DNA of 64,000 nt from Soehngenia sp. (GTDB lineage: Bacteria > Bacillota > Clostridia > Tissierellales > Tissierellaceae). The stretch covers positions 1-64,000 of the forward strand of contig JAGXFX010000009.1 of NCBI GenBank assembly GCA_024637045.1. Reading direction: 5' to 3'. Of this stretch, positions 1-64,000 are shown one piece after another. Position numbers and translations under genes: made by a program. How positions within the stretch are numbered: position 1 is the stretch's first letter; every line of letters starts with the position of its first letter. The notes beneath the pieces are model-generated. The model was given only the letters and a program-made list of their open reading frames with translations. It was not told the DNA's origin and did not search any database.

Positions 1-6
1 TAGGGA

Positions 7-33
7 AATAAGGAGCAAAACTCCTTATTTTTA
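7..33. terminator. Hairpin AATAAGGAG-CAAAA-CTCCTTATTTTT followed by T-run; likely terminator
   Basis: Perfect inverted repeat followed by T-rich tail. Confidence 0.6.
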
Positions 34-42
34 TTATTAAAA

Positions 43-79
43 ACTAACATTTTCTTAAAACATTAAGAAAAATGTTAGT
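43..79. terminator. Inverted repeat ACTAACATTTTCTTAA...TTAAGAAAAATGTTAGT
   Basis: About 16-bp arms with one indel, visible directly. Confidence 0.45.
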
Positions 80-130
80 GAAAGAATTTATTATTAAATT
101 TTGGATTGAATTGCAGGGGGTTTATCAGTG

Positions 131-265
131 GCCTCCTTCCACGCCAACCCGAAAAATCGTACGGTTTGGTTTCCATGCCACCCCTGAATACAGACAAATC
201 GTACGGTTTGGTTTCCATGACGTTCCTAAAAACACTGTAGGGGTTGGTTTCCACGCCAACCCTTA
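131..265. repeat. Three-copy degenerate direct repeat (A)AATCGTACGGTTTGGTTTCCATG / TGTAGGGGTTGGTTTCCACGCC
   Basis: Direct reading; no convincing CDS. Confidence 0.7.
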
Positions 266-366
266 AGCTTCCATGCTCTTCTCATTTCTAACTACTTACC
301 TACTACGATCAGAATGACTATAAGGTTTTTAACTGTGATCTGTGAATTGAGAATTGTGAATTGTCT

Positions 367-1515
367 TTACAACTCCTTAATCAACTCACAATAAACCTCA
401 TACGCTTCAACAATCTTATCAACCGAACATTTTTCATCTCTCATATGAGCCAGCTTGTATTCACCAGGACCAAATCCAATCGTAGGGACACCCATGGCTA
501 CAGGAGTAATGGCATTGGTTCCAAAATCCCAGAAATCAAATTTTGATGGTTCTTCCTTGTAAACATCTTTATAGGCACTAATCAAAGACTGGGTCAACTC
601 ATGTTCTGCTTCAATTATCCAAGGATTGTGCATTGGCTCATAGACAAGTTCTTTGCCTTTCCAGGTTGTATGATGCAAGGTGCCTACTTCCCAGGAAGCA
701 TCTTTACCTTCGATTAGAATGTCCATCTCACTCTTTACTCCTTCCAATGTCTCACCTAATATCAGTCTTCTATCCAGATATATTGAGCATTCGCTTGGCA
801 CAGCGTTTAGGGATGCGCTTACACTTGATATGTCCGACAAAACTACAGTACCGTGAGGTGCATTCTCCAAATAAAGAGATTTATTGAGAGCATCTACCTT
901 GGATATGATTTCGGCCATTTCATATACGGCATTGACTCCCTTTTCAGGGGCAGATCCGTGGGCAGAAACACCATGTGTTGTAATACGAATCTGTGCTTTT
1001 CCCTTATGACCCAGAGTAATCACATTATCACTGGGTTCACAAATAATACAGTAGTCAGGCTTAAGAGATAATTCCTGATATAAGTGCTTTAAATTCTCAC
1101 CGTCGCAGAACTCCTCACACACTGTTCCAGTGACATACACAGTCTTTCCTTCTAAATAGCCAAGATCTCTTGCTTTTGCTGCTGCATAAACACTTGCACC
1201 TAATGCAGACTTCATGTCTACACTGCCACGTCCCCATATGTACCCATCATGGACTTCGCCTGAAAAAGGAGGGAACTCCCACTCATCTGGATCATGCACC
1301 TGAACAGTGTCCATGTGACTGTCAAAATGTATTATCTTGGGTCCGTCCCCAATCCTTCCAACCACATTGCCAGTAGAATCAATAAATACTTCATCATATC
1401 CCAGCTTCTCCATTTCAGATTTTACAAGATCGGCATACTCACCTTCCTCATCTGTGTAGCTTCTGGTCTGTATTGATTTTTTTACAAATTCAATTAATTC
1501 CTTATTTCTATCCAT
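367..1515 (-). CDS. M20 family metallopeptidase, YgeY-like (selenium metabolism-linked hydrolase family)
   Basis: Full-length ORF with HFDSHMDTV, GRGSVDMKS and CEEFCDG motifs of M20 peptidases. Confidence 0.85.
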   Translation of the reverse strand: MDRNKELIEFVKKSIQTRSYTDEEGEYADLVKSEMEKLGYDEVFIDSTGNVVGRIGDGPKIIHFDSHMDTVQVHDPDEWEFPPFSGEVHDGYIWGRGSVDMKSALGASVYAAAKARDLGYLEGKTVYVTGTVCEEFCDGENLKHLYQELSLKPDYCIICEPSDNVITLGHKGKAQIRITTHGVSAHGSAPEKGVNAVYEMAEIISKVDALNKSLYLENAPHGTVVLSDISSVSASLNAVPSECSIYLDRRLILGETLEGVKSEMDILIEGKDASWEVGTLHHTTWKGKELVYEPMHNPWIIEAEHELTQSLISAYKDVYKEEPSKFDFWDFGTNAITPVAMGVPTIGFGPGEYKLAHMRDEKCSVDKIVEAYEVYCELIKEL

Positions 1516-1907
1516 TTCTTGACCACTCCTTTACCATTTGATTGATAAGTCATAAACAATTTTATCAGATGATTATTCGAATTGTCACATTCTCTTTTCA
1601 AATAACCTGATAGATATATAATACCATTTCGTAATAGCAGATTGAAATAATTTGTAGTAAGACAGGGATGAGTATCACTTGTCTTTTTTGTATATAGGAG
1701 AGTTCTACTTTTCAAAAGATGAATAAAAAAATTACTCGCGCGATTGGGTATCTTAGGTATATATTTATTATTTTGCTATTCGGGTATAAACAACACGAAG
1801 TGAACAAAAGCTGAGTTATATAAGGAAACTTTGTACCTCAGAGAGCTTGAGATCCACAATTTTCATTTAAATTTTAAAAATCGTATCAAGTGCCGAGGAG
1901 GATTGCT

Positions 1908-2405
1908 ATGAAATATGATGAACCTATGTATATCAATGTGGAAAAAGGTGCCCAGGAGGCTGGCGAATCAATCGAGGCTGATATTCGGAATCTTTGTGAG
2001 GAGGAGTCTTTTGCGGTTTTGGCTACCCAAGGTGCAGGACAGCCGTATACCTCTTTGATAGGATTTGCCACCAGTCGGAATTTGAAGTATCTGGTTTTTG
2101 CCACTCCAAGGCAAACCAGAAAGTTCACACTCCTAGAAGAGAATCCCAACGTGTCCCTGTTGATTGATAACCGAGCCCATCAACTCGAAAGCCTCAATCA
2201 GATTAGTGCCTTAACCGTTACGGGGCAGGTTACTGTACCATCTGATGAGGAAGATATTAAAAAATGGAGAGAACTCCTGATTCAAAAGCATCCTTATTTG
2301 GATACTTTTATTCGGTCAGAAACCACCGCCTTGGTAGTGGTTGAAGTGTTTCGTTATTTCTACGTGCGAAGATTTCAGGAGGTATTCGAATGGACTCCTG
2401 AATAA
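1908..2405 (+). CDS. Pyridoxamine 5'-phosphate oxidase family (FMN-binding split barrel) protein
   Basis: ORF after GAGGAGGA RBS; protein pattern EESFAVLATQGAGQPYTSLIGFA. Confidence 0.75.
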   Translation: MKYDEPMYINVEKGAQEAGESIEADIRNLCEEESFAVLATQGAGQPYTSLIGFATSRNLKYLVFATPRQTRKFTLLEENPNVSLLIDNRAHQLESLNQISALTVTGQVTVPSDEEDIKKWRELLIQKHPYLDTFIRSETTALVVVEVFRYFYVRRFQEVFEWTPE

Positions 2406-2431
2406 TATAAACGTTGTAGTTGTTACGGTAT

Positions 2432-2470
2432 CATAATAAGAGGCAAGGGAATTCCTTGCCTCTTATTATG
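2432..2470. terminator. Perfect hairpin CATAATAAGAGGCAAGG-GAATT-CCTTGCCTCTTATTATG
   Basis: 17-bp perfect arms between convergent genes; likely bidirectional terminator. Confidence 0.75.
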
Positions 2471-2655
2471 CCTTATCCTATTCAGTTTCCACCATAGCCT
2501 TTCGAGAAATATATCTCCTTAAATACCAATTAACTATTAAAACAAGATTCTTCGACTGTAAACTGGTACAATACTTTGGAACAAAATCTTTCTTTTTATT
2601 GTCTTGCTGAGTTTACGAAGGATTTTGACCCTCACTGCTCGACCCAAACAATCTT

Positions 2656-3396
2656 TTAATTGTGAATTGAGATTTGTGAACTGTGAATTGTATTCTCACT
2701 TTTTTCAAACTCCCTCTCCAACATCTTTTTCATCTTGACCATATTTTCTTCATTAGGCTCAATGGCGTATATATTCTTAATAACATTTGCAACCGTTGAG
2801 GGCTTGTCGCTTAAGACAATAATCTGGTCCCCAAGATGTATAGCCTCCTCGAGGTCATGGGTCACAAGGATGCAGGACCGATTCTCCATATCCATCAATT
2901 CCCTGAAAAAGTCCATCAATACCTTCTTGTTTGATATGTCAATAGAGGAGAATGGCTCATCCATAAGAAGAATGGAGGAGGGGTAGATAAAAGCCCTTAA
3001 TATACCAATCCTCTTTTTCATGCCACCACTTAGTTCACTTGGATAATAGTCCCTGTACTCCAATAGCCCAACCTTTTCCAAGTAGCTTTCAACCAAACCG
3101 TCCTTATCAGCGATATCATCATTCCCACTAAGAACAAACTTAAGATTATCCAATACATTTTTCCATGGAATCAGTCTGTCCTCCTGGAATACAAAAGAAA
3201 GCTCGGTATCACTAAATCCTTTGACATCACCTGAATCAGCAGACTCAATACCAGAGATAATATTAAGCAGAGTTGTCTTCCCACAGCCGGAAGGACCAAG
3301 GATACAAGTTGTTCCAGCTTCAATAAAATCAATTGAGATATCCTGGAGGACAAGTAGGTCATTAAATTTTTTAGTTATGTTTTCTATTCTGTACAT
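2656..3396 (-). CDS. ABC transporter ATP-binding protein (nitrate/sulfonate/taurine type)
   Basis: Walker A GPSGCGKTT, signature LSGGMKKR, Walker B ILLMDEPFSSID. Confidence 0.9.
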   Translation of the reverse strand: MYRIENITKKFNDLLVLQDISIDFIEAGTTCILGPSGCGKTTLLNIISGIESADSGDVKGFSDTELSFVFQEDRLIPWKNVLDNLKFVLSGNDDIADKDGLVESYLEKVGLLEYRDYYPSELSGGMKKRIGILRAFIYPSSILLMDEPFSSIDISNKKVLMDFFRELMDMENRSCILVTHDLEEAIHLGDQIIVLSDKPSTVANVIKNIYAIEPNEENMVKMKKMLEREFEKSENTIHSSQISIHN

Positions 3397-3466
3397 ATCC
3401 AACACATCCTTATTGTCTTCCTGAGTTTACGAAGGATTTAACCCCAAATCTCGACCCAAACAATCT

Positions 3467-3639
3467 TCTCAACTCTTACTTCTTAAATCTTACATCTTAG
3501 CTCTTAACTCTCATTTATTAACTCTTTATCTCTTAAATCTTACCTCTTAATTCTTACTTTTTAACTCCTATATATTTACTCTTACTTCTTAGATATTACC
3601 TCTTAACTATTACTTTTATCTTACCTCTTAACTCTTTCA
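3467..3639. repeat. Degenerate heptanucleotide array, unit about TCTTAMN, about 24 units
   Basis: Unit-by-unit reading: TCTTACT TCTTAAA TCTTACA TCTTAGC TCTTAAC ... with two phase slips. Confidence 0.85.
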
Positions 3640-4403
3640 CTATTGTTCACTGGTCGATGTTCATTATTCATTGACCCAATACCATGCAGTATAAGATTAA
3701 GCCCCTTCGAAATAACAAGAATAACAATTATCCACGCAAAGACCCCTGACGTATTCAAGTACATCCTCTGCAATTGCAAATCAGCTCCAATTGAAAATCC
3801 TGGCTGCGAAAGCACCTCTCCCGCAACAACCATCTTCAATGTAGTTGAAAGGGTAGTAGCTGATATATTTGAAAGTCCCTGAAATATCACCGGTACGTAA
3901 ATATCCCTAATTAGTGCAAGCTTCTTCACCCTGTATACCTTAGCCATTTGGAGAAGTCCCTTGTCAATCCCATCAAGGGAAGAGAGGACTGTCTCATACA
4001 TAATGGGAAATACAACAAGAAACCCTACAAAAAGAGGAACAAGACTGTTATGCAGCCAAATCAGAGCAAGAAGTATAATTGCAATTACAGGAACAGAACT
4101 TAAGAATTCAACAAACGGATTAAACAGCAATCGTATTGTCCTAGACCACTTGGAAAGACCACCAAAAAAAACAGCAAGAAGCAGGGAGGAAACGAATCCT
4201 CCAAGGCTTCTTGCCATTGTATAAAATACTATTTTTAAAAATCCTTCGCTTCCAACTATCACAAACAGACTCTCTAGAGTAGCCAGTGGAGAAGGAATCA
4301 AAACTTCCTTGCCAACAAAAAGAGACAACAAAGACCAAACCCCGATTAAAAATAATGCGGAGATAAGCTTAAGACCTTTATCTTGTATAGTAAATCTCTT
4401 CAT
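3621..4403 (-). CDS. ABC transporter permease (nitrate/sulfonate/taurine type)
   Basis: Multi-TM protein starting MKRFTIQDKGLKL; the ORF-track start at 4502 overlaps the upstream gene and is probably too long. Confidence 0.85.
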   Translation of the reverse strand: MKRFTIQDKGLKLISALFLIGVWSLLSLFVGKEVLIPSPLATLESLFVIVGSEGFLKIVFYTMARSLGGFVSSLLLAVFFGGLSKWSRTIRLLFNPFVEFLSSVPVIAIILLALIWLHNSLVPLFVGFLVVFPIMYETVLSSLDGIDKGLLQMAKVYRVKKLALIRDIYVPVIFQGLSNISATTLSTTLKMVVAGEVLSQPGFSIGADLQLQRMYLNTSGVFAWIIVILVISKGLNLILHGIGSMNNEHRPVNNSERVKR

Positions 4404-5346
4404 CCGGCAGCTCTCCTCCAATAAAGTCAGGGGCAAAGTCCATAATGGCCTGGTAATATACCTTGTATTCCTCAACGGAATCCTCAATAGGGAAATCACC
4501 AATGTTCATTCTGTCTATTCCCTGAACAACAGCACCCTTAACTGGACCTAAAGCTAATTCTTCCGAAATGTCCCCAAGAGCTTCAGGGTTTTCGTTGGCC
4601 CACTGGATACTATTATTATACTCCAGGAGGAAGTTTTCTACAAACTCCGGATTTTCTTCGATTAGAGATTTCTTTATAACCAGGCATGCCTGCGGATAGC
4701 CTTTTGGGACACCCTTAGCCTCAGCCCACAGGGAGTTAAGGTCAAGGAGTACTTTGATACCCTCACCCTTGATAACCACCCCTGAGAGGGCAGGCTCAGG
4801 CAGAACGCCAAGAGATGCCTGTCCTGAAAGAAGGAAGGGTCCAACTTCTGCAGCTGAGCCCATATATTGAATATCCATATCCGTTTCCGGATTCAGTCCA
4901 TTATCCTGAAGTATCATAAGGAGCACAAGTTCAGGCGTAAGACCTTTTCCAAAGGTATGGAGAGCCTTGTCCTTAAGATCAGCTACAGTCTGAACATCCT
5001 CAGTTCCTGCAACATACAGATTACCCCAGGTTGAGGTTCCCGCTATAACATAGGGGAGATCCTTGTTGTATGCCTGGGCTGCAAGGTTTGTTGGAACCAT
5101 TGCTATATCAGCCTCTTCTTTTAGGATGCTTGCTGCGAGAAGATCAGGTGTCTTTAATACATCATACTGGATTTCTCTTCCAAGATCAGGTTCATCTGAA
5201 ATCATCTTTGCAGCAGTCAGAGCAGTTACCCCTTCCATGAAGGAGAACTGGACTGGTTCAGTTGGTTCAATAACCTCATTGGAGCAGCCAGAAAAGGCCG
5301 CTCCAATAAGTAGTATTAGTGTAAGTAGAATTATGCTTTTTTTCAT
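4378..5346 (-). CDS. ABC transporter substrate-binding lipoprotein, NMT1/THI5-like
   Basis: Signal peptide with lipobox FSGC; operon position with permease and ATPase. Confidence 0.85.
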   Translation of the reverse strand: MKKSIILLTLILLIGAAFSGCSNEVIEPTEPVQFSFMEGVTALTAAKMISDEPDLGREIQYDVLKTPDLLAASILKEEADIAMVPTNLAAQAYNKDLPYVIAGTSTWGNLYVAGTEDVQTVADLKDKALHTFGKGLTPELVLLMILQDNGLNPETDMDIQYMGSAAEVGPFLLSGQASLGVLPEPALSGVVIKGEGIKVLLDLNSLWAEAKGVPKGYPQACLVIKKSLIEENPEFVENFLLEYNNSIQWANENPEALGDISEELALGPVKGAVVQGIDRMNIGDFPIEDSVEEYKVYYQAIMDFAPDFIGGELPDEEIYYTR

Positions 5347-5362
5347 TATTCACCTCGTGTGT

Positions 5363-7102
5363 TTAATCCCAAAGTTTTGGGTTAAGTTCCCATGTACTGT
5401 GGTCAGTGTGCAATAGCTCGTGTGATTTGTGGGACAGCGGCTTCTCAAAATACTCTTCGTAGCATTTGGCTACAGAAGGATTCTCATGAGAAAATCTTAT
5501 ATCGTTAATCTTGTCAAGACCATAAAGTATATCAGCCCTGTCACCAGCAAGTTCCTTACCATCCCAAATAGGCTGGCCTCCACCACCGGCACAACCACCA
5601 GGACATGCCATTATCTCAACAAAGTCGTAATGAGCCTCACCGTGTTTGATTGCTTCAATCAGTCTTCTTGCATTTCCAAGACCACTTGCAACCGCAACTC
5701 TCAGGTCAGTACCTGCAAGATCGAAGGTAGCTTCTTTCCAACCCTTTTTTCCACGGACATCTTTGAAGGCATCCGGCTCAGGATTCTCACCTGTAACAAG
5801 GAAGTACGCACTTCTAAGTGCTGCTTCCATAACTCCACCTGTTGCACCGAAAATTACAGCAGCTCCAGAACCGGAACCTAGAGGCATATCAAGCTCCTCT
5901 TCAGGAAGAAAAGCCACATCAATGCTTTCAGCCCGAATAAGTCTTTCAACCTCACGGGTTGTAAGGACGACATCAACATCCTGTCCTGCTCCTGCGGAAT
6001 TCATAACTGGAACACCAGCTTCGAATTTCTTTGCAGTACAAGGCATAATGGACACTGAAAAGATCTTTGAAGGATCTACATCCAGTACCTCTGCATAGTA
6101 GCTCTTCACAACCGCACCAAACATCTGCTGAGGAGACTTTGCAGTTGACAGCTGATCCAGCATATCTGGATATTGGCTCTTGATAAACCGGATCCATCCT
6201 GGACAGCATGACGTAAACATTGGGAATGTATTGTCCTCGGCATTTCCGAGTCTCTCTATAAACTCGCTTCCCTCCTCCATAATGGTAAGGTCAGCAGTAA
6301 AGTTTGTATCAAATATATAGTCAAATCCAATTCTTCTTAAGGCTGCTGCAAGTCTTTTTACAGTTGCAAATTCTCTGCCCAGACCAAGGGATTCACCCCA
6401 GGCTGCCCTTACGGCAGGTGCAATCTGGACCACAAGGATCTTGTCTGGATCAGCAAGGGCATCGAATACCTTGTCGGTATCATCCCTTTCTCGAAGGGCC
6501 CCTGTTGGGCAATGAGTAATACACTGACCGCAAAGTGCGCAGTCTGATTCTTCAATCCTTAAATTTCCCGAAACGTCAACATTGGTTCTTGATCCCGTGT
6601 TTGCAATGTCCCAGACTTGAAGGTCCTGAACCTTGTCACACACCTGGATGCATCTCATACACTTTATACATTTCTCGTAGTTTCTAACTAGAGGAAAACC
6701 TTCAGTCCATCTTGCATGGGGAAGGGTCTTCTCGTACTGTATCTCAATAATCCCAAGGTCGTTAGCGATATCCTGCAATGAGCAGTTTCCGCTCCTGACA
6801 CAGATAGCACAGTTTGAATCGTGCTGGGACAGAATAAGCTCAACATTGGTTCTTCTTGATTCCCTTACCTTAGGGCTGTTTGTATGGATTTTCATGCCTT
6901 CTTCAACAACATTGTTGCAGGCTGTTACAAGTCTTTCCCTGCCTTCAATCTCAACCGCACAAACCCTGCAGGCGCCGATTTCATTCAGCTCCTCCATATA
7001 GCACAGATTGGGGATGGAGACATGACAACTCTTTGCAGCATCCAGAATGGTCATTCCTTCAGGAACGAGAAGAGTGTTTTTATCAATAGTTATATTTACC
7101 AT
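5363..7102 (-). CDS. [FeFe] hydrogenase, group A catalytic subunit
   Basis: H-cluster motifs TSCCPGW, MPCTAKKFE, EIMACPGGCAGGGGQP; N-terminal 2Fe-2S and 4Fe-4S cysteine motifs. Confidence 0.95.
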   Translation of the reverse strand: MVNITIDKNTLLVPEGMTILDAAKSCHVSIPNLCYMEELNEIGACRVCAVEIEGRERLVTACNNVVEEGMKIHTNSPKVRESRRTNVELILSQHDSNCAICVRSGNCSLQDIANDLGIIEIQYEKTLPHARWTEGFPLVRNYEKCIKCMRCIQVCDKVQDLQVWDIANTGSRTNVDVSGNLRIEESDCALCGQCITHCPTGALRERDDTDKVFDALADPDKILVVQIAPAVRAAWGESLGLGREFATVKRLAAALRRIGFDYIFDTNFTADLTIMEEGSEFIERLGNAEDNTFPMFTSCCPGWIRFIKSQYPDMLDQLSTAKSPQQMFGAVVKSYYAEVLDVDPSKIFSVSIMPCTAKKFEAGVPVMNSAGAGQDVDVVLTTREVERLIRAESIDVAFLPEEELDMPLGSGSGAAVIFGATGGVMEAALRSAYFLVTGENPEPDAFKDVRGKKGWKEATFDLAGTDLRVAVASGLGNARRLIEAIKHGEAHYDFVEIMACPGGCAGGGGQPIWDGKELAGDRADILYGLDKINDIRFSHENPSVAKCYEEYFEKPLSHKSHELLHTDHSTWELNPKLWD

Positions 7103-8928
7103 TTTTCAGTCCTCCCTCCTTTGAATACTCCAAAGCCGAAGTGGTCACATCTTAGGCATCGACTTGATTCCTGCATTGCCTCCTGGTAAGTCATTGATTT
7201 TTCAACAAGTTCAAAATCCTCAACTCTTTCAGATACAAGTCTTTCTGCCATATTGACCCTTCCACATGGAATTCGGTCTGATAGGCTAGGCTCTGGGATA
7301 TGGACTCCGGATTCGATTTCATGATGGAATCCAAGGTAGTTGTCAATATTGGCAGCTGCAACCTTGCCGGCAGCAATTGCCTGAATGACTGTTGCAGGAC
7401 CAGAGATGCAGTCTCCACCAGCATATACTCCTGGTATATCCTTGACATCAGCAGTACTCCAAGCATCAATTAGTCCCTTTCTTACAGGGATTCCGTCTTT
7501 TTCAAAGTCTCTTGTCTCAATTCCCTGACCGATTGCAATTACAATCATGTCACAAGGGATCCTAACAGGATTTTCTCTGGCATCAGCTGTTTTTGGTCTT
7601 CCATCAGACATTTTTCCAACAATCTGTGGTTGTGCCCAAAGTGCAGTTACATTTCCATCATCATCGGTTTCAATCTTGGTTGGACTGCACAGTTCATATA
7701 TGGAGCAGCCTTCAGCAATTGCATCGTCAATTTCTTCCTTCATGGCTGGCATATCTGCTTTTCTTCTTCTGTAGATAATGTTTGATTCTTTTGATCCGAG
7801 TCTAACTGCAGATCTAGCAACATCTATTGCAACATTTCCTCCACCAAGAACAAGAACTCGCTTGTCCTTAAAGTCAGGATAGATTCCATCGCCGATATCT
7901 CTCAGAACATCAACTGCAGAATAGACGCCCTTAGCATCCTCGCCTTCCATACCGATCTTCTTGTCGATATGTGCACCGATTGCAATGTATACGCTATCAA
8001 ATCTCTCCTTGAGCTCAGCAACTGAAATATCCTTTCCAATTGTAATTCCCATATGAACTTTTACACCAAGGGATAGCATCTGATCGATTTCATCTTGCAA
8101 AAGGTCTCTTGGCAATCGATAGTTTGGTATTCCGTAGCGAAGCATTCCTCCAAGATGATTTCTGCTTTCGTAAACATCAACCTGATGTCCCATAACGGAA
8201 AGGAAGTATGCTGCGGAAAGTCCGCTTGGTCCTCCTCCTACGATAGCAACTCTTTTTCCTGTCTTTGCTGCAGGCTCAGGAAGAGGTACAGCTCCTGCAT
8301 TGTCAACTGCATATCGCTTAAGACCTCTGATATTTATCGAGTCGTCCATCATATTCCTTCTACATCTTGTCTCACATGGATGTTCACATACATAAGCGCA
8401 GGTAAGTGGCATTGGATTGTCTTTTCTTATCAATCTTATTGCATCGTCATACTTCTCCTGGTTGATCAGGGCTATGTATCCCGGTACATCAACACCGGCA
8501 GGGCATAAAGATACACAAGGAACAGATTGATACAGGCTGAAATTACAGCGGTCTCTTTCAATATGCTCCAGATAGTCGTCCCTGAAGCCTTCAACTCCCC
8601 TCATTACCATATGTGCAGCCTCATAACCGATGGCACAGTCAGCAGAATTGTAGATGCTCCTTGCTGTCTTTTCAATCAGGTCAATAGTACTCAAGGTAGC
8701 TTTTCCGTCCATTACATCTTCCATAAGGTTTATTAGCTGTCCAAGTCCGATACGACATGGAACACATTTACCACAAGTTTGGGCATGAGCCATCTTAAGG
8801 AAGGATGCAGACAGGTCGATTGGACACAGTCCAGGTGGAGAGGCAGTGATTCTCCGTTCGAGATCTTTGTACATATCCTCCACAGTAGCCTGGGCTTTGT
8901 CCTGGGTGATGATACTTAGTCTGCTCAT
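7096..8928 (-). CDS. NAD(P)-binding FeS flavoprotein: NuoF-type CGKCVPCR region fused to GltD-like oxidoreductase
   Basis: CGKCVPCRIGLGQL, VAIVGGGPSGLSAAYFL and VLVLGGGNVAIDVARSA motifs; overlaps hydrogenase gene by 7 bp. Confidence 0.9.
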   Translation of the reverse strand: MSRLSIITQDKAQATVEDMYKDLERRITASPPGLCPIDLSASFLKMAHAQTCGKCVPCRIGLGQLINLMEDVMDGKATLSTIDLIEKTARSIYNSADCAIGYEAAHMVMRGVEGFRDDYLEHIERDRCNFSLYQSVPCVSLCPAGVDVPGYIALINQEKYDDAIRLIRKDNPMPLTCAYVCEHPCETRCRRNMMDDSINIRGLKRYAVDNAGAVPLPEPAAKTGKRVAIVGGGPSGLSAAYFLSVMGHQVDVYESRNHLGGMLRYGIPNYRLPRDLLQDEIDQMLSLGVKVHMGITIGKDISVAELKERFDSVYIAIGAHIDKKIGMEGEDAKGVYSAVDVLRDIGDGIYPDFKDKRVLVLGGGNVAIDVARSAVRLGSKESNIIYRRRKADMPAMKEEIDDAIAEGCSIYELCSPTKIETDDDGNVTALWAQPQIVGKMSDGRPKTADARENPVRIPCDMIVIAIGQGIETRDFEKDGIPVRKGLIDAWSTADVKDIPGVYAGGDCISGPATVIQAIAAGKVAAANIDNYLGFHHEIESGVHIPEPSLSDRIPCGRVNMAERLVSERVEDFELVEKSMTYQEAMQESSRCLRCDHFGFGVFKGGRTEKW

Positions 8929-9165
8929 TTTCCTTCATCTCCTTTCAAATATTGCTTGTTTTTTAAAATCTGTATATTTATGTAATATATATTGGTTCCA
9001 AAGTAAGTAATTCAGAAGTTAAATTATTAACAATGATTACAATATAATGATACACTTATTATGGAGCTATGTCAACATTTCCAGTCTATTTCCATTTACA
9101 ACTTTAGATGAATACAGTATAATTATTGCGTGAGAAAATTTACAACGGAACCTAAGGAGGAATCC

Positions 9166-9870
9166 ATGAAAAAGCTTGAGATGCTCTATGAAGGAAAGGC
9201 AAAGAAGGTTTTCAGGACAGAGGATAAGGACAAATTCGTAGTCCAGTACAAGGACGATGCAACTGCGGGAAATGGACTGAAGAAGGGAACAATAGAAGAC
9301 AAGGGGATTGTAAACAACAAGATGAGTGCAATGCTCTTTGAAATTCTGGAGAAAGAAGGAGTTCCCAACCACTTTGAAGAACTGCTTTCAGACAGAGACC
9401 AGCTGGTTAAGGCGGTTACGATCATACCGCTTGAAGTAATTGTAAGAAATGTTTCGGCAGGGTCATTTTCAAAAAGATATGGCGTTGAAGAAGGAATTAT
9501 TTTTGACAATCCTGTCCTTGAATTTAGCTATAAAGTAGATGAACTTGGGGATCCTTTGATAAACGATTCACATATATTGGCTCTTAAACTAGCAACAGAA
9601 GAGGAAATTGAACATATAAAGGAGATGGCACTTCGTGTAAACGAGGTTCTTTCAGAACTGTTCCTAAAGAAAAACTTAAAGCTTATTGATTTCAAGATTG
9701 AGTTCGGGAAATACAAGGGAGAAACAATCCTTGCAGATGAGATTTCACCAGATACCTGCAGACTGTGGGATACAGAGACAAATGAGAAAATGGACAAGGA
9801 CAGATTCAGAAGAGACCTTGGAAATATTAAGGAAGCGTACCAGGAAGTTATGAAGAGACTGGAACAATAG
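9166..9870 (+). CDS. purC: Phosphoribosylaminoimidazole-succinocarboxamide synthase
   Basis: [11 protein letters not shown] start, [24 protein letters not shown] motifs; RBS AAGGAGG. Confidence 0.97.
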
Positions 9871-9876
9871 GGGAGG

Positions 9877-11274
9877 ATGGCTTTGACATACCTTATTCAG
9901 GATAAACTAAAGGACGAATGCGGCGTAGTTGGAATCTACAACAGGGAAAAGAACATTGACTGCGCAGAGGAAATATATTACGGACTCTTTGCCCTGCAGC
10001 ACAGGGGACAGGAGAGCGCAGGAATTGCCACAAACATGGAAGGTAAGATCACTACATTCAAGAACAAGGGTCTTGTATCAGATGTATTTGAAGATCCGGA
10101 TGACTTTGGAGATCTTCTTGGAAACATCGGGATTGGCCATGTAAGGTATGCAACTTCAGGTGGTGGAGGATTGGCAAACGCCCAGCCACTAATAGTCAAC
10201 TATAGGAATACAAACATAGCCCTTGCACACAACGGCAACCTTGTAAATGCATCAGCATTAAGGGATATGCTTGAAGATGGTGGAGTGGTTTTCCAGACTG
10301 CCGTTGATACAGAGGTAATCGTAAACCTTATTGCAAGGAGCCTTAAAAACGGAATAGTTGAATCAATTAAAAGAGTAGCTGAGATAATCAGGGGAGCCTA
10401 TGCCCTTGTAATAACAACAGAGGATATGCTAATAGGACTAAGGGATCCCTACGGACTTAGACCACTTTGTCTTGGAGAGACAGAGAACGGATATGTTCTT
10501 GCATCGGAAACCTGTGCACTTGATGCAGTTGGAGCAAAGTATGTACGAGATATTGAAAACGGAGAGATTGTAGTTATAGATAATGAAGGAGTTCATTCCT
10601 ACAGACAGAACACCTGGGTTAAAAAGAGACTTTGTATTTTTGAGCTTATATACTTTGCAAGACCGGACTCAAGGATAGATGGAATAAGCGTATATCAGTC
10701 CAGACACAATGCAGGTGCAACTCTTGCAAGGGAATACCCAGTTGAGGCAGATGTTGTAATCGGAGTGCCAGACTCAGGAGTACCCGCAGCAATTGGCTAT
10801 GCAAAGGAATCAGGAATACCATATGAAATCGGACTTATAAAGAACAAATATATTGGTAGAACATTTATTCAGCCAAACCAGAGACAAAGGGAACAAGGTG
10901 TAAGGATCAAGCTTAATGTATTAAAGGAGAATGTTGAGGGTAAAAGAGTAGTGATAGTGGATGACTCCATAGTCAGGGGAACAACCTCAAAAAGACTAGT
11001 TGAAATCCTAAGGGAAGCAGGAGCAACAGAGGTTCATTTCAGGGTCAGCAGTCCACCAGTTAAGCATCCCTGTCACTTTGGAATCGACACACCCTACAGA
11101 GAACACCTGATTGCAACAAAGCACAGCGTGGAAGAAATCAGACAGATTATCGGCGCAGATACACTGGGCTACCTTTCAACAGAGGGAATGGTCGAATCAG
11201 TAGGCGGAGGAGACCTCTACTGCAAGGCTTGCTTTGACGGAGACTACCCAATGGAAGTACCAGTGGAAGAGTAA
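9877..11274 (+). CDS. purF: Amidophosphoribosyltransferase
   Basis: DECGVVGIY N-terminal Cys, ALQHRGQESAGIA, VVIVDDSIVRGTTSKRLV motif. Confidence 0.98.
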   Translation: MALTYLIQDKLKDECGVVGIYNREKNIDCAEEIYYGLFALQHRGQESAGIATNMEGKITTFKNKGLVSDVFEDPDDFGDLLGNIGIGHVRYATSGGGGLANAQPLIVNYRNTNIALAHNGNLVNASALRDMLEDGGVVFQTAVDTEVIVNLIARSLKNGIVESIKRVAEIIRGAYALVITTEDMLIGLRDPYGLRPLCLGETENGYVLASETCALDAVGAKYVRDIENGEIVVIDNEGVHSYRQNTWVKKRLCIFELIYFARPDSRIDGISVYQSRHNAGATLAREYPVEADVVIGVPDSGVPAAIGYAKESGIPYEIGLIKNKYIGRTFIQPNQRQREQGVRIKLNVLKENVEGKRVVIVDDSIVRGTTSKRLVEILREAGATEVHFRVSSPPVKHPCHFGIDTPYREHLIATKHSVEEIRQIIGADTLGYLSTEGMVESVGGGDLYCKACFDGDYPMEVPVEE

Positions 11275-11278
11275 AGGC

Positions 11279-11318
11279 TTGTCATAAGTGCCCAGCAATT
11301 GTCATAAGTGCCCAGCAA
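11279..11318. repeat. Perfect 20-bp tandem duplication TTGTCATAAGTGCCCAGCAA x2
   Basis: Direct reading. Confidence 0.95.
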
Positions 11319-11482
11319 TAGAAATAACCAAAATCTATGATTTTGAAATATTTCATTGATAGGGTATCCGACCAACGTGGAGGGATCTCGCTTTTCCTAA
11401 CCAACTGACCAACTGTCCAACTAACCACAATATTGTCTTTCTGAGCGATAGCGAAGAATCTTTGACCCTAAAGGCTGACCCC

Positions 11483-11518
11483 GATAATTGTGAACTGTGA
11501 ATTGTGATTTGTGAATTG
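11483..11518. repeat. Heptad array TTGTGAAC-TGTGAAT-TGTGATT-TGTGAAT
   Basis: Direct reading; the same unit occurs near 338-365 and 2659-2692. Confidence 0.8.
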
Positions 11519-11558
11519 ACGATATAGATAGACCACTAAGAGTATTGGAGTGATTTTC

Positions 11559-12989
11559 ATGAACGACAAATACATCAGCCCCCTAAGCAAACGATACGCA
11601 GGGGAGCAAATGCAAAGACTCTTTTCCGAGGACAAGAAATTCAAGACCTGGAGGAAACTCTGGATTGCCCTTGCAGAATCCCAGATGGAGCTGGGCCTTC
11701 CAATAAAAGAAGAGCAGATTCAGCAAATGAAGGAGAACATGGACAATATAAACTACGAAGTGGCAGAAGCGAAAGAAAAAGAAATCCGCCACGATGTAAT
11801 GTCACACATCCATGCTTTTGGAAAGCAATGTCCAGATGCAAAGGGAATCATCCATCTTGGAGCAACATCCTGTTTTGTAGGGGACAACACAGACCTGATT
11901 CTAATGAAGGAAGGACTTGTGCTTATTAGAAAAAAGCTTATCAACACTATTAAGCTACTATCAGACTTTGCTGTGGAATATAAAGAGCTACCAACCCTTG
12001 GCTTTACACATTTTCAACCAGCTCAACCGACAACCGTTGGGAAAAGAGCAACACTGTGGATTGAAGACTTGCTTCTTGACCTTGAGGCATTGGAGTTTGT
12101 CCTTTCAACCCTAAAACTCAGAGGAGCCAAGGGAACAACAGGAACTCAGGCAAGCTATTTGGAACTGTTTGACGGCGATGGAGAAAAAGTTAATCAACTG
12201 GATCAAAAGATAGCTGAAAAACTAGGTTTCTCAGGAACATACCCTGTAACAGGACAGACCTATTCAAGGAAGGTCGATTTCCAGGTTTTGCAAGTACTTT
12301 CAGGGATAGCGCAGAGTGCATACAAGTTTTCAAATGATATCAGACTACTGGCACACATGAAGGAGATTGAAGAGCCCTTTGAGAAATCACAGGTAGGTTC
12401 CTCTGCAATGGCCTACAAACGGAACCCAATGAGAAGCGAAAGAATGGCATCAATCGCAAGATTCATAATCGCAGATTCACTCAACCCAGCACTTAATACA
12501 ACAGGCCAGTGGCTTGAAAGGACCCTGGATGATTCAGCAAACAGAAGACTGAGTATCCCAGAAGGATTCTTGGCAACAGACGGACTTCTTTCATTATATA
12601 TAAATGTAGCAGATGGACTAGTTGTCTATCCAAAGGTTATCGAAAAACATCTTGAAGAGGAGATGCCATTTATGGCAACAGAGACAATCCTAATGGAAGG
12701 TGTAAAAAGGGGAGGAGACAGACAGGTCCTTCATGAGGCCATTAGAAAGCATTCACTGGCAACAGCAGAAAGCATCAAAGTTTATGGAAATGAGAACAAT
12801 CTTGTGGAGAGACTTGGCAACGATTCTGAATTCAATATGACAAAAGAAGAAATCTTGGGAATAATTAAACCTGAAAGATTTATTGGAAGAAGTGTCCAGC
12901 AGGTTGAGGAATTTGTTTATGGACCTGTAAAGGAAATTCTTGAAAGGTATTCAGAGGATATTGGAATAGATGTAACTATTTCCGTGTAA
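11559..12989 (+). CDS. purB: Adenylosuccinate lyase
   Basis: GSSAMAYKRNPMRSE signature; TLGFTHFQPAQPTTVGKR. Confidence 0.97.
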   Translation: MNDKYISPLSKRYAGEQMQRLFSEDKKFKTWRKLWIALAESQMELGLPIKEEQIQQMKENMDNINYEVAEAKEKEIRHDVMSHIHAFGKQCPDAKGIIHLGATSCFVGDNTDLILMKEGLVLIRKKLINTIKLLSDFAVEYKELPTLGFTHFQPAQPTTVGKRATLWIEDLLLDLEALEFVLSTLKLRGAKGTTGTQASYLELFDGDGEKVNQLDQKIAEKLGFSGTYPVTGQTYSRKVDFQVLQVLSGIAQSAYKFSNDIRLLAHMKEIEEPFEKSQVGSSAMAYKRNPMRSERMASIARFIIADSLNPALNTTGQWLERTLDDSANRRLSIPEGFLATDGLLSLYINVADGLVVYPKVIEKHLEEEMPFMATETILMEGVKRGGDRQVLHEAIRKHSLATAESIKVYGNENNLVERLGNDSEFNMTKEEILGIIKPERFIGRSVQQVEEFVYGPVKEILERYSEDIGIDVTISV

Positions 12990-13002
12990 GGGGGAGTAAT
13001 GG

Positions 13003-14277
13003 ATGAAAACCGCAATAGTAGGAATAAACTGGGGAGATGAAGGAAAGGGAAGAATGGTTGACCTTCTTTCACAGGACCAGGATATCGTCGTAAGATATCA
13101 GGGAGGAAACAATGCAGGCCATACGGTTGTAAATGACAAGGGTAAATTTATCTTCAATCTTCTTCCATCAGGAATACTCCGGGATGATATTGTAAACATC
13201 ATGGGAAACGGAATGGTCATAGACATTGAACATCTTTGCAGTGAGCTGGACAGCCTTCAGGAGAAGGGAATAACAGTAACTGGAAGAAACCTTAAGATAA
13301 GCGACAAGGCAATAATCTGTATGCCATACCATGTACTTCTGGATGAATACGAAGAGGAAAGACTAAAGGATAAGAAATATGGTTCAACAAAAAGGGGAAT
13401 AGCTCCTGTATATGCAGACAAGTACAGGAAAAAAGGAATCAGAATGGGGGAACTTTTCTTTGAAGATTCTCTGAAAACAAGAGTCCAGGATGTTGTAAAA
13501 TATGAAAACCTCCTTATTGAAAAAGGCTATGGCAAAGAAAAGATAGACTGGCAGGAAATGTACTCCTGGCTTATTGAATACGGAGAAAGACTAAAACCAT
13601 ATATTGCTGATATAGGAGTATTTCTTACAGAAGCGATCAGGGACAACAATGACATTATGTTTGAAGCCCAGCTGGGAGCCTTAAGAGACATTGATTATGG
13701 GATCTACCCCTACACCACATCCTCATCAACAATAGCAGCCTATGCTCCAATAGGCTCAGGAATACCAGGAGAGAAGATGGACAAGACAGTAGGAGTAGTA
13801 AAGGCATATTCATCCTGCGTGGGAGAAGGACCATTTACAGCAGAAATGGAAGGTGAACAAGCAGACAAGCTCAGGGAAGCCGGAGCAGAATACGGAGCAG
13901 CAACCGGAAGACCAAGAAGAGTAGGAGCCTTTGATGTAGTAGCAACAAGGTATGGCTGCCTTGTACAGGGAGCAGATGAAATAGCCCTTACAAAATTGGA
14001 TGTGCTTTCATATATGGAAAGTATTCCAGTCTGCACGGCCTACCAAATAGATGGAGAAAAGATCAATGACTTCCCCGTGGGTCCAAAGCTAGACAGAGCA
14101 CAACCAGTAATTGAGTATATGTTTGGCTGGAATGAGGACATAACAAAATGCAGAACCCTAGAAGAACTTCCATCAGCAGCAAAAGCATATATCTCATACA
14201 TCCAAAGAGCACTCGGAACCAAAATCACCTACGTTTCCGTCGGACCAGGCAGGGATGAATATATAAAAATAGATTAA
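13003..14277 (+). CDS. purA: Adenylosuccinate synthetase
   Basis: GINWGDEGKGRMVDLL and GGNNAGHTV motifs, TGRPRRVGAFD. Confidence 0.97.
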   Translation: MKTAIVGINWGDEGKGRMVDLLSQDQDIVVRYQGGNNAGHTVVNDKGKFIFNLLPSGILRDDIVNIMGNGMVIDIEHLCSELDSLQEKGITVTGRNLKISDKAIICMPYHVLLDEYEEERLKDKKYGSTKRGIAPVYADKYRKKGIRMGELFFEDSLKTRVQDVVKYENLLIEKGYGKEKIDWQEMYSWLIEYGERLKPYIADIGVFLTEAIRDNNDIMFEAQLGALRDIDYGIYPYTTSSSTIAAYAPIGSGIPGEKMDKTVGVVKAYSSCVGEGPFTAEMEGEQADKLREAGAEYGAATGRPRRVGAFDVVATRYGCLVQGADEIALTKLDVLSYMESIPVCTAYQIDGEKINDFPVGPKLDRAQPVIEYMFGWNEDITKCRTLEELPSAAKAYISYIQRALGTKITYVSVGPGRDEYIKID

Positions 14278-14298
14278 ACTAGCAATATAAAGAACTTA

Positions 14299-14346
14299 AA
14301 ATGACACTCCCTAATACTATGATATTTAGGAGTGTCATTATCTTTT
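14299..14346. terminator. Terminator hairpin AATGACACTCCCTAA...TTTAGGAGTGTCATT downstream of purA
   Basis: Inverted repeat with one mismatch, followed by TATCTTTT. Confidence 0.75.
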
Positions 14347-14523
14347 CCTAACCAACAAACCAACTGTCCAACTGACTACTTTATACTGACTTGTCTTTCT
14401 GAAGCGAAGCTGAGAATCTTATCTTTTGCTTTCAACTTTCCACTTTCAACTTTCCACTAACCCCACCAAAACAAACACCTCCAACCCCTTTGACAGAAAT
14501 AGTGAAATACTTTCTGAAATTCA

Positions 14524-14572
14524 TTGATTACCAAATGTAATTATGTTACAATTAAATCGTTCAGTAAACGAA
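14524..14572 (+). promoter_or_regulatory. Promoter TTGATT-N17-TACAAT and downstream inverted repeat TCGTT-CAGTA-AACGA ahead of polysaccharide cluster
   Basis: Exact 17-bp spacer; inverted repeat at about the expected start site. Confidence 0.6.
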
Positions 14573-14584
14573 TGATTTTGAGAG

Positions 14585-15232
14585 GTGAGAAAAATAGACA
14601 CGATAAAAGATAACGGCTTTTTCCTGCCAACACTGAAGTACAAGGAATTGATGATCCTTGAATATATGGACAATAATCCAGATACAACACAGAAAGAGCT
14701 AGGAAAAGCAATCGGAGCAGCAACATCAATGATAAATGCATATATAGATGAATATGAGATGAACGGATATGTAAGAAGGGAATACATAACCTCAAAAAAG
14801 GTTATGTATCATGTAACCCCAAAGGGGCAGAAAAGAAAGAACTATCTTAATTTAACTTACATCCAGGAGCTAATGGATCTACACAAGTTGGCAAAAGAAG
14901 GTGTAGAGGAGTTCCTAAAAAGGGTCTCCAAAAAAGGATTCCACTCAATTTTACTTTACGGAGCTGGAGAGGTAGCAGAAATAATCCTGAATGTCGTTAG
15001 AAGCTCAGATGATATTGACCTTGAAATTAAGGCAATAATCGATGACGACCTCGAAAAAAGAGGTACAGAACTCCTAGGCTACCCTGTAATATCAAAGGTA
15101 GACATTAAGAAGTACGAGCACGACGGAGTACTTGTTTCAAGTTATACTTTTGAAAGTATAATAAGAAATCACCTACTACAACTGGGATATGAGAAGAATA
15201 ATATAATCCAGTTCTTTGGTGAGTGGGAATAG
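14585..15232 (+). CDS. Winged-helix transcriptional regulator fused to a nucleotide-binding (Rossmann/PglD-N-like) domain
   Basis: N-terminal MarR-like wHTH (TQKELGKAIGAATSMINAYIDEYEMNGYVRRE) then GAGEVAEIIL...IDDDLEKRGTELLGYPVI. Confidence 0.75.
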   Translation: MRKIDTIKDNGFFLPTLKYKELMILEYMDNNPDTTQKELGKAIGAATSMINAYIDEYEMNGYVRREYITSKKVMYHVTPKGQKRKNYLNLTYIQELMDLHKLAKEGVEEFLKRVSKKGFHSILLYGAGEVAEIILNVVRSSDDIDLEIKAIIDDDLEKRGTELLGYPVISKVDIKKYEHDGVLVSSYTFESIIRNHLLQLGYEKNNIIQFFGEWE

Positions 15233-15256
15233 AGATAAAGCAGGAGGTACTTTAAC

Positions 15257-15892
15257 TTGGCATACTTAAAGGTAAAAAGATTAATAGATATAGTACTATC
15301 AACAATAGGACTAATCGTATTATCACCTATTTTTTTAATTTTGGTATTATCAATTAAAATAGACTCTCCCGGTTCTGTTCTCTTTAAACAGAAGAGAGTT
15401 GGAATACATAAGAGCCATTTTAATATTTTGAAGTTTAGAACCATGCGAATTGATACACCCCAGGATACACCAACACATATGTTGAAAAATCCTGAGCAGT
15501 GGATTACAAAAGTTGGTAAGTTTTTAAGAAAGACAAGCTTAGACGAACTACCACAAATCATTAACATCTTAAATGGTGAAATGAGCATTATTGGACCAAG
15601 ACCAGCGCTGTGGAATCAGTATGATCTTATTGAAGAAAGAGACAAATACAATGCAAATGATATACCAGTTGGTCTTACAGGCTGGGCACAAATTAATGGT
15701 CGAGATGAATTACCTATAGAGAAAAAAGCCAAGTTAGATGGAGATTACGTAAGAAGAAGGAGTTTGTGGTTCGACTTATTATGCTTCTTAGGAACATTTA
15801 CAGCAGTACTTAGAAGAAAAGGCGTAATTGAGGGTGGCACAGGAGTATTGGGAAAAATGACTAAAGAAAAAGATGGTAGAAAGAAGTCTTAG
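15257..15892 (+). CDS. Undecaprenyl-phosphate sugar-1-phosphate transferase, small PglC-like
   Basis: VKRLIDIVLS, FKQKRVG, KFRTM, TSLDELPQIINIL, GPRP motifs. Confidence 0.9.
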   Translation: MAYLKVKRLIDIVLSTIGLIVLSPIFLILVLSIKIDSPGSVLFKQKRVGIHKSHFNILKFRTMRIDTPQDTPTHMLKNPEQWITKVGKFLRKTSLDELPQIINILNGEMSIIGPRPALWNQYDLIEERDKYNANDIPVGLTGWAQINGRDELPIEKKAKLDGDYVRRRSLWFDLLCFLGTFTAVLRRKGVIEGGTGVLGKMTKEKDGRKKS

Positions 15893-15939
15893 TCTTTTCA
15901 CTTCCAAATTTCTGCTTTCGATTTTTATGAGGTGACAAA

Positions 15940-16797
15940 ATGAAAAATATATTAATCACTGGTAAGAATAGTTACATAGGGACATCTTTAGAGAATTGGC
16001 TTATGAGAGAACCTGATAAATATAAAATAGATAAAATTAGTATGAAAGATGGCTCTTGGAAAGAGAAGGATTTTTCTAAATATGATGTTGTATTTCATGT
16101 TGCAGGGATAGCTCACGTGTCATCTGATCCAAAGATGGAAGATCTCTACTATAAAGTGAATAGAGACTTAACGATTGAAACTGCTGAGAAAGCCAAGGTA
16201 GAAGGAGTAAAGCAGTTCATTTTTATGAGCAGCATCATTGTTTATGGAGATAGCAGTAATGGTAAGAGAATTATTGATAGGAATACTGATCCAACACCAA
16301 GTAACTTCTATGGGAATAGTAAGCTGCAGGCTGAAGAAGGCATCAAGCATTTAGAGACTGATGACTTCAAGATTGTGGTTCTTAGGCCGCCAATGATTTA
16401 TGGTAAAGGGTCCAAGGGAAATTATCCTAGACTTGCAAATATGGCCAGGAAGATTCCTGTATTCCCTAACATCGATAATGAGCGTAGTATGATTCATATA
16501 GATAATCTTTGTGAGTTCATCAAGGTCATAATAGATAATGAAGAGACGGGGTTGTATTTTCCTCAGAACAGAGAGTATGTAAAAACCAGCGAACTGGTGG
16601 AAACAATAGCTGAAGTTCATGGGAAGAAAATTATGATGACAAGGGTATTTAATCCTGTGTTGAAGTTGATGTTTGGGATTGGAATAGTTAATAAGGTTTT
16701 CGGCAATTTGGTTTATGAGAAGTCAATGAGTGACTATGATAAGGCGGGTTACCAAATAAGAGATTTTAGAGACTCGATTGAGTTGACGGAGAAATAA
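15940..16797 (+). CDS. NAD-dependent epimerase/dehydratase (possible sugar-nucleotide 4-epimerase)
   Basis: ITGKNSYIG, FYGNSKLQAEE SDR motifs. Confidence 0.85.
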   Translation: MKNILITGKNSYIGTSLENWLMREPDKYKIDKISMKDGSWKEKDFSKYDVVFHVAGIAHVSSDPKMEDLYYKVNRDLTIETAEKAKVEGVKQFIFMSSIIVYGDSSNGKRIIDRNTDPTPSNFYGNSKLQAEEGIKHLETDDFKIVVLRPPMIYGKGSKGNYPRLANMARKIPVFPNIDNERSMIHIDNLCEFIKVIIDNEETGLYFPQNREYVKTSELVETIAEVHGKKIMMTRVFNPVLKLMFGIGIVNKVFGNLVYEKSMSDYDKAGYQIRDFRDSIELTEK

Positions 16798-18069
16798 GTG
16801 GGAAGGGTGGATAAGAGCTTGAAAAAACATATATTAGTAATTGCGCAATATTTCTACCCTGAACAGTTTCGTATTAATGATATATGTACTGAGTGGGTCA
16901 AAAGAGGATATAAAGTAACCGTAGTTACAGGCATTCCAAACTACCCACAAGGCAAATACTATGAAGGGTATGGACTATTCAAGAAAAGAAAAGAAACCTA
17001 TAACGGTATGGATATTATTAGGATTCCTCTTGTCCCAAGAGGAAATAATGCAATTATGTTGGTACTTAATTATCTGTCTTTTGTTGTTTCCGGGTTCTTC
17101 TGGAAAACTTTCACTAAAATTAAAGCGGATTATGTATTCATATTTGAGGTCTCTCCGATGACACAAGCTCTTCCTGGTGTTTGGTATGCAAGGAAGAGAA
17201 AGATTCCATGTTACTTGTATGTTACAGATTTATGGCCAGAGAACGTTGAGATAGTAGCAGGCATCACTAACAAAAGAATCCTTAATGCTATTGGTGTCAT
17301 GGTTGACTATATTTATAAACGGTGCGATAGAATTTTCACCTCATCCGAGAGTTTTATACAAGCAATTGTAGATCGTGGAACTGAAAGAGAAAAACTAGAA
17401 TTCTGGCCTCAATATGCAGAGGATTACTATAGGCCAGTTGATAAAGGTGATGCAAACATCCCTGAGATTCCAAAGGACGATCTATTCAATATTATTTTTG
17501 CTGGCAACATTGGATTTGCGCAAGGTTTAGATGTGCTTCCTGAAGCGGCAAAAATTCTTAAAGCGGCAAATACAAAAGTAAGATTCAATATCGTTGGAGA
17601 TGGTCGGTTTAAAGAAACACTTAAGTCAAACGTTGTAGAAAGTCAAGTTGCTGACTACTTTAATTTTATTGATAAGCAGCCAGCTACACGTATTCCAGAA
17701 TTTATGGCTGTTAGTGATGCTACTTTAATAAGTTTATCTAAAAGCAAAGTGTTTTCCATAACACTTCCTGCAAAAACTCAATCATGTCTAGCTTGTGGAG
17801 TTCCAGTAATCGTTTCAGCTGATGGAGAAATTCAGGATGTAATTAATAAGGCTGATGCAGGAGTTTGTAGCGATGCTGGTGATGCGAAAGGATTAGCTGA
17901 GAATATTAAAAAGTTAGTTAGTATGCCAACTGAGAAACATAGAAATATGGCTCAAAATGCTGTGGACTATTATCAAAAGAATTTTGATAAGGAAACGCTA
18001 CTTAATAGAATGGATCAATTGTTTTCAAATAACAACAATCGAAATGAAGGAGATAAGAAATATGTTTAA
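16798..18069 (+). CDS. Glycosyltransferase family 4, WbuB-like
   Basis: ILVIAQYFYPEQFRINDI start typical of WbuB; GT4 C-terminal domain. Confidence 0.85.
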   Translation: MGRVDKSLKKHILVIAQYFYPEQFRINDICTEWVKRGYKVTVVTGIPNYPQGKYYEGYGLFKKRKETYNGMDIIRIPLVPRGNNAIMLVLNYLSFVVSGFFWKTFTKIKADYVFIFEVSPMTQALPGVWYARKRKIPCYLYVTDLWPENVEIVAGITNKRILNAIGVMVDYIYKRCDRIFTSSESFIQAIVDRGTEREKLEFWPQYAEDYYRPVDKGDANIPEIPKDDLFNIIFAGNIGFAQGLDVLPEAAKILKAANTKVRFNIVGDGRFKETLKSNVVESQVADYFNFIDKQPATRIPEFMAVSDATLISLSKSKVFSITLPAKTQSCLACGVPVIVSADGEIQDVINKADAGVCSDAGDAKGLAENIKKLVSMPTEKHRNMAQNAVDYYQKNFDKETLLNRMDQLFSNNNNRNEGDKKYV

Positions 18070-19084
18070 GGACAAAACATTATTGATTACAGGTGGAACA
18101 GGCTCTTTTGGAAATGCTGTTATGAAGAGATTCTTATATACAGATGTAAAAGAAATCCGTATTTTTTCTCGTGATGAAAAGAAACAGGATGACATGAGAA
18201 AGCAGTACAAAAATGATAAATTGAAGTTCTATATAGGCGATGTAAGAGACTTAGCTAGCGTTAAAAATTCGCTGCATGGTGTGGACTTTGTGTTTCATGC
18301 AGCGGCTCTTAAACAAGTACCTTCTTGCGAGTTCTTTCCATTGGAGGCAGTTAAAACCAATGTGCTTGGCACAGACAATGTTCTTACTGGAGCTATTGAA
18401 ATGAGAGTTAAGAAGGTGATTTGCCTTTCAACTGATAAGGCAGCTTACCCAATCAATGCAATGGGAATCTCAAAAGCTATGATGGAAAAAGTTTTTGTAG
18501 CAAAATCAAAAACAGTAGATCCAGAGAGAACTTTGATCTATGGAACAAGATATGGAAATGTTATGGCTTCAAGAGGTTCAGTTATTCCTCTATTTGTAGA
18601 TCAAATAAAAAGTGGACAACCTTTAACAGTGACGGATCCAAACATGACAAGATTCTTGATGAGTTTAGAAGAAGCTGTTGAACTTGTTGTGTTTGCATTT
18701 GAGAATGCTGAAGCGGGGGATATTATGGTCCAAAAATCTCCTGCCTCTACGATTGGGGACTTAGCTCAAGCAATTAAAGAGCTATTTAATGCAGATAATG
18801 AGATTAAAATTATTGGTACTCGCCACGGAGAAAAGTTGTACGAAACGCTTCTAACTAAGGAAGAGCATGTAGGTGCACAGGACATGGGTGGCTTCTATAG
18901 AGTGCCTGCTGATAAACGAGATCTGAACTATGATAAGTATTTCGTCGAAGGAAACGAAGAACTTCAGCAAGTTGAAGATTACAATTCTCATAATACAGAA
19001 AGACTTAACGTGGAGCAGATTAAAGAGAAGCTGCTCATACTTGATTATATACAGGAAGAGTTAAAAAACTGGGAGGGAAGATAA
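18062..19084 (+). CDS. Polysaccharide biosynthesis NAD-dependent dehydratase/epimerase (FnlA/CapE-like)
   Basis: LLITGGTGSFGNAVMKRFL, HAAALKQVPSCEFFP, TRYGNVMASRGSVIP. Confidence 0.9.
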   Translation: MFKDKTLLITGGTGSFGNAVMKRFLYTDVKEIRIFSRDEKKQDDMRKQYKNDKLKFYIGDVRDLASVKNSLHGVDFVFHAAALKQVPSCEFFPLEAVKTNVLGTDNVLTGAIEMRVKKVICLSTDKAAYPINAMGISKAMMEKVFVAKSKTVDPERTLIYGTRYGNVMASRGSVIPLFVDQIKSGQPLTVTDPNMTRFLMSLEEAVELVVFAFENAEAGDIMVQKSPASTIGDLAQAIKELFNADNEIKIIGTRHGEKLYETLLTKEEHVGAQDMGGFYRVPADKRDLNYDKYFVEGNEELQQVEDYNSHNTERLNVEQIKEKLLILDYIQEELKNWEGR

Positions 19085-19938
19085 TGAAGGTCTTAATCCT
19101 AGGTGGAACAGGCATGGCAGGGCATACCATTTCAATCTACTTTAAAGAAGCTGGCCATGATGTGACCGGTTTTAGTAGAAGCAAAGTGGAATACTGTAAA
19201 AACATAAATGGAGATATCACGGATTTAGAGAATCTAAAGAACATTATCAGTCAAGGTCAATATGATGCCATTATAAATGCCATAGGAATATTAAATCAAG
19301 ACGCAGAAGATCACAAATCAAATGCAGTCTTATTGAATAGTTACTTACCGCATTTCCTAAGCGATACAACTAAAGATACTAAGACAAGAGTTATTCATAT
19401 GAGTACGGACTGTGTTTTTTCTGGAAAAACTGGTGGTTACTCAGAGACATCATTTAGAGATGGAGAAACCTTCTACGATAGATCAAAGGCGTTAGGTGAA
19501 CTAGAAAACAATAAAGATCTTACATTTAGAAATTCAATTATCGGGCCTGACATGAGTGAAAGAGGAATAGGACTTTTTAATTGGTTCATGAAGCAAGAAG
19601 GTCAGATTAATGGTTTTACAAAAGCCATATGGACGGGCGTAACAACACTAACATTAGCAAAGGCAATGGAACAGGCCTTAAGAGAGAATCTAACAGGTCT
19701 TTATAATCTGGTTAATAATGAAACTATTAGTAAGTATGAGTTACTAAAACTCTTCAATAAATATATGAAAGATGAACAGATTGAGATTTTACTAAGTGAT
19801 AAACTTTCACCAGATAAATCTTTAATTAACAATCGAACTGATTTTTCATTTAGAGTACCTAGTTATGAAGCTATGGTAGCTGAGATGAAAGAATGGATAG
19901 ATAACCATAAAAATCTCTATCCACACTATTTCAAGTAG
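19084..19938 (+). CDS. SDR sugar-nucleotide reductase (FnlB/CapF/RmlD-like)
   Basis: VLILGGTGMAGHTI, MSTDCVFSGKTGGYSE; between FnlA- and FnlC-like genes. Confidence 0.85.
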   Translation: MKVLILGGTGMAGHTISIYFKEAGHDVTGFSRSKVEYCKNINGDITDLENLKNIISQGQYDAIINAIGILNQDAEDHKSNAVLLNSYLPHFLSDTTKDTKTRVIHMSTDCVFSGKTGGYSETSFRDGETFYDRSKALGELENNKDLTFRNSIIGPDMSERGIGLFNWFMKQEGQINGFTKAIWTGVTTLTLAKAMEQALRENLTGLYNLVNNETISKYELLKLFNKYMKDEQIEILLSDKLSPDKSLINNRTDFSFRVPSYEAMVAEMKEWIDNHKNLYPHYFK

Positions 19939-19951
19939 GGGGAAAGTTTAA

Positions 19952-21076
19952 ATGAAGAAATTAAAATTAATGACAATCGTGGGTACTCGCCCTGAAATCA
20001 TAAAACTTTCTGAGGTGATTAAGAAAAGCGATAAATACTTTGAGCATATATTGGTTCATACAGGTCAGAATTATGACTATGAACTGAACCAAGTGTTTTT
20101 TGAAAATCTAGATATAAGAGAACCTAATTTTTATCTTAATGTTGTAGGGGACAATTTGGGTCAAACCATGGGGAATGTATTAGCTAAGTCTTATGAAATC
20201 ATGGTGGAAGAACAACCGGATGCTTTACTTGTTTTAGGTGATACCAATTCATGTCTAAGTGTGATTTCTGCCAAGAGGCTTAAAATTCCAATTTTTCACA
20301 TGGAAGCTGGTAACAGATGTTTTGATGAAAACCTTCCAGAAGAGATTAATAGAAGGATTGTAGATCATACAAGTGATGTAAATCTTTGTTATACAGAACA
20401 CGCAAGGAATTACTTGAATTGGGAAGGTGTCCCAAAGGAACTGACTTACGTTGTTGGTTCACCTATGGCTGAAGTATTAAAAGCAAATAAAGAGAAAATC
20501 GATGGTAGTAAGGTGCTTGAGACATTGGGATTAGAAAAAGGTAAGTATATTCTATTATCAGCTCACCGTGAAGAAAATATTGATAATGAAGATAATTTTA
20601 TGGCTTTAATGAATGCTGTAAATGCAATGGCTGAAAATTATGATCTTACTATTATCTATAGTAATCATCCGAGAAGCAAGAAGTTTATTGAACAACGAGG
20701 ATTTAAGTTTCATCCTAACGTGAGAAGTTTACAGCCATTTGGATTTGCTGATTATAATCATCTTCAGCAGAACTCTTTTTGTGTAGTGTCTGATAGCGGG
20801 ACAATTGCAGAAGAAGCTTCTTATTTTAAGTTTCCTGCAGTATCTGTAAGAACAAGTACTGAGAGACCAGAAGCCTTAGATAAGGGTAATATGGTAATTG
20901 GAAGCATAACAACTGAACAAGTTCTCCAAGCTGTAGATATGGCTGTTGAGATGAATGCTCAAGGAGATATTGGAGAAGATGTTCCAAATTATGTAGATGA
21001 GAATGTAAGTACTAAGGTAGTTAAACTAATTCAAAGTTATACAGGGATAGTAAATAAGATGGTGTGGAGGAAGTAA
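19952..21076 (+). CDS. Non-hydrolyzing UDP-N-acetylglucosamine 2-epimerase family (FnlC/CapG/WecB-like)
   Basis: TIVGTRPEIIKLSEV, HTGQNYD, HREENIDN, VSDSGTIAEEA. Confidence 0.93.
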   Translation: MKKLKLMTIVGTRPEIIKLSEVIKKSDKYFEHILVHTGQNYDYELNQVFFENLDIREPNFYLNVVGDNLGQTMGNVLAKSYEIMVEEQPDALLVLGDTNSCLSVISAKRLKIPIFHMEAGNRCFDENLPEEINRRIVDHTSDVNLCYTEHARNYLNWEGVPKELTYVVGSPMAEVLKANKEKIDGSKVLETLGLEKGKYILLSAHREENIDNEDNFMALMNAVNAMAENYDLTIIYSNHPRSKKFIEQRGFKFHPNVRSLQPFGFADYNHLQQNSFCVVSDSGTIAEEASYFKFPAVSVRTSTERPEALDKGNMVIGSITTEQVLQAVDMAVEMNAQGDIGEDVPNYVDENVSTKVVKLIQSYTGIVNKMVWRK

Positions 21077-21077
21077 T

Positions 21078-22232
21078 TTGAAAAAAAAAATATTAATATT
21101 TACTGCGTACTATTCACCTGCAGTTAAAGGTGGAGGACCTATTCAATCAATTCGTAACTTAACAGATAATCTATCCGATTATTTCGAGTTTTATATAATT
21201 ACTGGAGATAGAGATTTAGGTGATGATAGTCCCTTTGAAAACATTTCACCAAATAGATGGACAATTGCGGGGAATTCAAAAGTATTGTATGTTAACAAAA
21301 AGAGGTTGGAACTTGGGAAACTTATCGATGCCGTAAAGCAGATAGACTTTGACTTGATCTATTTAAATAGTTATTTTTCTTTTAAATTTAGTATTCTCCC
21401 ACTCTTGTTAACAAAATGTAAAATAGTAGCTTCAAAGCCAGTTTTATTAGCACCTAGAGGAGAGTTCTCTCAAGGAGCATTAAACTTAAAAAAAGGGAAA
21501 AAACGGGTATATATTTACTTTGCAAAATTGCTAAGAATATACAAGAAAGTATACTGGCATGCGACTGCACGAGAAGAAGAAAGTGACATTAAACGTACTA
21601 TAAAAACCAATGCAATTGTTAAGGTGGCTTCAAATCTGACAGCTGACTATAGTGAAATTCAATACTCAAAAAGTATTAAGAAACTAGAAGGTCACTTAAA
21701 AATAGTATTTGTATCAAGAATTCACCCAAAAAAAAATCTTCTTCAGGCTATAAAAATACTTAAAAATATAAATGGCAATATAGAATTTAACATATATGGT
21801 CCCATTGAAGATTCAAATTATTGGGAAAAGTGTAATTATGCTATTCTAGATCTGCCCGCTAATATTTCTATTCAGTATAAGGGTGTTATTAATCATGAGA
21901 ATATAATAGAGACATTTAATAAACACCACATATTTTTGTTTCCTACATTGGGCGAAAATTTTGGACATGTAATTTCGGAGGCTCTAATAGGTGGGTGTCC
22001 ACTAATAATTAGTGATCAAACACCTTGGAGAGCCTTGGAAGAAAATGGGATAGGGTTTGATATAGATTTGAGAAATATTGAAAAATTCACACGTAAAATT
22101 CAATTTTTTGTAGATATGAACAACATTGAATTTGAGGTGTATTCAAAAAATGCATTTAATTACGCTAAAAATTACTCAAAAAATAGTGATAGCAGTATTA
22201 AGATGAGAAAGATTTTTGAAGATTTATTATAA
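21078..22232 (+). CDS. Glycosyltransferase family 4
   Basis: AYYSPAVKGGGPIQSIRNL; FPTLGENFGHVISEALIGGCP. Confidence 0.85.
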   Translation: MKKKILIFTAYYSPAVKGGGPIQSIRNLTDNLSDYFEFYIITGDRDLGDDSPFENISPNRWTIAGNSKVLYVNKKRLELGKLIDAVKQIDFDLIYLNSYFSFKFSILPLLLTKCKIVASKPVLLAPRGEFSQGALNLKKGKKRVYIYFAKLLRIYKKVYWHATAREEESDIKRTIKTNAIVKVASNLTADYSEIQYSKSIKKLEGHLKIVFVSRIHPKKNLLQAIKILKNINGNIEFNIYGPIEDSNYWEKCNYAILDLPANISIQYKGVINHENIIETFNKHHIFLFPTLGENFGHVISEALIGGCPLIISDQTPWRALEENGIGFDIDLRNIEKFTRKIQFFVDMNNIEFEVYSKNAFNYAKNYSKNSDSSIKMRKIFEDLL

Positions 22233-22249
22233 ATATTGTGTCTTAGAAA

Positions 22250-23485
22250 TTGAAAAAGAGAGGTACACGTATGGCGGAAAAAACTGTAATTATAATTTAT
22301 GTGTTATCTCATATTGTTTCTGCGATATATATGATCCTGAATGGCAAGTATTTAGGTGAAGCTAAAGGGATATCGTATCTGAGTTTGGATAATTTCACAA
22401 TAATTAGTTGGCTTTTCGTAATATTAATTGGCTATATATTTATGTTTGGTTTTTATAACATAACTAGAAAGAATAAACCCAGATTTTCTTTTATGCCAAG
22501 AAGTATAAAGATTAATAATAAAAAGGCTCATAGATTTATATTTATTTTAATTTTGGCACAACTTTTATTTGCATCAATAACTGGTGTTGGGAAAGTAGGA
22601 TCTAATGCTACATCAAGCTATTCATTTATATTTTCATTCTTTCGTGTGGAGAGCATTTTTTTATTCTACTACATCTGTTGTAGAGAAAATAAAAGGTTTT
22701 ATGTTCTCAATTGTTTGCTGTTTTATATATATAGATTGTCATTAGGGTGGACAGGGTTTATTTTCCAGTATGCGATAATTGAATTTTTTCTATACTTTAA
22801 AAGGAATCCCCGAAGACGCAGACTTTCTCACATAAAATTACTACTCTATCCTAGTGTACTATTATTATTAGGTGCAAAACTGTACCAGTATTTTTATCAG
22901 CTGAAATTTTTTATTAGATTAAATACTTGGAGTTTTAAGTTAGATTACTTTGATAGTTTAACCGCATTAACTAATAGATTTTCTTTTTTTCCACTGTCAG
23001 TTTCAGTATTTCAAAACATAGAATCTATCAAGCATTTATATAACGCTGACAATATGTTTTTAAAAGAAATAATTGCAATGTTCAGACCCTTAATGCCAGG
23101 TTTTATAATGCCATATAAATCATTTAGGGCAATGAATAATATTTTCAAACAAGCAATACATTATGATATTACTCCCACAACCAGTTCTCCTGTTGGTATA
23201 TTCTCTTACTTAGTAGCTTTATTCTATTCAGATATTATAACTGGGATTGTTTGGATTATTTTGCTAATATCATTATTTATTCTGATTTCATCGGTAATTA
23301 AAACATTAGAAGAAAAATCTGGAAACTTAGATATAGTCTATTTTTTCTTGATACTTGATGTATATAATGTCGCAGCGCTGGAACAAGTGTTTTCTTATGG
23401 ATATCTAACTATATTCTATATTACTCCATTTCTCTATCTATTAGGGGTTTTAAGAAATGAAAAGGAGAGAAGAAATGAAACATAA
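22250..23485 (+). CDS. Multi-TM oligosaccharide repeat-unit polymerase (Wzy-like)
   Basis: Many hydrophobic segments, cluster context; start may be ATG at 22271. Confidence 0.65.
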   Translation: MKKRGTRMAEKTVIIIYVLSHIVSAIYMILNGKYLGEAKGISYLSLDNFTIISWLFVILIGYIFMFGFYNITRKNKPRFSFMPRSIKINNKKAHRFIFILILAQLLFASITGVGKVGSNATSSYSFIFSFFRVESIFLFYYICCRENKRFYVLNCLLFYIYRLSLGWTGFIFQYAIIEFFLYFKRNPRRRRLSHIKLLLYPSVLLLLGAKLYQYFYQLKFFIRLNTWSFKLDYFDSLTALTNRFSFFPLSVSVFQNIESIKHLYNADNMFLKEIIAMFRPLMPGFIMPYKSFRAMNNIFKQAIHYDITPTTSSPVGIFSYLVALFYSDIITGIVWIILLISLFILISSVIKTLEEKSGNLDIVYFFLILDVYNVAALEQVFSYGYLTIFYITPFLYLLGVLRNEKERRNET

Positions 23486-24545
23486 GATATTGTTTATTAC
23501 ATGCAATAATTATAAAGACACCTCATATGGAGGTGGGCAGTGTTCAAACAGAAATTTTCAGGCTCTAGAAAAATTTGGAGATGTTACACCATATTATATA
23601 ACTAAAAGATCTACCGTAAAGAGTGCTATGGCAATGATTGGAGGTTTTTTTCCTCCAACTGATTTCAATGATTTAATGAAAATCATAAGAATAATTGAAA
23701 ATGAAAGACCTAATATAATATTTTTTGATGGTTCAATCTTTGGTAAACTATCGAAGATTATTAGGCCCCAGTTCCCCTATATTAAAATTATTACTTTCTT
23801 TCATAATGTAGAAACCGACTATATAGATGTACGATTTGGGAAAAAATGGATAAAACATCTATATCGATATTTTGTAGAATTTAGCGAAAAAAGGTTGATT
23901 AGTGATAGTGATAAAATAATAGTCTTAAGCAAAAGAGATAAAGATAGAATCAAGGATTTGTATAATAGAGAGTCAGACATGATAATCCCGATAACGTTTG
24001 AGGATAAAGCTAGTATTAATCGAAAAGAAATAAATGCAGAAGATAATAAGAAGTATTGTTTGATTGTAGGTTCTATGAAAAGAGATACCTATGAAGGAGT
24101 AGAATGGTTTGTAAAATCTATTTCACCTAACATTAGCGTTCCTACAGTAATTGTGGGGAAAGGGTTTGAGCACAAGAGAGACGCCTTATCTGGTCCTAAT
24201 ATTGAGGTTGTCGGTACAGTTGATGATATATCTAAGTATTACAATAATGCGAGATTTGTAGCTATTCCAATTCTAAGTGGTGCAGGAATGAAAGTAAAAA
24301 CTGCAGAGGCATTGATGTATGGAAACTTCATATTTGGAACTTCTGAAGCATTCGAAGGATATGAACTAGATTACGACCAAGTGGGAGGTTTATGTGACAC
24401 TGAAGAAGAATTCATTCATAAAATCAGTGCTTTTTTGGATACTACCGATAAAAATTATTGTGATTATTCAAGGAAAATATTTGAAGAGAAATTTAGCAAG
24501 AATGTTTCCGATAGATTATATCGAGAATTATTGCAAGGTATTTAA
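23475..24545 (+). CDS. Glycosyltransferase family 4-like
   Basis: IIVLSKRDKDRI, PILSGAGMKVKTAEALMYGNFI. Confidence 0.8.
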   Translation: MKHKILFITCNNYKDTSYGGGQCSNRNFQALEKFGDVTPYYITKRSTVKSAMAMIGGFFPPTDFNDLMKIIRIIENERPNIIFFDGSIFGKLSKIIRPQFPYIKIITFFHNVETDYIDVRFGKKWIKHLYRYFVEFSEKRLISDSDKIIVLSKRDKDRIKDLYNRESDMIIPITFEDKASINRKEINAEDNKKYCLIVGSMKRDTYEGVEWFVKSISPNISVPTVIVGKGFEHKRDALSGPNIEVVGTVDDISKYYNNARFVAIPILSGAGMKVKTAEALMYGNFIFGTSEAFEGYELDYDQVGGLCDTEEEFIHKISAFLDTTDKNYCDYSRKIFEEKFSKNVSDRLYRELLQGI

Positions 24546-24608
24546 ATCAGAAAATTAGATATATATTCGATTTCACTTGGCATTTTACTATAAAAGGAGG
24601 CAAATTAT

Positions 24609-25919
24609 ATGAATGAGAAGCAATTAAGAAATGAGATACTAGAAAAGACAAAAGAGTATTACCAGGTAAAATTTGCAACAGAGATGTATTCTGAAGGTGA
24701 TCGTATCCCGTTTGCACGAAGAGTTTTTGATGAAAATGAGCTTGTGAATCTTGTAGATTCTTCATTAGACTTTTGGCTTACTGCAGGAAGGTATGCAAAT
24801 GATTTTGAATATGAGTTTGCTCAGTTTATGGATGTTGAACATTGTCTACTAGTGAGCTCAGGGTCTTCTGCAAATCTAGTTGCATTTACAACACTGACAT
24901 CTCCAAAGCTAGGAGATAAACGACTTAAAAAAGGTGATGAAGTCATCACTGTTGCAGCAGGATTTCCAACCACAATTAACCCAATTATTCAAAATGGCTT
25001 AATACCAGTATTTGTTGATGTGGAAATTGGAACTTATAATATAAAAGTTGATGAGTTGGAAAATGCATTATCTGATAAAACAAGAGCGATAATGATTGCT
25101 CATACATTAGGCAATCCTTTTGATCTAGATGCAATTATGGAGTTTGCTTATAAGCATGATTTATTTGTTGTAGAAGATTGCTGTGATGCTGTTGGATCGA
25201 CTTACAATGGAAAGAAAGTTGGAACTTTTGGACATCTCGCAACTGTTAGCTTTTATCCAGCACATCATATGACTATGGGTGAAGGTGGAGCTGTTCTGAC
25301 AAATGATGATGAATTGATTAGAATTGCAACATCATTTAGAGATTGGGGAAGAGATTGTTATTGTGGGCCGGGTGCCGACAACACTTGCGGAAGACGGTTT
25401 AGTATGCAATATGGAAAGTTACCAGTTGGATATGATCATAAATATGTATACAGCCACATTGGATACAATTTAAAAGTAACAGATATGCAAGCTGCGGTTG
25501 GAATGGCACAGTTAGAAAAACTACCAAGCTTTATTGAAAAGAGAAAAGAAAATTTTACTAAGATTAAGAATGAACTATCGAAATATGAAGAGTTATTAAT
25601 TATGCCTGAAGCGACTAAGAATTCAGACCCTTCATGGTTTGGATTTCCAATCACAGTTAAAGAAAATGACAAGTTCTCTAGAAATGATTTAACAATGCAT
25701 TTAGAAAAGAACATGATAATGACCAGACTTCTTTTTGCTGGCAATGTTACTAAACAACCAGCATATCTAGATATCGATTGTAGAATTATTGGAGAACTGA
25801 GAAATACGGATTATATCATGAATAATACTTTCTTCATAGGCGTTTATCCAGGCATAAATGATGAGCAGGTTATATATATTGCCAAAGTGTTTGAAAACTT
25901 CTTCAAGGAGCTTGACTAA
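24609..25919 (+). CDS. rfbH: CDP-4-dehydro-6-deoxyglucose-3-dehydrase (E1; RfbH/DdhC family)
   Basis: DegT/DnrJ-type aminotransferase fold with [16 protein letters not shown] (His replacing catalytic Lys) and [21 protein letters not shown] cysteine cluster. Confidence 0.93.
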
Positions 25920-26599
25920 TGAACCATGTAACGCAAGCAAAAGTGGTACAAGTTATTGAACACAGTAAAGTTATAAGAGAATATATTCTGGAATTAGAAA
26001 AAGAACGCAAGTACAATCCCGGCTCCTTTGTTCAGTTAACATTAGACTTAGTCACTGCATCAGATATTTGGCCCGAGTCGAGAACATTTAGTATAGCTTC
26101 CTATGAAAAAGGAATCATGAAGTTCATTATTAAAAATGTGGGGTTCTATACATCTCGGATATTTGATGAACTGGGCGTAGATGATAAGTGCACCATTAAA
26201 TATCCATTTGGAGATCTATTCAATAAAAACTTTGTGAATGAGAAGCACTTGTTTATTGCAGGTGGTGTAGGAATAACACCTTATTTAAGTCTAATAAAAT
26301 ACTATGAGTTGAACAATCTCTTAAACAATATTTCGCTTTTTTACAGTGCTAAATACTTTAAAGATTTACTTCATTATGAACCATTGAAAAATGTGCTTGG
26401 TGAAAATATGGAAGTGTTTATCACTAGAGAAAAATGTACAGGCTGTCACAGTAAGCGTATCAGTATAGAAAATGTTAAAAGGATAGCTGATAAAGAAACA
26501 AATATTTATGTTTGTGGTAGCAAGTCGTTTAACAAAGATTATAAAGAGTTACTTAATGAAAACGGATACACGAAAATTTATATGGACGAATGGGAGTGA
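25919..26599 (+). CDS. FNR-type FAD/NAD(P)H oxidoreductase, candidate E3 partner of RfbH but without N-terminal 2Fe-2S ferredoxin domain
   Basis: SRTFSIAS (FAD) and FIAGGVGITPYLSL (NAD) motifs; 226 aa only. Confidence 0.8.
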   Translation: MNHVTQAKVVQVIEHSKVIREYILELEKERKYNPGSFVQLTLDLVTASDIWPESRTFSIASYEKGIMKFIIKNVGFYTSRIFDELGVDDKCTIKYPFGDLFNKNFVNEKHLFIAGGVGITPYLSLIKYYELNNLLNNISLFYSAKYFKDLLHYEPLKNVLGENMEVFITREKCTGCHSKRISIENVKRIADKETNIYVCGSKSFNKDYKELLNENGYTKIYMDEWE

Positions 26600-26604
26600 A
26601 GAAT

Positions 26605-27378
26605 ATGAAATTAGTAATTTTAGCAGGTGGTTATGGTACAAGATTAGGCAACTTGACTAATTCTATCCCAAAACCAATGGTTCAAGTTGGTGGAAAACCA
26701 ATAATGTGGCACATTATGAAGACATATGCCCACTATGGAATAAAAGAGTTTGTAATATGTTTAGGATATAAAGGAGATGTGATTAAAGATTATTTTCTTC
26801 ATTATGATTCAAATAATAATGATTTTACAGTGAATTTATCAGATAATACTATAGAATTTCACAACGGTCATGATGAAATTGACTGGAAGGTTACATTAGT
26901 TGATACTGGACTAAATACGCTAAAAGGAGGAAGACTGAAGCGAATTGAGAAATATCTTGATGATGACATCAACCTTCTAACATATGGTGATGGGGTCGCA
27001 GATATCAACATAAATAATCTAATTGAGTTTCACAATAATAATGGTAAAATGGTTACCATTTCTGGTGTCCATCCTCCTGCAAGATTTGGTGAACTTGTTG
27101 CTAATGGTAATGTTCTAACATCTTTTGAAGAAAAATCACAGACATCACAAGGTATGATTAATGGTGGCTATATGGTTTTTAATAAAAATCTATTAGATTA
27201 TTTAACAATAGATGAGAGCTGTGACCTAGAAGCAGGAATTTTTGAACAGCTAGCTACTGAAGGGAAAATTGCAGTTTTTAAACATGATGGTCTGTGGGCT
27301 TGTATGGATACTGAGAGGGATTTGAATTATCTAGAAAGAGTATGGAAAAAAAATGAAGCGTTTTGGAAAGTGTGGTAA
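26605..27378 (+). CDS. rfbF: Glucose-1-phosphate cytidylyltransferase
   Basis: VILAGGYGTRLG, KPMVQVGGKPIMWHIM. Confidence 0.95.
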   Translation: MKLVILAGGYGTRLGNLTNSIPKPMVQVGGKPIMWHIMKTYAHYGIKEFVICLGYKGDVIKDYFLHYDSNNNDFTVNLSDNTIEFHNGHDEIDWKVTLVDTGLNTLKGGRLKRIEKYLDDDINLLTYGDGVADININNLIEFHNNNGKMVTISGVHPPARFGELVANGNVLTSFEEKSQTSQGMINGGYMVFNKNLLDYLTIDESCDLEAGIFEQLATEGKIAVFKHDGLWACMDTERDLNYLERVWKKNEAFWKVW

Positions 27379-27380
27379 TA

Positions 27381-28457
27381 ATGGAAGGATATAATAATAT
27401 ATATAAAGACAAAGTAGTCTTGATAACCGGACATACAGGATTTAAAGGTTCTTGGATCACTATTTGGCTCCATGAGCTAGGAGCGAAAGTAATAGGATAC
27501 TCCTTAGATCCATATACAGATAGGGACAATTTTGTTCTATCAAAAATCGGAGATAAGATTGTTGATATTAGAGGAGATATTCGAGATAAAATTAAACTTG
27601 AAGAAGTATTTTCTACGTATCAACCTGAGTTTGTATTTCACCTTGCAGCGCAGCCTTTAGTGAGACTATCCTATGAGAATCCTGTAGAGACTTATGAGAC
27701 CAATGTTATGGGGACAATAAATGTGCTTGAAGCAATTCGAAAAACTAATGCTACTAAAGTAGGTATTATTATCACTACTGACAAGTGTTATGACAATAAA
27801 GAGCAACTTTGGGGATATAGAGAATCGGATCCATTAGGTGGTTATGATCCCTACTCATCATCAAAAGGTGCTGCTGAGATAGCGATTAACTCATGGCGAC
27901 TTTCTTTTTTTAATCCAAAAGAGTATGACAAGCATGGCAAATCAATTGCTAGTGTGAGAGCTGGGAATGTAATTGGTGGTGGTGATTGGGCTAAAGATAG
28001 GATTATTCCAGATTGCATAAAAGCAATAGAAGCCGGTAATCCAATTGAAATTAGAAGTCCTAAATCAGTTAGACCGTGGGAGCATGTTCTAGAGCCTTTG
28101 AGTGGATATTTGATGCTAGGAGAAAAAATGTACAACCATCCTACTGAATTCGCTGATGCATGGAATTTTGGACCTGATCTTAGTTCTATAATACCTGTAT
28201 GGGACGTTGCAAAACTTGTCATAAACAATTATGGAGAAGGTAACTTGCGGGATGCGTCTGATCTAAACGCTGTACATGAAGCTAAACTTTTAACTTTAGA
28301 TATTACGAAAGCTAGATTTAGGTTGGGTTGGACTCCAACTTTATCAATAGACAAAGCGATAGAGTTAACTGCAAAATGGTATAAGAATTATCAATTAGAA
28401 GATGTTTATAAATTGTGTGTAGATCAGATACATGATTTCATGTCTCTATCGGATTAA
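27381..28457 (+). CDS. rfbG: CDP-glucose 4,6-dehydratase
   Basis: VLITGHTGFKGSWITIWL, HLAAQPLVRLSYENP, RAGNVIGGGDWAKDRIIPD. Confidence 0.96.
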   Translation: MEGYNNIYKDKVVLITGHTGFKGSWITIWLHELGAKVIGYSLDPYTDRDNFVLSKIGDKIVDIRGDIRDKIKLEEVFSTYQPEFVFHLAAQPLVRLSYENPVETYETNVMGTINVLEAIRKTNATKVGIIITTDKCYDNKEQLWGYRESDPLGGYDPYSSSKGAAEIAINSWRLSFFNPKEYDKHGKSIASVRAGNVIGGGDWAKDRIIPDCIKAIEAGNPIEIRSPKSVRPWEHVLEPLSGYLMLGEKMYNHPTEFADAWNFGPDLSSIIPVWDVAKLVINNYGEGNLRDASDLNAVHEAKLLTLDITKARFRLGWTPTLSIDKAIELTAKWYKNYQLEDVYKLCVDQIHDFMSLSD

Positions 28458-28481
28458 AATTAATGCAAGGAGAATGATATC

Positions 28482-29408
28482 ATGGAGAAGATACTTTTAG
28501 TCGGTGGATTCGGTTTCATTGGGAAAAACATCATAGAACAGTTATATAGTGAATACAAAATCTATGTTATTGGAAGGAACTTAGATTATGATTTTATGGA
28601 AGGATATCCGAATATTGAGTTCTGTAAATATGTTTTTATGGAAGATGAAGGCGTCGGAGATATAGTAGCTTCTATAAATCCGGAATATATTATTAATCTT
28701 GTTTCAGTTGTTACAGCAAGTAGAGATATGAAGCAATATAAAAAAATGATTGATATAAACACATATGTTTTACTAGAATTGTATGAAGCAACTAAAAACA
28801 TCAAGAATCTAAAATTATTTTTACAATTTGGTTCCGGAGAAGAATATGGAAATATTAAAACTCCCTATAGAGAAACAGATCGAGAATATCCGAGTTCACC
28901 ATATGCTTTGGCTAAACAACTTACAACGAATACAGCACTCATGCTTTATAATAATTTTTCGTTTCCTATTTCAGTAGTACGTCCTGGAAATTTATTTGGA
29001 GAGTATCAGGATTCTAATAAATTCATTCCTTATATTGTTAGTAAGTTATCAAAAAATGAAGTAATTGAAACCACTTATGGTGAACAGAAAAGAGATTTTA
29101 TTTATGCTGAAGACTTTGCAAAAGGAATAAAAAAAGTAATAGAGTCTTATGACAAATTCAAAGGAGAAGTTTTTAATCTTTCAGCAGGGAAAAGTTTTAG
29201 GTTAAAAGAAATCATCGAATACTGCAAGAATTATATGAGATCAAGTTCGCCCATTGAATTTGGGAAGATCCCATATAGAGAAAATGAAATGGTGAGGTTT
29301 GAGCTAGATATCTCGAAGTTTAAAAAACTCGTAAGCAGTAGTTTTGAAATAGATGTGTTAGAATCATTATCCAGGTTTATAGATAAGAGTGGAGGTAATA
29401 ATAAATGA
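28482..29408 (+). CDS. NAD-dependent epimerase/reductase, probable CDP-paratose synthase (RfbS/Prt-like)
   Basis: SDR motifs GGFGFIGKN, SSPYALAKQLTT; position between rfbG and rfbE homologs. Confidence 0.75.
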   Translation: MEKILLVGGFGFIGKNIIEQLYSEYKIYVIGRNLDYDFMEGYPNIEFCKYVFMEDEGVGDIVASINPEYIINLVSVVTASRDMKQYKKMIDINTYVLLELYEATKNIKNLKLFLQFGSGEEYGNIKTPYRETDREYPSSPYALAKQLTTNTALMLYNNFSFPISVVRPGNLFGEYQDSNKFIPYIVSKLSKNEVIETTYGEQKRDFIYAEDFAKGIKKVIESYDKFKGEVFNLSAGKSFRLKEIIEYCKNYMRSSSPIEFGKIPYRENEMVRFELDISKFKKLVSSSFEIDVLESLSRFIDKSGGNNK

Positions 29409-30448
29409 AATATTTAATAACAGGTGGGTGTGGATTTGTAGGAAGTAATCTTGCAATGGAAGTGCTTAGCAGGAACGAAGAGTTGGTTATTTTTGATAAT
29501 CTTTCAAGGGTAGGATCAAATAGAAATTTGGAATTACTTCGATCAAAAGGAGAATTTGAGTTTATCTATGGTGATATAAGAAATGTTAATGATATTGAAT
29601 CTGTTATATTGAGAGAGAAAGCAGATGTAATTTTTCACTTAGCGGGACAAGTAGCTATGACAACATCAATCAAGAATCCTAGATTAGACTTTGAAATTAA
29701 TGTAGTTGGTACTTATAATTTACTTGAAAGCGTAAGAAAGTACTCAATAGATTCAATCATTATCTACTCATCTACAAATAAAGTTTACGGAGACTTGGAA
29801 CACATCACATATAGCGAATCAGATACCAGATATGTCGCTGACTGTTATCCAAATGGTTTTGACGAGAAATTAACTTTAGATTTTCACTCTCCTTATGGCT
29901 GTTCGAAGGGATCTGCTGATCAATACATGCTAGATTATGCACGAATTTATGGATTAAAAACTGTAGTATTAAGACATTCATCTATGTATGGTATTAATCA
30001 ACATTCCACTACTGATCAAGGATGGATTGGATGGTTTTGCCTTAAAGCATTAGAAGAAAAAAACAAAATTGGCAATATGTTCACAATATCTGGTGATGGT
30101 AAACAAGTTAGAGATGTTCTTTTCGCAGATGATGTGGTTAGGTGTTATTTTTCCGTAATTGAAAATATTGAAAAAGTAAAAGGCCAAGCATTTAATATCG
30201 GTGGTGGCATAGAAAACAGTCTATCATTAGTTGAGTTAATTAATTTATTAGAAGAAATATTGACTGTGTCTTTGAAATATAAAAAATTGCCTTGGCGAGA
30301 AAGTGATCAAAAATATTTTGTTGCTAATAATGAAAAAATAACAAAAGCAACTGGCTGGAAACCTTTAGTTACTAAAAATGATGGAATAAAGATGACTTTA
30401 CAATGGTTAGAAAAATTATTAACTAATAAGGAAGATTTAAATGTCTGA
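29405..30448 (+). CDS. rfbE: CDP-paratose 2-epimerase (tyvelose epimerase)
   Basis: YLITGGCGFVGSNLA, HLAGQVAMTTSIKNPRLDFEINVVGT, RHSSMYG, QVRDVLFADD. Confidence 0.93.
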   Translation: MKYLITGGCGFVGSNLAMEVLSRNEELVIFDNLSRVGSNRNLELLRSKGEFEFIYGDIRNVNDIESVILREKADVIFHLAGQVAMTTSIKNPRLDFEINVVGTYNLLESVRKYSIDSIIIYSSTNKVYGDLEHITYSESDTRYVADCYPNGFDEKLTLDFHSPYGCSKGSADQYMLDYARIYGLKTVVLRHSSMYGINQHSTTDQGWIGWFCLKALEEKNKIGNMFTISGDGKQVRDVLFADDVVRCYFSVIENIEKVKGQAFNIGGGIENSLSLVELINLLEEILTVSLKYKKLPWRESDQKYFVANNEKITKATGWKPLVTKNDGIKMTLQWLEKLLTNKEDLNV

Positions 30449-31784
30449 TAGAGAGATAGAGGTTAAACCCATCGATGATGAAGGGATAAATAGAAATAGG
30501 AATATAAAGAAGAATATCGCAAACGGTTTTCTGTACAAATTTTCTGGATATGGATTGAGTTATTTAGTTGTTCCTCTTACACTAACCTATCTTAATAGTG
30601 AGAAGTATGGAATTTGGCTCATAGTATTATCTATGCTAACATGGATTAATTTGATGGACATTGGTTTTGGGAATGGTTTAAGAAACAAGTTGACGGAATC
30701 TCTTAGTAGAAATGACTTACAAGCTGCGAATGAGTACGTTTCTACCGCATATGCACTTATCAGTGCAATATCGGTAGCTATATTTTTGGTTTTTACTAGC
30801 TTTGCCTTTTTATTGGACTGGACAAAAATATTTAACGTCGAGATTATTACAAATAGTGAGCTTGTGATTACAATGTACATTATTGTAAGTTTCTTTTTAT
30901 TAAACTTCATATTATCGCTATCAAATCAATTATATTATGCAGTACAAAAGTCAGCTTTGGCAGGTGTTAGTACTTTACTTCTTAATGCAGCATTCTTAAT
31001 ATTTGTTATCATACTAAGAGTGTTTAGTTATGGAAACCTTATATACTTGGCGGTAGCTTATGGAATTTCTATGACGGTTTCAGGCGGAATTATGACATTT
31101 CATTTCTTTAGAAGATATAGAGGATTGCGACCAGCTGTAAAATACGTAAAAAAGAAAAGGATTACGGAAATATACCAATTGGCAGGTAAGTTTTTCGTGA
31201 TTCAAATCGCTTCAGTGATAATTTTTTCTACAGATAATATTATCATTACACAGCTGTTTGGGCCTAGCGAGGTGACATCGTATAATATTGTAAAGAAATT
31301 ATTTAATACTGTTATTATAATACAAACAATGATGCTAACTCCATTATGGTCTGCTTATACTGAAGCGTATAGCAAAAGTGACTTTCGCTGGATTAGTAGC
31401 ACTCTAAAGAAGACTAACATGCTATTAGCACTTATTTACTTTGCTGTTTTGGTCCTAGTTTTTTCGAGCAAGTTAATAATCGGGATATGGGTAGGTGATA
31501 GTATTCAAATTTCTAATATGCTAATTTATGTAACAGCTATATTTGTCTTAATATATACTTGGAATGGTAACTACTCATATTTATTGAATGGGTTAGGAAA
31601 GATTCAAGTTTCATTTATAGCAGCTATAATCGGAGCTGTAATAAACATTCCCCTTTCAATTCTCTTTGCGAAGCATTTTAACATGGGAGTGTCAGGCGTT
31701 ATGTTGGGCACTGTTTTTTCATTGACTCCTTTTGCGGTTAGTGGTCCGATAGCAACAATTAAAATTTTGAAGAGAAAGATGTAG
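30441..31784 (+). CDS. Wzx-type oligosaccharide flippase (MATE/PST family)
   Basis: About 12 TM segments, MLTWINLMDIGFGNGLRNKLTE. Confidence 0.88.
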   Translation: MSDREIEVKPIDDEGINRNRNIKKNIANGFLYKFSGYGLSYLVVPLTLTYLNSEKYGIWLIVLSMLTWINLMDIGFGNGLRNKLTESLSRNDLQAANEYVSTAYALISAISVAIFLVFTSFAFLLDWTKIFNVEIITNSELVITMYIIVSFFLLNFILSLSNQLYYAVQKSALAGVSTLLLNAAFLIFVIILRVFSYGNLIYLAVAYGISMTVSGGIMTFHFFRRYRGLRPAVKYVKKKRITEIYQLAGKFFVIQIASVIIFSTDNIIITQLFGPSEVTSYNIVKKLFNTVIIIQTMMLTPLWSAYTEAYSKSDFRWISSTLKKTNMLLALIYFAVLVLVFSSKLIIGIWVGDSIQISNMLIYVTAIFVLIYTWNGNYSYLLNGLGKIQVSFIAAIIGAVINIPLSILFAKHFNMGVSGVMLGTVFSLTPFAVSGPIATIKILKRKM

Positions 31785-31865
31785 TTGTTTCAAAAGTGTG
31801 TAAAAAATGAACAACGCTTTCACTGCAAATAAGAGAAGTTCAAATTTTAAGATAAGGAGGTAATT

Positions 31866-32849
31866 ATGCTAAAATTATCTATATGCATACCAACATACAA
31901 TAGAGAAGAGTATTTAGAAGAGCTTATTATCAGTATTGTTGATCAGGTTACAGCTGATGTGAAAGAAAAAATCGAAATATGTATAAGTGATAATGCTTCT
32001 ACTGACGGAACAGAAAAAATGATAAGAAAATACTGTAAATATATTGATATTACCTATCATAAGAACGCCCAGAATATTGGACCTGATTCGAATTACTTAA
32101 AGGCAGTTGATTTAGCTAAAGGCGAGTATTGTTGGTTAATGGGGAGTGATGATGCAATAAATAGCAATTCAATCGAGTATATATTGAATGAAATTAATGA
32201 CTTTCCAAATGTTAGTGTTTTTTTGAGCAATAGAGTTAAATGTGATTTTTATATGAATAGGATAAGCGATGAATCTTTTGTTAATGAGTCGGTGTTGGGA
32301 AAGACAATCGACTTTAATGACAATAATGAAATAATTAAGTATTTTAATGAATGTAGATCATTAGGTGCGATTTTTAGTTACTTGTCTTCAATAGTAGTAA
32401 AAAGAGAGAAATGGCAGCAAATAGAATATGATTCTAGCTTTACGGGAACAGCTTACTCACACGCTTATATTCTACTTAAAATACTTTTTAATGGTGAGAA
32501 ATTGAAATTTTTGAGAAAATCATTACCTTTGAATAGGTCTGATAATGATAGTTTTTACATTGATTTGAAGCAAAGAGTATATTTGGACCTTAGAGGATAT
32601 TTGAAATTGTCGAATCAAATAATAGAGAATGAAGATATCAGGAATGCATTCATTTCAGTAATAAGAAGGAAACATACGCTTAAAGCACTATTGAAAATAA
32701 GTATCATTCAAAGCATTGATAAAAATGAGATGGTAATACTTGAAGAAGTGGGGTACTCAAGAAGTGTTATTTTGTTACTAAAATTTGCAAATATGAATTC
32801 TAATTTCTTGAGAAAATTATATAACTTTAAAAAGTCAATAGAAGGATAG
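31866..32849 (+). CDS. Glycosyltransferase family 2, RfbV/WbaV-like (3,6-dideoxyhexosyltransferase)
   Basis: CIPTYNREEYLEELI, ICISDNASTDGTE, NIGPDSNYLKAV, GSDDAI; resembles abequosyl/tyvelosyltransferase RfbV from memory. Confidence 0.75.
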   Translation: MLKLSICIPTYNREEYLEELIISIVDQVTADVKEKIEICISDNASTDGTEKMIRKYCKYIDITYHKNAQNIGPDSNYLKAVDLAKGEYCWLMGSDDAINSNSIEYILNEINDFPNVSVFLSNRVKCDFYMNRISDESFVNESVLGKTIDFNDNNEIIKYFNECRSLGAIFSYLSSIVVKREKWQQIEYDSSFTGTAYSHAYILLKILFNGEKLKFLRKSLPLNRSDNDSFYIDLKQRVYLDLRGYLKLSNQIIENEDIRNAFISVIRRKHTLKALLKISIIQSIDKNEMVILEEVGYSRSVILLLKFANMNSNFLRKLYNFKKSIEG

Positions 32850-33154
32850 TTGTTTGGATATAAACAGTACCCTACTGACCTTTTAGCTGTGGACAGTTTA
32901 TAGAGTATCCATTAGGGTTTTCGATGGGTTTATCACTTAGTGAATCTTTATAGGATTCAAAATAATTATCTTCAAACAGTTTGAATTTAGTAAGCATTAG
33001 AGGTCCTCTAGTTTATGTGAGAGGGTTGCTTCTTCAACATTACTTATTATGCAATAATATTGAAGGAATTTTATTTGTAAATTAGACCAAAATGACCGTA
33101 ATTAAAATATTTTAGTCTCTGCAACAATTTAGAATGTTATTAGGGAGGGAAAGA

Positions 33155-34534
33155 ATGAAAACAATAATATTAGCTGGTGGAAGTGGAACAAGGCTTTGGC
33201 CGTTAAGTAGAGAAAGATATCCTAAACAGTTTATTAAACTTCAAGGTAAAGAAGAATCATTATTTCAAGAAACATTCAAGAGGAGCTTATTGCTTTCAAA
33301 TATAGATGATATTTACGTTGTAACAAACGAAAAGTATAAATTCCTAGTAATGGGTGCAGTTGAAGAGCTGGACTACACTTATAATGAAGAAAATATTCTA
33401 GTAGAGCCGGATGCAAAAAATACATTGCCAGCAATTTATGCAGGAGTAAATGAGATTGTTAAGAACGGCCATGATTCTGTCGTGGTATTCCCTTCAGATC
33501 ATATCATTGCAAAAAATGAGGATTTTGCTGCTATTATCAAAGAATCTGAACCATTAACGAAAGACTCAGTTATAACCTTTGGTATTCAGCCTGATGGTCC
33601 TAATACTGGATACGGATATATATCGCCAGGAGAGAAGAAACTAAATGGATTTGTGGTTAATTCTTTTAAAGAAAAGCCAACGCCAGAAAAAGCAGAAGAA
33701 TATATAGCTAAGGGATATTATTGGAATGCAGGAATTTTTATGTTTAATTCATCAGTATTTTCAAGTGAGGTTAAAACCTACTCTCTAGAGATATTTGAGG
33801 CATTTGAGACAAGTGACAACATTAAAGATGCTTTTTCAAAGATTAATACTAATATTTCAATAGATTACGGTATCATGGAAAATAGTGATAAGGTAGCTGT
33901 TGTTCCAGTGGATATTGGATGGAATGACTTAGGTAGCTTTGATTCATTCTATGATGTTTTCCAAGTTGATGAAAATGAAAATATTTCTGACGAACAAAAT
34001 ATCATTATCGATTCAAAAAACAATCTTATTCAATCATACAATGGTAAGATAGTTGCAGCAGTAGGTGTTGAAGATTTAATCATAATTGATAATAGAGATG
34101 CACTTTTGGTTTGCAAAAAAGATCAATCTCAAAAGGTTAAAAATGTTGTTGACGCTTTAAAGGAAAGAAATGATCTGAGAACTGAGTACAGTATGCAAGA
34201 CTATAGACCATGGGGACATTATAAGGTTCTAGAAGAGGAAAAAGATACTTTTAAAATAAAAAGAATAACTGTCAATCAAGGGAAGAAACTCAGTTACCAA
34301 CTACATCATCATAGAAGCGAACACTGGATCGTAGTTAGAGGTATGGCAAAAGTTACTGTTGATGGGGAGATAAAGTTTGTACGATCTGGTGAAAGTATTT
34401 TTTTTAGAGAAGGACAAAAGCATCGTCTTGAGAATCCTGGTAAAACACCATTAGAAATCATTGAAGTACAAATGGGTCAGTATCTTGAAGAAGATGACAT
34501 TGTAAGATTTGATGATGAATATGGTAGAAAGTAA
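33155..34534 (+). CDS. manC: Mannose-1-phosphate guanylyltransferase/mannose-6-phosphate isomerase
   Basis: LAGGSGTRLWPLSRERYPKQF; RPWGHYKVLEE; C-terminal cupin. Confidence 0.95.
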   Translation: MKTIILAGGSGTRLWPLSRERYPKQFIKLQGKEESLFQETFKRSLLLSNIDDIYVVTNEKYKFLVMGAVEELDYTYNEENILVEPDAKNTLPAIYAGVNEIVKNGHDSVVVFPSDHIIAKNEDFAAIIKESEPLTKDSVITFGIQPDGPNTGYGYISPGEKKLNGFVVNSFKEKPTPEKAEEYIAKGYYWNAGIFMFNSSVFSSEVKTYSLEIFEAFETSDNIKDAFSKINTNISIDYGIMENSDKVAVVPVDIGWNDLGSFDSFYDVFQVDENENISDEQNIIIDSKNNLIQSYNGKIVAAVGVEDLIIIDNRDALLVCKKDQSQKVKNVVDALKERNDLRTEYSMQDYRPWGHYKVLEEEKDTFKIKRITVNQGKKLSYQLHHHRSEHWIVVRGMAKVTVDGEIKFVRSGESIFFREGQKHRLENPGKTPLEIIEVQMGQYLEEDDIVRFDDEYGRK

Positions 34535-34545
34535 GGTAATTAATT

Positions 34546-36261
34546 ATGAACTATTTGGAGAACTATAAAAAATGGATTATGAGTAAAGAAGTTGATGAAG
34601 TTAGTCGAGGTGAATTATTAGCTATCCAAGGTAATGAAAAGGAAATCAAAGAAAGATTCTACACAAATCTTGAGTTTGGAACAGGAGGACTTCGGGGAAT
34701 AATGGGAGCCGGAACAAATAGAATCAATATTTACACTGTTAGGAAAGCAACACAAGGATTAGCTACTTTTATCAATTTATCTAGACCTAATGAAAATAAG
34801 AGTGTGTCTATTGCATATGATTCAAGACACTTTTCAGAAACATTTGCAGAAGAAGCAGCTTTAGTTCTGGCTGCAAATAATATTAAGTCCTATGTATTTG
34901 ATTCATTGAGGCCAACACCAGAGCTTTCATTTGCAGTTCGTCACTTGAAGTGTGATGCGGGTATTGTAATTACCGCAAGTCATAATCCCTCTGAATATAA
35001 TGGTTATAAAGTGTACGGACCTGACGGTGGACAAATCACTTTAGAAACTGCTAACTCAATAATTTCTGAAATAAATAAACTTGATATATTTGATGACGTG
35101 AAAACTTGTGTAAAAGAAGATGCTGTTGAAAAAGAATTGTTTTCATACATTGGAGAAACCATTGATATTGAATACTTGAAAAGGGTAACGGAATTATCTG
35201 TTAATATTAAATTAGGTAGACAAGTTAGTGACCTAAAAATAGTATATACTCCATTACACGGTACAGGATTAATGCCTATTGAAAAAGCGTTATCAATGCT
35301 CGGCTTTAAAGATGTATATATTGTTGAGTCTCAAAGAAATTCAGATGGTGACTTTCCAACAGTGAAGTCCCCAAACCCAGAAGAAAGAGAAGCATTAGCA
35401 GAGGGTATAAAACTTGCCAAAAGTATAAAGGCTGATATTGTTCTTGGAACGGATCCAGATGCTGACAGAGTTGGTGTTGCTGTTCAAAGTAAAGATGGAA
35501 GTTATGAACTACTAACAGGCAACCAGATAGGTGCTTTACTCACATACTATCTAGTTTCCAACAAAAATAATATTACTTCTAGAGATGCTGTGATTAAGAC
35601 AATAGTAACATCAGAGTTAGGAGCAAGGATTGCAAAATCTTATGGTGCATCGGTCTTTGAAACATTAACTGGATTTAAATTCATTGGTGAAAAAATCAAA
35701 GAGTTTGAAGAAATGAATTCATTTGATTTTTTATTCGGCTACGAAGAAAGTTATGGCTATCTTGCGGGGAACTTTGTAAGAGACAAAGATGCAGTCATTT
35801 CAAGTATTTTGATTGTAGAGATGGCAGCTTATTATAAATTACAGGGATCAACTTTGTTAAATGCAATAGATGATATCTATAAAGAGTATGGATACTATAC
35901 TGATGCTTTAAATAGTTTTACTTTCAAAGATATAGATAGTCTTGACAAGATGAATCTTATAGTAGATAAATTTAGAGATATTAACGAACTCATTAAAGTA
36001 TTTCCAGACATTACTATAATTGAAGACTATAATACACAAAAAAGAAATATTCTAGGATCATCTCACAGTGAAAGAATAGAATTGCCCTCATCTAATGTAA
36101 TTAAGATTCATTTTACTGATGAGTCTTGGTTTGCTGTGAGACCTTCTGGAACTGAGCCTAAGTTGAAACTGTATTATTCTGCAGTAGGGAGTTCGTTAAA
36201 TGAATCTTCAGAGAGAATGGATTTATTAAGACAAAAAATTTTAAAGATGATAGATTTATAA
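34546..36261 (+). CDS. Phosphoglucomutase/phosphomannomutase
   Basis: TASHNPSEYNGYKVY, GTDPDADRVGVAV, RPSGTEPKLKLYY. Confidence 0.93.
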   Translation: MNYLENYKKWIMSKEVDEVSRGELLAIQGNEKEIKERFYTNLEFGTGGLRGIMGAGTNRINIYTVRKATQGLATFINLSRPNENKSVSIAYDSRHFSETFAEEAALVLAANNIKSYVFDSLRPTPELSFAVRHLKCDAGIVITASHNPSEYNGYKVYGPDGGQITLETANSIISEINKLDIFDDVKTCVKEDAVEKELFSYIGETIDIEYLKRVTELSVNIKLGRQVSDLKIVYTPLHGTGLMPIEKALSMLGFKDVYIVESQRNSDGDFPTVKSPNPEEREALAEGIKLAKSIKADIVLGTDPDADRVGVAVQSKDGSYELLTGNQIGALLTYYLVSNKNNITSRDAVIKTIVTSELGARIAKSYGASVFETLTGFKFIGEKIKEFEEMNSFDFLFGYEESYGYLAGNFVRDKDAVISSILIVEMAAYYKLQGSTLLNAIDDIYKEYGYYTDALNSFTFKDIDSLDKMNLIVDKFRDINELIKVFPDITIIEDYNTQKRNILGSSHSERIELPSSNVIKIHFTDESWFAVRPSGTEPKLKLYYSAVGSSLNESSERMDLLRQKILKMIDL

Positions 36262-36284
36262 ATTAGAGGGGGTCTACTTACAGA

Positions 36285-37451
36285 ATGAAAATAACAATAG
36301 CAGGAGCAGGTTATGTTGGCCTGTCAAATGCAATACTTTTAGCTCAACATAATGAGGTTATTGCTTTGGACATTATTAAAGAGAAAGTTGAAATGATCAA
36401 CAACAAAAAATCACCAATAGTTGATCCGGAAATTGAGGAGTATCTCACTACAAAGGATCTTAACCTAACAGCAACGACTGACAACTTTGAAGCATTTAAA
36501 GATGCGGAGTATGTAATAATTTCTACACCAACGAATTACGACCCGAATAAGAATTACTTCAACACAAGAACAGTAGAAGCAGTCATTGCAAATGTTCTAT
36601 CGATTAATCCAGATGCTGTAATGGTTATTAAGTCAACAGTACCTGTTGGATATACAGAGTCAATTAAAGAAAAGTTTGATACAGAAAATATCATATTCTC
36701 ACCAGAGTTTTTAAGAGAAGGTAAAGCTTTATATGATAACCTATATCCTTCAAGAATTGTTGTGGGAGAGCAATCTGAACGAGCGAAAGTATTTGCTGAG
36801 TTATTGGCTCAAGGAGCAACCAAAGAGAACATTGACATTCTTTACACGGATGCTACTGAAGCAGAAGCTATCAAGCTTTTTGCTAACACTTATCTTGCAA
36901 TGAGAGTTGCATTTTTCAATGAATTAGATTCTTACGCAGAAGTAAGAGGTTTGAATTCGCAACAAATAATTGAAGGTGTAGGTCTGGACCCCCGTATAGG
37001 TACTCACTATAATAACCCTTCATTTGGTTATGGTGGATACTGCTTACCAAAGGATACAAAACAGTTATTAGCAAATTACCAGGATGTCCCTCAGAATATT
37101 ATGTCAGCTATAGTTGACGCTAACAGAACAAGAAAAGACCATATCGCAGAGATGATAATTAAGAGACAACCCAAAATTGTTGGCATGTATAGACTTACCA
37201 TGAAAATGGATTCTGATAACTTCCGTCAATCAGCAATTCAAGGAGTTATGAAGAGGATAAAGGCCAAAGGAATTGAGGTTGTTGTGTTTGAACCAGCACT
37301 TCATGAAGATGAGTTCTACAACTCCAAAGTAATTAAGGACTTTGAAGAGTTCAAGAAAATCTCTGATGTAATTGTAGCAAACAGATTATCAGATGAAATT
37401 ATGGATGTAGTTGACAAGGTTTATACAAGGGATTTGTATAGTAGAGATTGA
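36285..37451 (+). CDS. UDP-glucose 6-dehydrogenase family nucleotide sugar dehydrogenase
   Basis: [37 protein letters not shown]. Confidence 0.94.
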
Positions 37452-37468
37452 TTAAGGGGGTTAATATT

Positions 37469-37840
37469 ATGTTTGAAGAAATGAGAGATGTTTTAAATGA
37501 GGTGATAGATTTAGCAAGAGAGAAAAGAGGCATATTAGACTCTTCTAATGATTTTAATTTAGAAGGTATGGAGGAGTCTCCTTATTCCACTGCAAGAAAG
37601 AGACTAACGGATTATCTTGAATCATTGAGTTATGATCAAGTTAGAATTATTCAGACTGTAATGTATGTAGGTAGGGATACTTCTTATGAAATGACAGACA
37701 TTAATCCAAAGGATTTATATGAAGAAAAGTTTAATTCACTAACTTGGCATGAAAATAAAAGTATCGAGATCAGTCAAATTGTTCAGAAAGAATCTCTTGA
37801 TGAGTATCTTATAAAAGGGATAGAAATATTAAGGATATGA
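37469..37840 (+). CDS. DUF3775-like hypothetical protein
   Basis: ARKRLTDYLESLSYDQVRIIQTVMYVGRD resembles the DUF3775 core. Confidence 0.55.
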   Translation: MFEEMRDVLNEVIDLAREKRGILDSSNDFNLEGMEESPYSTARKRLTDYLESLSYDQVRIIQTVMYVGRDTSYEMTDINPKDLYEEKFNSLTWHENKSIEISQIVQKESLDEYLIKGIEILRI

Positions 37841-37900
37841 AGTGCGGATTGATGGAAACGGTTCTGTGCATGAACAAATGGACAAGTTGATGGGTTTATA

Positions 37901-37949
37901 GAACCACCGGGGACGGTTCTTTTTGAACCACCGGGGATGGTTCTTTTTG
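37901..37949. repeat. Two tandem copies of REP-like element GAACCACCGGGGAYGGTTCTTTTTGA
   Basis: Direct reading; quasi-palindromic; further copies at 39301 and 41196. Confidence 0.9.
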
Positions 37950-38246
37950 ATTCATATTTTAAAAAAAACAAAGGAATATAATGACCTGGTTGATTTTCTA
38001 TTTAGACTATATGGGGATAGATCAAATACCGAGGAATTGGCAAATGACATAAGGATATTCTGCAGGTCGCTAGATGGAATTAGAAATCTTAGATATCTAT
38101 TTGAAGAACATGATTTAAGGGTCAAGGATAGTAAGGACGCTGATAAGCTTATGGAGTTAATCCAAAACCTTGCTGATAATACAAGAGTTTGGGCTAATAA
38201 TGGATACACACCAGGTGAGATGGAAGAGATGAGGTATGGGAAATAG
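37950..38246 (+). pseudogene. C-terminal fragment of a hypothetical protein fused at its N-terminus to REP-like sequence
   Basis: The first ~10 codons of the 37923 ORF are REP sequence; NLADNTRVWANNGYTPGEMEEM looks like a C-terminal end. Confidence 0.5.
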
Positions 38247-38346
38247 ATTATTTTGTGTAATAGGATGCTTTACTGAGAGCATTCTGGTAAAATAATGTAA
38301 TAGAGTGTTTTGAAGTTATTATCATGATAAATATGGGAGGTCAACA

Positions 38347-39228
38347 ATGAGAGTTAGAAAGGCAGTTATCCCTGCTGCAGGTCTGGGGACAAGGTTTCTA
38401 CCTGCTACAAAGGCACAACCTAAAGAGATGCTTCCAATAGTGGATAAGCCGACTCTTCAGTTTATAATAGAGGAAGCTGTTGCATCAGGAATCGAGGAAA
38501 TACTTATAATTACCGGAAGAAATAAATCATCCATAGAAAATCATTTTGACAAGTCTGTCGAGCTTGAAATGGAGCTAGAAAGAGCTGGCAAGGATGATCT
38601 ACTTGAAGAGGTAAGAAGGATTTCCGATATGGCAAATATTCAATATATAAGACAAAAGGAACCAAGAGGACTGGGTCATGCAATCTACTGTGCCAAAAGC
38701 TTTATAGCTAATGAGCCTTTTGCAGTGCTATTAGGTGATGATGTTGTATATAGTGAGACGCCTTGTCTTAAGCAGATGATTGAAGCTTATGATGAATACA
38801 AGACTACCATTCTTGGAGTTCAAGAGGTACCTGATGAGGATGTGAACAAGTATGGTATTGTAGATGGAAAGCACATCGAAGACAGGATCTATAAGGTTAG
38901 GAATCTTGTTGAAAAGCCTAACGTGGGAAATGCACCTTCCAATATTGGTATTCTTGGAAGGTATATCATCAACCCCGCTATTATGGAGGCTATAGAGGAG
39001 ACAAAACCTGGTAAAAACGGAGAGATTCAACTTACAGATGCTTTGAATATTTTAGCTCAACGTGAGGCTATGTATGCATATGTTTTTGAAGGAAAGAGAT
39101 ATGATGTTGGGAATAAGCAGGGCTTTCTTGAAGCCACTGTCGAGTTTGCACTTAGAAGAGATGATCTTAGGGATGAGTTCTTAAGTTATCTTGAGAATGT
39201 GGTTAAGATTGAGAAGGAAAAGAGCTAG
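38347..39228 (+). CDS. galU: UTP-glucose-1-phosphate uridylyltransferase
   Basis: VRKAVIPAAGLGTRFLPATKAQPKEMLPIVDKPTLQ. Confidence 0.97.
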   Translation: MRVRKAVIPAAGLGTRFLPATKAQPKEMLPIVDKPTLQFIIEEAVASGIEEILIITGRNKSSIENHFDKSVELEMELERAGKDDLLEEVRRISDMANIQYIRQKEPRGLGHAIYCAKSFIANEPFAVLLGDDVVYSETPCLKQMIEAYDEYKTTILGVQEVPDEDVNKYGIVDGKHIEDRIYKVRNLVEKPNVGNAPSNIGILGRYIINPAIMEAIEETKPGKNGEIQLTDALNILAQREAMYAYVFEGKRYDVGNKQGFLEATVEFALRRDDLRDEFLSYLENVVKIEKEKS

Positions 39229-39242
39229 GAATAGATAAGGAT

Positions 39243-39264
39243 TAAGCGGGTTGATGCCCGCTTA
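39243..39264 (+). terminator. galU terminator hairpin AAGCGGG-TTGAT-GCCCGCTT
   Basis: Inverted repeat just after galU; related copies at 41430 and 43829. Confidence 0.75.
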
Positions 39265-39300
39265 GGTTTGAAGAGAAAAAGTCAGAAAATTGCGATAATA

Positions 39301-39328
39301 AAACCACCGGGGACGGTTATTTTTGATT
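39301..39328. repeat. REP-like element copy (AAACCACCGGGGACGGTTATTTTTGATT)
   Basis: Matches 37901-37949 copies. Confidence 0.85.
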
Positions 39329-39475
39329 GCAAGAACACCATATGCTGTAGCATACGCCTATGTTATATCGATTCGAATCTTAGGAAACGCAGCATTCTTG
39401 GATCAAGGGCTCTAGTTAATGAACTGGAGCTTTTTCTATGCCTTTTTTCAAGAGTTAAAATGGGAGGCGAGTTTG

Positions 39476-39844
39476 ATGCCATGGAAACCAAAGAGCATCT
39501 GTAACTATCCTGGTTGTCAATTGCTGACCCATGATAGATATTGTGACATGCATAAGAAAGAGATGATAAAGGTTCAGAACGACAGAAGCTCAAAGATGTA
39601 CACCTATCAGTGGAGAAAAGCCAGTAAGGAGTTTCTTAAGACCCATCCACTATGTGTTCTCTGTGAAAGAGAAGGACGACTTACTCCTGCAACAGAGGTG
39701 GACCACATTAAACCACATGGTGGTGACCGGAAGCTCTTCTGGAACAAAAAGAACTGGCAGCCTCTTTGTAAAAGTTGTCACTCGAAGAAGACAGTCGAAG
39801 AAGATGGAGGTTTTGGAAATTCTCCTAAACCTACAAAAGGGTAG
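39476..39844 (+). CDS. HNH endonuclease (phage type)
   Basis: CVLCEREGRLTPATEVDHIKPHGGDRKLFWNKKNWQPLCKSCHSKKT. Confidence 0.9.
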   Translation: MPWKPKSICNYPGCQLLTHDRYCDMHKKEMIKVQNDRSSKMYTYQWRKASKEFLKTHPLCVLCEREGRLTPATEVDHIKPHGGDRKLFWNKKNWQPLCKSCHSKKTVEEDGGFGNSPKPTKG

Positions 39845-40231
39845 GGGGTCTGAATCTCTACAGAAGGCTTGGAAAGACAACGCGCTAGGGTCTCGTGTGA
39901 AAAATCGCGAAATTCGTAAGGGGGGTATCTGATTGATTCAGGTTTCAATATTTAAAGAATTTAACTCCCAAACCCGGATGAATCAGAAACAAACAGCGTC
40001 GATGTTGTAATGAAGAAAGTTTAAATTAAGGCTCTGTTAGTCATTAGTGTTGTTATTTGACTTTTGGAGTTACATAGATTGAGCAACTATAATTTTTGAT
40101 TTGTAGGGAATTTGAAAGAAGAATGGGTATAATAGCTTACAACAATAAGTTTAGTTATCAGGAGGTATAGAATACAAATTGAAAAGAAACGCAACGTCCT
40201 GTCGTTATTAATAAGATAAGGAGATAATAAA

Positions 40232-41194
40232 ATGAATAATTCAAAGATGATAAAAAAACTAATGCCATTACTTGCAATTATACTGTGTTCTGCTTTAATA
40301 AGTGGATGTAGTTCTAATAATAATATTGGAGAAAAAGCATATTCATACTTAGTATATTTTGATAGAAATGGACCAAGGCAAGCTAATTCTGAAAATGAAA
40401 AAGTTGCAGCTGATTTTATTGTTACTGAACTTGAATCAATGGGATATTTTCCTCAAAGGCAAGAATTTACAGAAGTGGTTAACTCAAAAAATGGAAGCAT
40501 AACAGTAAGATCAGAAAATATTATTTGTGAAATAAAAGGTCAAATTTCAGATGAAATTATTATTGCAGCTCATTATGATAGTGGGAGTGAGGGGAAAGGT
40601 ACTGATGATAATGCATCTGGTGTTTCCATTCTTTTAGAAACATGTTTTAACTTAAGAAATATTCAACCTAGATATACTATCCGATTCATATTTTTTGGTG
40701 CAGAAGAGTTAGGAGCAATTGGATCAAAATATTATGTAAAAAATTTAGGTGATAATAAGAATAAAATACTTGCAGTTCTTAATTATGATAGTTTAATTGC
40801 TGGAGATATAGCTTACGTACATGGAAGCTCTAATGGTAAAGGCAAAATACGTGATTGGATGATTAATAAAGCTGCTATATTGAATTTGAAGTTATATATC
40901 CAAAACGGATTGAATAAAGAGTATCCAGAAGGCACTACTGGAGACTGGGGCGATCAAGAGCCTTTTGATAAAATTGGAATTGAATATGCTGCTTTTGAAG
41001 CAACAAATTGGAATATCGGTAATAAAGATGGTTTTACACAAACCGATATAAAATATGGGGATAATGGTTATATTTGGCACTCGAAATATGATTCTCTATC
41101 TTATATTGAGAATACTTTTCCAGGTAGAATAAAGGAACACCTTTACATATATGAAAAATTATTAATGATGTTTATTGAGGAATATTCATTTTAA
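40232..41194 (+). CDS. M28 family metallopeptidase, lipoprotein
   Basis: Lipobox ISGC; IIIAAHYDSGSEGKGTDDNASGVSILLE; FFGAEELGAIGSKYYV. Confidence 0.9.
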   Translation: MNNSKMIKKLMPLLAIILCSALISGCSSNNNIGEKAYSYLVYFDRNGPRQANSENEKVAADFIVTELESMGYFPQRQEFTEVVNSKNGSITVRSENIICEIKGQISDEIIIAAHYDSGSEGKGTDDNASGVSILLETCFNLRNIQPRYTIRFIFFGAEELGAIGSKYYVKNLGDNKNKILAVLNYDSLIAGDIAYVHGSSNGKGKIRDWMINKAAILNLKLYIQNGLNKEYPEGTTGDWGDQEPFDKIGIEYAAFEATNWNIGNKDGFTQTDIKYGDNGYIWHSKYDSLSYIENTFPGRIKEHLYIYEKLLMMFIEEYSF

Positions 41195-41195
41195 A

Positions 41196-41224
41196 GAACC
41201 ACAAGGGACGATTCTTTTTGATTG
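41196..41224. repeat. Diverged REP-like element (GAACCACAAGGGACGATTCTTTTTGATTG)
   Basis: Alignable by eye to 37901 and 39301 copies. Confidence 0.75.
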
Positions 41225-41455
41225 CAGCTGACTAATGTCCTTAAGATCCTTTCCTGGAGAGAGGAAATGTATGCTTATGTTTTTGAGGGCAAGAGATATG
41301 ACGGTGGGAATAAGCTTGGATTTCTTGAAGCAACTGTTGAGTTTTCTAGAAGTGGGTATAATCTAAGAGGAGGAGTTTATAAGTTATCTTGAGAATGTGG
41401 TTGATAAAAAGAAGAATAGGGAATAGATTAGATGAGCGGGCTTGGGCTCGCTTTT
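41225..41455 (+). pseudogene. Degenerate galU 3'-end copy including terminator region
   Basis: Reads QLTNVLKILSWREEMYAYVFEGKRYDGGNKLGFLEATVEF... versus galU QLTDALNILAQREAMYAYVFEGKRYDVGNKQGFLEATVEF... Confidence 0.92.
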
Positions 41456-41487
41456 GTTGAAAAAAGCTTTAGAGAGGAAGAAGGAAA

Positions 41488-41973
41488 ATGATATTGAGAG
41501 AAGTGGAGTCCAGGGACCTTGAAAGGATACTTGAATTGAATGAGGAATCGGTGCACTTTTTATCACCGCTGACCATTGAAAAGCTTGAACAGATAAGCAG
41601 TCAATCCGAGATGTTGAGTGTGATCGAATCCGATGGAATTGTTGAGGCTTTTGTGTTGACAATCGGTGAGGGAAAAGACTATGACAGTCTGAACTACCTT
41701 TGGTTCTCAAGTAACTACAAAAAGTTTCTGTACATAGACAGGGTAGTTGTTTCTGAGAGGATGCAGGGAAATGGCCTTGGACAGATGCTATACAAATCAG
41801 TCTTTGAGCATGCCAGGGAAATTGGTGCTACATATGTAACAGCTGAAATTGATTTCAACCCTCCAAACCCTGGATCTTTGAAGTTTCACGAAAGGTTCGG
41901 TTTCAAGGAGGTTGGCAGGCAGTCCGTGGCTGATGGCAAGAAGGTTGTATCTCTTCAGGCTGTTGAGCTCTAG
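41488..41973 (+). CDS. GNAT family N-acetyltransferase
   Basis: IDRVVVSERMQGNGLGQMLYKSVFEHAR; NPGSLKFHERFGFKEVG. Confidence 0.9.
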   Translation: MILREVESRDLERILELNEESVHFLSPLTIEKLEQISSQSEMLSVIESDGIVEAFVLTIGEGKDYDSLNYLWFSSNYKKFLYIDRVVVSERMQGNGLGQMLYKSVFEHAREIGATYVTAEIDFNPPNPGSLKFHERFGFKEVGRQSVADGKKVVSLQAVEL

Positions 41974-42041
41974 CGAAGTAGATTGGTTGTGAGTTCTACA
42001 AATGGAACTTATCAAGTACTCAAAAAAATTGGAGATATTAT

Positions 42042-42776
42042 ATGAAGAATGTACTAATAATAAATGGAAGCATAAGAAAAAAGGCGACTTTCTCGTTGTT
42101 AAAACGTATTGAATCACTTTTGGATGACTACGAGGTGACTTTTCTTAATATCAAGGATTTTGATATTAAACCGTGTATTGGATGTGAGAATTGCATGAGA
42201 GAAGGTACCTGTAATATCAAAGATGAAGCCAATATTCTTTTGACAAAAATAAGTGATTCAGATGGAGTAATAATTGGTTCACCCGTTTATCTAAGGCAGA
42301 TATCTGGGTATTTAAAAGTTTTAATTGATCGAGGATGTGTTTGGTATCACAGGTCTCCTCTCGTTGGGAAGCCTGTGTTTTTTGTGACTACAACTCAGGT
42401 TACAGGATCTAGTGCAGCTATAAGGTATTTTAATGATCTTTCTGTACAATGGGGAACTATTAATGCAGGCCATATTTCAAGAAATATGTTCAATCTTGAG
42501 AAAATCATAGAAAAAGAGTCGCTGAATAAATTCAAACATTATTTGGAAGATAGGAACAAAAGAAACTATAAACCGACAATTAGGCAGATTATTGAGTTTA
42601 ATACTCAAAAGGTTTTAGGTGTAAATATACTTCCTCTCGATATGGTATACTGGGAAGATAAAGGTTATGTCGATAAACCTTATTTTTATGACTGTAAGAT
42701 GAATGTATTTAAACGACTTATTGGAGCATCCTATTACAAGTTATTGACTTATTTCATTACTAAGAACAAGAGATAG
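42042..42776 (+). CDS. Flavodoxin family NAD(P)H-dependent oxidoreductase
   Basis: VLIINGSIRKKATFSLLK; IKPCIGCENCMREGTCNIKD; GVIIGSPVYLRQISG. Confidence 0.9.
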   Translation: MKNVLIINGSIRKKATFSLLKRIESLLDDYEVTFLNIKDFDIKPCIGCENCMREGTCNIKDEANILLTKISDSDGVIIGSPVYLRQISGYLKVLIDRGCVWYHRSPLVGKPVFFVTTTQVTGSSAAIRYFNDLSVQWGTINAGHISRNMFNLEKIIEKESLNKFKHYLEDRNKRNYKPTIRQIIEFNTQKVLGVNILPLDMVYWEDKGYVDKPYFYDCKMNVFKRLIGASYYKLLTYFITKNKR

Positions 42777-42870
42777 TTGATTGTTTTGCATAGCAATAAG
42801 GATTGATGATTTAAGTAAATACTAAGTTGAAATTGATGCTATAAAAAAAGTTTATGCGAGGAGTAATAAA

Positions 42871-43503
42871 ATGAAATTAATGGATCGAAGTAAAAATGAT
42901 TATAAGGAACTACGTTTAATATTGGTGCTCATCATAGTGTTGATTTGGTCTGCCATAGATGCTGAGGACTATTTTGCTTGGCTAATGCTTACAATTCCTG
43001 CATTGATATATGTAGGTGTTTTTATTGCAACACGCAAGAAATTTAAATTTACCTACTTTGCATATGTTATAGTCTTTATACATATAGTGATATTGCTTAT
43101 AGGTGCAAAGTATACATATTCAGCTAATCCGTTATTTGATAAAATACAAGAAATTTTCAATCTTTCCAGAAACCACTACGATCGCGTGGGACATCTTGCG
43201 CAAGGCTTTGTACCTGCTATTATTGCGAGAGAGATATTACTGAGAAAAGGGTATTTTAAAAAAAGCAAATTCTTTTATGTTACAGTATTTGCATTTGTTC
43301 TTGCAATAAGTGCATCATGGGAGCTCTTCGAATTTTTTGCAGTCATTGTTTCAGGTAGGTCTGCCAAATATGTACTTTCCCTACAAGGTGATTTTTTGGA
43401 TACACAAAAGGATATGTTAATGGCTTTTATTGGCGCTGCAGTGGCATTGGTATTTTTTGGTAAGACTCATGATAAGTGGATTAAATCGATTTCAAAAAAA
43501 TGA
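42871..43503 (+). CDS. DUF2238 (YjdF-like) membrane protein
   Basis: NHYDRVGHLAQGFVPAIIAREILLRKGY and SASWELFEFFAVI; multi-TM. Confidence 0.8.
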   Translation: MKLMDRSKNDYKELRLILVLIIVLIWSAIDAEDYFAWLMLTIPALIYVGVFIATRKKFKFTYFAYVIVFIHIVILLIGAKYTYSANPLFDKIQEIFNLSRNHYDRVGHLAQGFVPAIIAREILLRKGYFKKSKFFYVTVFAFVLAISASWELFEFFAVIVSGRSAKYVLSLQGDFLDTQKDMLMAFIGAAVALVFFGKTHDKWIKSISKK

Positions 43504-43825
43504 TTTTATTTTGAGATATTATGAACAACATATCTGACTAATATAAACGAGCAGAAGGATTCCAGTATTCCTGCCAGCAGAAGCAAGGTTAATAACTCAA
43601 GGAATTGCTTGAGATATAACAGCTTCAACATTTAGCCCTTGGATAATTAGAAACACAATTTTCCAGGGGCTTTGATTTATTTTTGATGAGCTAATTTATC
43701 TTGTTAGTGCATTATCAATGTAAATCTGGTAAAATATTGTAAAGACATAAATTGTTTATAAATATACATTTTGAGTTAGTGAATAACTGCTTAAAATGCT
43801 AGAACTGAAAATCGAACGAGTGTGA

Positions 43826-43880
43826 AATTTAAGCGGGATAAGACCCGCTAAAATTTGAAGGAGAAATATCAGAAAATTAT
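43826..43880 (+). repeat. Third copy of galU terminator/downstream segment
   Basis: AAGCGGGATAAGACCCGCTAAAATTTGAAGGAGAAATATCAGAAAATTATGA aligns with 39243-39295. Confidence 0.75.
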
Positions 43881-44043
43881 GAGTATGGACAAAAAGGAGA
43901 GAAATGACATTCTAGTAGGGTTTCCAATTGATTAATGGATTATAAGAAAGAACCTGACAGGACCTGTGTATAGCATAAGCATCAAAGTGTAAGAAAGATG
44001 GTTATGGTAAGGTATAGGGCAGTAATTGCCTTGGGGGTTTGAA

Positions 44044-45327
44044 ATGAAAAAAATATTTAGGTTGTTTCTATGGACTTTTCTTTTCCCATTTATGCTGACT
44101 TATTGGGGTTGGAAAAATCAGAAAAAGCCAGCTATTGTAATTGGTGCATTTTTGTCTTTTTTATTCATCCTAGTTGGATTCTTTGGCCAGGAACCTATTG
44201 ATGATGATATGACCTCTGGTGACAAGCCTGTCATTGAAAAAAGTATTGATGAGGAAAGTAGCCTGGATGTTGCGGAGGTTATTGAGGAGAATTCCCAGGT
44301 TGCTTCTGAGGATGATATTGACAAGGTTGATCCTGAATCTCCAAGCACTCCGTCCTTTGAAGGCTACACTCTTATTGAGGTTGATGGTGGAGACCTTTCA
44401 GGTATGCGTGAGGCCAATGTGGTTGTGGACATCGGTTTTGAGGACAGGGAGTATTTTGCTTTCACCAATGAGCATGGTCAGTTGGTTAAGGTTATTGCGG
44501 ATGAGATCATTCTTCAGGATGACAGTAGTGAACCGGTAACATCTGATGGTAAATACTATTCGGATGAGGCGAAGGTACTGGGAACTGAGGAGGCAGAGTA
44601 CGATGAGAGCCATGTAATCGCAGACAGTCTAGGTGGAGTGTCAAATGCCTATAACATAACACCTCAGAACAGTACACTAAACCGTCATGGAGACCAGGCA
44701 TACATGGAACAGGTCATAAGGGATGCAGGAGGCTGTACGGACTTTGTGGCTATAATCTCATACCCAGATACAGTTACACAGATACCAAGCCATTATAGCT
44801 TTACATACACATTGATGGGGAATATTGTAAGTGAGGAGTTTGCCAATGTGGATCCAGATACTGTGAATGAATTGCTTGCTGAAGAATCATCAAATGATGA
44901 AAATCTAGAACTTGGAGGAATCATTGTCCCAATAGTAGGAGATATACCTGACAAACAGGGAGTTGTGGTTGAAGAGGAGTCAGAGGTTGATACAGTTACA
45001 GTTGAAGATATTGAAGTAAGTAATACCGGTAGTGTTGTAATCACAGCACTAAACAAGAAGGCTGAATATATTGTAATCAAAAATACAGGTGACAATGCCA
45101 TTGACCTCTCTGGTTGGTGGATCCTTTCTGTAAAGGGTGGTCAGAAATTCACTTTCACGAAATACGTTTTGCAGCCAGGAGATTCTGTGAAGGTTGGAGA
45201 TTCAAAGACGAATGCGGATGTTGACTTTCATTGGCTGGATGGTAGGGGGACTTGGAACAATAGTGAAAAGGATCCTGCGGAGTTGTATAATGCTGCTGGG
45301 GAGCTTGTATCTAGATACGATGATTAG
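44044..45327 (+). CDS. Membrane-anchored DNA/RNA non-specific endonuclease with C-terminal lamin-tail domain
   Basis: DESHVIADSLGGVSNAYNITPQNSTLNRHGDQAYMEQVIR; C-terminal AEYIVIKNTGDNAIDLSGWWI...YVLQPGDSVKV. Confidence 0.75.
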   Translation: MKKIFRLFLWTFLFPFMLTYWGWKNQKKPAIVIGAFLSFLFILVGFFGQEPIDDDMTSGDKPVIEKSIDEESSLDVAEVIEENSQVASEDDIDKVDPESPSTPSFEGYTLIEVDGGDLSGMREANVVVDIGFEDREYFAFTNEHGQLVKVIADEIILQDDSSEPVTSDGKYYSDEAKVLGTEEAEYDESHVIADSLGGVSNAYNITPQNSTLNRHGDQAYMEQVIRDAGGCTDFVAIISYPDTVTQIPSHYSFTYTLMGNIVSEEFANVDPDTVNELLAEESSNDENLELGGIIVPIVGDIPDKQGVVVEEESEVDTVTVEDIEVSNTGSVVITALNKKAEYIVIKNTGDNAIDLSGWWILSVKGGQKFTFTKYVLQPGDSVKVGDSKTNADVDFHWLDGRGTWNNSEKDPAELYNAAGELVSRYDD

Positions 45328-45373
45328 TGGGGTGAAAACAAGTTCAATATTTAGGAGGAGGTAGGATATTGAT

Positions 45374-46456
45374 ATGGGTTTATTCGACAAACTAAAAGGG
45401 CCAGTTTTCATAAAGGAATCAAGTGATGCAGAGGAGCAACTTGAAAAATTAGAACTTTTGCATGGGAAAGCTGAAGGTGAATTGAAAAAGCTTATTGAAC
45501 AGGACATTAAGCTGTTGAATTATGGGATAGCTGGTGAAAAATCATTAATATTTGAACTTAAGAACAGCTTTATGCCTATGCTAATTCTCCACGATTTATT
45601 TCTTGAGCACGAAGGTTTGACAGCTCAGATTGACTTTCTGGTGATTACTAAGAAGAAGATATTTGTACTTGAATGCAAAAATCTATTTGGCAACCTAGAA
45701 GTCAACAGCAATGGTGATTTCATTCGTACTATTCAGATGTATGGAAGGAACAAGAAGGAGGGCATTTATAGTCCAATAACTCAGAATCAGAGACATATGG
45801 ATGTTCTAAGAAAAATTTATATTGAAAGCAAAAATAATTTCATATCAAAAAAGCTTTTCGATATGGCGTTTGAAGATAGATATAAGTCAGTTGTTGTCTT
45901 AGCTAATCCAAAAACTGTAATTAATATGAAATATGCCAAGAAGGCAATGAAAGAAAGCATTATACGTAGCGATAAACTTATTGATTATATTAAGGTAGCA
46001 AATGCTGATAAAAAAGTTGAGTATATGTTTGAAAAAAGGATGTATGAATTGGCTGAAGAATTCCTAAGCTACCACAAGAGAAATCCAGTTGATTACACTA
46101 AAAATTATCAGGATTTACTAATGCAGCAAGGTTTAATAGAGAAAACCGAGGTACAGCAATATGTAGCAGAGAAAACAGACGTACAGAAGGATGTAGTAGA
46201 GAAAATAGAAGAATTAACGATTCCAGGGAATATTGAGGATTCTGAGATATATAAGGAGCTAAAGGCTTATCGATTGATTAAGAGTAGAGAAGAAAACATC
46301 AAGGCATTTTACATATTCAATAATTCTCAAATGGAAAATCTGATTCAAAAAATGCCACAAAACAAGGAAGAATTGCTAAAAGTTTCTGGATTCAACGAAT
46401 CAAAATGTGTTAAGTATGGTGAGGGCATTCTGGAGATCGTAAATAAATACAATTGA
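45374..46456 (+). CDS. NERD nuclease-related domain protein with C-terminal HRDC-like domain
   Basis: GLTAQIDFLVITKKKIFVLECKNLFGNLEVNSNGDF (NERD); C-terminal KELKAYRLIKSREENIKAFYIFNNSQMENLIQKMPQNKEELLKVSGF (HRDC). Confidence 0.85.
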   Translation: MGLFDKLKGPVFIKESSDAEEQLEKLELLHGKAEGELKKLIEQDIKLLNYGIAGEKSLIFELKNSFMPMLILHDLFLEHEGLTAQIDFLVITKKKIFVLECKNLFGNLEVNSNGDFIRTIQMYGRNKKEGIYSPITQNQRHMDVLRKIYIESKNNFISKKLFDMAFEDRYKSVVVLANPKTVINMKYAKKAMKESIIRSDKLIDYIKVANADKKVEYMFEKRMYELAEEFLSYHKRNPVDYTKNYQDLLMQQGLIEKTEVQQYVAEKTDVQKDVVEKIEELTIPGNIEDSEIYKELKAYRLIKSREENIKAFYIFNNSQMENLIQKMPQNKEELLKVSGFNESKCVKYGEGILEIVNKYN

Positions 46457-46478
46457 GTGGTATTACGAAGAATGTAAC

Positions 46479-46775
46479 ATGGCTTTGTACCTGCTATCAT
46501 TACGAGAGAGTTTTTACTGAGAAAAGGATATTTTTAAAAAGCAAATTCTTTTATGTTACAGTTTTTCGTTTGTACTTGTAATAAGTGCATCTTGGGAGCT
46601 AATCGAATTTTTCGAAGTTGGAATTTCAAATTTGGCTTCCAAATATGTGCTTTCTCTTCAAGGGGATTATCTGGATACGCAAATAGATATGATTGGCTTT
46701 TATGTAGGCAGCATTTGCTTTGATATTCTTGGGAAAGACGAGTGATAAGCGGATTAACGCCATTTCAGAGTAATG
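46479..46775 (+). pseudogene. Frameshifted 3' remnant of a DUF2238 gene, paralog of 42871..43503
   Basis: Nucleotide-level similarity GGCTTTGTACCTGCTAT(C/T)ATT(A/G)CGAGAGAG... through to end of gene. Confidence 0.9.
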
Positions 46776-46904
46776 ATTCAGTCTGACCAATATTACCAGT
46801 ATTATTAAAAAAAACAAATATAGAAACTGAAGATTTAAGTTAATTCTTACAATTAGTGTTAGGATTTATAGATATAGAATGTATTTAAGGGGGAAGATAA
46901 AATA

Positions 46905-48182
46905 ATGAGTAGAATATCAGAGCAAATATCTAATTCACCAGTTTTCAATACACTCGATACATATAAAAATTTATTGTCAAACATCAGGATTGAGAAATAT
47001 GACAATGAAGAAATTATCATCGAGTTTAAGAGAGTGCAGAAAGTAATCAATTATTTTGAAAGTGTTTTGAAAGCCATGGATTATGAGTTAGTTGCCATCA
47101 GCACGTTAAATTCGATAAATCAACATCTGAGCAATGCTTACACCCAGTTAAATAGTTTTGTAACAAATGGAAGTTTAGCCAACCTAAAATCAAGTAATGA
47201 TCATCTCTCTAATGCAATTCCCTTTATATCTACTATTAACATACTTAACACTCAAGATTCTGCAGAAATAACAAAACAAGAACTTGAAAAATTGAATGAT
47301 ATTATTGAAGATCTGATAAAAAGTTACACAGTGAATAAGAAAGTCATTGAGAATCAAACTCAAACCTACGAACTCAATATTGAAAAATTAGAAAAGAAAA
47401 TAGAAGTGCAAGTGAATAGATTAGATAAAGCAATTTCAGATTTTCAAGGAGTATTTCAAGAAAATCAACAAAATAGAACAACAGAGTTTAATGCATTGGT
47501 TAAGAAGAATGAGGAAAAATTAGTTGGCGAAGTTAACGATTTTATGAACAATGCTACAGAACGATTAGAGAATGCTTTTCTTGATATTCAGAAACAGATT
47601 GTAGAGTTTAAAGACAGTTCAAATGATATCCTCATAGGTCTTTCTAAAGATAAAGAGAAGGCAAGTGATTTACTAAAAATAATAACCAATATCGGTACTA
47701 CAGGTCAATTTAATAAATACTCAAGTAGCGAAGAAAGAAACTATTATATATTTACTGGAGTAGCTGTGTTTTTTATGAGTGTAGCGATTTTGTTATCATA
47801 TTTTTTCTTAGTTAATGTACCATCTGAGACAACAATTAGTATTGTATCGAAAATATTTACTATATCATTATTCTTTGTACCCGCTACATATGCAGTAAAA
47901 GAGGCTGCCAAACATAGGAAAAGACAAACATATTATAGAAAAATGGAATTGGAGCTCGCTACAATAGATACATTTATTGAATCATTGAGTCAGGATAAAA
48001 GAGAAGAAGTAAAATTAGAACTGACGAAACGATTGTTCGGCTCAAACATAGACTTAGATTCTAACGATTCTATGGGTAAGGCTAAGGCTGATGATATTTC
48101 AATTCAAGATATTTCAAATATTTTAAGCGACCTTGGAATTAAGAAAGAATCCTTAATTGAATTATTAAAATCCATAATTTAA
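46905..48182 (+). CDS. Hypothetical protein: long coiled coil followed by two TM helices and C-terminal tail
   Basis: ORF after AAGGGGGAAG RBS; heptad-rich region; hydrophobic segments YYIFTGVAVFFMSVAILLSYFFLV and IVSKIFTISLFFVPATYAV. Confidence 0.75.
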   Translation: MSRISEQISNSPVFNTLDTYKNLLSNIRIEKYDNEEIIIEFKRVQKVINYFESVLKAMDYELVAISTLNSINQHLSNAYTQLNSFVTNGSLANLKSSNDHLSNAIPFISTINILNTQDSAEITKQELEKLNDIIEDLIKSYTVNKKVIENQTQTYELNIEKLEKKIEVQVNRLDKAISDFQGVFQENQQNRTTEFNALVKKNEEKLVGEVNDFMNNATERLENAFLDIQKQIVEFKDSSNDILIGLSKDKEKASDLLKIITNIGTTGQFNKYSSSEERNYYIFTGVAVFFMSVAILLSYFFLVNVPSETTISIVSKIFTISLFFVPATYAVKEAAKHRKRQTYYRKMELELATIDTFIESLSQDKREEVKLELTKRLFGSNIDLDSNDSMGKAKADDISIQDISNILSDLGIKKESLIELLKSII

Positions 48183-48194
48183 TCGATGAGGATA

Positions 48195-48230
48195 ACGAAG
48201 TCACAAAATGCCAATTTTGTGACTTTGTTG
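48195..48230 (+). terminator. Hairpin AACGAAGTCACAAAATGCCAATTTTGTGACTTTGTTGTTTTTT
   Basis: Inverted repeat and T-run just after 48182 stop. Confidence 0.75.
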
Positions 48231-48315
48231 TTTTTTGTGAGCGAAGGCGAGGACTAAGAAGACAAAAATATTGATATCAAAAAAACATTGCAATAGTACT
48301 CTACAATTAACAACT

Positions 48316-48366
48316 GTCAAGTTAAAACTAAATTAACTTGACATAAAATTTAACATAGAATACAAT
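48316..48366 (+). promoter_or_regulatory. Promoter TTGACA-N17-TACAAT overlapped by perfect inverted repeat GTCAAGTTAA-N7-TTAACTTGAC
   Basis: Direct reading: -35 at 48338-48343, -10 at 48361-48366. Confidence 0.7.
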
Positions 48367-48392
48367 TATAATAAGAAAGGTGGTGAGAAGCA

Positions 48393-49097
48393 ATGAGTTA
48401 CTCGACTATGGTGAAGGAAAGTATGAATCAGTACCCGGAGCTTAAAATAATTGATGCAAAGCAAGTTTATAATCGTAAATTTAAGAATGTACCTGAACAA
48501 GCTTTTTATAAGATTATATCTCGTATGGCAAAAGATGGAGACATAGAAAGACTGACTAAAGGTATTTACTGTAAGCCTAAGCAGGGAAGGTTTGGTAGAA
48601 TAGTCTCTTCTGAAAAACATATTCTAGAGTATTACCTTGGTGCAAACATGAAAAATGGAGTTGTTGTCGGTTATAGAATGTACAATGAGTATAAATTGAC
48701 AACACAGGTATCAAAGCTGATTGAAATATATTCAAATGTGAGTGAACAAGAAAAAAAGAAAATTAAGAATATAGAGATTAAAAAAGCAAATATAAAATTT
48801 GATGATTCTACAAAAAAAATGATTGAATTGCTTCACTTTCTGGAGAATATGAATAGAATTGAAGAGTTGAGCAGAGATAACGCTACTGTATTTATTGATA
48901 ATGCTGTTGGATATTATAATGAAAAGACCATTGATAAGATTATTAATACAATTAAGTACAAGAAAAGCACTCTTGCTTCTCTGAAAAACATCTTAGACCA
49001 CTACGAAATTAACCACACAGTCGAAAAATATCTAAATGGAACTTCAAAATATAATGCTATTAGAATGGAGGACTTATATGAATCTGCATCACAATGA
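48393..49097 (+). CDS. AbiEi/DUF6088-like antitoxin-type transcriptional regulator
   Basis: QAFYKIISRMAKDGDIERLTKGIYCKPKQGRFG, typical AbiEi wHTH region. Confidence 0.75.
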   Translation: MSYSTMVKESMNQYPELKIIDAKQVYNRKFKNVPEQAFYKIISRMAKDGDIERLTKGIYCKPKQGRFGRIVSSEKHILEYYLGANMKNGVVVGYRMYNEYKLTTQVSKLIEIYSNVSEQEKKKIKNIEIKKANIKFDDSTKKMIELLHFLENMNRIEELSRDNATVFIDNAVGYYNEKTIDKIINTIKYKKSTLASLKNILDHYEINHTVEKYLNGTSKYNAIRMEDLYESASQ

Positions 49098-49192
49098 AGA
49101 AACACTTCAAGAACTTATAGAGTTGACAACAAAACGTTATCATCTTCCTTCAAGTTATTGAAGATGAGTTACTCAAAAATTGGAACTCAACC
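49078..49192 (+). pseudogene. Truncated AbiEii-type nucleotidyltransferase toxin gene start (MNLHHNEETLQELIELTTKRYHLPSSY*)
   Basis: Overlaps antitoxin end as in AbiE operons; stops after 27 codons. Confidence 0.6.
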
Positions 49193-49221
49193 AAAAGGCT
49201 CTACTACCAAGAATAAATAAT

Positions 49222-49279
49222 TAATGCACTAAATTACCCGCACTAAAATAGTGAATGCGGATAATTTAGTGCATTTTAA
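49222..49279. terminator. Long hairpin TAATGCACTAAATTACCCGCA...TGCGGATAATTTAGTGCATT
   Basis: Inverted repeat with arms of about 19 bp. Confidence 0.65.
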
Positions 49280-49402
49280 TATAGACTGTGAATGTCATAA
49301 GCAGTTTATTGGTATTTAAAAGCCGAAGCTGGAGTTGTTATCGATGATGTGAACCCAGAGTGGATCTAATTATCTAATTGATCTGCTATGACAAAAAAAT
49401 AA

Positions 49403-49540
49403 TGTAACAAAATAATTTTAAATGTAACAATCAAAATGTTATATTTGAAGTCAAAAAGTTAAATTAACCTAATGTAACAAAAATAACTTGCAATATAACA
49501 AAAATGGTGTTATATTTAAAGTGTGAAATGTTACATTAGG
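49403..49540 (+). promoter_or_regulatory. Operator array of TGTAACA/TGTTAYA motifs with TTGCAA-N17-TATATT promoter
   Basis: TGTAACA at 49403, 49423, 49473; perfect 12-bp inverted repeat CCTAATGTAACA (49468-49479) / TGTTACATTAGG (49529-49540). Confidence 0.75.
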
Positions 49541-49551
49541 AGGTGATTTAA

Positions 49552-50529
49552 TTGGTCATGACAGCCGAGCCTTACTTGAAAGAAAATATCGATGAACAGC
49601 TTACAATAAAACCGTGGCTTAAAAAGAATAATTTTCCAATTTTTTTAAGGGATAGCTACAACTTCTATGAGATGACGATTCTTGGGACACGGTGTATTTT
49701 ACTAGAAGTCGTTGATGAGATGCCAAATATCGACCAGCTTCAAAAGCATATGAAGCAAATTAAAAACCTAACGGATCGTCAAATTGTTCTGTTTTACAAA
49801 GATATCACGAGGTATAGAAGAAAAAGTCTGATTGAAAACAGGATCGCCTTTGTGATTGAAGATGGACAGATGTATTTGCCATTCTTGGGACTTGATTTGA
49901 AAAAAGCCCAAGAACATGTTGAAGATAAAGTGAAGAGCTTCACAACACCTGCGCAGATTGCGTATTTGTACTTCTTGTATCATAAAGAGGAAGTTGTGAA
50001 CACGACTGAGTTTGCAAAAAAGTTGGGATTTAATAAAATGACAGCTTCTAGAGCATTAAATGATCTATACCATGCGAATCTCATCACCTATAAAATTGGA
50101 GGAATGACTGGCCGCAGCAAGGAGTATAAGAGGATTCCAGACCCGGACTACTTTCTAAGAGGTCGTGACTATCTGAAGACACCGGTGAGAAGAATCATCT
50201 ACACAAAGACAAAGCCTTTAGGTGCTTTGGCTGCTGGAATGGATGCATTGGCAGGATTATCCATGATCAATCCACCTGATAATCCGATTATGGCAATAGA
50301 TAGAAATAAGCTGAATAAAGAGCAGGTTGAAATTGTTAAAAATAAGGACCTTATAAAAGATACAAAACTGGTGGAGCTAGAGCTTTGGGACTATGATCCT
50401 GGACTGTTTTCTAATAATCGCCATGTGGACCTACTGTCTTTGTATGCGTCTTTGAAGGAAGAAACTGATGAAAGGGTTGAGCAGGCATTAGAGGAAGTCT
50501 TGCGAGGTGAGCCATGGTACACGGATTAG
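49552..50529 (+). CDS. wHTH-containing antitoxin-like regulator partnered with downstream AbiEii-type gene
   Basis: Internal HTH TTEFAKKLGFNKMTASRALNDLYHANLITYKIGG; overlaps next gene by 16 bp. Confidence 0.7.
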   Translation: MVMTAEPYLKENIDEQLTIKPWLKKNNFPIFLRDSYNFYEMTILGTRCILLEVVDEMPNIDQLQKHMKQIKNLTDRQIVLFYKDITRYRRKSLIENRIAFVIEDGQMYLPFLGLDLKKAQEHVEDKVKSFTTPAQIAYLYFLYHKEEVVNTTEFAKKLGFNKMTASRALNDLYHANLITYKIGGMTGRSKEYKRIPDPDYFLRGRDYLKTPVRRIIYTKTKPLGALAAGMDALAGLSMINPPDNPIMAIDRNKLNKEQVEIVKNKDLIKDTKLVELELWDYDPGLFSNNRHVDLLSLYASLKEETDERVEQALEEVLRGEPWYTD

Positions 50530-51281
50530 AAAAATTTAAAGAGTATTTTGGAGATCATACAAGTCAATATGTCTTTATTGGAGGAACAGCTTGCGATATT
50601 CTTATGGATGAAATTGGAGCTCCATTTCGAGCAACCAAGGATCTGGATATGGTGCTCATCATTGAGGCTCTAGATTCCTCATTTGGGGAAACCTTCTGGC
50701 AATTCATAGAAGATGGAGGATATGAGTATCGTGAGAAGGGAACGGGTGAGAATCAATTTTATCGTTTTACTGAACCGAATGATTCATCCTTTCCCAAAAT
50801 GATTGAACTCTTCAGTAAGCTTCCTAATGATTTTGAACTTAGTTTCGATAGAGGACTGACTCCCATTCACATTGATGAGAGCATCGTCAGTCTCTCTGCA
50901 ATATTGTTAAACGATTATTATTACGATCTATTAGTAGAAGGGAAACGGACGGTGGATGGCTATTCACTAATTGAAATCGAAACAGTCATCCTGTTTAAGA
51001 TTAAAGCATGGCTGGATATGAAAGAACGAAAAGAAGCCGGAGAAGATATCGATACAAAAAATATAAGGAAACATAAGAATGACATCTTTAGGCTTCTAGC
51101 CAATGTATCTCCCACAAGTAGGATTGAACCCTCAGCAGAAATTCAAAATGATGTCATTCAGTTCATTGAACAAATCAAGGAAGATAAACCTGATTTGAAG
51201 AACTTAGGTATTAGAGGTACAAATTTTGATGAAATGCTGGAGATTCTAGGGGATATATTCTTAGGGAAAGCAGAAGCTTAA
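50514..51281 (+). CDS. Nucleotidyltransferase AbiEii/AbiGii toxin family-like protein
   Basis: YVFIGGTACDILMDEIGAPFRATKDLDMVLIIE nucleotidyltransferase motif. Confidence 0.8.
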   Translation: MVHGLEKFKEYFGDHTSQYVFIGGTACDILMDEIGAPFRATKDLDMVLIIEALDSSFGETFWQFIEDGGYEYREKGTGENQFYRFTEPNDSSFPKMIELFSKLPNDFELSFDRGLTPIHIDESIVSLSAILLNDYYYDLLVEGKRTVDGYSLIEIETVILFKIKAWLDMKERKEAGEDIDTKNIRKHKNDIFRLLANVSPTSRIEPSAEIQNDVIQFIEQIKEDKPDLKNLGIRGTNFDEMLEILGDIFLGKAEA

Positions 51282-51324
51282 ACAAAAGCCCACTAGTGCT
51301 TAATAAAATTGAGGAGTGATTCAG

Positions 51325-51876
51325 ATGGGAATGCTTATGAACAAAGAAAAGTTGCTACAAATATTTGACTATCTAAATGAAAGACTCTATGAGAATCAGC
51401 TCCAACTTGAAATAACTTTTATATATGGATCTATTATGACAATGGTGTATGACAATAGACCTGCTACAAAGGACATAGATTGCGTGTTTAGTGAAAGTAA
51501 TAATAAAATATTAAATAATATTCTAGATTTGACAAAATTTGCATTTAATTTGAAAGATGGATGGATTAATGAGGAAATTAAAGAACCTCTAAAAGAGATT
51601 ATCAGAGAAGATATAGAAACCTACAGAGTGTATTCAAATCTTAAAATTCTTAAGCCAAAAGCTGAGCAATTGTTAGCGATGAAGATACTTGCTGCAAGAA
51701 CTGAACCAGCCAAGGATTTTGTTGACGCATACATTTTGTGTAAGGAATTGAGAATAAGCACGAAAGAACAATTAATGGAAACCATACTTCGATTCATTCC
51801 TATTAATGCGCTTGGCGAAAGGCAAATTTCTTTTATAAAGTATTTGGGGGAGGACTTGGGATATGATTGTGAATAA
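51325..51876 (+). CDS. Nucleotidyltransferase-like protein (DUF6036-type)
   Basis: FIYGSIMTMVYDNRPATKDIDCVF; KPKAEQLLAMKILAARTEPAKDFVDAYIL. Confidence 0.7.
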   Translation: MGMLMNKEKLLQIFDYLNERLYENQLQLEITFIYGSIMTMVYDNRPATKDIDCVFSESNNKILNNILDLTKFAFNLKDGWINEEIKEPLKEIIREDIETYRVYSNLKILKPKAEQLLAMKILAARTEPAKDFVDAYILCKELRISTKEQLMETILRFIPINALGERQISFIKYLGEDLGYDCE

Positions 51877-52240
51877 ATACTTATCAGAGCTCTATAAAAC
51901 CGTCGATGAAGACACAGCTCTTAACCAGATTATGGAAATGTTAAAAAGCAATGATATTGAGTTTATTGAGAGTCTTAAAACTCCTATTTACCTTGAGTTG
52001 TGTGATACAAATGAGTTAGTGCACCTAACCAAAATTGCCGCCATACTTGACTATATTCTACAGTTAAATGGGATTGAAGTTCCTAGTTGGGTAAGAGATA
52101 AAAGGCTAGCTTTTCAAACACCATATTACCATTCAAGTAGAATTAGTGACTTTGAAAAAATCAGGCTAATATACAGTAGTCCTGCTCCCTTCAGGGCAAG
52201 GAATGTATATTTCGACTTGGATGCATTGACCAGAATTTAG
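51863..52240 (+). CDS. Small hypothetical partner of the nucleotidyltransferase, overlapping it by 14 bp
   Basis: Overlapping ORF; a decayed second copy exists at about 52530-52650. Confidence 0.65.
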   Translation: MIVNKYLSELYKTVDEDTALNQIMEMLKSNDIEFIESLKTPIYLELCDTNELVHLTKIAAILDYILQLNGIEVPSWVRDKRLAFQTPYYHSSRISDFEKIRLIYSSPAPFRARNVYFDLDALTRI

Positions 52241-52261
52241 ACGTTTAGAGAGGTTGTTAAT

Positions 52262-52307
52262 AACCCAACATACGGAGCGAGAGTAAAATTCGCTCCATAT
52301 GTTGGGT
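52262..52307. terminator. Hairpin ACCCAACATACGGAGCGA-N-TCGCTCCATATGTTGGGT
   Basis: 18-bp arms with one mismatch after 52240 stop. Confidence 0.75.
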
Positions 52308-52527
52308 GTATTTCATACTTGTTAAAGTAAAAAATCAATTATGTTTTTAATCTGTGAATGTCAATGAAAAAGTTTACAAATACAACAAGATATATTCAGG
52401 TGCTGATCCTTAGTTCATTGAAGGGGATATGTTTAAGACTATCATACCATTGACCCCGCAAGATAACCCGCAAGATGATGTAGATAGCTAGAAATTCAAG
52501 ATCAAGATTGCTCGTGATTTTCGAAAA

Positions 52528-52660
52528 CCAATTAGCCTTGAACTGTGATATAATTGAGTTGGAAAACCTAACCAAAAATGTCGCCATGCTGGACTGTTTT
52601 CTACAGCTAAAATGGGATGGAAGTTCCCATTTGGGTAAAATATTCGAAGTAATCCAATAG
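52528..52660 (+). pseudogene. Decayed partial copy of the 51863..52240 gene
   Basis: CCTTGAACTGTGATA...ACCTAACCAAAAATGTCGCCATGCTGGACTGTTTTCTACAGCTAAAATGGGATGGAAGTTCCCATTTGGGTAA aligns with 51990-52097. Confidence 0.85.
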
Positions 52661-52736
52661 TGATAGTGTCGTCTCAAGACCTAAGTTGTACATCTTAGCC
52701 AAAGTGGATATACTATGAAAAATGGGGTAGATTATT

Positions 52737-54518
52737 TTGACGTCTAAGTACGAAGATTTTTTAAATGAGTTAGTAATATTAGAGAAGAAATATCTATTGT
52801 ATTCTCGTGGCCATGATTTTGTGAATCAAGCCGCTTTGGATCTGCTTAGAACTATTGGGGAAATACATAATGGTACTACGAGTATCAGAATAGTGGATAA
52901 TGGATACAATCTGGTCATTAACGATGTGAAGTTTAATGAGAACAACATAAAAGCATCATACCTTTCGCAGCTACTTGGTGGTCGAGCTATCAACTCCGTA
53001 ACATTCCTACCTGGGGTCGGATTTTCTTCCATGATGGATTTTCTGTATCTGTTGAATGCCATACCAAACAATAGTAAGCTTTTATATCATACGGACATTC
53101 AGTTTGCCATTCATAATATTGATTCAATCAAAGTTGAAGAGATTGATTATGGTAGACTTAGATATGGATACGGAGATGAAGCCCAAAACCAATCTGGGGA
53201 TGAAAAAAATATCAAAATCCAGCTTTATGAGTCTTTGAAGACTATCAATCCAAATATTGAGAATAGCGATACCAATGAACTGATAGACATTGCCCTGGAA
53301 GAGTTATCCAAAATGTCTCGGACTGAGGGGACAGATTTTTTACAGGGGCTAACAGACGATGTGCTTTCGGAGATGATTGCAAGGGTAAAAGCTAAAGAGA
53401 ATTCCATATCTCCTTCACTGATTGACCTGCTTGTTGCAATGGATTCAGCCAGAAAACTCTCAGGGAATGACAGTTTAGAGAAATCATTTGACGAGATAAG
53501 CTATGACCAAGTAAACAAGCTAGTTGAGAGGGAAGCATATGAATTGTATGTTTCTGAAGATTATAGACAGCATCTTAGGAGCTTGCTGTCATATGATAGT
53601 CAATCCATGGACAGCAACACCGAAATTGATATGTTTGACAAAACCCTAATCAATAGAACGATTTTAACGGCACTTATACAACTAACAAAGAACAAATTGG
53701 ATAATAAAATGCATTTGAGCTTTGTAGAGAGCATACATAAGTATCTTGACGAGTTTATTGACGGTAATGACTGGCAATTCATCCGTTCAATGACAAGTGA
53801 CGAGTTGGTATGTTCATATCTGGAGCAGGATTCGACGGTGCTGAGAATGTCCGAAGCAATAAGGAGCAGCAATTCATACAGAGACAATAATTTGGAGGAG
53901 GTCATTAAGGTTAGTGGTCCAAAAAACCTATACTGGATGTTGGATTCTTACATAAACGAAGAGAATTTTAGTACAAGAAGAGGTATTCTAAATCTAATCC
54001 AGTCGTTCCAGGAGACTGCAGCCATTCATGCTGTCAAAAGGTTCTTAGGAGACCCAACAATTGAGATATCAAAGTGTATGCCAATAATTAAGGAGCATGC
54101 AGGTTCAATTCCAAAGGAACTGTCGTCAAAGCTGTTTACCTGTGATTCTGCAGATGCCAAGCTGTTGGCAATGAGAATCCTGCTAACCCAGAATGATGAA
54201 AGTGTTAAGAATGACATTGATCGGATTATTCAAAATGGTGAAAGTGATATGATTTTTGGGGTACTTGATTTGATTAGGGAGTTTAGAATCACGGAACTAA
54301 GTGGTACTCTAGTTGATAGGATCAGTACCTTTTACATCAATGAGAGTAAGTTTAAGTTCATAGTGAAGACAATCGATACCATCTCTTGGATAGATTCCAG
54401 TGCATTTAGGGAACTGGAAAATAGATTGATGAGAAAGAGACTTACGATATCGCCGAAAAAACTTAGGAGAATCAAAAAGTATTTAAAAGGAGTCAGCCAT
54501 GATCATAAATCCAGATAG
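52737..54518 (+). CDS. Large hypothetical protein, helical-repeat-like C-terminus, shares N-terminal domain pattern with the next gene
   Basis: 593-aa ORF; N-terminal KKYLLYSRGHDFVNQAALDLL...; C-terminal repeat-like helices. Confidence 0.7.
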   Translation: MTSKYEDFLNELVILEKKYLLYSRGHDFVNQAALDLLRTIGEIHNGTTSIRIVDNGYNLVINDVKFNENNIKASYLSQLLGGRAINSVTFLPGVGFSSMMDFLYLLNAIPNNSKLLYHTDIQFAIHNIDSIKVEEIDYGRLRYGYGDEAQNQSGDEKNIKIQLYESLKTINPNIENSDTNELIDIALEELSKMSRTEGTDFLQGLTDDVLSEMIARVKAKENSISPSLIDLLVAMDSARKLSGNDSLEKSFDEISYDQVNKLVEREAYELYVSEDYRQHLRSLLSYDSQSMDSNTEIDMFDKTLINRTILTALIQLTKNKLDNKMHLSFVESIHKYLDEFIDGNDWQFIRSMTSDELVCSYLEQDSTVLRMSEAIRSSNSYRDNNLEEVIKVSGPKNLYWMLDSYINEENFSTRRGILNLIQSFQETAAIHAVKRFLGDPTIEISKCMPIIKEHAGSIPKELSSKLFTCDSADAKLLAMRILLTQNDESVKNDIDRIIQNGESDMIFGVLDLIREFRITELSGTLVDRISTFYINESKFKFIVKTIDTISWIDSSAFRELENRLMRKRLTISPKKLRRIKKYLKGVSHDHKSR

Positions 54519-55608
54519 AAACGACCATATTTTGCCTGATTTGTTAGGGGCAATCAACTCCATAAAATTATACTCTCACAATCATCCTCAAGCAATATCG
54601 TCTGTGGAGCAGGTAATGGACAGGCTTGGCGAGGTTCTCGAAGCTGAAGACAGACTGATTGTTGGCGTATACAACGACAACATGTTGGTTAATCAAAAGC
54701 CGGTTGTGGGAATTGGAAGAGTATCCGAGTCCATGGTTCGTGTACTGAATGAGGTGGGCATTGACCAGATTGTGTTTTTGAAAGGCTTGGAAAAGGAGGA
54801 ACTATCTGTTTTTCTAACAGAGACATTCGGAACAAGTCCAGGTAATATGGGTTTTTCTGATTATGCACATATATTGCTGGGGAAGATCTCTACAGATGAA
54901 AGTACAGACAATGATAAGACGGTTGATTCGATTATGAACTTGGATTCATCCCAGAATTTCACCGGGATGCTGCAGAATCTCGATTTTCAAAAGTCCTTTG
55001 ACTTCAATACGGTTAAAAACCTCTCCGTGAATTTGGTTGATACTTTCAGATATTCTGCCAGCCCATTGAAATACCTGGCTGAAGTCAAAAGTGAGGATGA
55101 ATACACCTACGTGCATACCATCAATGTAGCACTGCTCTCCATGTCCTTGGCCAAGCACATAGGCATAGCTGGATCGGAGTTGTTGGATATCATTTATGCA
55201 GCTTTGATGCATGATGTTGGGAAGATGCTCGTTCCAAAGGAGATACTGAACAAAACAGGGCCGTTGACACCCGATGAATTTGAAACAATCAAATCCCATA
55301 CTGTAAAGGGGGTCATGTATCTGTGCAATCAGAAGGGAATACCAAGAATATCCATTTTAGCTGCCTTGGAGCACCACATCAAATACAACGGTGGCGGATA
55401 CCCTAACATAACAAATAGCTGGAAACCTCATTTTGCAAGTCAGATCATAAGCATTGCGGATATATATGATGCACTGAGAAGCAATAGACCATATCGAGCC
55501 CGGCTTGAACATGACCAGATTATTGGAATATTGCGCCACGATGCCGGAATCGGACTAAATCCTAGATTGGTGGAGGTTTTTATAGATATGCTTGATAAGG
55601 GGATATAA
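54499..55608 (+). CDS. HD-GYP-like phosphohydrolase domain protein with N-terminal LYxxxHP domain
   Basis: ALMHDVGKMLVPKEILNKTGPLTPDEFETIKSHTVKG and HHIKYNGGGYP; overlaps previous gene by 20 bp. Confidence 0.85.
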   Translation: MIINPDRNDHILPDLLGAINSIKLYSHNHPQAISSVEQVMDRLGEVLEAEDRLIVGVYNDNMLVNQKPVVGIGRVSESMVRVLNEVGIDQIVFLKGLEKEELSVFLTETFGTSPGNMGFSDYAHILLGKISTDESTDNDKTVDSIMNLDSSQNFTGMLQNLDFQKSFDFNTVKNLSVNLVDTFRYSASPLKYLAEVKSEDEYTYVHTINVALLSMSLAKHIGIAGSELLDIIYAALMHDVGKMLVPKEILNKTGPLTPDEFETIKSHTVKGVMYLCNQKGIPRISILAALEHHIKYNGGGYPNITNSWKPHFASQIISIADIYDALRSNRPYRARLEHDQIIGILRHDAGIGLNPRLVEVFIDMLDKGI

Positions 55609-55661
55609 ACTAAATGGCCCCCCACACTACATGGAGAACCATTTAAACTTAAGGGACTATA

Positions 55662-55847
55662 TTAGTGTATACACTCTGGCATTTGCAGACATTTTGATAT
55701 TCCTAGATCCATTTCCTGGGCACACTGTGCTATATGCAATCCGCCTTTTGTTGTTGCCATTCTGGAAACATTATTTGCTGCAAATGCTGTGCTTGATGAT
55801 GCGAAAATTAGTAGGCTTAGTATTGATAATGACATGATTTTTTTCAT
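55662..55847 (-). CDS. Small secreted Cys-containing protein (61 aa)
   Basis: Signal peptide MKKIMSLSILSLLIFASSSTAFA; RBS AGGAGGAATGAAAA-ATG on minus strand. Confidence 0.7.
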   Translation of the reverse strand: MKKIMSLSILSLLIFASSSTAFAANNVSRMATTKGGLHIAQCAQEMDLGISKCLQMPECIH

Positions 55848-55990
55848 TTTTCATTCCTCCTAGAAGTGTGTTGTTGTTAGTCATGGTTTTTTAACCATAT
55901 TTAATTTATATATAAAAATTGTGGCCAAATTATGACCGAAAAAACCGATTAAAATAATATGAGCAAAAGCGTATGTCGTTGCAGAACTAT

Positions 55991-56058
55991 ATGCAACGAT
56001 AAGCAAAATATCGCTCCAAAATGCAACGATAAATGCAACGAAGCAGTTATCGTTGCAT
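55991..56058. promoter_or_regulatory. Cluster of ATGCAACGATAA direct and inverted repeats upstream of fic
   Basis: Copies at 55991-56002, 56021-56032, 56033-56041, inverted TTATCGTTGCAT at 56047-56058. Confidence 0.75.
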
Positions 56059-56258
56059 TTATAAGGTTTTAGGGGATATCTTTAGTTCCAGTTTTAAACT
56101 ATGAAATTGGAGTTAATACCGTTGAAGTAAAATGGTTGTTAATATAAAGTATTTATGGATCAACTAAAAGAAGTGATATATCTGCATAATATGCTTGCTA
56201 TATGCATAAAATAGGTATAATATATGCATATAGATGAAAGAATAGGCAGAATAGGCAG

Positions 56259-57338
56259 GTGATTAAGGTGAAAGATTTCAATTACAGAGAAATGAACAGT
56301 GAGTTGATGGTCCTTGAAATTATGAACTTGGTTTCAAATATCCATGAATACAGGGGTAAGCAAGAACTGTTTGTGAAAGCAAAACCAGATATACTGTATG
56401 CCATGCAGGATGTAGCTAAGATTCAAAGTACCGGTGCTTCAAATCGAATTGAAGGCATATTCACTTCCGATGCAAGGCTTGAAGAGCTGGTTTCAAAAAA
56501 AGCGGAACCGATGAATAGAGACGAAGAGGAGATTGCTGGATATAGGGAAGTTCTAAATACAATACATGAAAATTGCGATTATATCAGTTTGAAATCAAGT
56601 GTGATTTTACAATTGCACAGAGATCTTTATAGTTTTCATCCATCCGCCAATGGTGGACGATATAAGAATCAAGACAATATCATAGAGGAAGTAGACGAGA
56701 AAGGAACTCGTCGAACTCGGTTTAAACCACTATCCGCTTTTGAAACTCCAGAAGCAGTGGAAAAATTATGCGGTAACTATAATGAAGCAATAAATGATGG
56801 AAGAATTGATCCGTTAATTTTAATTTCAAAGTTTGTCTTGGATTTTTTGTGTATTCATCCATTCAATGATGGTAATGGAAGAATGAGCAGACTAATAACA
56901 CTTTTGCTTCTATACCAACAAGGCTATGTTGTAGGAAAGTATATTAGTGTTGAGATGCTCATTGAAAGCACTAAGGAAAGCTATTATGAGACCCTTCAAG
57001 AAAGTTCAATAGGTTGGCACGAAAACGAAAACAGTTATCTACCTTTTATTGAGTATTACCTTGGTGTCCTACTAAAAGCATATAGGTTATTTACTGAGAG
57101 AGTAGAGACTGTGTCGGTAGATAAACTGGGCAAATCCGAAAGAGTTAAAGATTTATTCGATAAGAAGGTTGGCAAACTTTCAAAGCGTGAGATAGCAGAC
57201 ATTTATCCCGATATTAGTGTTACAACCATTGAAAAAGCACTTTCTGATTTACTAAAAGATGGATACATCATAAAAGTTGGATCAGGTAGAGCAACTGCAT
57301 ATGTTAAGATTACAGATTCGCAGGAATATGAGAAGTAA
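56259..57338 (+). CDS. Fic family protein with N-terminal inhibitory motif and C-terminal wHTH
   Basis: HPFNDGNGRMSRL Fic motif; SNRIEG matches the [S/T]xxxE[G/N] inhibitory motif; C-terminal SKREIADIYPDISVTTIEKALSDLLKDGYI. Confidence 0.92.
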   Translation: MIKVKDFNYREMNSELMVLEIMNLVSNIHEYRGKQELFVKAKPDILYAMQDVAKIQSTGASNRIEGIFTSDARLEELVSKKAEPMNRDEEEIAGYREVLNTIHENCDYISLKSSVILQLHRDLYSFHPSANGGRYKNQDNIIEEVDEKGTRRTRFKPLSAFETPEAVEKLCGNYNEAINDGRIDPLILISKFVLDFLCIHPFNDGNGRMSRLITLLLLYQQGYVVGKYISVEMLIESTKESYYETLQESSIGWHENENSYLPFIEYYLGVLLKAYRLFTERVETVSVDKLGKSERVKDLFDKKVGKLSKREIADIYPDISVTTIEKALSDLLKDGYIIKVGSGRATAYVKITDSQEYEK

Positions 57339-57519
57339 TATGGTTTTTTCAGCACCCTTATTTCAATTTATCAATTAAAATGAAATAAGGGTTAGTTTTT
57401 GCAAGCGTTATAAGGTTCTGGCAGAAAAAATATTAAGAATAATTAATCGAACACTTGTACGGTTAACGATATTATGATAAAATATAGTTAATAATTTCGT
57501 ACAGGATTTGTGATATAAT

Positions 57520-57531
57520 ATCCGTACGGAT
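57520..57531. promoter_or_regulatory. 12-bp perfect palindrome ATCCGTACGGAT adjacent to a TATAAT -10-like box
   Basis: Direct reading; related TTGTACGG (57455) and TTCGTACAGG (57497) upstream. Confidence 0.6.
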
Positions 57532-57552
57532 GAAAATCGCGGAGGTGGCCAT

Positions 57553-58041
57553 ATGACCAATGAAGAATTTCAAAGGATAGTGCTGGAGGAGTTACGGGAT
57601 CTGAAGGTAGGTCAAAGTAAGCTTGAAGACAGGATGGGAAGCCTTGAAGACAGGATGGGAAGCTTTGAAGACAGGATGGACAAGCTTGAGGAAGGACAGA
57701 AGAAGCTTGAAGTAAGAATGGACAAGCTTGAGGAAGGACAGAAGAAGCTTGAAGTAAGAATGGACAAGCTTGAGGAAGGACAGAAGAAGCTTGAAGTAAG
57801 AATGGACAAGCTAGAAAATCGGATGGATAACCTTGAAGGAAGAGTTGGAAATCTTGAAGAGGGTCAAAGAAGAATTATTCATAGATTGGATGGAGTTATT
57901 GAGCAGACTGTAGATCTAACTGAATTTAGAGAAGAAACCAATTCGAAGCTTGATAGGATAATAGAGGAAAACCAGGTATTCAAGGAAATACTAGGTAGAC
58001 ATGAGGTTGATATAAGAATGATTCAAAAAAGGATAGTTTAG
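57553..58041 (+). CDS. Coiled-coil protein with tandem amino-acid repeats
   Basis: LEDRMGS x3 then DKLEEGQKKLEVRM x3. Confidence 0.85.
   Translation: MTNEEFQRIVLEELRDLKVGQSKLEDRMGSLEDRMGSFEDRMDKLEEGQKKLEVRMDKLEEGQKKLEVRMDKLEEGQKKLEVRMDKLENRMDNLEGRVGNLEEGQRRIIHRLDGVIEQTVDLTEFREETNSKLDRIIEENQVFKEILGRHEVDIRMIQKRIV
57679..57804 (+). repeat. In-frame 42-bp tandem repeat, 3 near-identical copies
   Basis: GACAAGCTTGAGGAAGGACAGAAGAAGCTTGAAGTAAGAATG at 57679, 57721, 57763. Confidence 0.95.
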
Positions 58042-58049
58042 ATATAGCT

Positions 58050-58073
58050 CACCACTTTTGTGGTGGGTTTTTT
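58050..58073 (+). terminator. CACCACTTTTGTGGTGGGTTTTTT terminator
   Basis: Hairpin and T-run. Confidence 0.8.
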
Positions 58074-58104
58074 AGACAAAATATAATTTGGGGAGGAATG
58101 CCTT

Positions 58105-58596
58105 ATGTTCAGAGAAATGAGAAGAAAAAAGCAGCTACTGTCAACTGAAGATACAAGAGAAGTATTAAGTAGATGTACAAATGGTGTGTTAGCATGCCAT
58201 GGTGATGAGGATTATCCTTACGCTGTACCTGTGAGCTATGTATACTATAATGATAAGATATATTATCACTCAGCCAAGTCAGGTCATAAGCTAGATGCCA
58301 TACTTAGAAATCCCAAGGTTTCCTTTGCAATAATCGATGAGGATACAATCGTCAGTGCAGAGTACACATCATACTTCAGAAGTGTTATTGCCTTTGGCAA
58401 GGCAAGAATTGTAGAGGGCGATGAGTGGTTTGGAGCTTTCAAGGCTTTGGTCCAGAAGTATTCTGGTGATCAGCCGGAGGATGCTAAGATCAAGGAGATT
58501 GAAGGGTGCAAGTCATCACACATAATTGCTATTGATGTTGAGCATATTACGGGTAAGGAAGCAATTGAGTATGTAAGGGCAAAGAATAATAAATAG
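58105..58596 (+). CDS. Pyridoxamine 5'-phosphate oxidase family protein (NimA-like)
   Basis: CTNGVLACHGDEDYPYAVPVSYVYYNDKIYYHSAKSGHKLDAI. Confidence 0.88.
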   Translation: MFREMRRKKQLLSTEDTREVLSRCTNGVLACHGDEDYPYAVPVSYVYYNDKIYYHSAKSGHKLDAILRNPKVSFAIIDEDTIVSAEYTSYFRSVIAFGKARIVEGDEWFGAFKALVQKYSGDQPEDAKIKEIEGCKSSHIIAIDVEHITGKEAIEYVRAKNNK

Positions 58597-58628
58597 AAAA
58601 TAGCTATTAAATATTTATGAGAATCAAA

Positions 58629-58658
58629 TTGACAATACCCTATTAAATAGGGTATAAT
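58629..58658 (+). promoter_or_regulatory. Promoter TTGACA-N18-TATAAT with palindrome TACCCTAT-TAA-ATAGGGTA filling the spacer
   Basis: Direct reading: palindrome at 58636-58654 lies between the -35 and -10 boxes. Confidence 0.8.
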
Positions 58659-58692
58659 AAGAACACAAATAAAACGCTAAGGAGACAGTTTT

Positions 58693-58791
58693 GATAAGAA
58701 AATTGACTTGTCAAATGATGAGAAGAATGAAATTAGAAAACTAATTGAGAATTTGAAGAAGTCAGCTCATGAGAGGAGGTCTAGGAAATGA
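58693..58791 (+). pseudogene. C-terminal remnant of a probable RelE/HigB-type toxin lacking its 5' part
   Basis: In-frame DKKIDLSNDEKNEIRKLIENLKKSAHERRSRK*, stop overlapping antitoxin ATG (ATGA); no usable start codon. Confidence 0.6.
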
Positions 58792-59096
58792 ACTATAATA
58801 GTATAATTAAAGGCCTGGATGAAGCTGTAAAAATAAGCAAAGGTGAATTATCAGGTAGGAAGCAGAAGGTAACAATAAGACCGGTTAAGGTAATATCAAA
58901 AAATGAAATTAAAACTTTAAGAGACAACCTTAGTCTGACACAATCAGCTATGGCTGAAATTATAGGTGTTTCAAAAAAAACTATAGAAGCATGGGAAAAG
59001 GGTACAAATAAGCCAAATGGTCCAGCTTTGAGATTTATGGGGATGTTAAAAGAGGATCCTGAACTTCTTGAAAAGTATAATATTGTTGGTTACTAA
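58788..59096 (+). CDS. HigA/NadS-like XRE family antitoxin-type HTH protein
   Basis: LRDNLSLTQSAMAEIIGVSKKTIEAWEKGTNKPNGPALRFM. Confidence 0.88.
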   Translation: MNYNSIIKGLDEAVKISKGELSGRKQKVTIRPVKVISKNEIKTLRDNLSLTQSAMAEIIGVSKKTIEAWEKGTNKPNGPALRFMGMLKEDPELLEKYNIVGY

Positions 59097-59104
59097 ATAA
59101 GTAC

Positions 59105-59132
59105 AAAAAAAGCGGAGATATCCGCTTTTTTT
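59105..59132. terminator. AAAAAAGCGGAGATATCCGCTTTTTTT bidirectional terminator
   Basis: Hairpin flanked by A- and T-runs. Confidence 0.85.
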
Positions 59133-59196
59133 GTTTGCCCAAAACACCAATTTCAGCATATGTTTTAGTCCTATATGATGGCATATCTCCTTGTCA

Positions 59197-59392
59197 CCGG
59201 AAACAGCTGTTTTGGATATATTTGAGGAGGATATTAAAAAGTCGGGCTATGAGAGAACCAAGATGACAATGAAGATTAAATGGAAGGAAAAGGTTGATTT
59301 TGAGCTAATCGACAAGATGATAGAATACAATATTGAAGATAAGAAAGAGATGACCAAGTTTTGGAGATAAGCGGACAATTTGTCCGCTTTAG
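59197..59392 (+). pseudogene. C-terminal ORF remnant without start, ending in a GCGGACAA-TTGTCCGC terminator
   Basis: In-frame AVLDIFEEDIKKSGYERTKMTMKIKWKEKVDFELIDKMIEYNIEDKKEMTKFWR*. Confidence 0.5.
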
Positions 59393-59510
59393 TCATGCTA
59401 AGACATATGTAATTAACTCCATAGTGTTGTTAACTGCATCTATTCGGGTATTAAGGATAGTAGGGATAAAAACAAGAACTGTTTATGATAGAAGGGTATA
59501 GGTGAGCTTA

Positions 59511-60980
59511 ATGAAAAAGCTAATAGTTGTTCTAGCAGGGTTGATTTTAATAGTATGGGGGATGTTCTTTTTTATGAACAGGCAGCCTCAAACTCCAGAG
59601 CCTGTTGATCAAATACCAATAGATGAGCCTGACACAGGTGAGATTGAAGCACCGGTTGTTGCTGATGATTCAACACTTCCAATCCCACCACTTCTGGAAG
59701 ATACAGATCCCTCGCCTGATAGGGCTGAATTCCGGATTATTGCGCAAAATGGCATCAAGGAATTTGTCCCTGGAGTTCAAACAGATACCATGGGATACAA
59801 TGGCAATTACCTTGGTCCTGTAATCAGAACTAGAAGGGGAGAAGATGTAGCTATAAATATTGAGAACAGAATAAATGGTGAGATGACAACAATACATTGG
59901 CATGGACTTGAAGTTGGTGGCGAAGATGATGGAGGGCCACATTCAGGCATTCAGCCTGGAGAAACCTGGACTCCGGAGTTTACAATCGACCAGCCGGCTG
60001 CTACCCTTTGGTACCATCCTCATCCAGAATACAATACGGGAAGACAGGTATACAAAGGTTTGGCAGGTTTGTTCATTGTTGATGATGAAGTGTCGGATTC
60101 ACTTGACATACCGAAAGATTATGGTGTGAACGATATTCCACTTGTAATACAGGATAAGAGATTCCGTGAAGATGGAAGCTTTGAATATATTCTGTCAGGG
60201 CCTGATATTATATTTGGTCTTCAGGGGAATGCAATTATAGTAAACGGTGAAATTGAACCATATCTAAACGTTGAAAAAGGACTTATGAGATTTAGGATAC
60301 TCAATGGTTCCAATGCGAGTATCTTTGAGCTTAGGCTGGATAATAACCAGAGTTTTCATCAGATAGCATCAGACGGAGGATTTTTGGAAGAGCCAGTTGA
60401 AATGAACAGACTCCTACTTGGTCCTTCTGAAAGAGCTGAGATTCTAATAGACTTCTCTGACTACGAAGACGGAGAAAGAGTTAGACTTGCCAACCAGGAC
60501 TGGAACTTTATGGAGTTTGTGGTTGATGGCGATAGAGAAAATGATTTATCTGTACCCGTTAGCCTTGCTGAGATAGATAGGATCAATCCGCAGGATGCAT
60601 CAAGAATCAGGGAGTTTGTATTCCTAGGGATGGGACCAAGTGTGAATATAAATGGAAAACAGTTTGATATAGACAGGATTGATGAAGTCGTAAGTCTTGG
60701 CGATACTGAAATTTGGGAGGTATCCAACCAGACCGGAATGGGTATGATGGGAGGAACTATACATCCCTTCCATGCCCATGGAACACAGTTTCAGATTCTT
60801 GACCGGGATGGAAATCCGCCACCAGCCAATGAAACTGGCTGGAAGGACTCATTTATTGTATATCCAGGAGAGACCGTAAGAGCTATTGCCACATTCAAAA
60901 AACCAGGAGTATTTATGTACCATTGCCATATACTTGAGCATGAGGATGCTGGCATGATGGGTCAGTTTCTGGTTGAATAA
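59511..60980 (+). CDS. Multicopper oxidase, N-terminal membrane anchor
   Basis: TTIHWHGLEVGGEDDGGPHSGIQPG, LWYHPHPEYNT, HPFHAHGTQF, MYHCHILEHEDAGMMGQF copper motifs. Confidence 0.94.
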   Translation: MKKLIVVLAGLILIVWGMFFFMNRQPQTPEPVDQIPIDEPDTGEIEAPVVADDSTLPIPPLLEDTDPSPDRAEFRIIAQNGIKEFVPGVQTDTMGYNGNYLGPVIRTRRGEDVAINIENRINGEMTTIHWHGLEVGGEDDGGPHSGIQPGETWTPEFTIDQPAATLWYHPHPEYNTGRQVYKGLAGLFIVDDEVSDSLDIPKDYGVNDIPLVIQDKRFREDGSFEYILSGPDIIFGLQGNAIIVNGEIEPYLNVEKGLMRFRILNGSNASIFELRLDNNQSFHQIASDGGFLEEPVEMNRLLLGPSERAEILIDFSDYEDGERVRLANQDWNFMEFVVDGDRENDLSVPVSLAEIDRINPQDASRIREFVFLGMGPSVNINGKQFDIDRIDEVVSLGDTEIWEVSNQTGMGMMGGTIHPFHAHGTQFQILDRDGNPPPANETGWKDSFIVYPGETVRAIATFKKPGVFMYHCHILEHEDAGMMGQFLVE

Positions 60981-61008
60981 TGAAAGACATTAATAAGGAG
61001 TGATTTTG

Positions 61009-63093
61009 ATGAACAAGGAAGATAAGAATATGAATGAACAAGATGAACACCAAGAACACAAGAATCATGATGAACACAATAATCATGATGAACACAAGGA
61101 TCATGACGAACACAAAGATCATGATGAACACGAGGATCATGGCAATCACGGAGATCATGGAGATATGGTAAAGGATTTTAAGAGACGTTTCTTCATCTCT
61201 TTAATCATAACCCTTCCAATTATTGTATTGTCTCCAATGATTCAGGGCTTTCTTGGAATTGAGTGGGGATTTGCCGGTGACATTTATGTCCTCTTTGGAT
61301 TATCCACTATTGTATTCTTCTACGGTGGTTGGCCATTTATAACAGGAGCAAAGGATGAGCTAAAGGACAAAAGTCCTGGAATGATGACCCTGATAGCCCT
61401 AGCAATTACCATTGCATATGGATACAGCAGTTTGGTTGTATTTGGCTGGGATGGTAATCAGTTGTTCTGGGAGCTTGCAACACTGGTTGACATTATGCTT
61501 CTTGGTCACTGGATTGAGATGAAATCAGTAATGGGTGCATCAAATGCATTGGAGGAACTTGTAAAGCTGATGCCAAATGAGGCACATAGACTCGACGGAG
61601 ATGGGAATGTTGAGGATGTACCACTTTCTGAACTGAAAAGCGAGGACAGAGTTCTTGTAAAACCCGGTGAAAAGATACCTGTTGACGGTATTATTGTTGA
61701 TGGAGAGTCTGCAGTTGATGAGTCAATGCTTACAGGGGAATCTGTTCCCGTTGAGAAGAAAGAGGATGACGAAGTAATCGGTGGTTCTGTCAACAAGGAA
61801 GGATCTTTAACAGTTGAGGTTAAGAAGACAGGAAAGGATTCTTACCTTTCACAGGTTATTACAATGGTTAAAGAGGCACAGGAATCAAAATCAAAGACAC
61901 AGGATATTACAAATCGTGCTGCCAAGTGGCTGTTTTATTTGGCCTTATCTGCAGGATTCATAACACTGTTTGTATGGCTGTCACTTGGATATGAGTTTGA
62001 TATGGCGCTTGAGAGAATGGTAACTGTTATGGTCATTACTTGTCCCCATGCTTTGGGGCTTGCATCACCTCTTGTTGTTGCTGTATCAACAACACTTTCA
62101 GCAAAGCAAGGTCTTCTTATCAGGAACCGGGCCAACTTTGAAGGCGCAAGAAATCTTGATGCAGTTGTATTTGACAAGACGGGGACTCTTACAAAAGGTG
62201 AATTTGGCGTAACCGATATTGTACCATCTGAAGGATATGAAGAGGATAATGTATTAAGAATAGCAGCAAGCTTAGAGCAAAACTCTGAGCATCCAATAGC
62301 AACAGGGATTGTTAATGAGGCCAAGGAAAGGGAAATCGATCTTGGAGAGATTCAGGAATTCCAGTCACTAACTGGAAAGGGGATCGAAGGTAAGGTTGAT
62401 GGAGAGAAAATTAATGTAGTAAGCATTGGATATGTACAAGACAAGGAACTTTCATATGACGAAGAACATTTTAACAAGATGAGTGAAGAAGGAAAGACGG
62501 TTGTATTCGTACTTCTTGAAGATGAGTTAATCGGTATGATCGGGGTTGCTGATATGGTGAGGGAGACTGCCAAGGAAGCCATTGCAACCTTGAAGGAAAT
62601 GGGAATACACTCAATTATGCTTACAGGTGACAATCAGAAGGTTGCAGACTGGGTTGCCGACCAACTTGGCTTGGATGAAGTTTATGCTGGAGTACTTCCT
62701 GATGATAAGGCAAATCAGATCAAGAAAATCATGGATAAGGGTTGGAAGGTTGCCATGACAGGAGATGGTGTTAACGATGCCCCTGCTCTTGCAACAGCTG
62801 ATCTTGGTATCGCAATTGGTGCAGGAACCGATGTTGCAATGGAAACTGCTGATGTGGTTCTTGTAAAGAGCAATCCAAATGATGTTGTAGCATTGATAGA
62901 CCTATCAAGAAAGACCTACAGAAAGATGATCCAGAATCTGTGGTGGGCTACTGGATACAATATTATTGCAATACCACTTGCTGCAGGAGTTCTCGCTCCA
63001 TGGGGAATAGTTCTTAGTCCTGCTGTTGGTGCAATATTAATGAGTATGAGTACTGTAATTGTTGCAATAAATGCAAAGATGTTAAAGGCATAA
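61009..63093 (+). CDS. Copper-translocating P-type ATPase, CopB-like (CPH motif)
   Basis: [53 protein letters not shown]; His-rich N-terminus. Confidence 0.94.
61063..61164 (+). repeat. 18-bp in-frame repeat encoding NHDEHN/DHDEHK-type His-rich units
   Basis: Six consecutive 18-bp units (last one partial). Confidence 0.85.
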
Positions 63094-63160
63094 ATGTTAG
63101 AAAACCCAATACAATGGAGCTGAAAATGTTTAAGCTCCTGATGTACTGGGTTTTCTTCAT

Positions 63161-63757
63161 TTACATATTTCTTATTTTCTCAATCAATCTTTCAGGATTT
63201 GTATTGTTCATTAGTCCCTCGGACAGACATACACCTTCAATACCAGTGTTTTTTAGCTTTTCTACATTTTCTGCGTTTATCCCACCTATGGCAAAGACTG
63301 GGAGAGTGGTGATTGATATAATTCTGCTTAAATCTGTCAGGGTTATTGACTGTGCATCTTTTTTGGTATTTGTCTGAAAAACTGCTCCTGATCCAAAGTA
63401 GTTCGCTCCGAAGTTTTCTTTTTCCTTAACTATTTCAATGGTTTTTACAGAAACACCAATTATTTTATCTGGTCCGAGAATTTTTCTTGCTGCCTCCAAC
63501 GGAAGATCATCATTGCCAAGGTGTACTCCATCAGCATCAATGGCAAGACAAATATCCACCCTGTTGTTGATTATTAAGGGTGTCTTGTATTTGTCGCACA
63601 GGATTTTAAGTTTCTTAGAGATTTCATAGATTACAGCTGTTGTATTAAGCTTGTCCCTGTACTGGATATAGTCTACGCCTGCTTTAAGAATTCGCTCTGT
63701 TTTCCCAAACCATGCTTTTTCATCTCTCATATCACTTGTGATCAGATAGATTTTCAT
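63161..63757 (-). CDS. thiE: Thiamine phosphate synthase
   Basis: YIQYRDK, LIINNRVDICLAIDADGVHLGNDDL, FAIGGINAENV. Confidence 0.95.
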   Translation of the reverse strand: MKIYLITSDMRDEKAWFGKTERILKAGVDYIQYRDKLNTTAVIYEISKKLKILCDKYKTPLIINNRVDICLAIDADGVHLGNDDLPLEAARKILGPDKIIGVSVKTIEIVKEKENFGANYFGSGAVFQTNTKKDAQSITLTDLSRIISITTLPVFAIGGINAENVEKLKNTGIEGVCLSEGLMNNTNPERLIEKIRNM

Positions 63758-64000
63758 TTGAAAGAACCTCCAATTCGTTTAATAATGTTTCCTGAATCTT
63801 TCCGTAGGGGAAATCTGAATGGATTTTTTCTGCAGCTCTCGCCATCATAAGAGAGGCGTGGATGCAAGCCTGATATGGGTCCAAACCTTTTATGATAAGG
63901 CAGCCTATCAAGGTTCCCAGTATGCATCCAGTGCCTGGAAGCTTATGAATTTTGCTCTTCGGCATTTGGATGTTTTCTTCCCTGTTTCCATTTGTGAGAT
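63732..64000 (-). CDS. thiM: Hydroxyethylthiazole kinase, C-terminal part (runs off the window)
   Basis: KLPGTGCILGTLIGCLI (ThiM GTGC motif); overlaps thiE by 26 bp. Confidence 0.88.
   Translation of the reverse strand, partial: LTNGNREENIQMPKSKIHKLPGTGCILGTLIGCLIIKGLDPYQACIHASLMMARAAEKIHSDFPYGKIQETLLNELEVLSNENLSDHK

Follow-up and report, generated by a model that had tools for sequence, protein, structure and literature searches.

A HEAT-like solenoid protein and an HD-GYP-type phosphohydrolase that share an N-terminal domain are encoded as a conserved gene pair in several bacterial phyla

HD-GYP proteins are usually interpreted singly, through the sensory domain to which they are fused. 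In PmxA, which like V-cGAP is an HD-GYP protein specific for 3'3'-cGAMP, the residue responsible for specificity is reportedly a glutamine. The described proteins to which we compare the present locus are PmGH (4mcw), RpfG, V-cGAP3 (5z7c), Bd1817 (3tm8), and DvhD. DvhD of Desulfovibrio binds c-di-GMP but does not hydrolyze it, and both its HD and HH metal ligands have been lost (PMC13090378). Bd1817 is a binuclear HD-GYP protein that has no activity on c-di-GMP and in which the tyrosine of GYP is missing (PMC4159591). The same paper gives a rule by Bellini et al., under which a Y or F at the position of PmGH residue E185 leads to the expectation of a binuclear site, and it names Y-T-Y among the corresponding cluster motifs (PMC4159591). 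Our literature search for HD-GYP proteins associated with HEAT repeats found nothing relevant, although subscription papers fell outside of this search and may contain an earlier description. Thus, the combination of HD-GYP signaling with a dedicated, domain-sharing HEAT partner is apparently new here, in agreement with the first-pass annotation, which had proposed an undescribed pair.

The two genes

The pair is located on the plus strand of the window, which is the entire 64,000-nucleotide stretch of DNA that was analyzed. The first gene (52737..54518) begins with TTG and encodes a 593-aa HEAT-like solenoid protein, while the second (54499..55608) begins with ATG and encodes a 369-aa HD-GYP-type phosphohydrolase whose best solved relatives are PmGH and V-cGAP3. 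As had been noted previously from the sequence, the two ORFs overlap by 20 bp (54499..54518, plus strand), and the identical 20-bp overlap occurs in the orthologous pairs of two congeneric genomes (G001 and G002), where the HEAT orthologs are 66-70% identical to the window protein. No orthologs of the pair were found in a third congeneric genome (G003). The arrangement suggests that the two proteins are made together through translational coupling.

The 593-aa protein has no Pfam match above cut-off. Its AF2 model nevertheless predicts an all-helical solenoid at aa 154-592 (53196..54512, plus strand), interrupted by low-confidence stretches at aa 243-272 and 286-299, and Foldseek aligned it to PDB solenoids at only E ~1e-3. 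Among the 55 HEAT family members, 52 match Pfam HEAT_2, a feature that the family shares with the HEAT_2/PBS-lyase HEAT repeat proteins; the window member itself has no such match, being too diverged for recognition, and the N-terminal domain lies outside of any Pfam HEAT family. In the 369-aa protein, HD_5 matches aa 198-350 (E=1.3e-18, above the gathering score), and all 52 of its relatives contain an HD_5/HD domain. The original description of a helical-repeat protein next to an HD-GYP enzyme is supported, with the former specified as a HEAT-like solenoid. In the HD protein, an N-terminal domain (aa 8-128; 54520..54882) is followed by a disordered segment (aa 133-147), a helical linker (aa 148-196; 54940..55086), and the HD-GYP catalytic domain (aa 198-366; 55090..55596), all on the plus strand.

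A shared N-terminal domain in a family of paralogous pairs

The N-termini of both proteins are uncovered by any Pfam or NCBIfam family in our scan of the two. The first-pass annotation had aligned them as a single domain by pattern from the two window sequences. Since pairwise BLASTP misses the common start, yielding only an insignificant N-terminal match of 23 residues, this was a pattern call that could not be proven from two sequences; hhalign with 3-sequence profiles likewise returned a probability of 21.6%, albeit with the alignment at the expected place. The domain itself is real, however. When a profile was built from eight HEAT proteins alone, its positions 17-124 matched the N-terminus of the window HD protein (E=1.9e-11), and the comparison of 66 HEAT N-domains with 66 HD N-domains by hhalign gave a probability of 99.85% (E=1.5e-30, 125 columns). 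The AF2 models of the two proteins, which were built from two separate alignments (pLDDT ~90; mostly >90 in the HEAT N-domain, aa 2-135, 52740..53141, plus strand), also show matching rather than unrelated folds. Both follow the element order a-a-b-b-a-b-a-b, to which the HEAT version adds one short strand and one short helix. The elements of the HD protein are H8-24, H30-49, E52-58, E61-64, H74-86, E90-94, H99-110, and E125-128, and in the HEAT protein they are H2-21, H27-44, E50-54, E59-61, E64-66, H71-82, E85-90, H96-108, H119-126, and E131-135. Thus, the HEAT and HD proteins begin with one common domain that is absent from Pfam.

The consensus of the domain is LYPxxHP...FAxxLxxxGIxxxTFxxGLxxxELxxF...HI. 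In 52 relatives of the HD protein, the residues corresponding to Y25 and H29 never vary, and the same tyrosine is invariant in 55/55 HEAT proteins. None of the 107 family members matched a Pfam model recognizable as the N-domain, no NCBIfam model for it was present among the proteins scanned, and searches of the PDB by sequence and by fold returned nothing recognizable for it, with the Foldseek lists being dominated by the HD domain and helical repeats. A single match to Octarellin (E=2e-4) was taken as chance, as this is a designed protein. In a tree of the N-domains, the HEAT-side and HD-side copies are mostly separate, with 14 of 132 misplaced in what is a short alignment.

Relatives of the HD protein were sought in one genome per species. 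Full-length relatives were found in Desulfobacteraceae (L035), Nitrospirae (L036), an Actinobacteria MAG (L037), and Coriobacteriia (L038 and L041), and each of these loci has, immediately upstream, a gene for a HEAT-like protein of 723-746 aa that shows the same N-terminal pattern. The HEAT profile matched 95 of 148 genomes from the phylum of L036 (E<=1e-10) as well as 43/247 and 9/150 genomes from the phyla of L035 and L038, respectively (both E<=1e-30), but these are not counts of pairs, because some of the matches are merely generic HEAT proteins. Among the unique loci examined, 68 N-domain HEAT genes immediately precede an N-domain HD gene, as do five further HEAT genes in which the N-domain was undetected. 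In comparison, none of 11 HEAT genes from Bacillota that are generic, lack the N-domain, and are unrelated to the pair do so. A search of 12 genomes with the N-domain only produced 57 matches, 54 of which fall into 27 adjacent same-strand pairs. The distance between the HEAT and HD genes is centered on zero, with 52/68 within -30..+30 bp and 20/68 at exactly -4, a spacing like that of translationally coupled genes. It is also frequent for one genome to contain several paralogous pairs. Therefore, paralogous copies of the pair make up a family that spans several phyla, and the side-by-side occurrence of this two-gene set in distant bacteria argues for a real and apparently undescribed signaling unit. 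With matching N-terminal folds and joint conservation of the two genes, the first reading of a pair with one common domain stands. The HEAT and HD trees are strongly correlated (mirror-tree r=0.90; best of 1000 permutations 0.13), which linkage alone could also yield.

Nine N-domain HEAT genes were listed without a partner, two of which are artifacts. At L215, an apparent HEAT-N-domain-HD fusion is a 923-aa frame that runs on because of high GC content, whereas the HEAT gene occupies a frame of its own that overlaps it. At L175, an overlapping or broken frame caused the HEAT gene to appear partnerless, even though the HD gene is present. This leaves five to seven solo N-domain HEAT proteins (L224-L228, plus L213 and L205), which means that an HD partner is not strictly required for the domain. 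Those of L224-L228 are Actinobacteria-type proteins of ~840 aa, and at L224, a frame matching an AMP-binding enzyme adjoins the solo gene on the opposite strand. There was also one large N-domain protein of at least 710 aa (L147:1441-3570; the frame is 879 aa) without a recognizable HEAT or HD domain.

The HD-GYP active site and possible function

By alignment with PmGH, the window HD protein retains seven of the eight PmGH metal ligands (H189, H221, D222, H250, H276, H277, and D305) together with the equivalents of K225, D308, and R314. In the order H...HD...H...HH...D, the ligands are H206, H238, D239, H267, H292, H293, and D321, with roles assigned from PmGH (PMC4159591). Across 52 proteins, six of these ligands are invariant and H238 is present in 51, the catalytic lysine K242 is invariant or nearly so, and the GYP triad (G300, Y301, and P302) is found in all. 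Differences from PmGH, RpfG, and V-cGAP3 include the novel N-domain, the near-constant HEAT partner, and two substitutions: the PmGH R192 position is N in all 52 proteins, and the E185 position is Y in 50/52, so the E/D of the trinuclear (E/D-T-G) subgroup is absent. In the window protein, this segment is Y202-T203-Y204, so that the position of the third metal is taken by a tyrosine. The rule of Bellini et al. assigns the window protein to the Y/F subgroup, expected to be binuclear, whose Y-T-Y motif it matches, whereas the text that we consulted makes no mention of the HEAT partner, the N-domain, or the EHHx signature described below (PMC4159591).

The first-pass annotation had drawn attention to an odd HD motif and suggested that the chemistry of the enzyme may differ. 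The motif is indeed present, as the full HHExxDGxGYP consensus is absent and the window HD protein instead has EHHIKYNGGGYP (aa 291-302; 55369..55404, plus strand), with a glutamate before HH and none after. In a tree, all 72 N-domain HD proteins group into a single clade (support 0.998) relative to 89 other HD-GYP domains taken from the same contigs and the window genome, which is a partial sampling. A glutamate follows HH in 0/72 members of the clade versus 88/89 of the other HD-GYPs sampled, which makes the odd motif a hallmark of the clade; the position is occupied by L, M, I, or A, and 70/72 members have a glutamate before HH. The D-to-N change in the motif is a minor feature (11/72). As the metal site is invariant, the motif does not signify decay. 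Given the missing consensus, the proteins count as a variant subgroup of the HD-GYP proteins, to which they belong by fold, metal site, and GYP. The suggestion of altered chemistry therefore has evidence on both sides: the loss of the HHE glutamate, which is an E-to-I change in the window protein, extends across the clade, so activity or specificity could differ, while the catalytic lysine and the full set of seven metal ligands persist, so hydrolysis is still the best guess from the sequence.

The main rival to a hydrolytic enzyme would be a receptor similar to DvhD, in which the HD protein binds a cyclic dinucleotide without hydrolyzing it and the HEAT protein serves as its output partner. 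DvhD is among the best structure matches and shares the HD-GYP fold with the window protein (Foldseek E=3e-8), and a change in catalysis would be in keeping with the clade-wide absence of the HHE glutamate. However, DvhD has PAS and dCache domains and lacks the HD and HH metal ligands (PMC13090378), whereas the window HD protein keeps its metal site. The ligands, lysine, and GYP are (nearly) invariant among 52 proteins, which argues for selection on catalysis, and we consider the receptor unlikely. Bd1817 was another structural match (Foldseek E=6e-7, 331 columns), and its sequence match begins only past the N-domain (query 129-329).

On balance, we think it probable, if only somewhat so, that the locus encodes a translationally coupled cyclic-dinucleotide phosphodiesterase and a HEAT scaffold, which are joined via their shared domain into one signaling unit that was horizontally acquired. 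The N-domains would join the two proteins into a heteromer. Judging from its intact metal site and homology, the HD protein would be a binuclear-type HD-GYP phosphodiesterase that hydrolyzes, or at least binds, a cyclic dinucleotide, with c-di-GMP the most likely substrate and 3'3'-cGAMP a possible one. The HEAT solenoid may serve as a scaffold or output arm, coupling the turnover or binding of the nucleotide to a client protein. A bolder version, which we offer only tentatively, is that of a two-protein device found as paralogous pairs in several phyla, in which the new domain pairs a HEAT scaffold with this HD-GYP clade and the swapped glutamate (EHHx rather than xHHE) confers another nucleotide specificity or a partner-dependent activity. 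In G001, a gene for a membrane GGDEF protein starts ~100 bp past the HD gene (L033:7216-8880), which hints weakly at c-di-GMP; this neighbor is absent in both the window and G002, and is therefore found in one of three congeners. The window genome contains 23 GGDEF matches and 13 HD_5 matches.

The N-domain could instead be a ligand sensor that responds to one small signal in both proteins, rather than a joining device, although this seems improbable to us. The domain occupies the usual place of sensory domains in HD-GYP proteins, has the invariant tyrosine and histidine described above, and exists in solo HEAT copies, all of which would suit a sensor. Conversely, the location of nearly all of its copies (54/57) in adjacent pairs is a better fit to heteromer formation than to ligand sensing, and the two roles are compatible with each other. 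An HD-GYP clade with its own active-site signature and a separate HEAT partner bearing the same uncatalogued N-domain recurs in several phyla, with multiple copies in a genome. Should the two partners assemble into a complex, cyclic-dinucleotide control would here take a recurrent form, with a partner, rather than a fused sensor, setting the activity or output. Many hypothetical proteins annotated as 'HEAT repeat' or 'HD domain' thereby gain a testable function, and the sequence signature predicts which HD-GYPs belong to the clade.

Genomic context and origin

The N-domain was found in 0/398 other Bacillota genomes, and L192 and L193, two loci of the L035 phylum, supply the closest relatives of the window proteins in both the HEAT and the HD tree. 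From these two results, the pair was probably acquired as a unit, and the most likely route into the Gudongella-like host lineage is horizontal transfer from a relative of Desulfobacterota. Pairs on plasmids or phages were searched for and not found, and a mobile-element reading was dropped for want of plasmid or phage matches. A defense role of the anti-phage or toxin-antitoxin type, which was raised in the first-pass annotation and would suit both the horizontal gain and the position of the window pair, which is flanked by an AbiE-like gene on one side and a Fic gene on the other, is highly improbable, because neither protein matches a PADLOC model meaningfully (the one match, to Cas10 HD at E=0.005, is at chance level), strong PADLOC matches near the pair, among the matches listed, each come from a single neighbor (mainly a UvrD-family helicase), neighbors elsewhere are mostly housekeeping genes, and the pairs are chromosomal, present as several paralogs per genome in several phyla, and co-inherited within lineages.

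The genes flanking the pair vary by lineage, with Obg, purine synthesis, UvrD, and helicase genes among the housekeeping neighbors. No common neighbor offered a functional clue across loci beyond lineage-specific genes, for example those for UPF0182 and a small PF0610-like protein. A UPF0182 membrane protein is encoded directly downstream of the pair in the Actinobacteria/Coriobacteriia-type loci L037, L038, and L246, while in L235-L237 (L036 phylum), the next gene downstream encodes a small PF0610-like HTH and zinc-ribbon protein, with an Obg GTPase upstream in two of them.

Several other features of the window were also observed. An RNA-family search gave no match. The stop codon of the HD gene is immediately followed by a 17-pair inverted repeat (55610-55646) with a T-rich tail on the minus strand. 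The region upstream of the pair (48393-52240) begins with a gene resembling the AbiEi antitoxin (PADLOC AbiEi E=4e-94), after which come a MarR-like gene and uncharacterized genes, one of which is weakly AbiEii-like; the genes for 186-aa and 125-aa proteins at 51316-52240 are also upstream of the pair in G001. The Fic protein is encoded downstream at 56259-57338 (Pfam Fic E=2e-16; PADLOC SoFic E=4e-34), and the region 57553-58041 encodes a 162-aa coiled-coil-like protein composed of repeated EDRMxxLEEGQKKLEVRMDKLE units. A copper-handling cluster occupies 59502-63093 and consists of a multicopper oxidase gene followed by one for a P-type metal ATPase whose N-terminus is rich in His.
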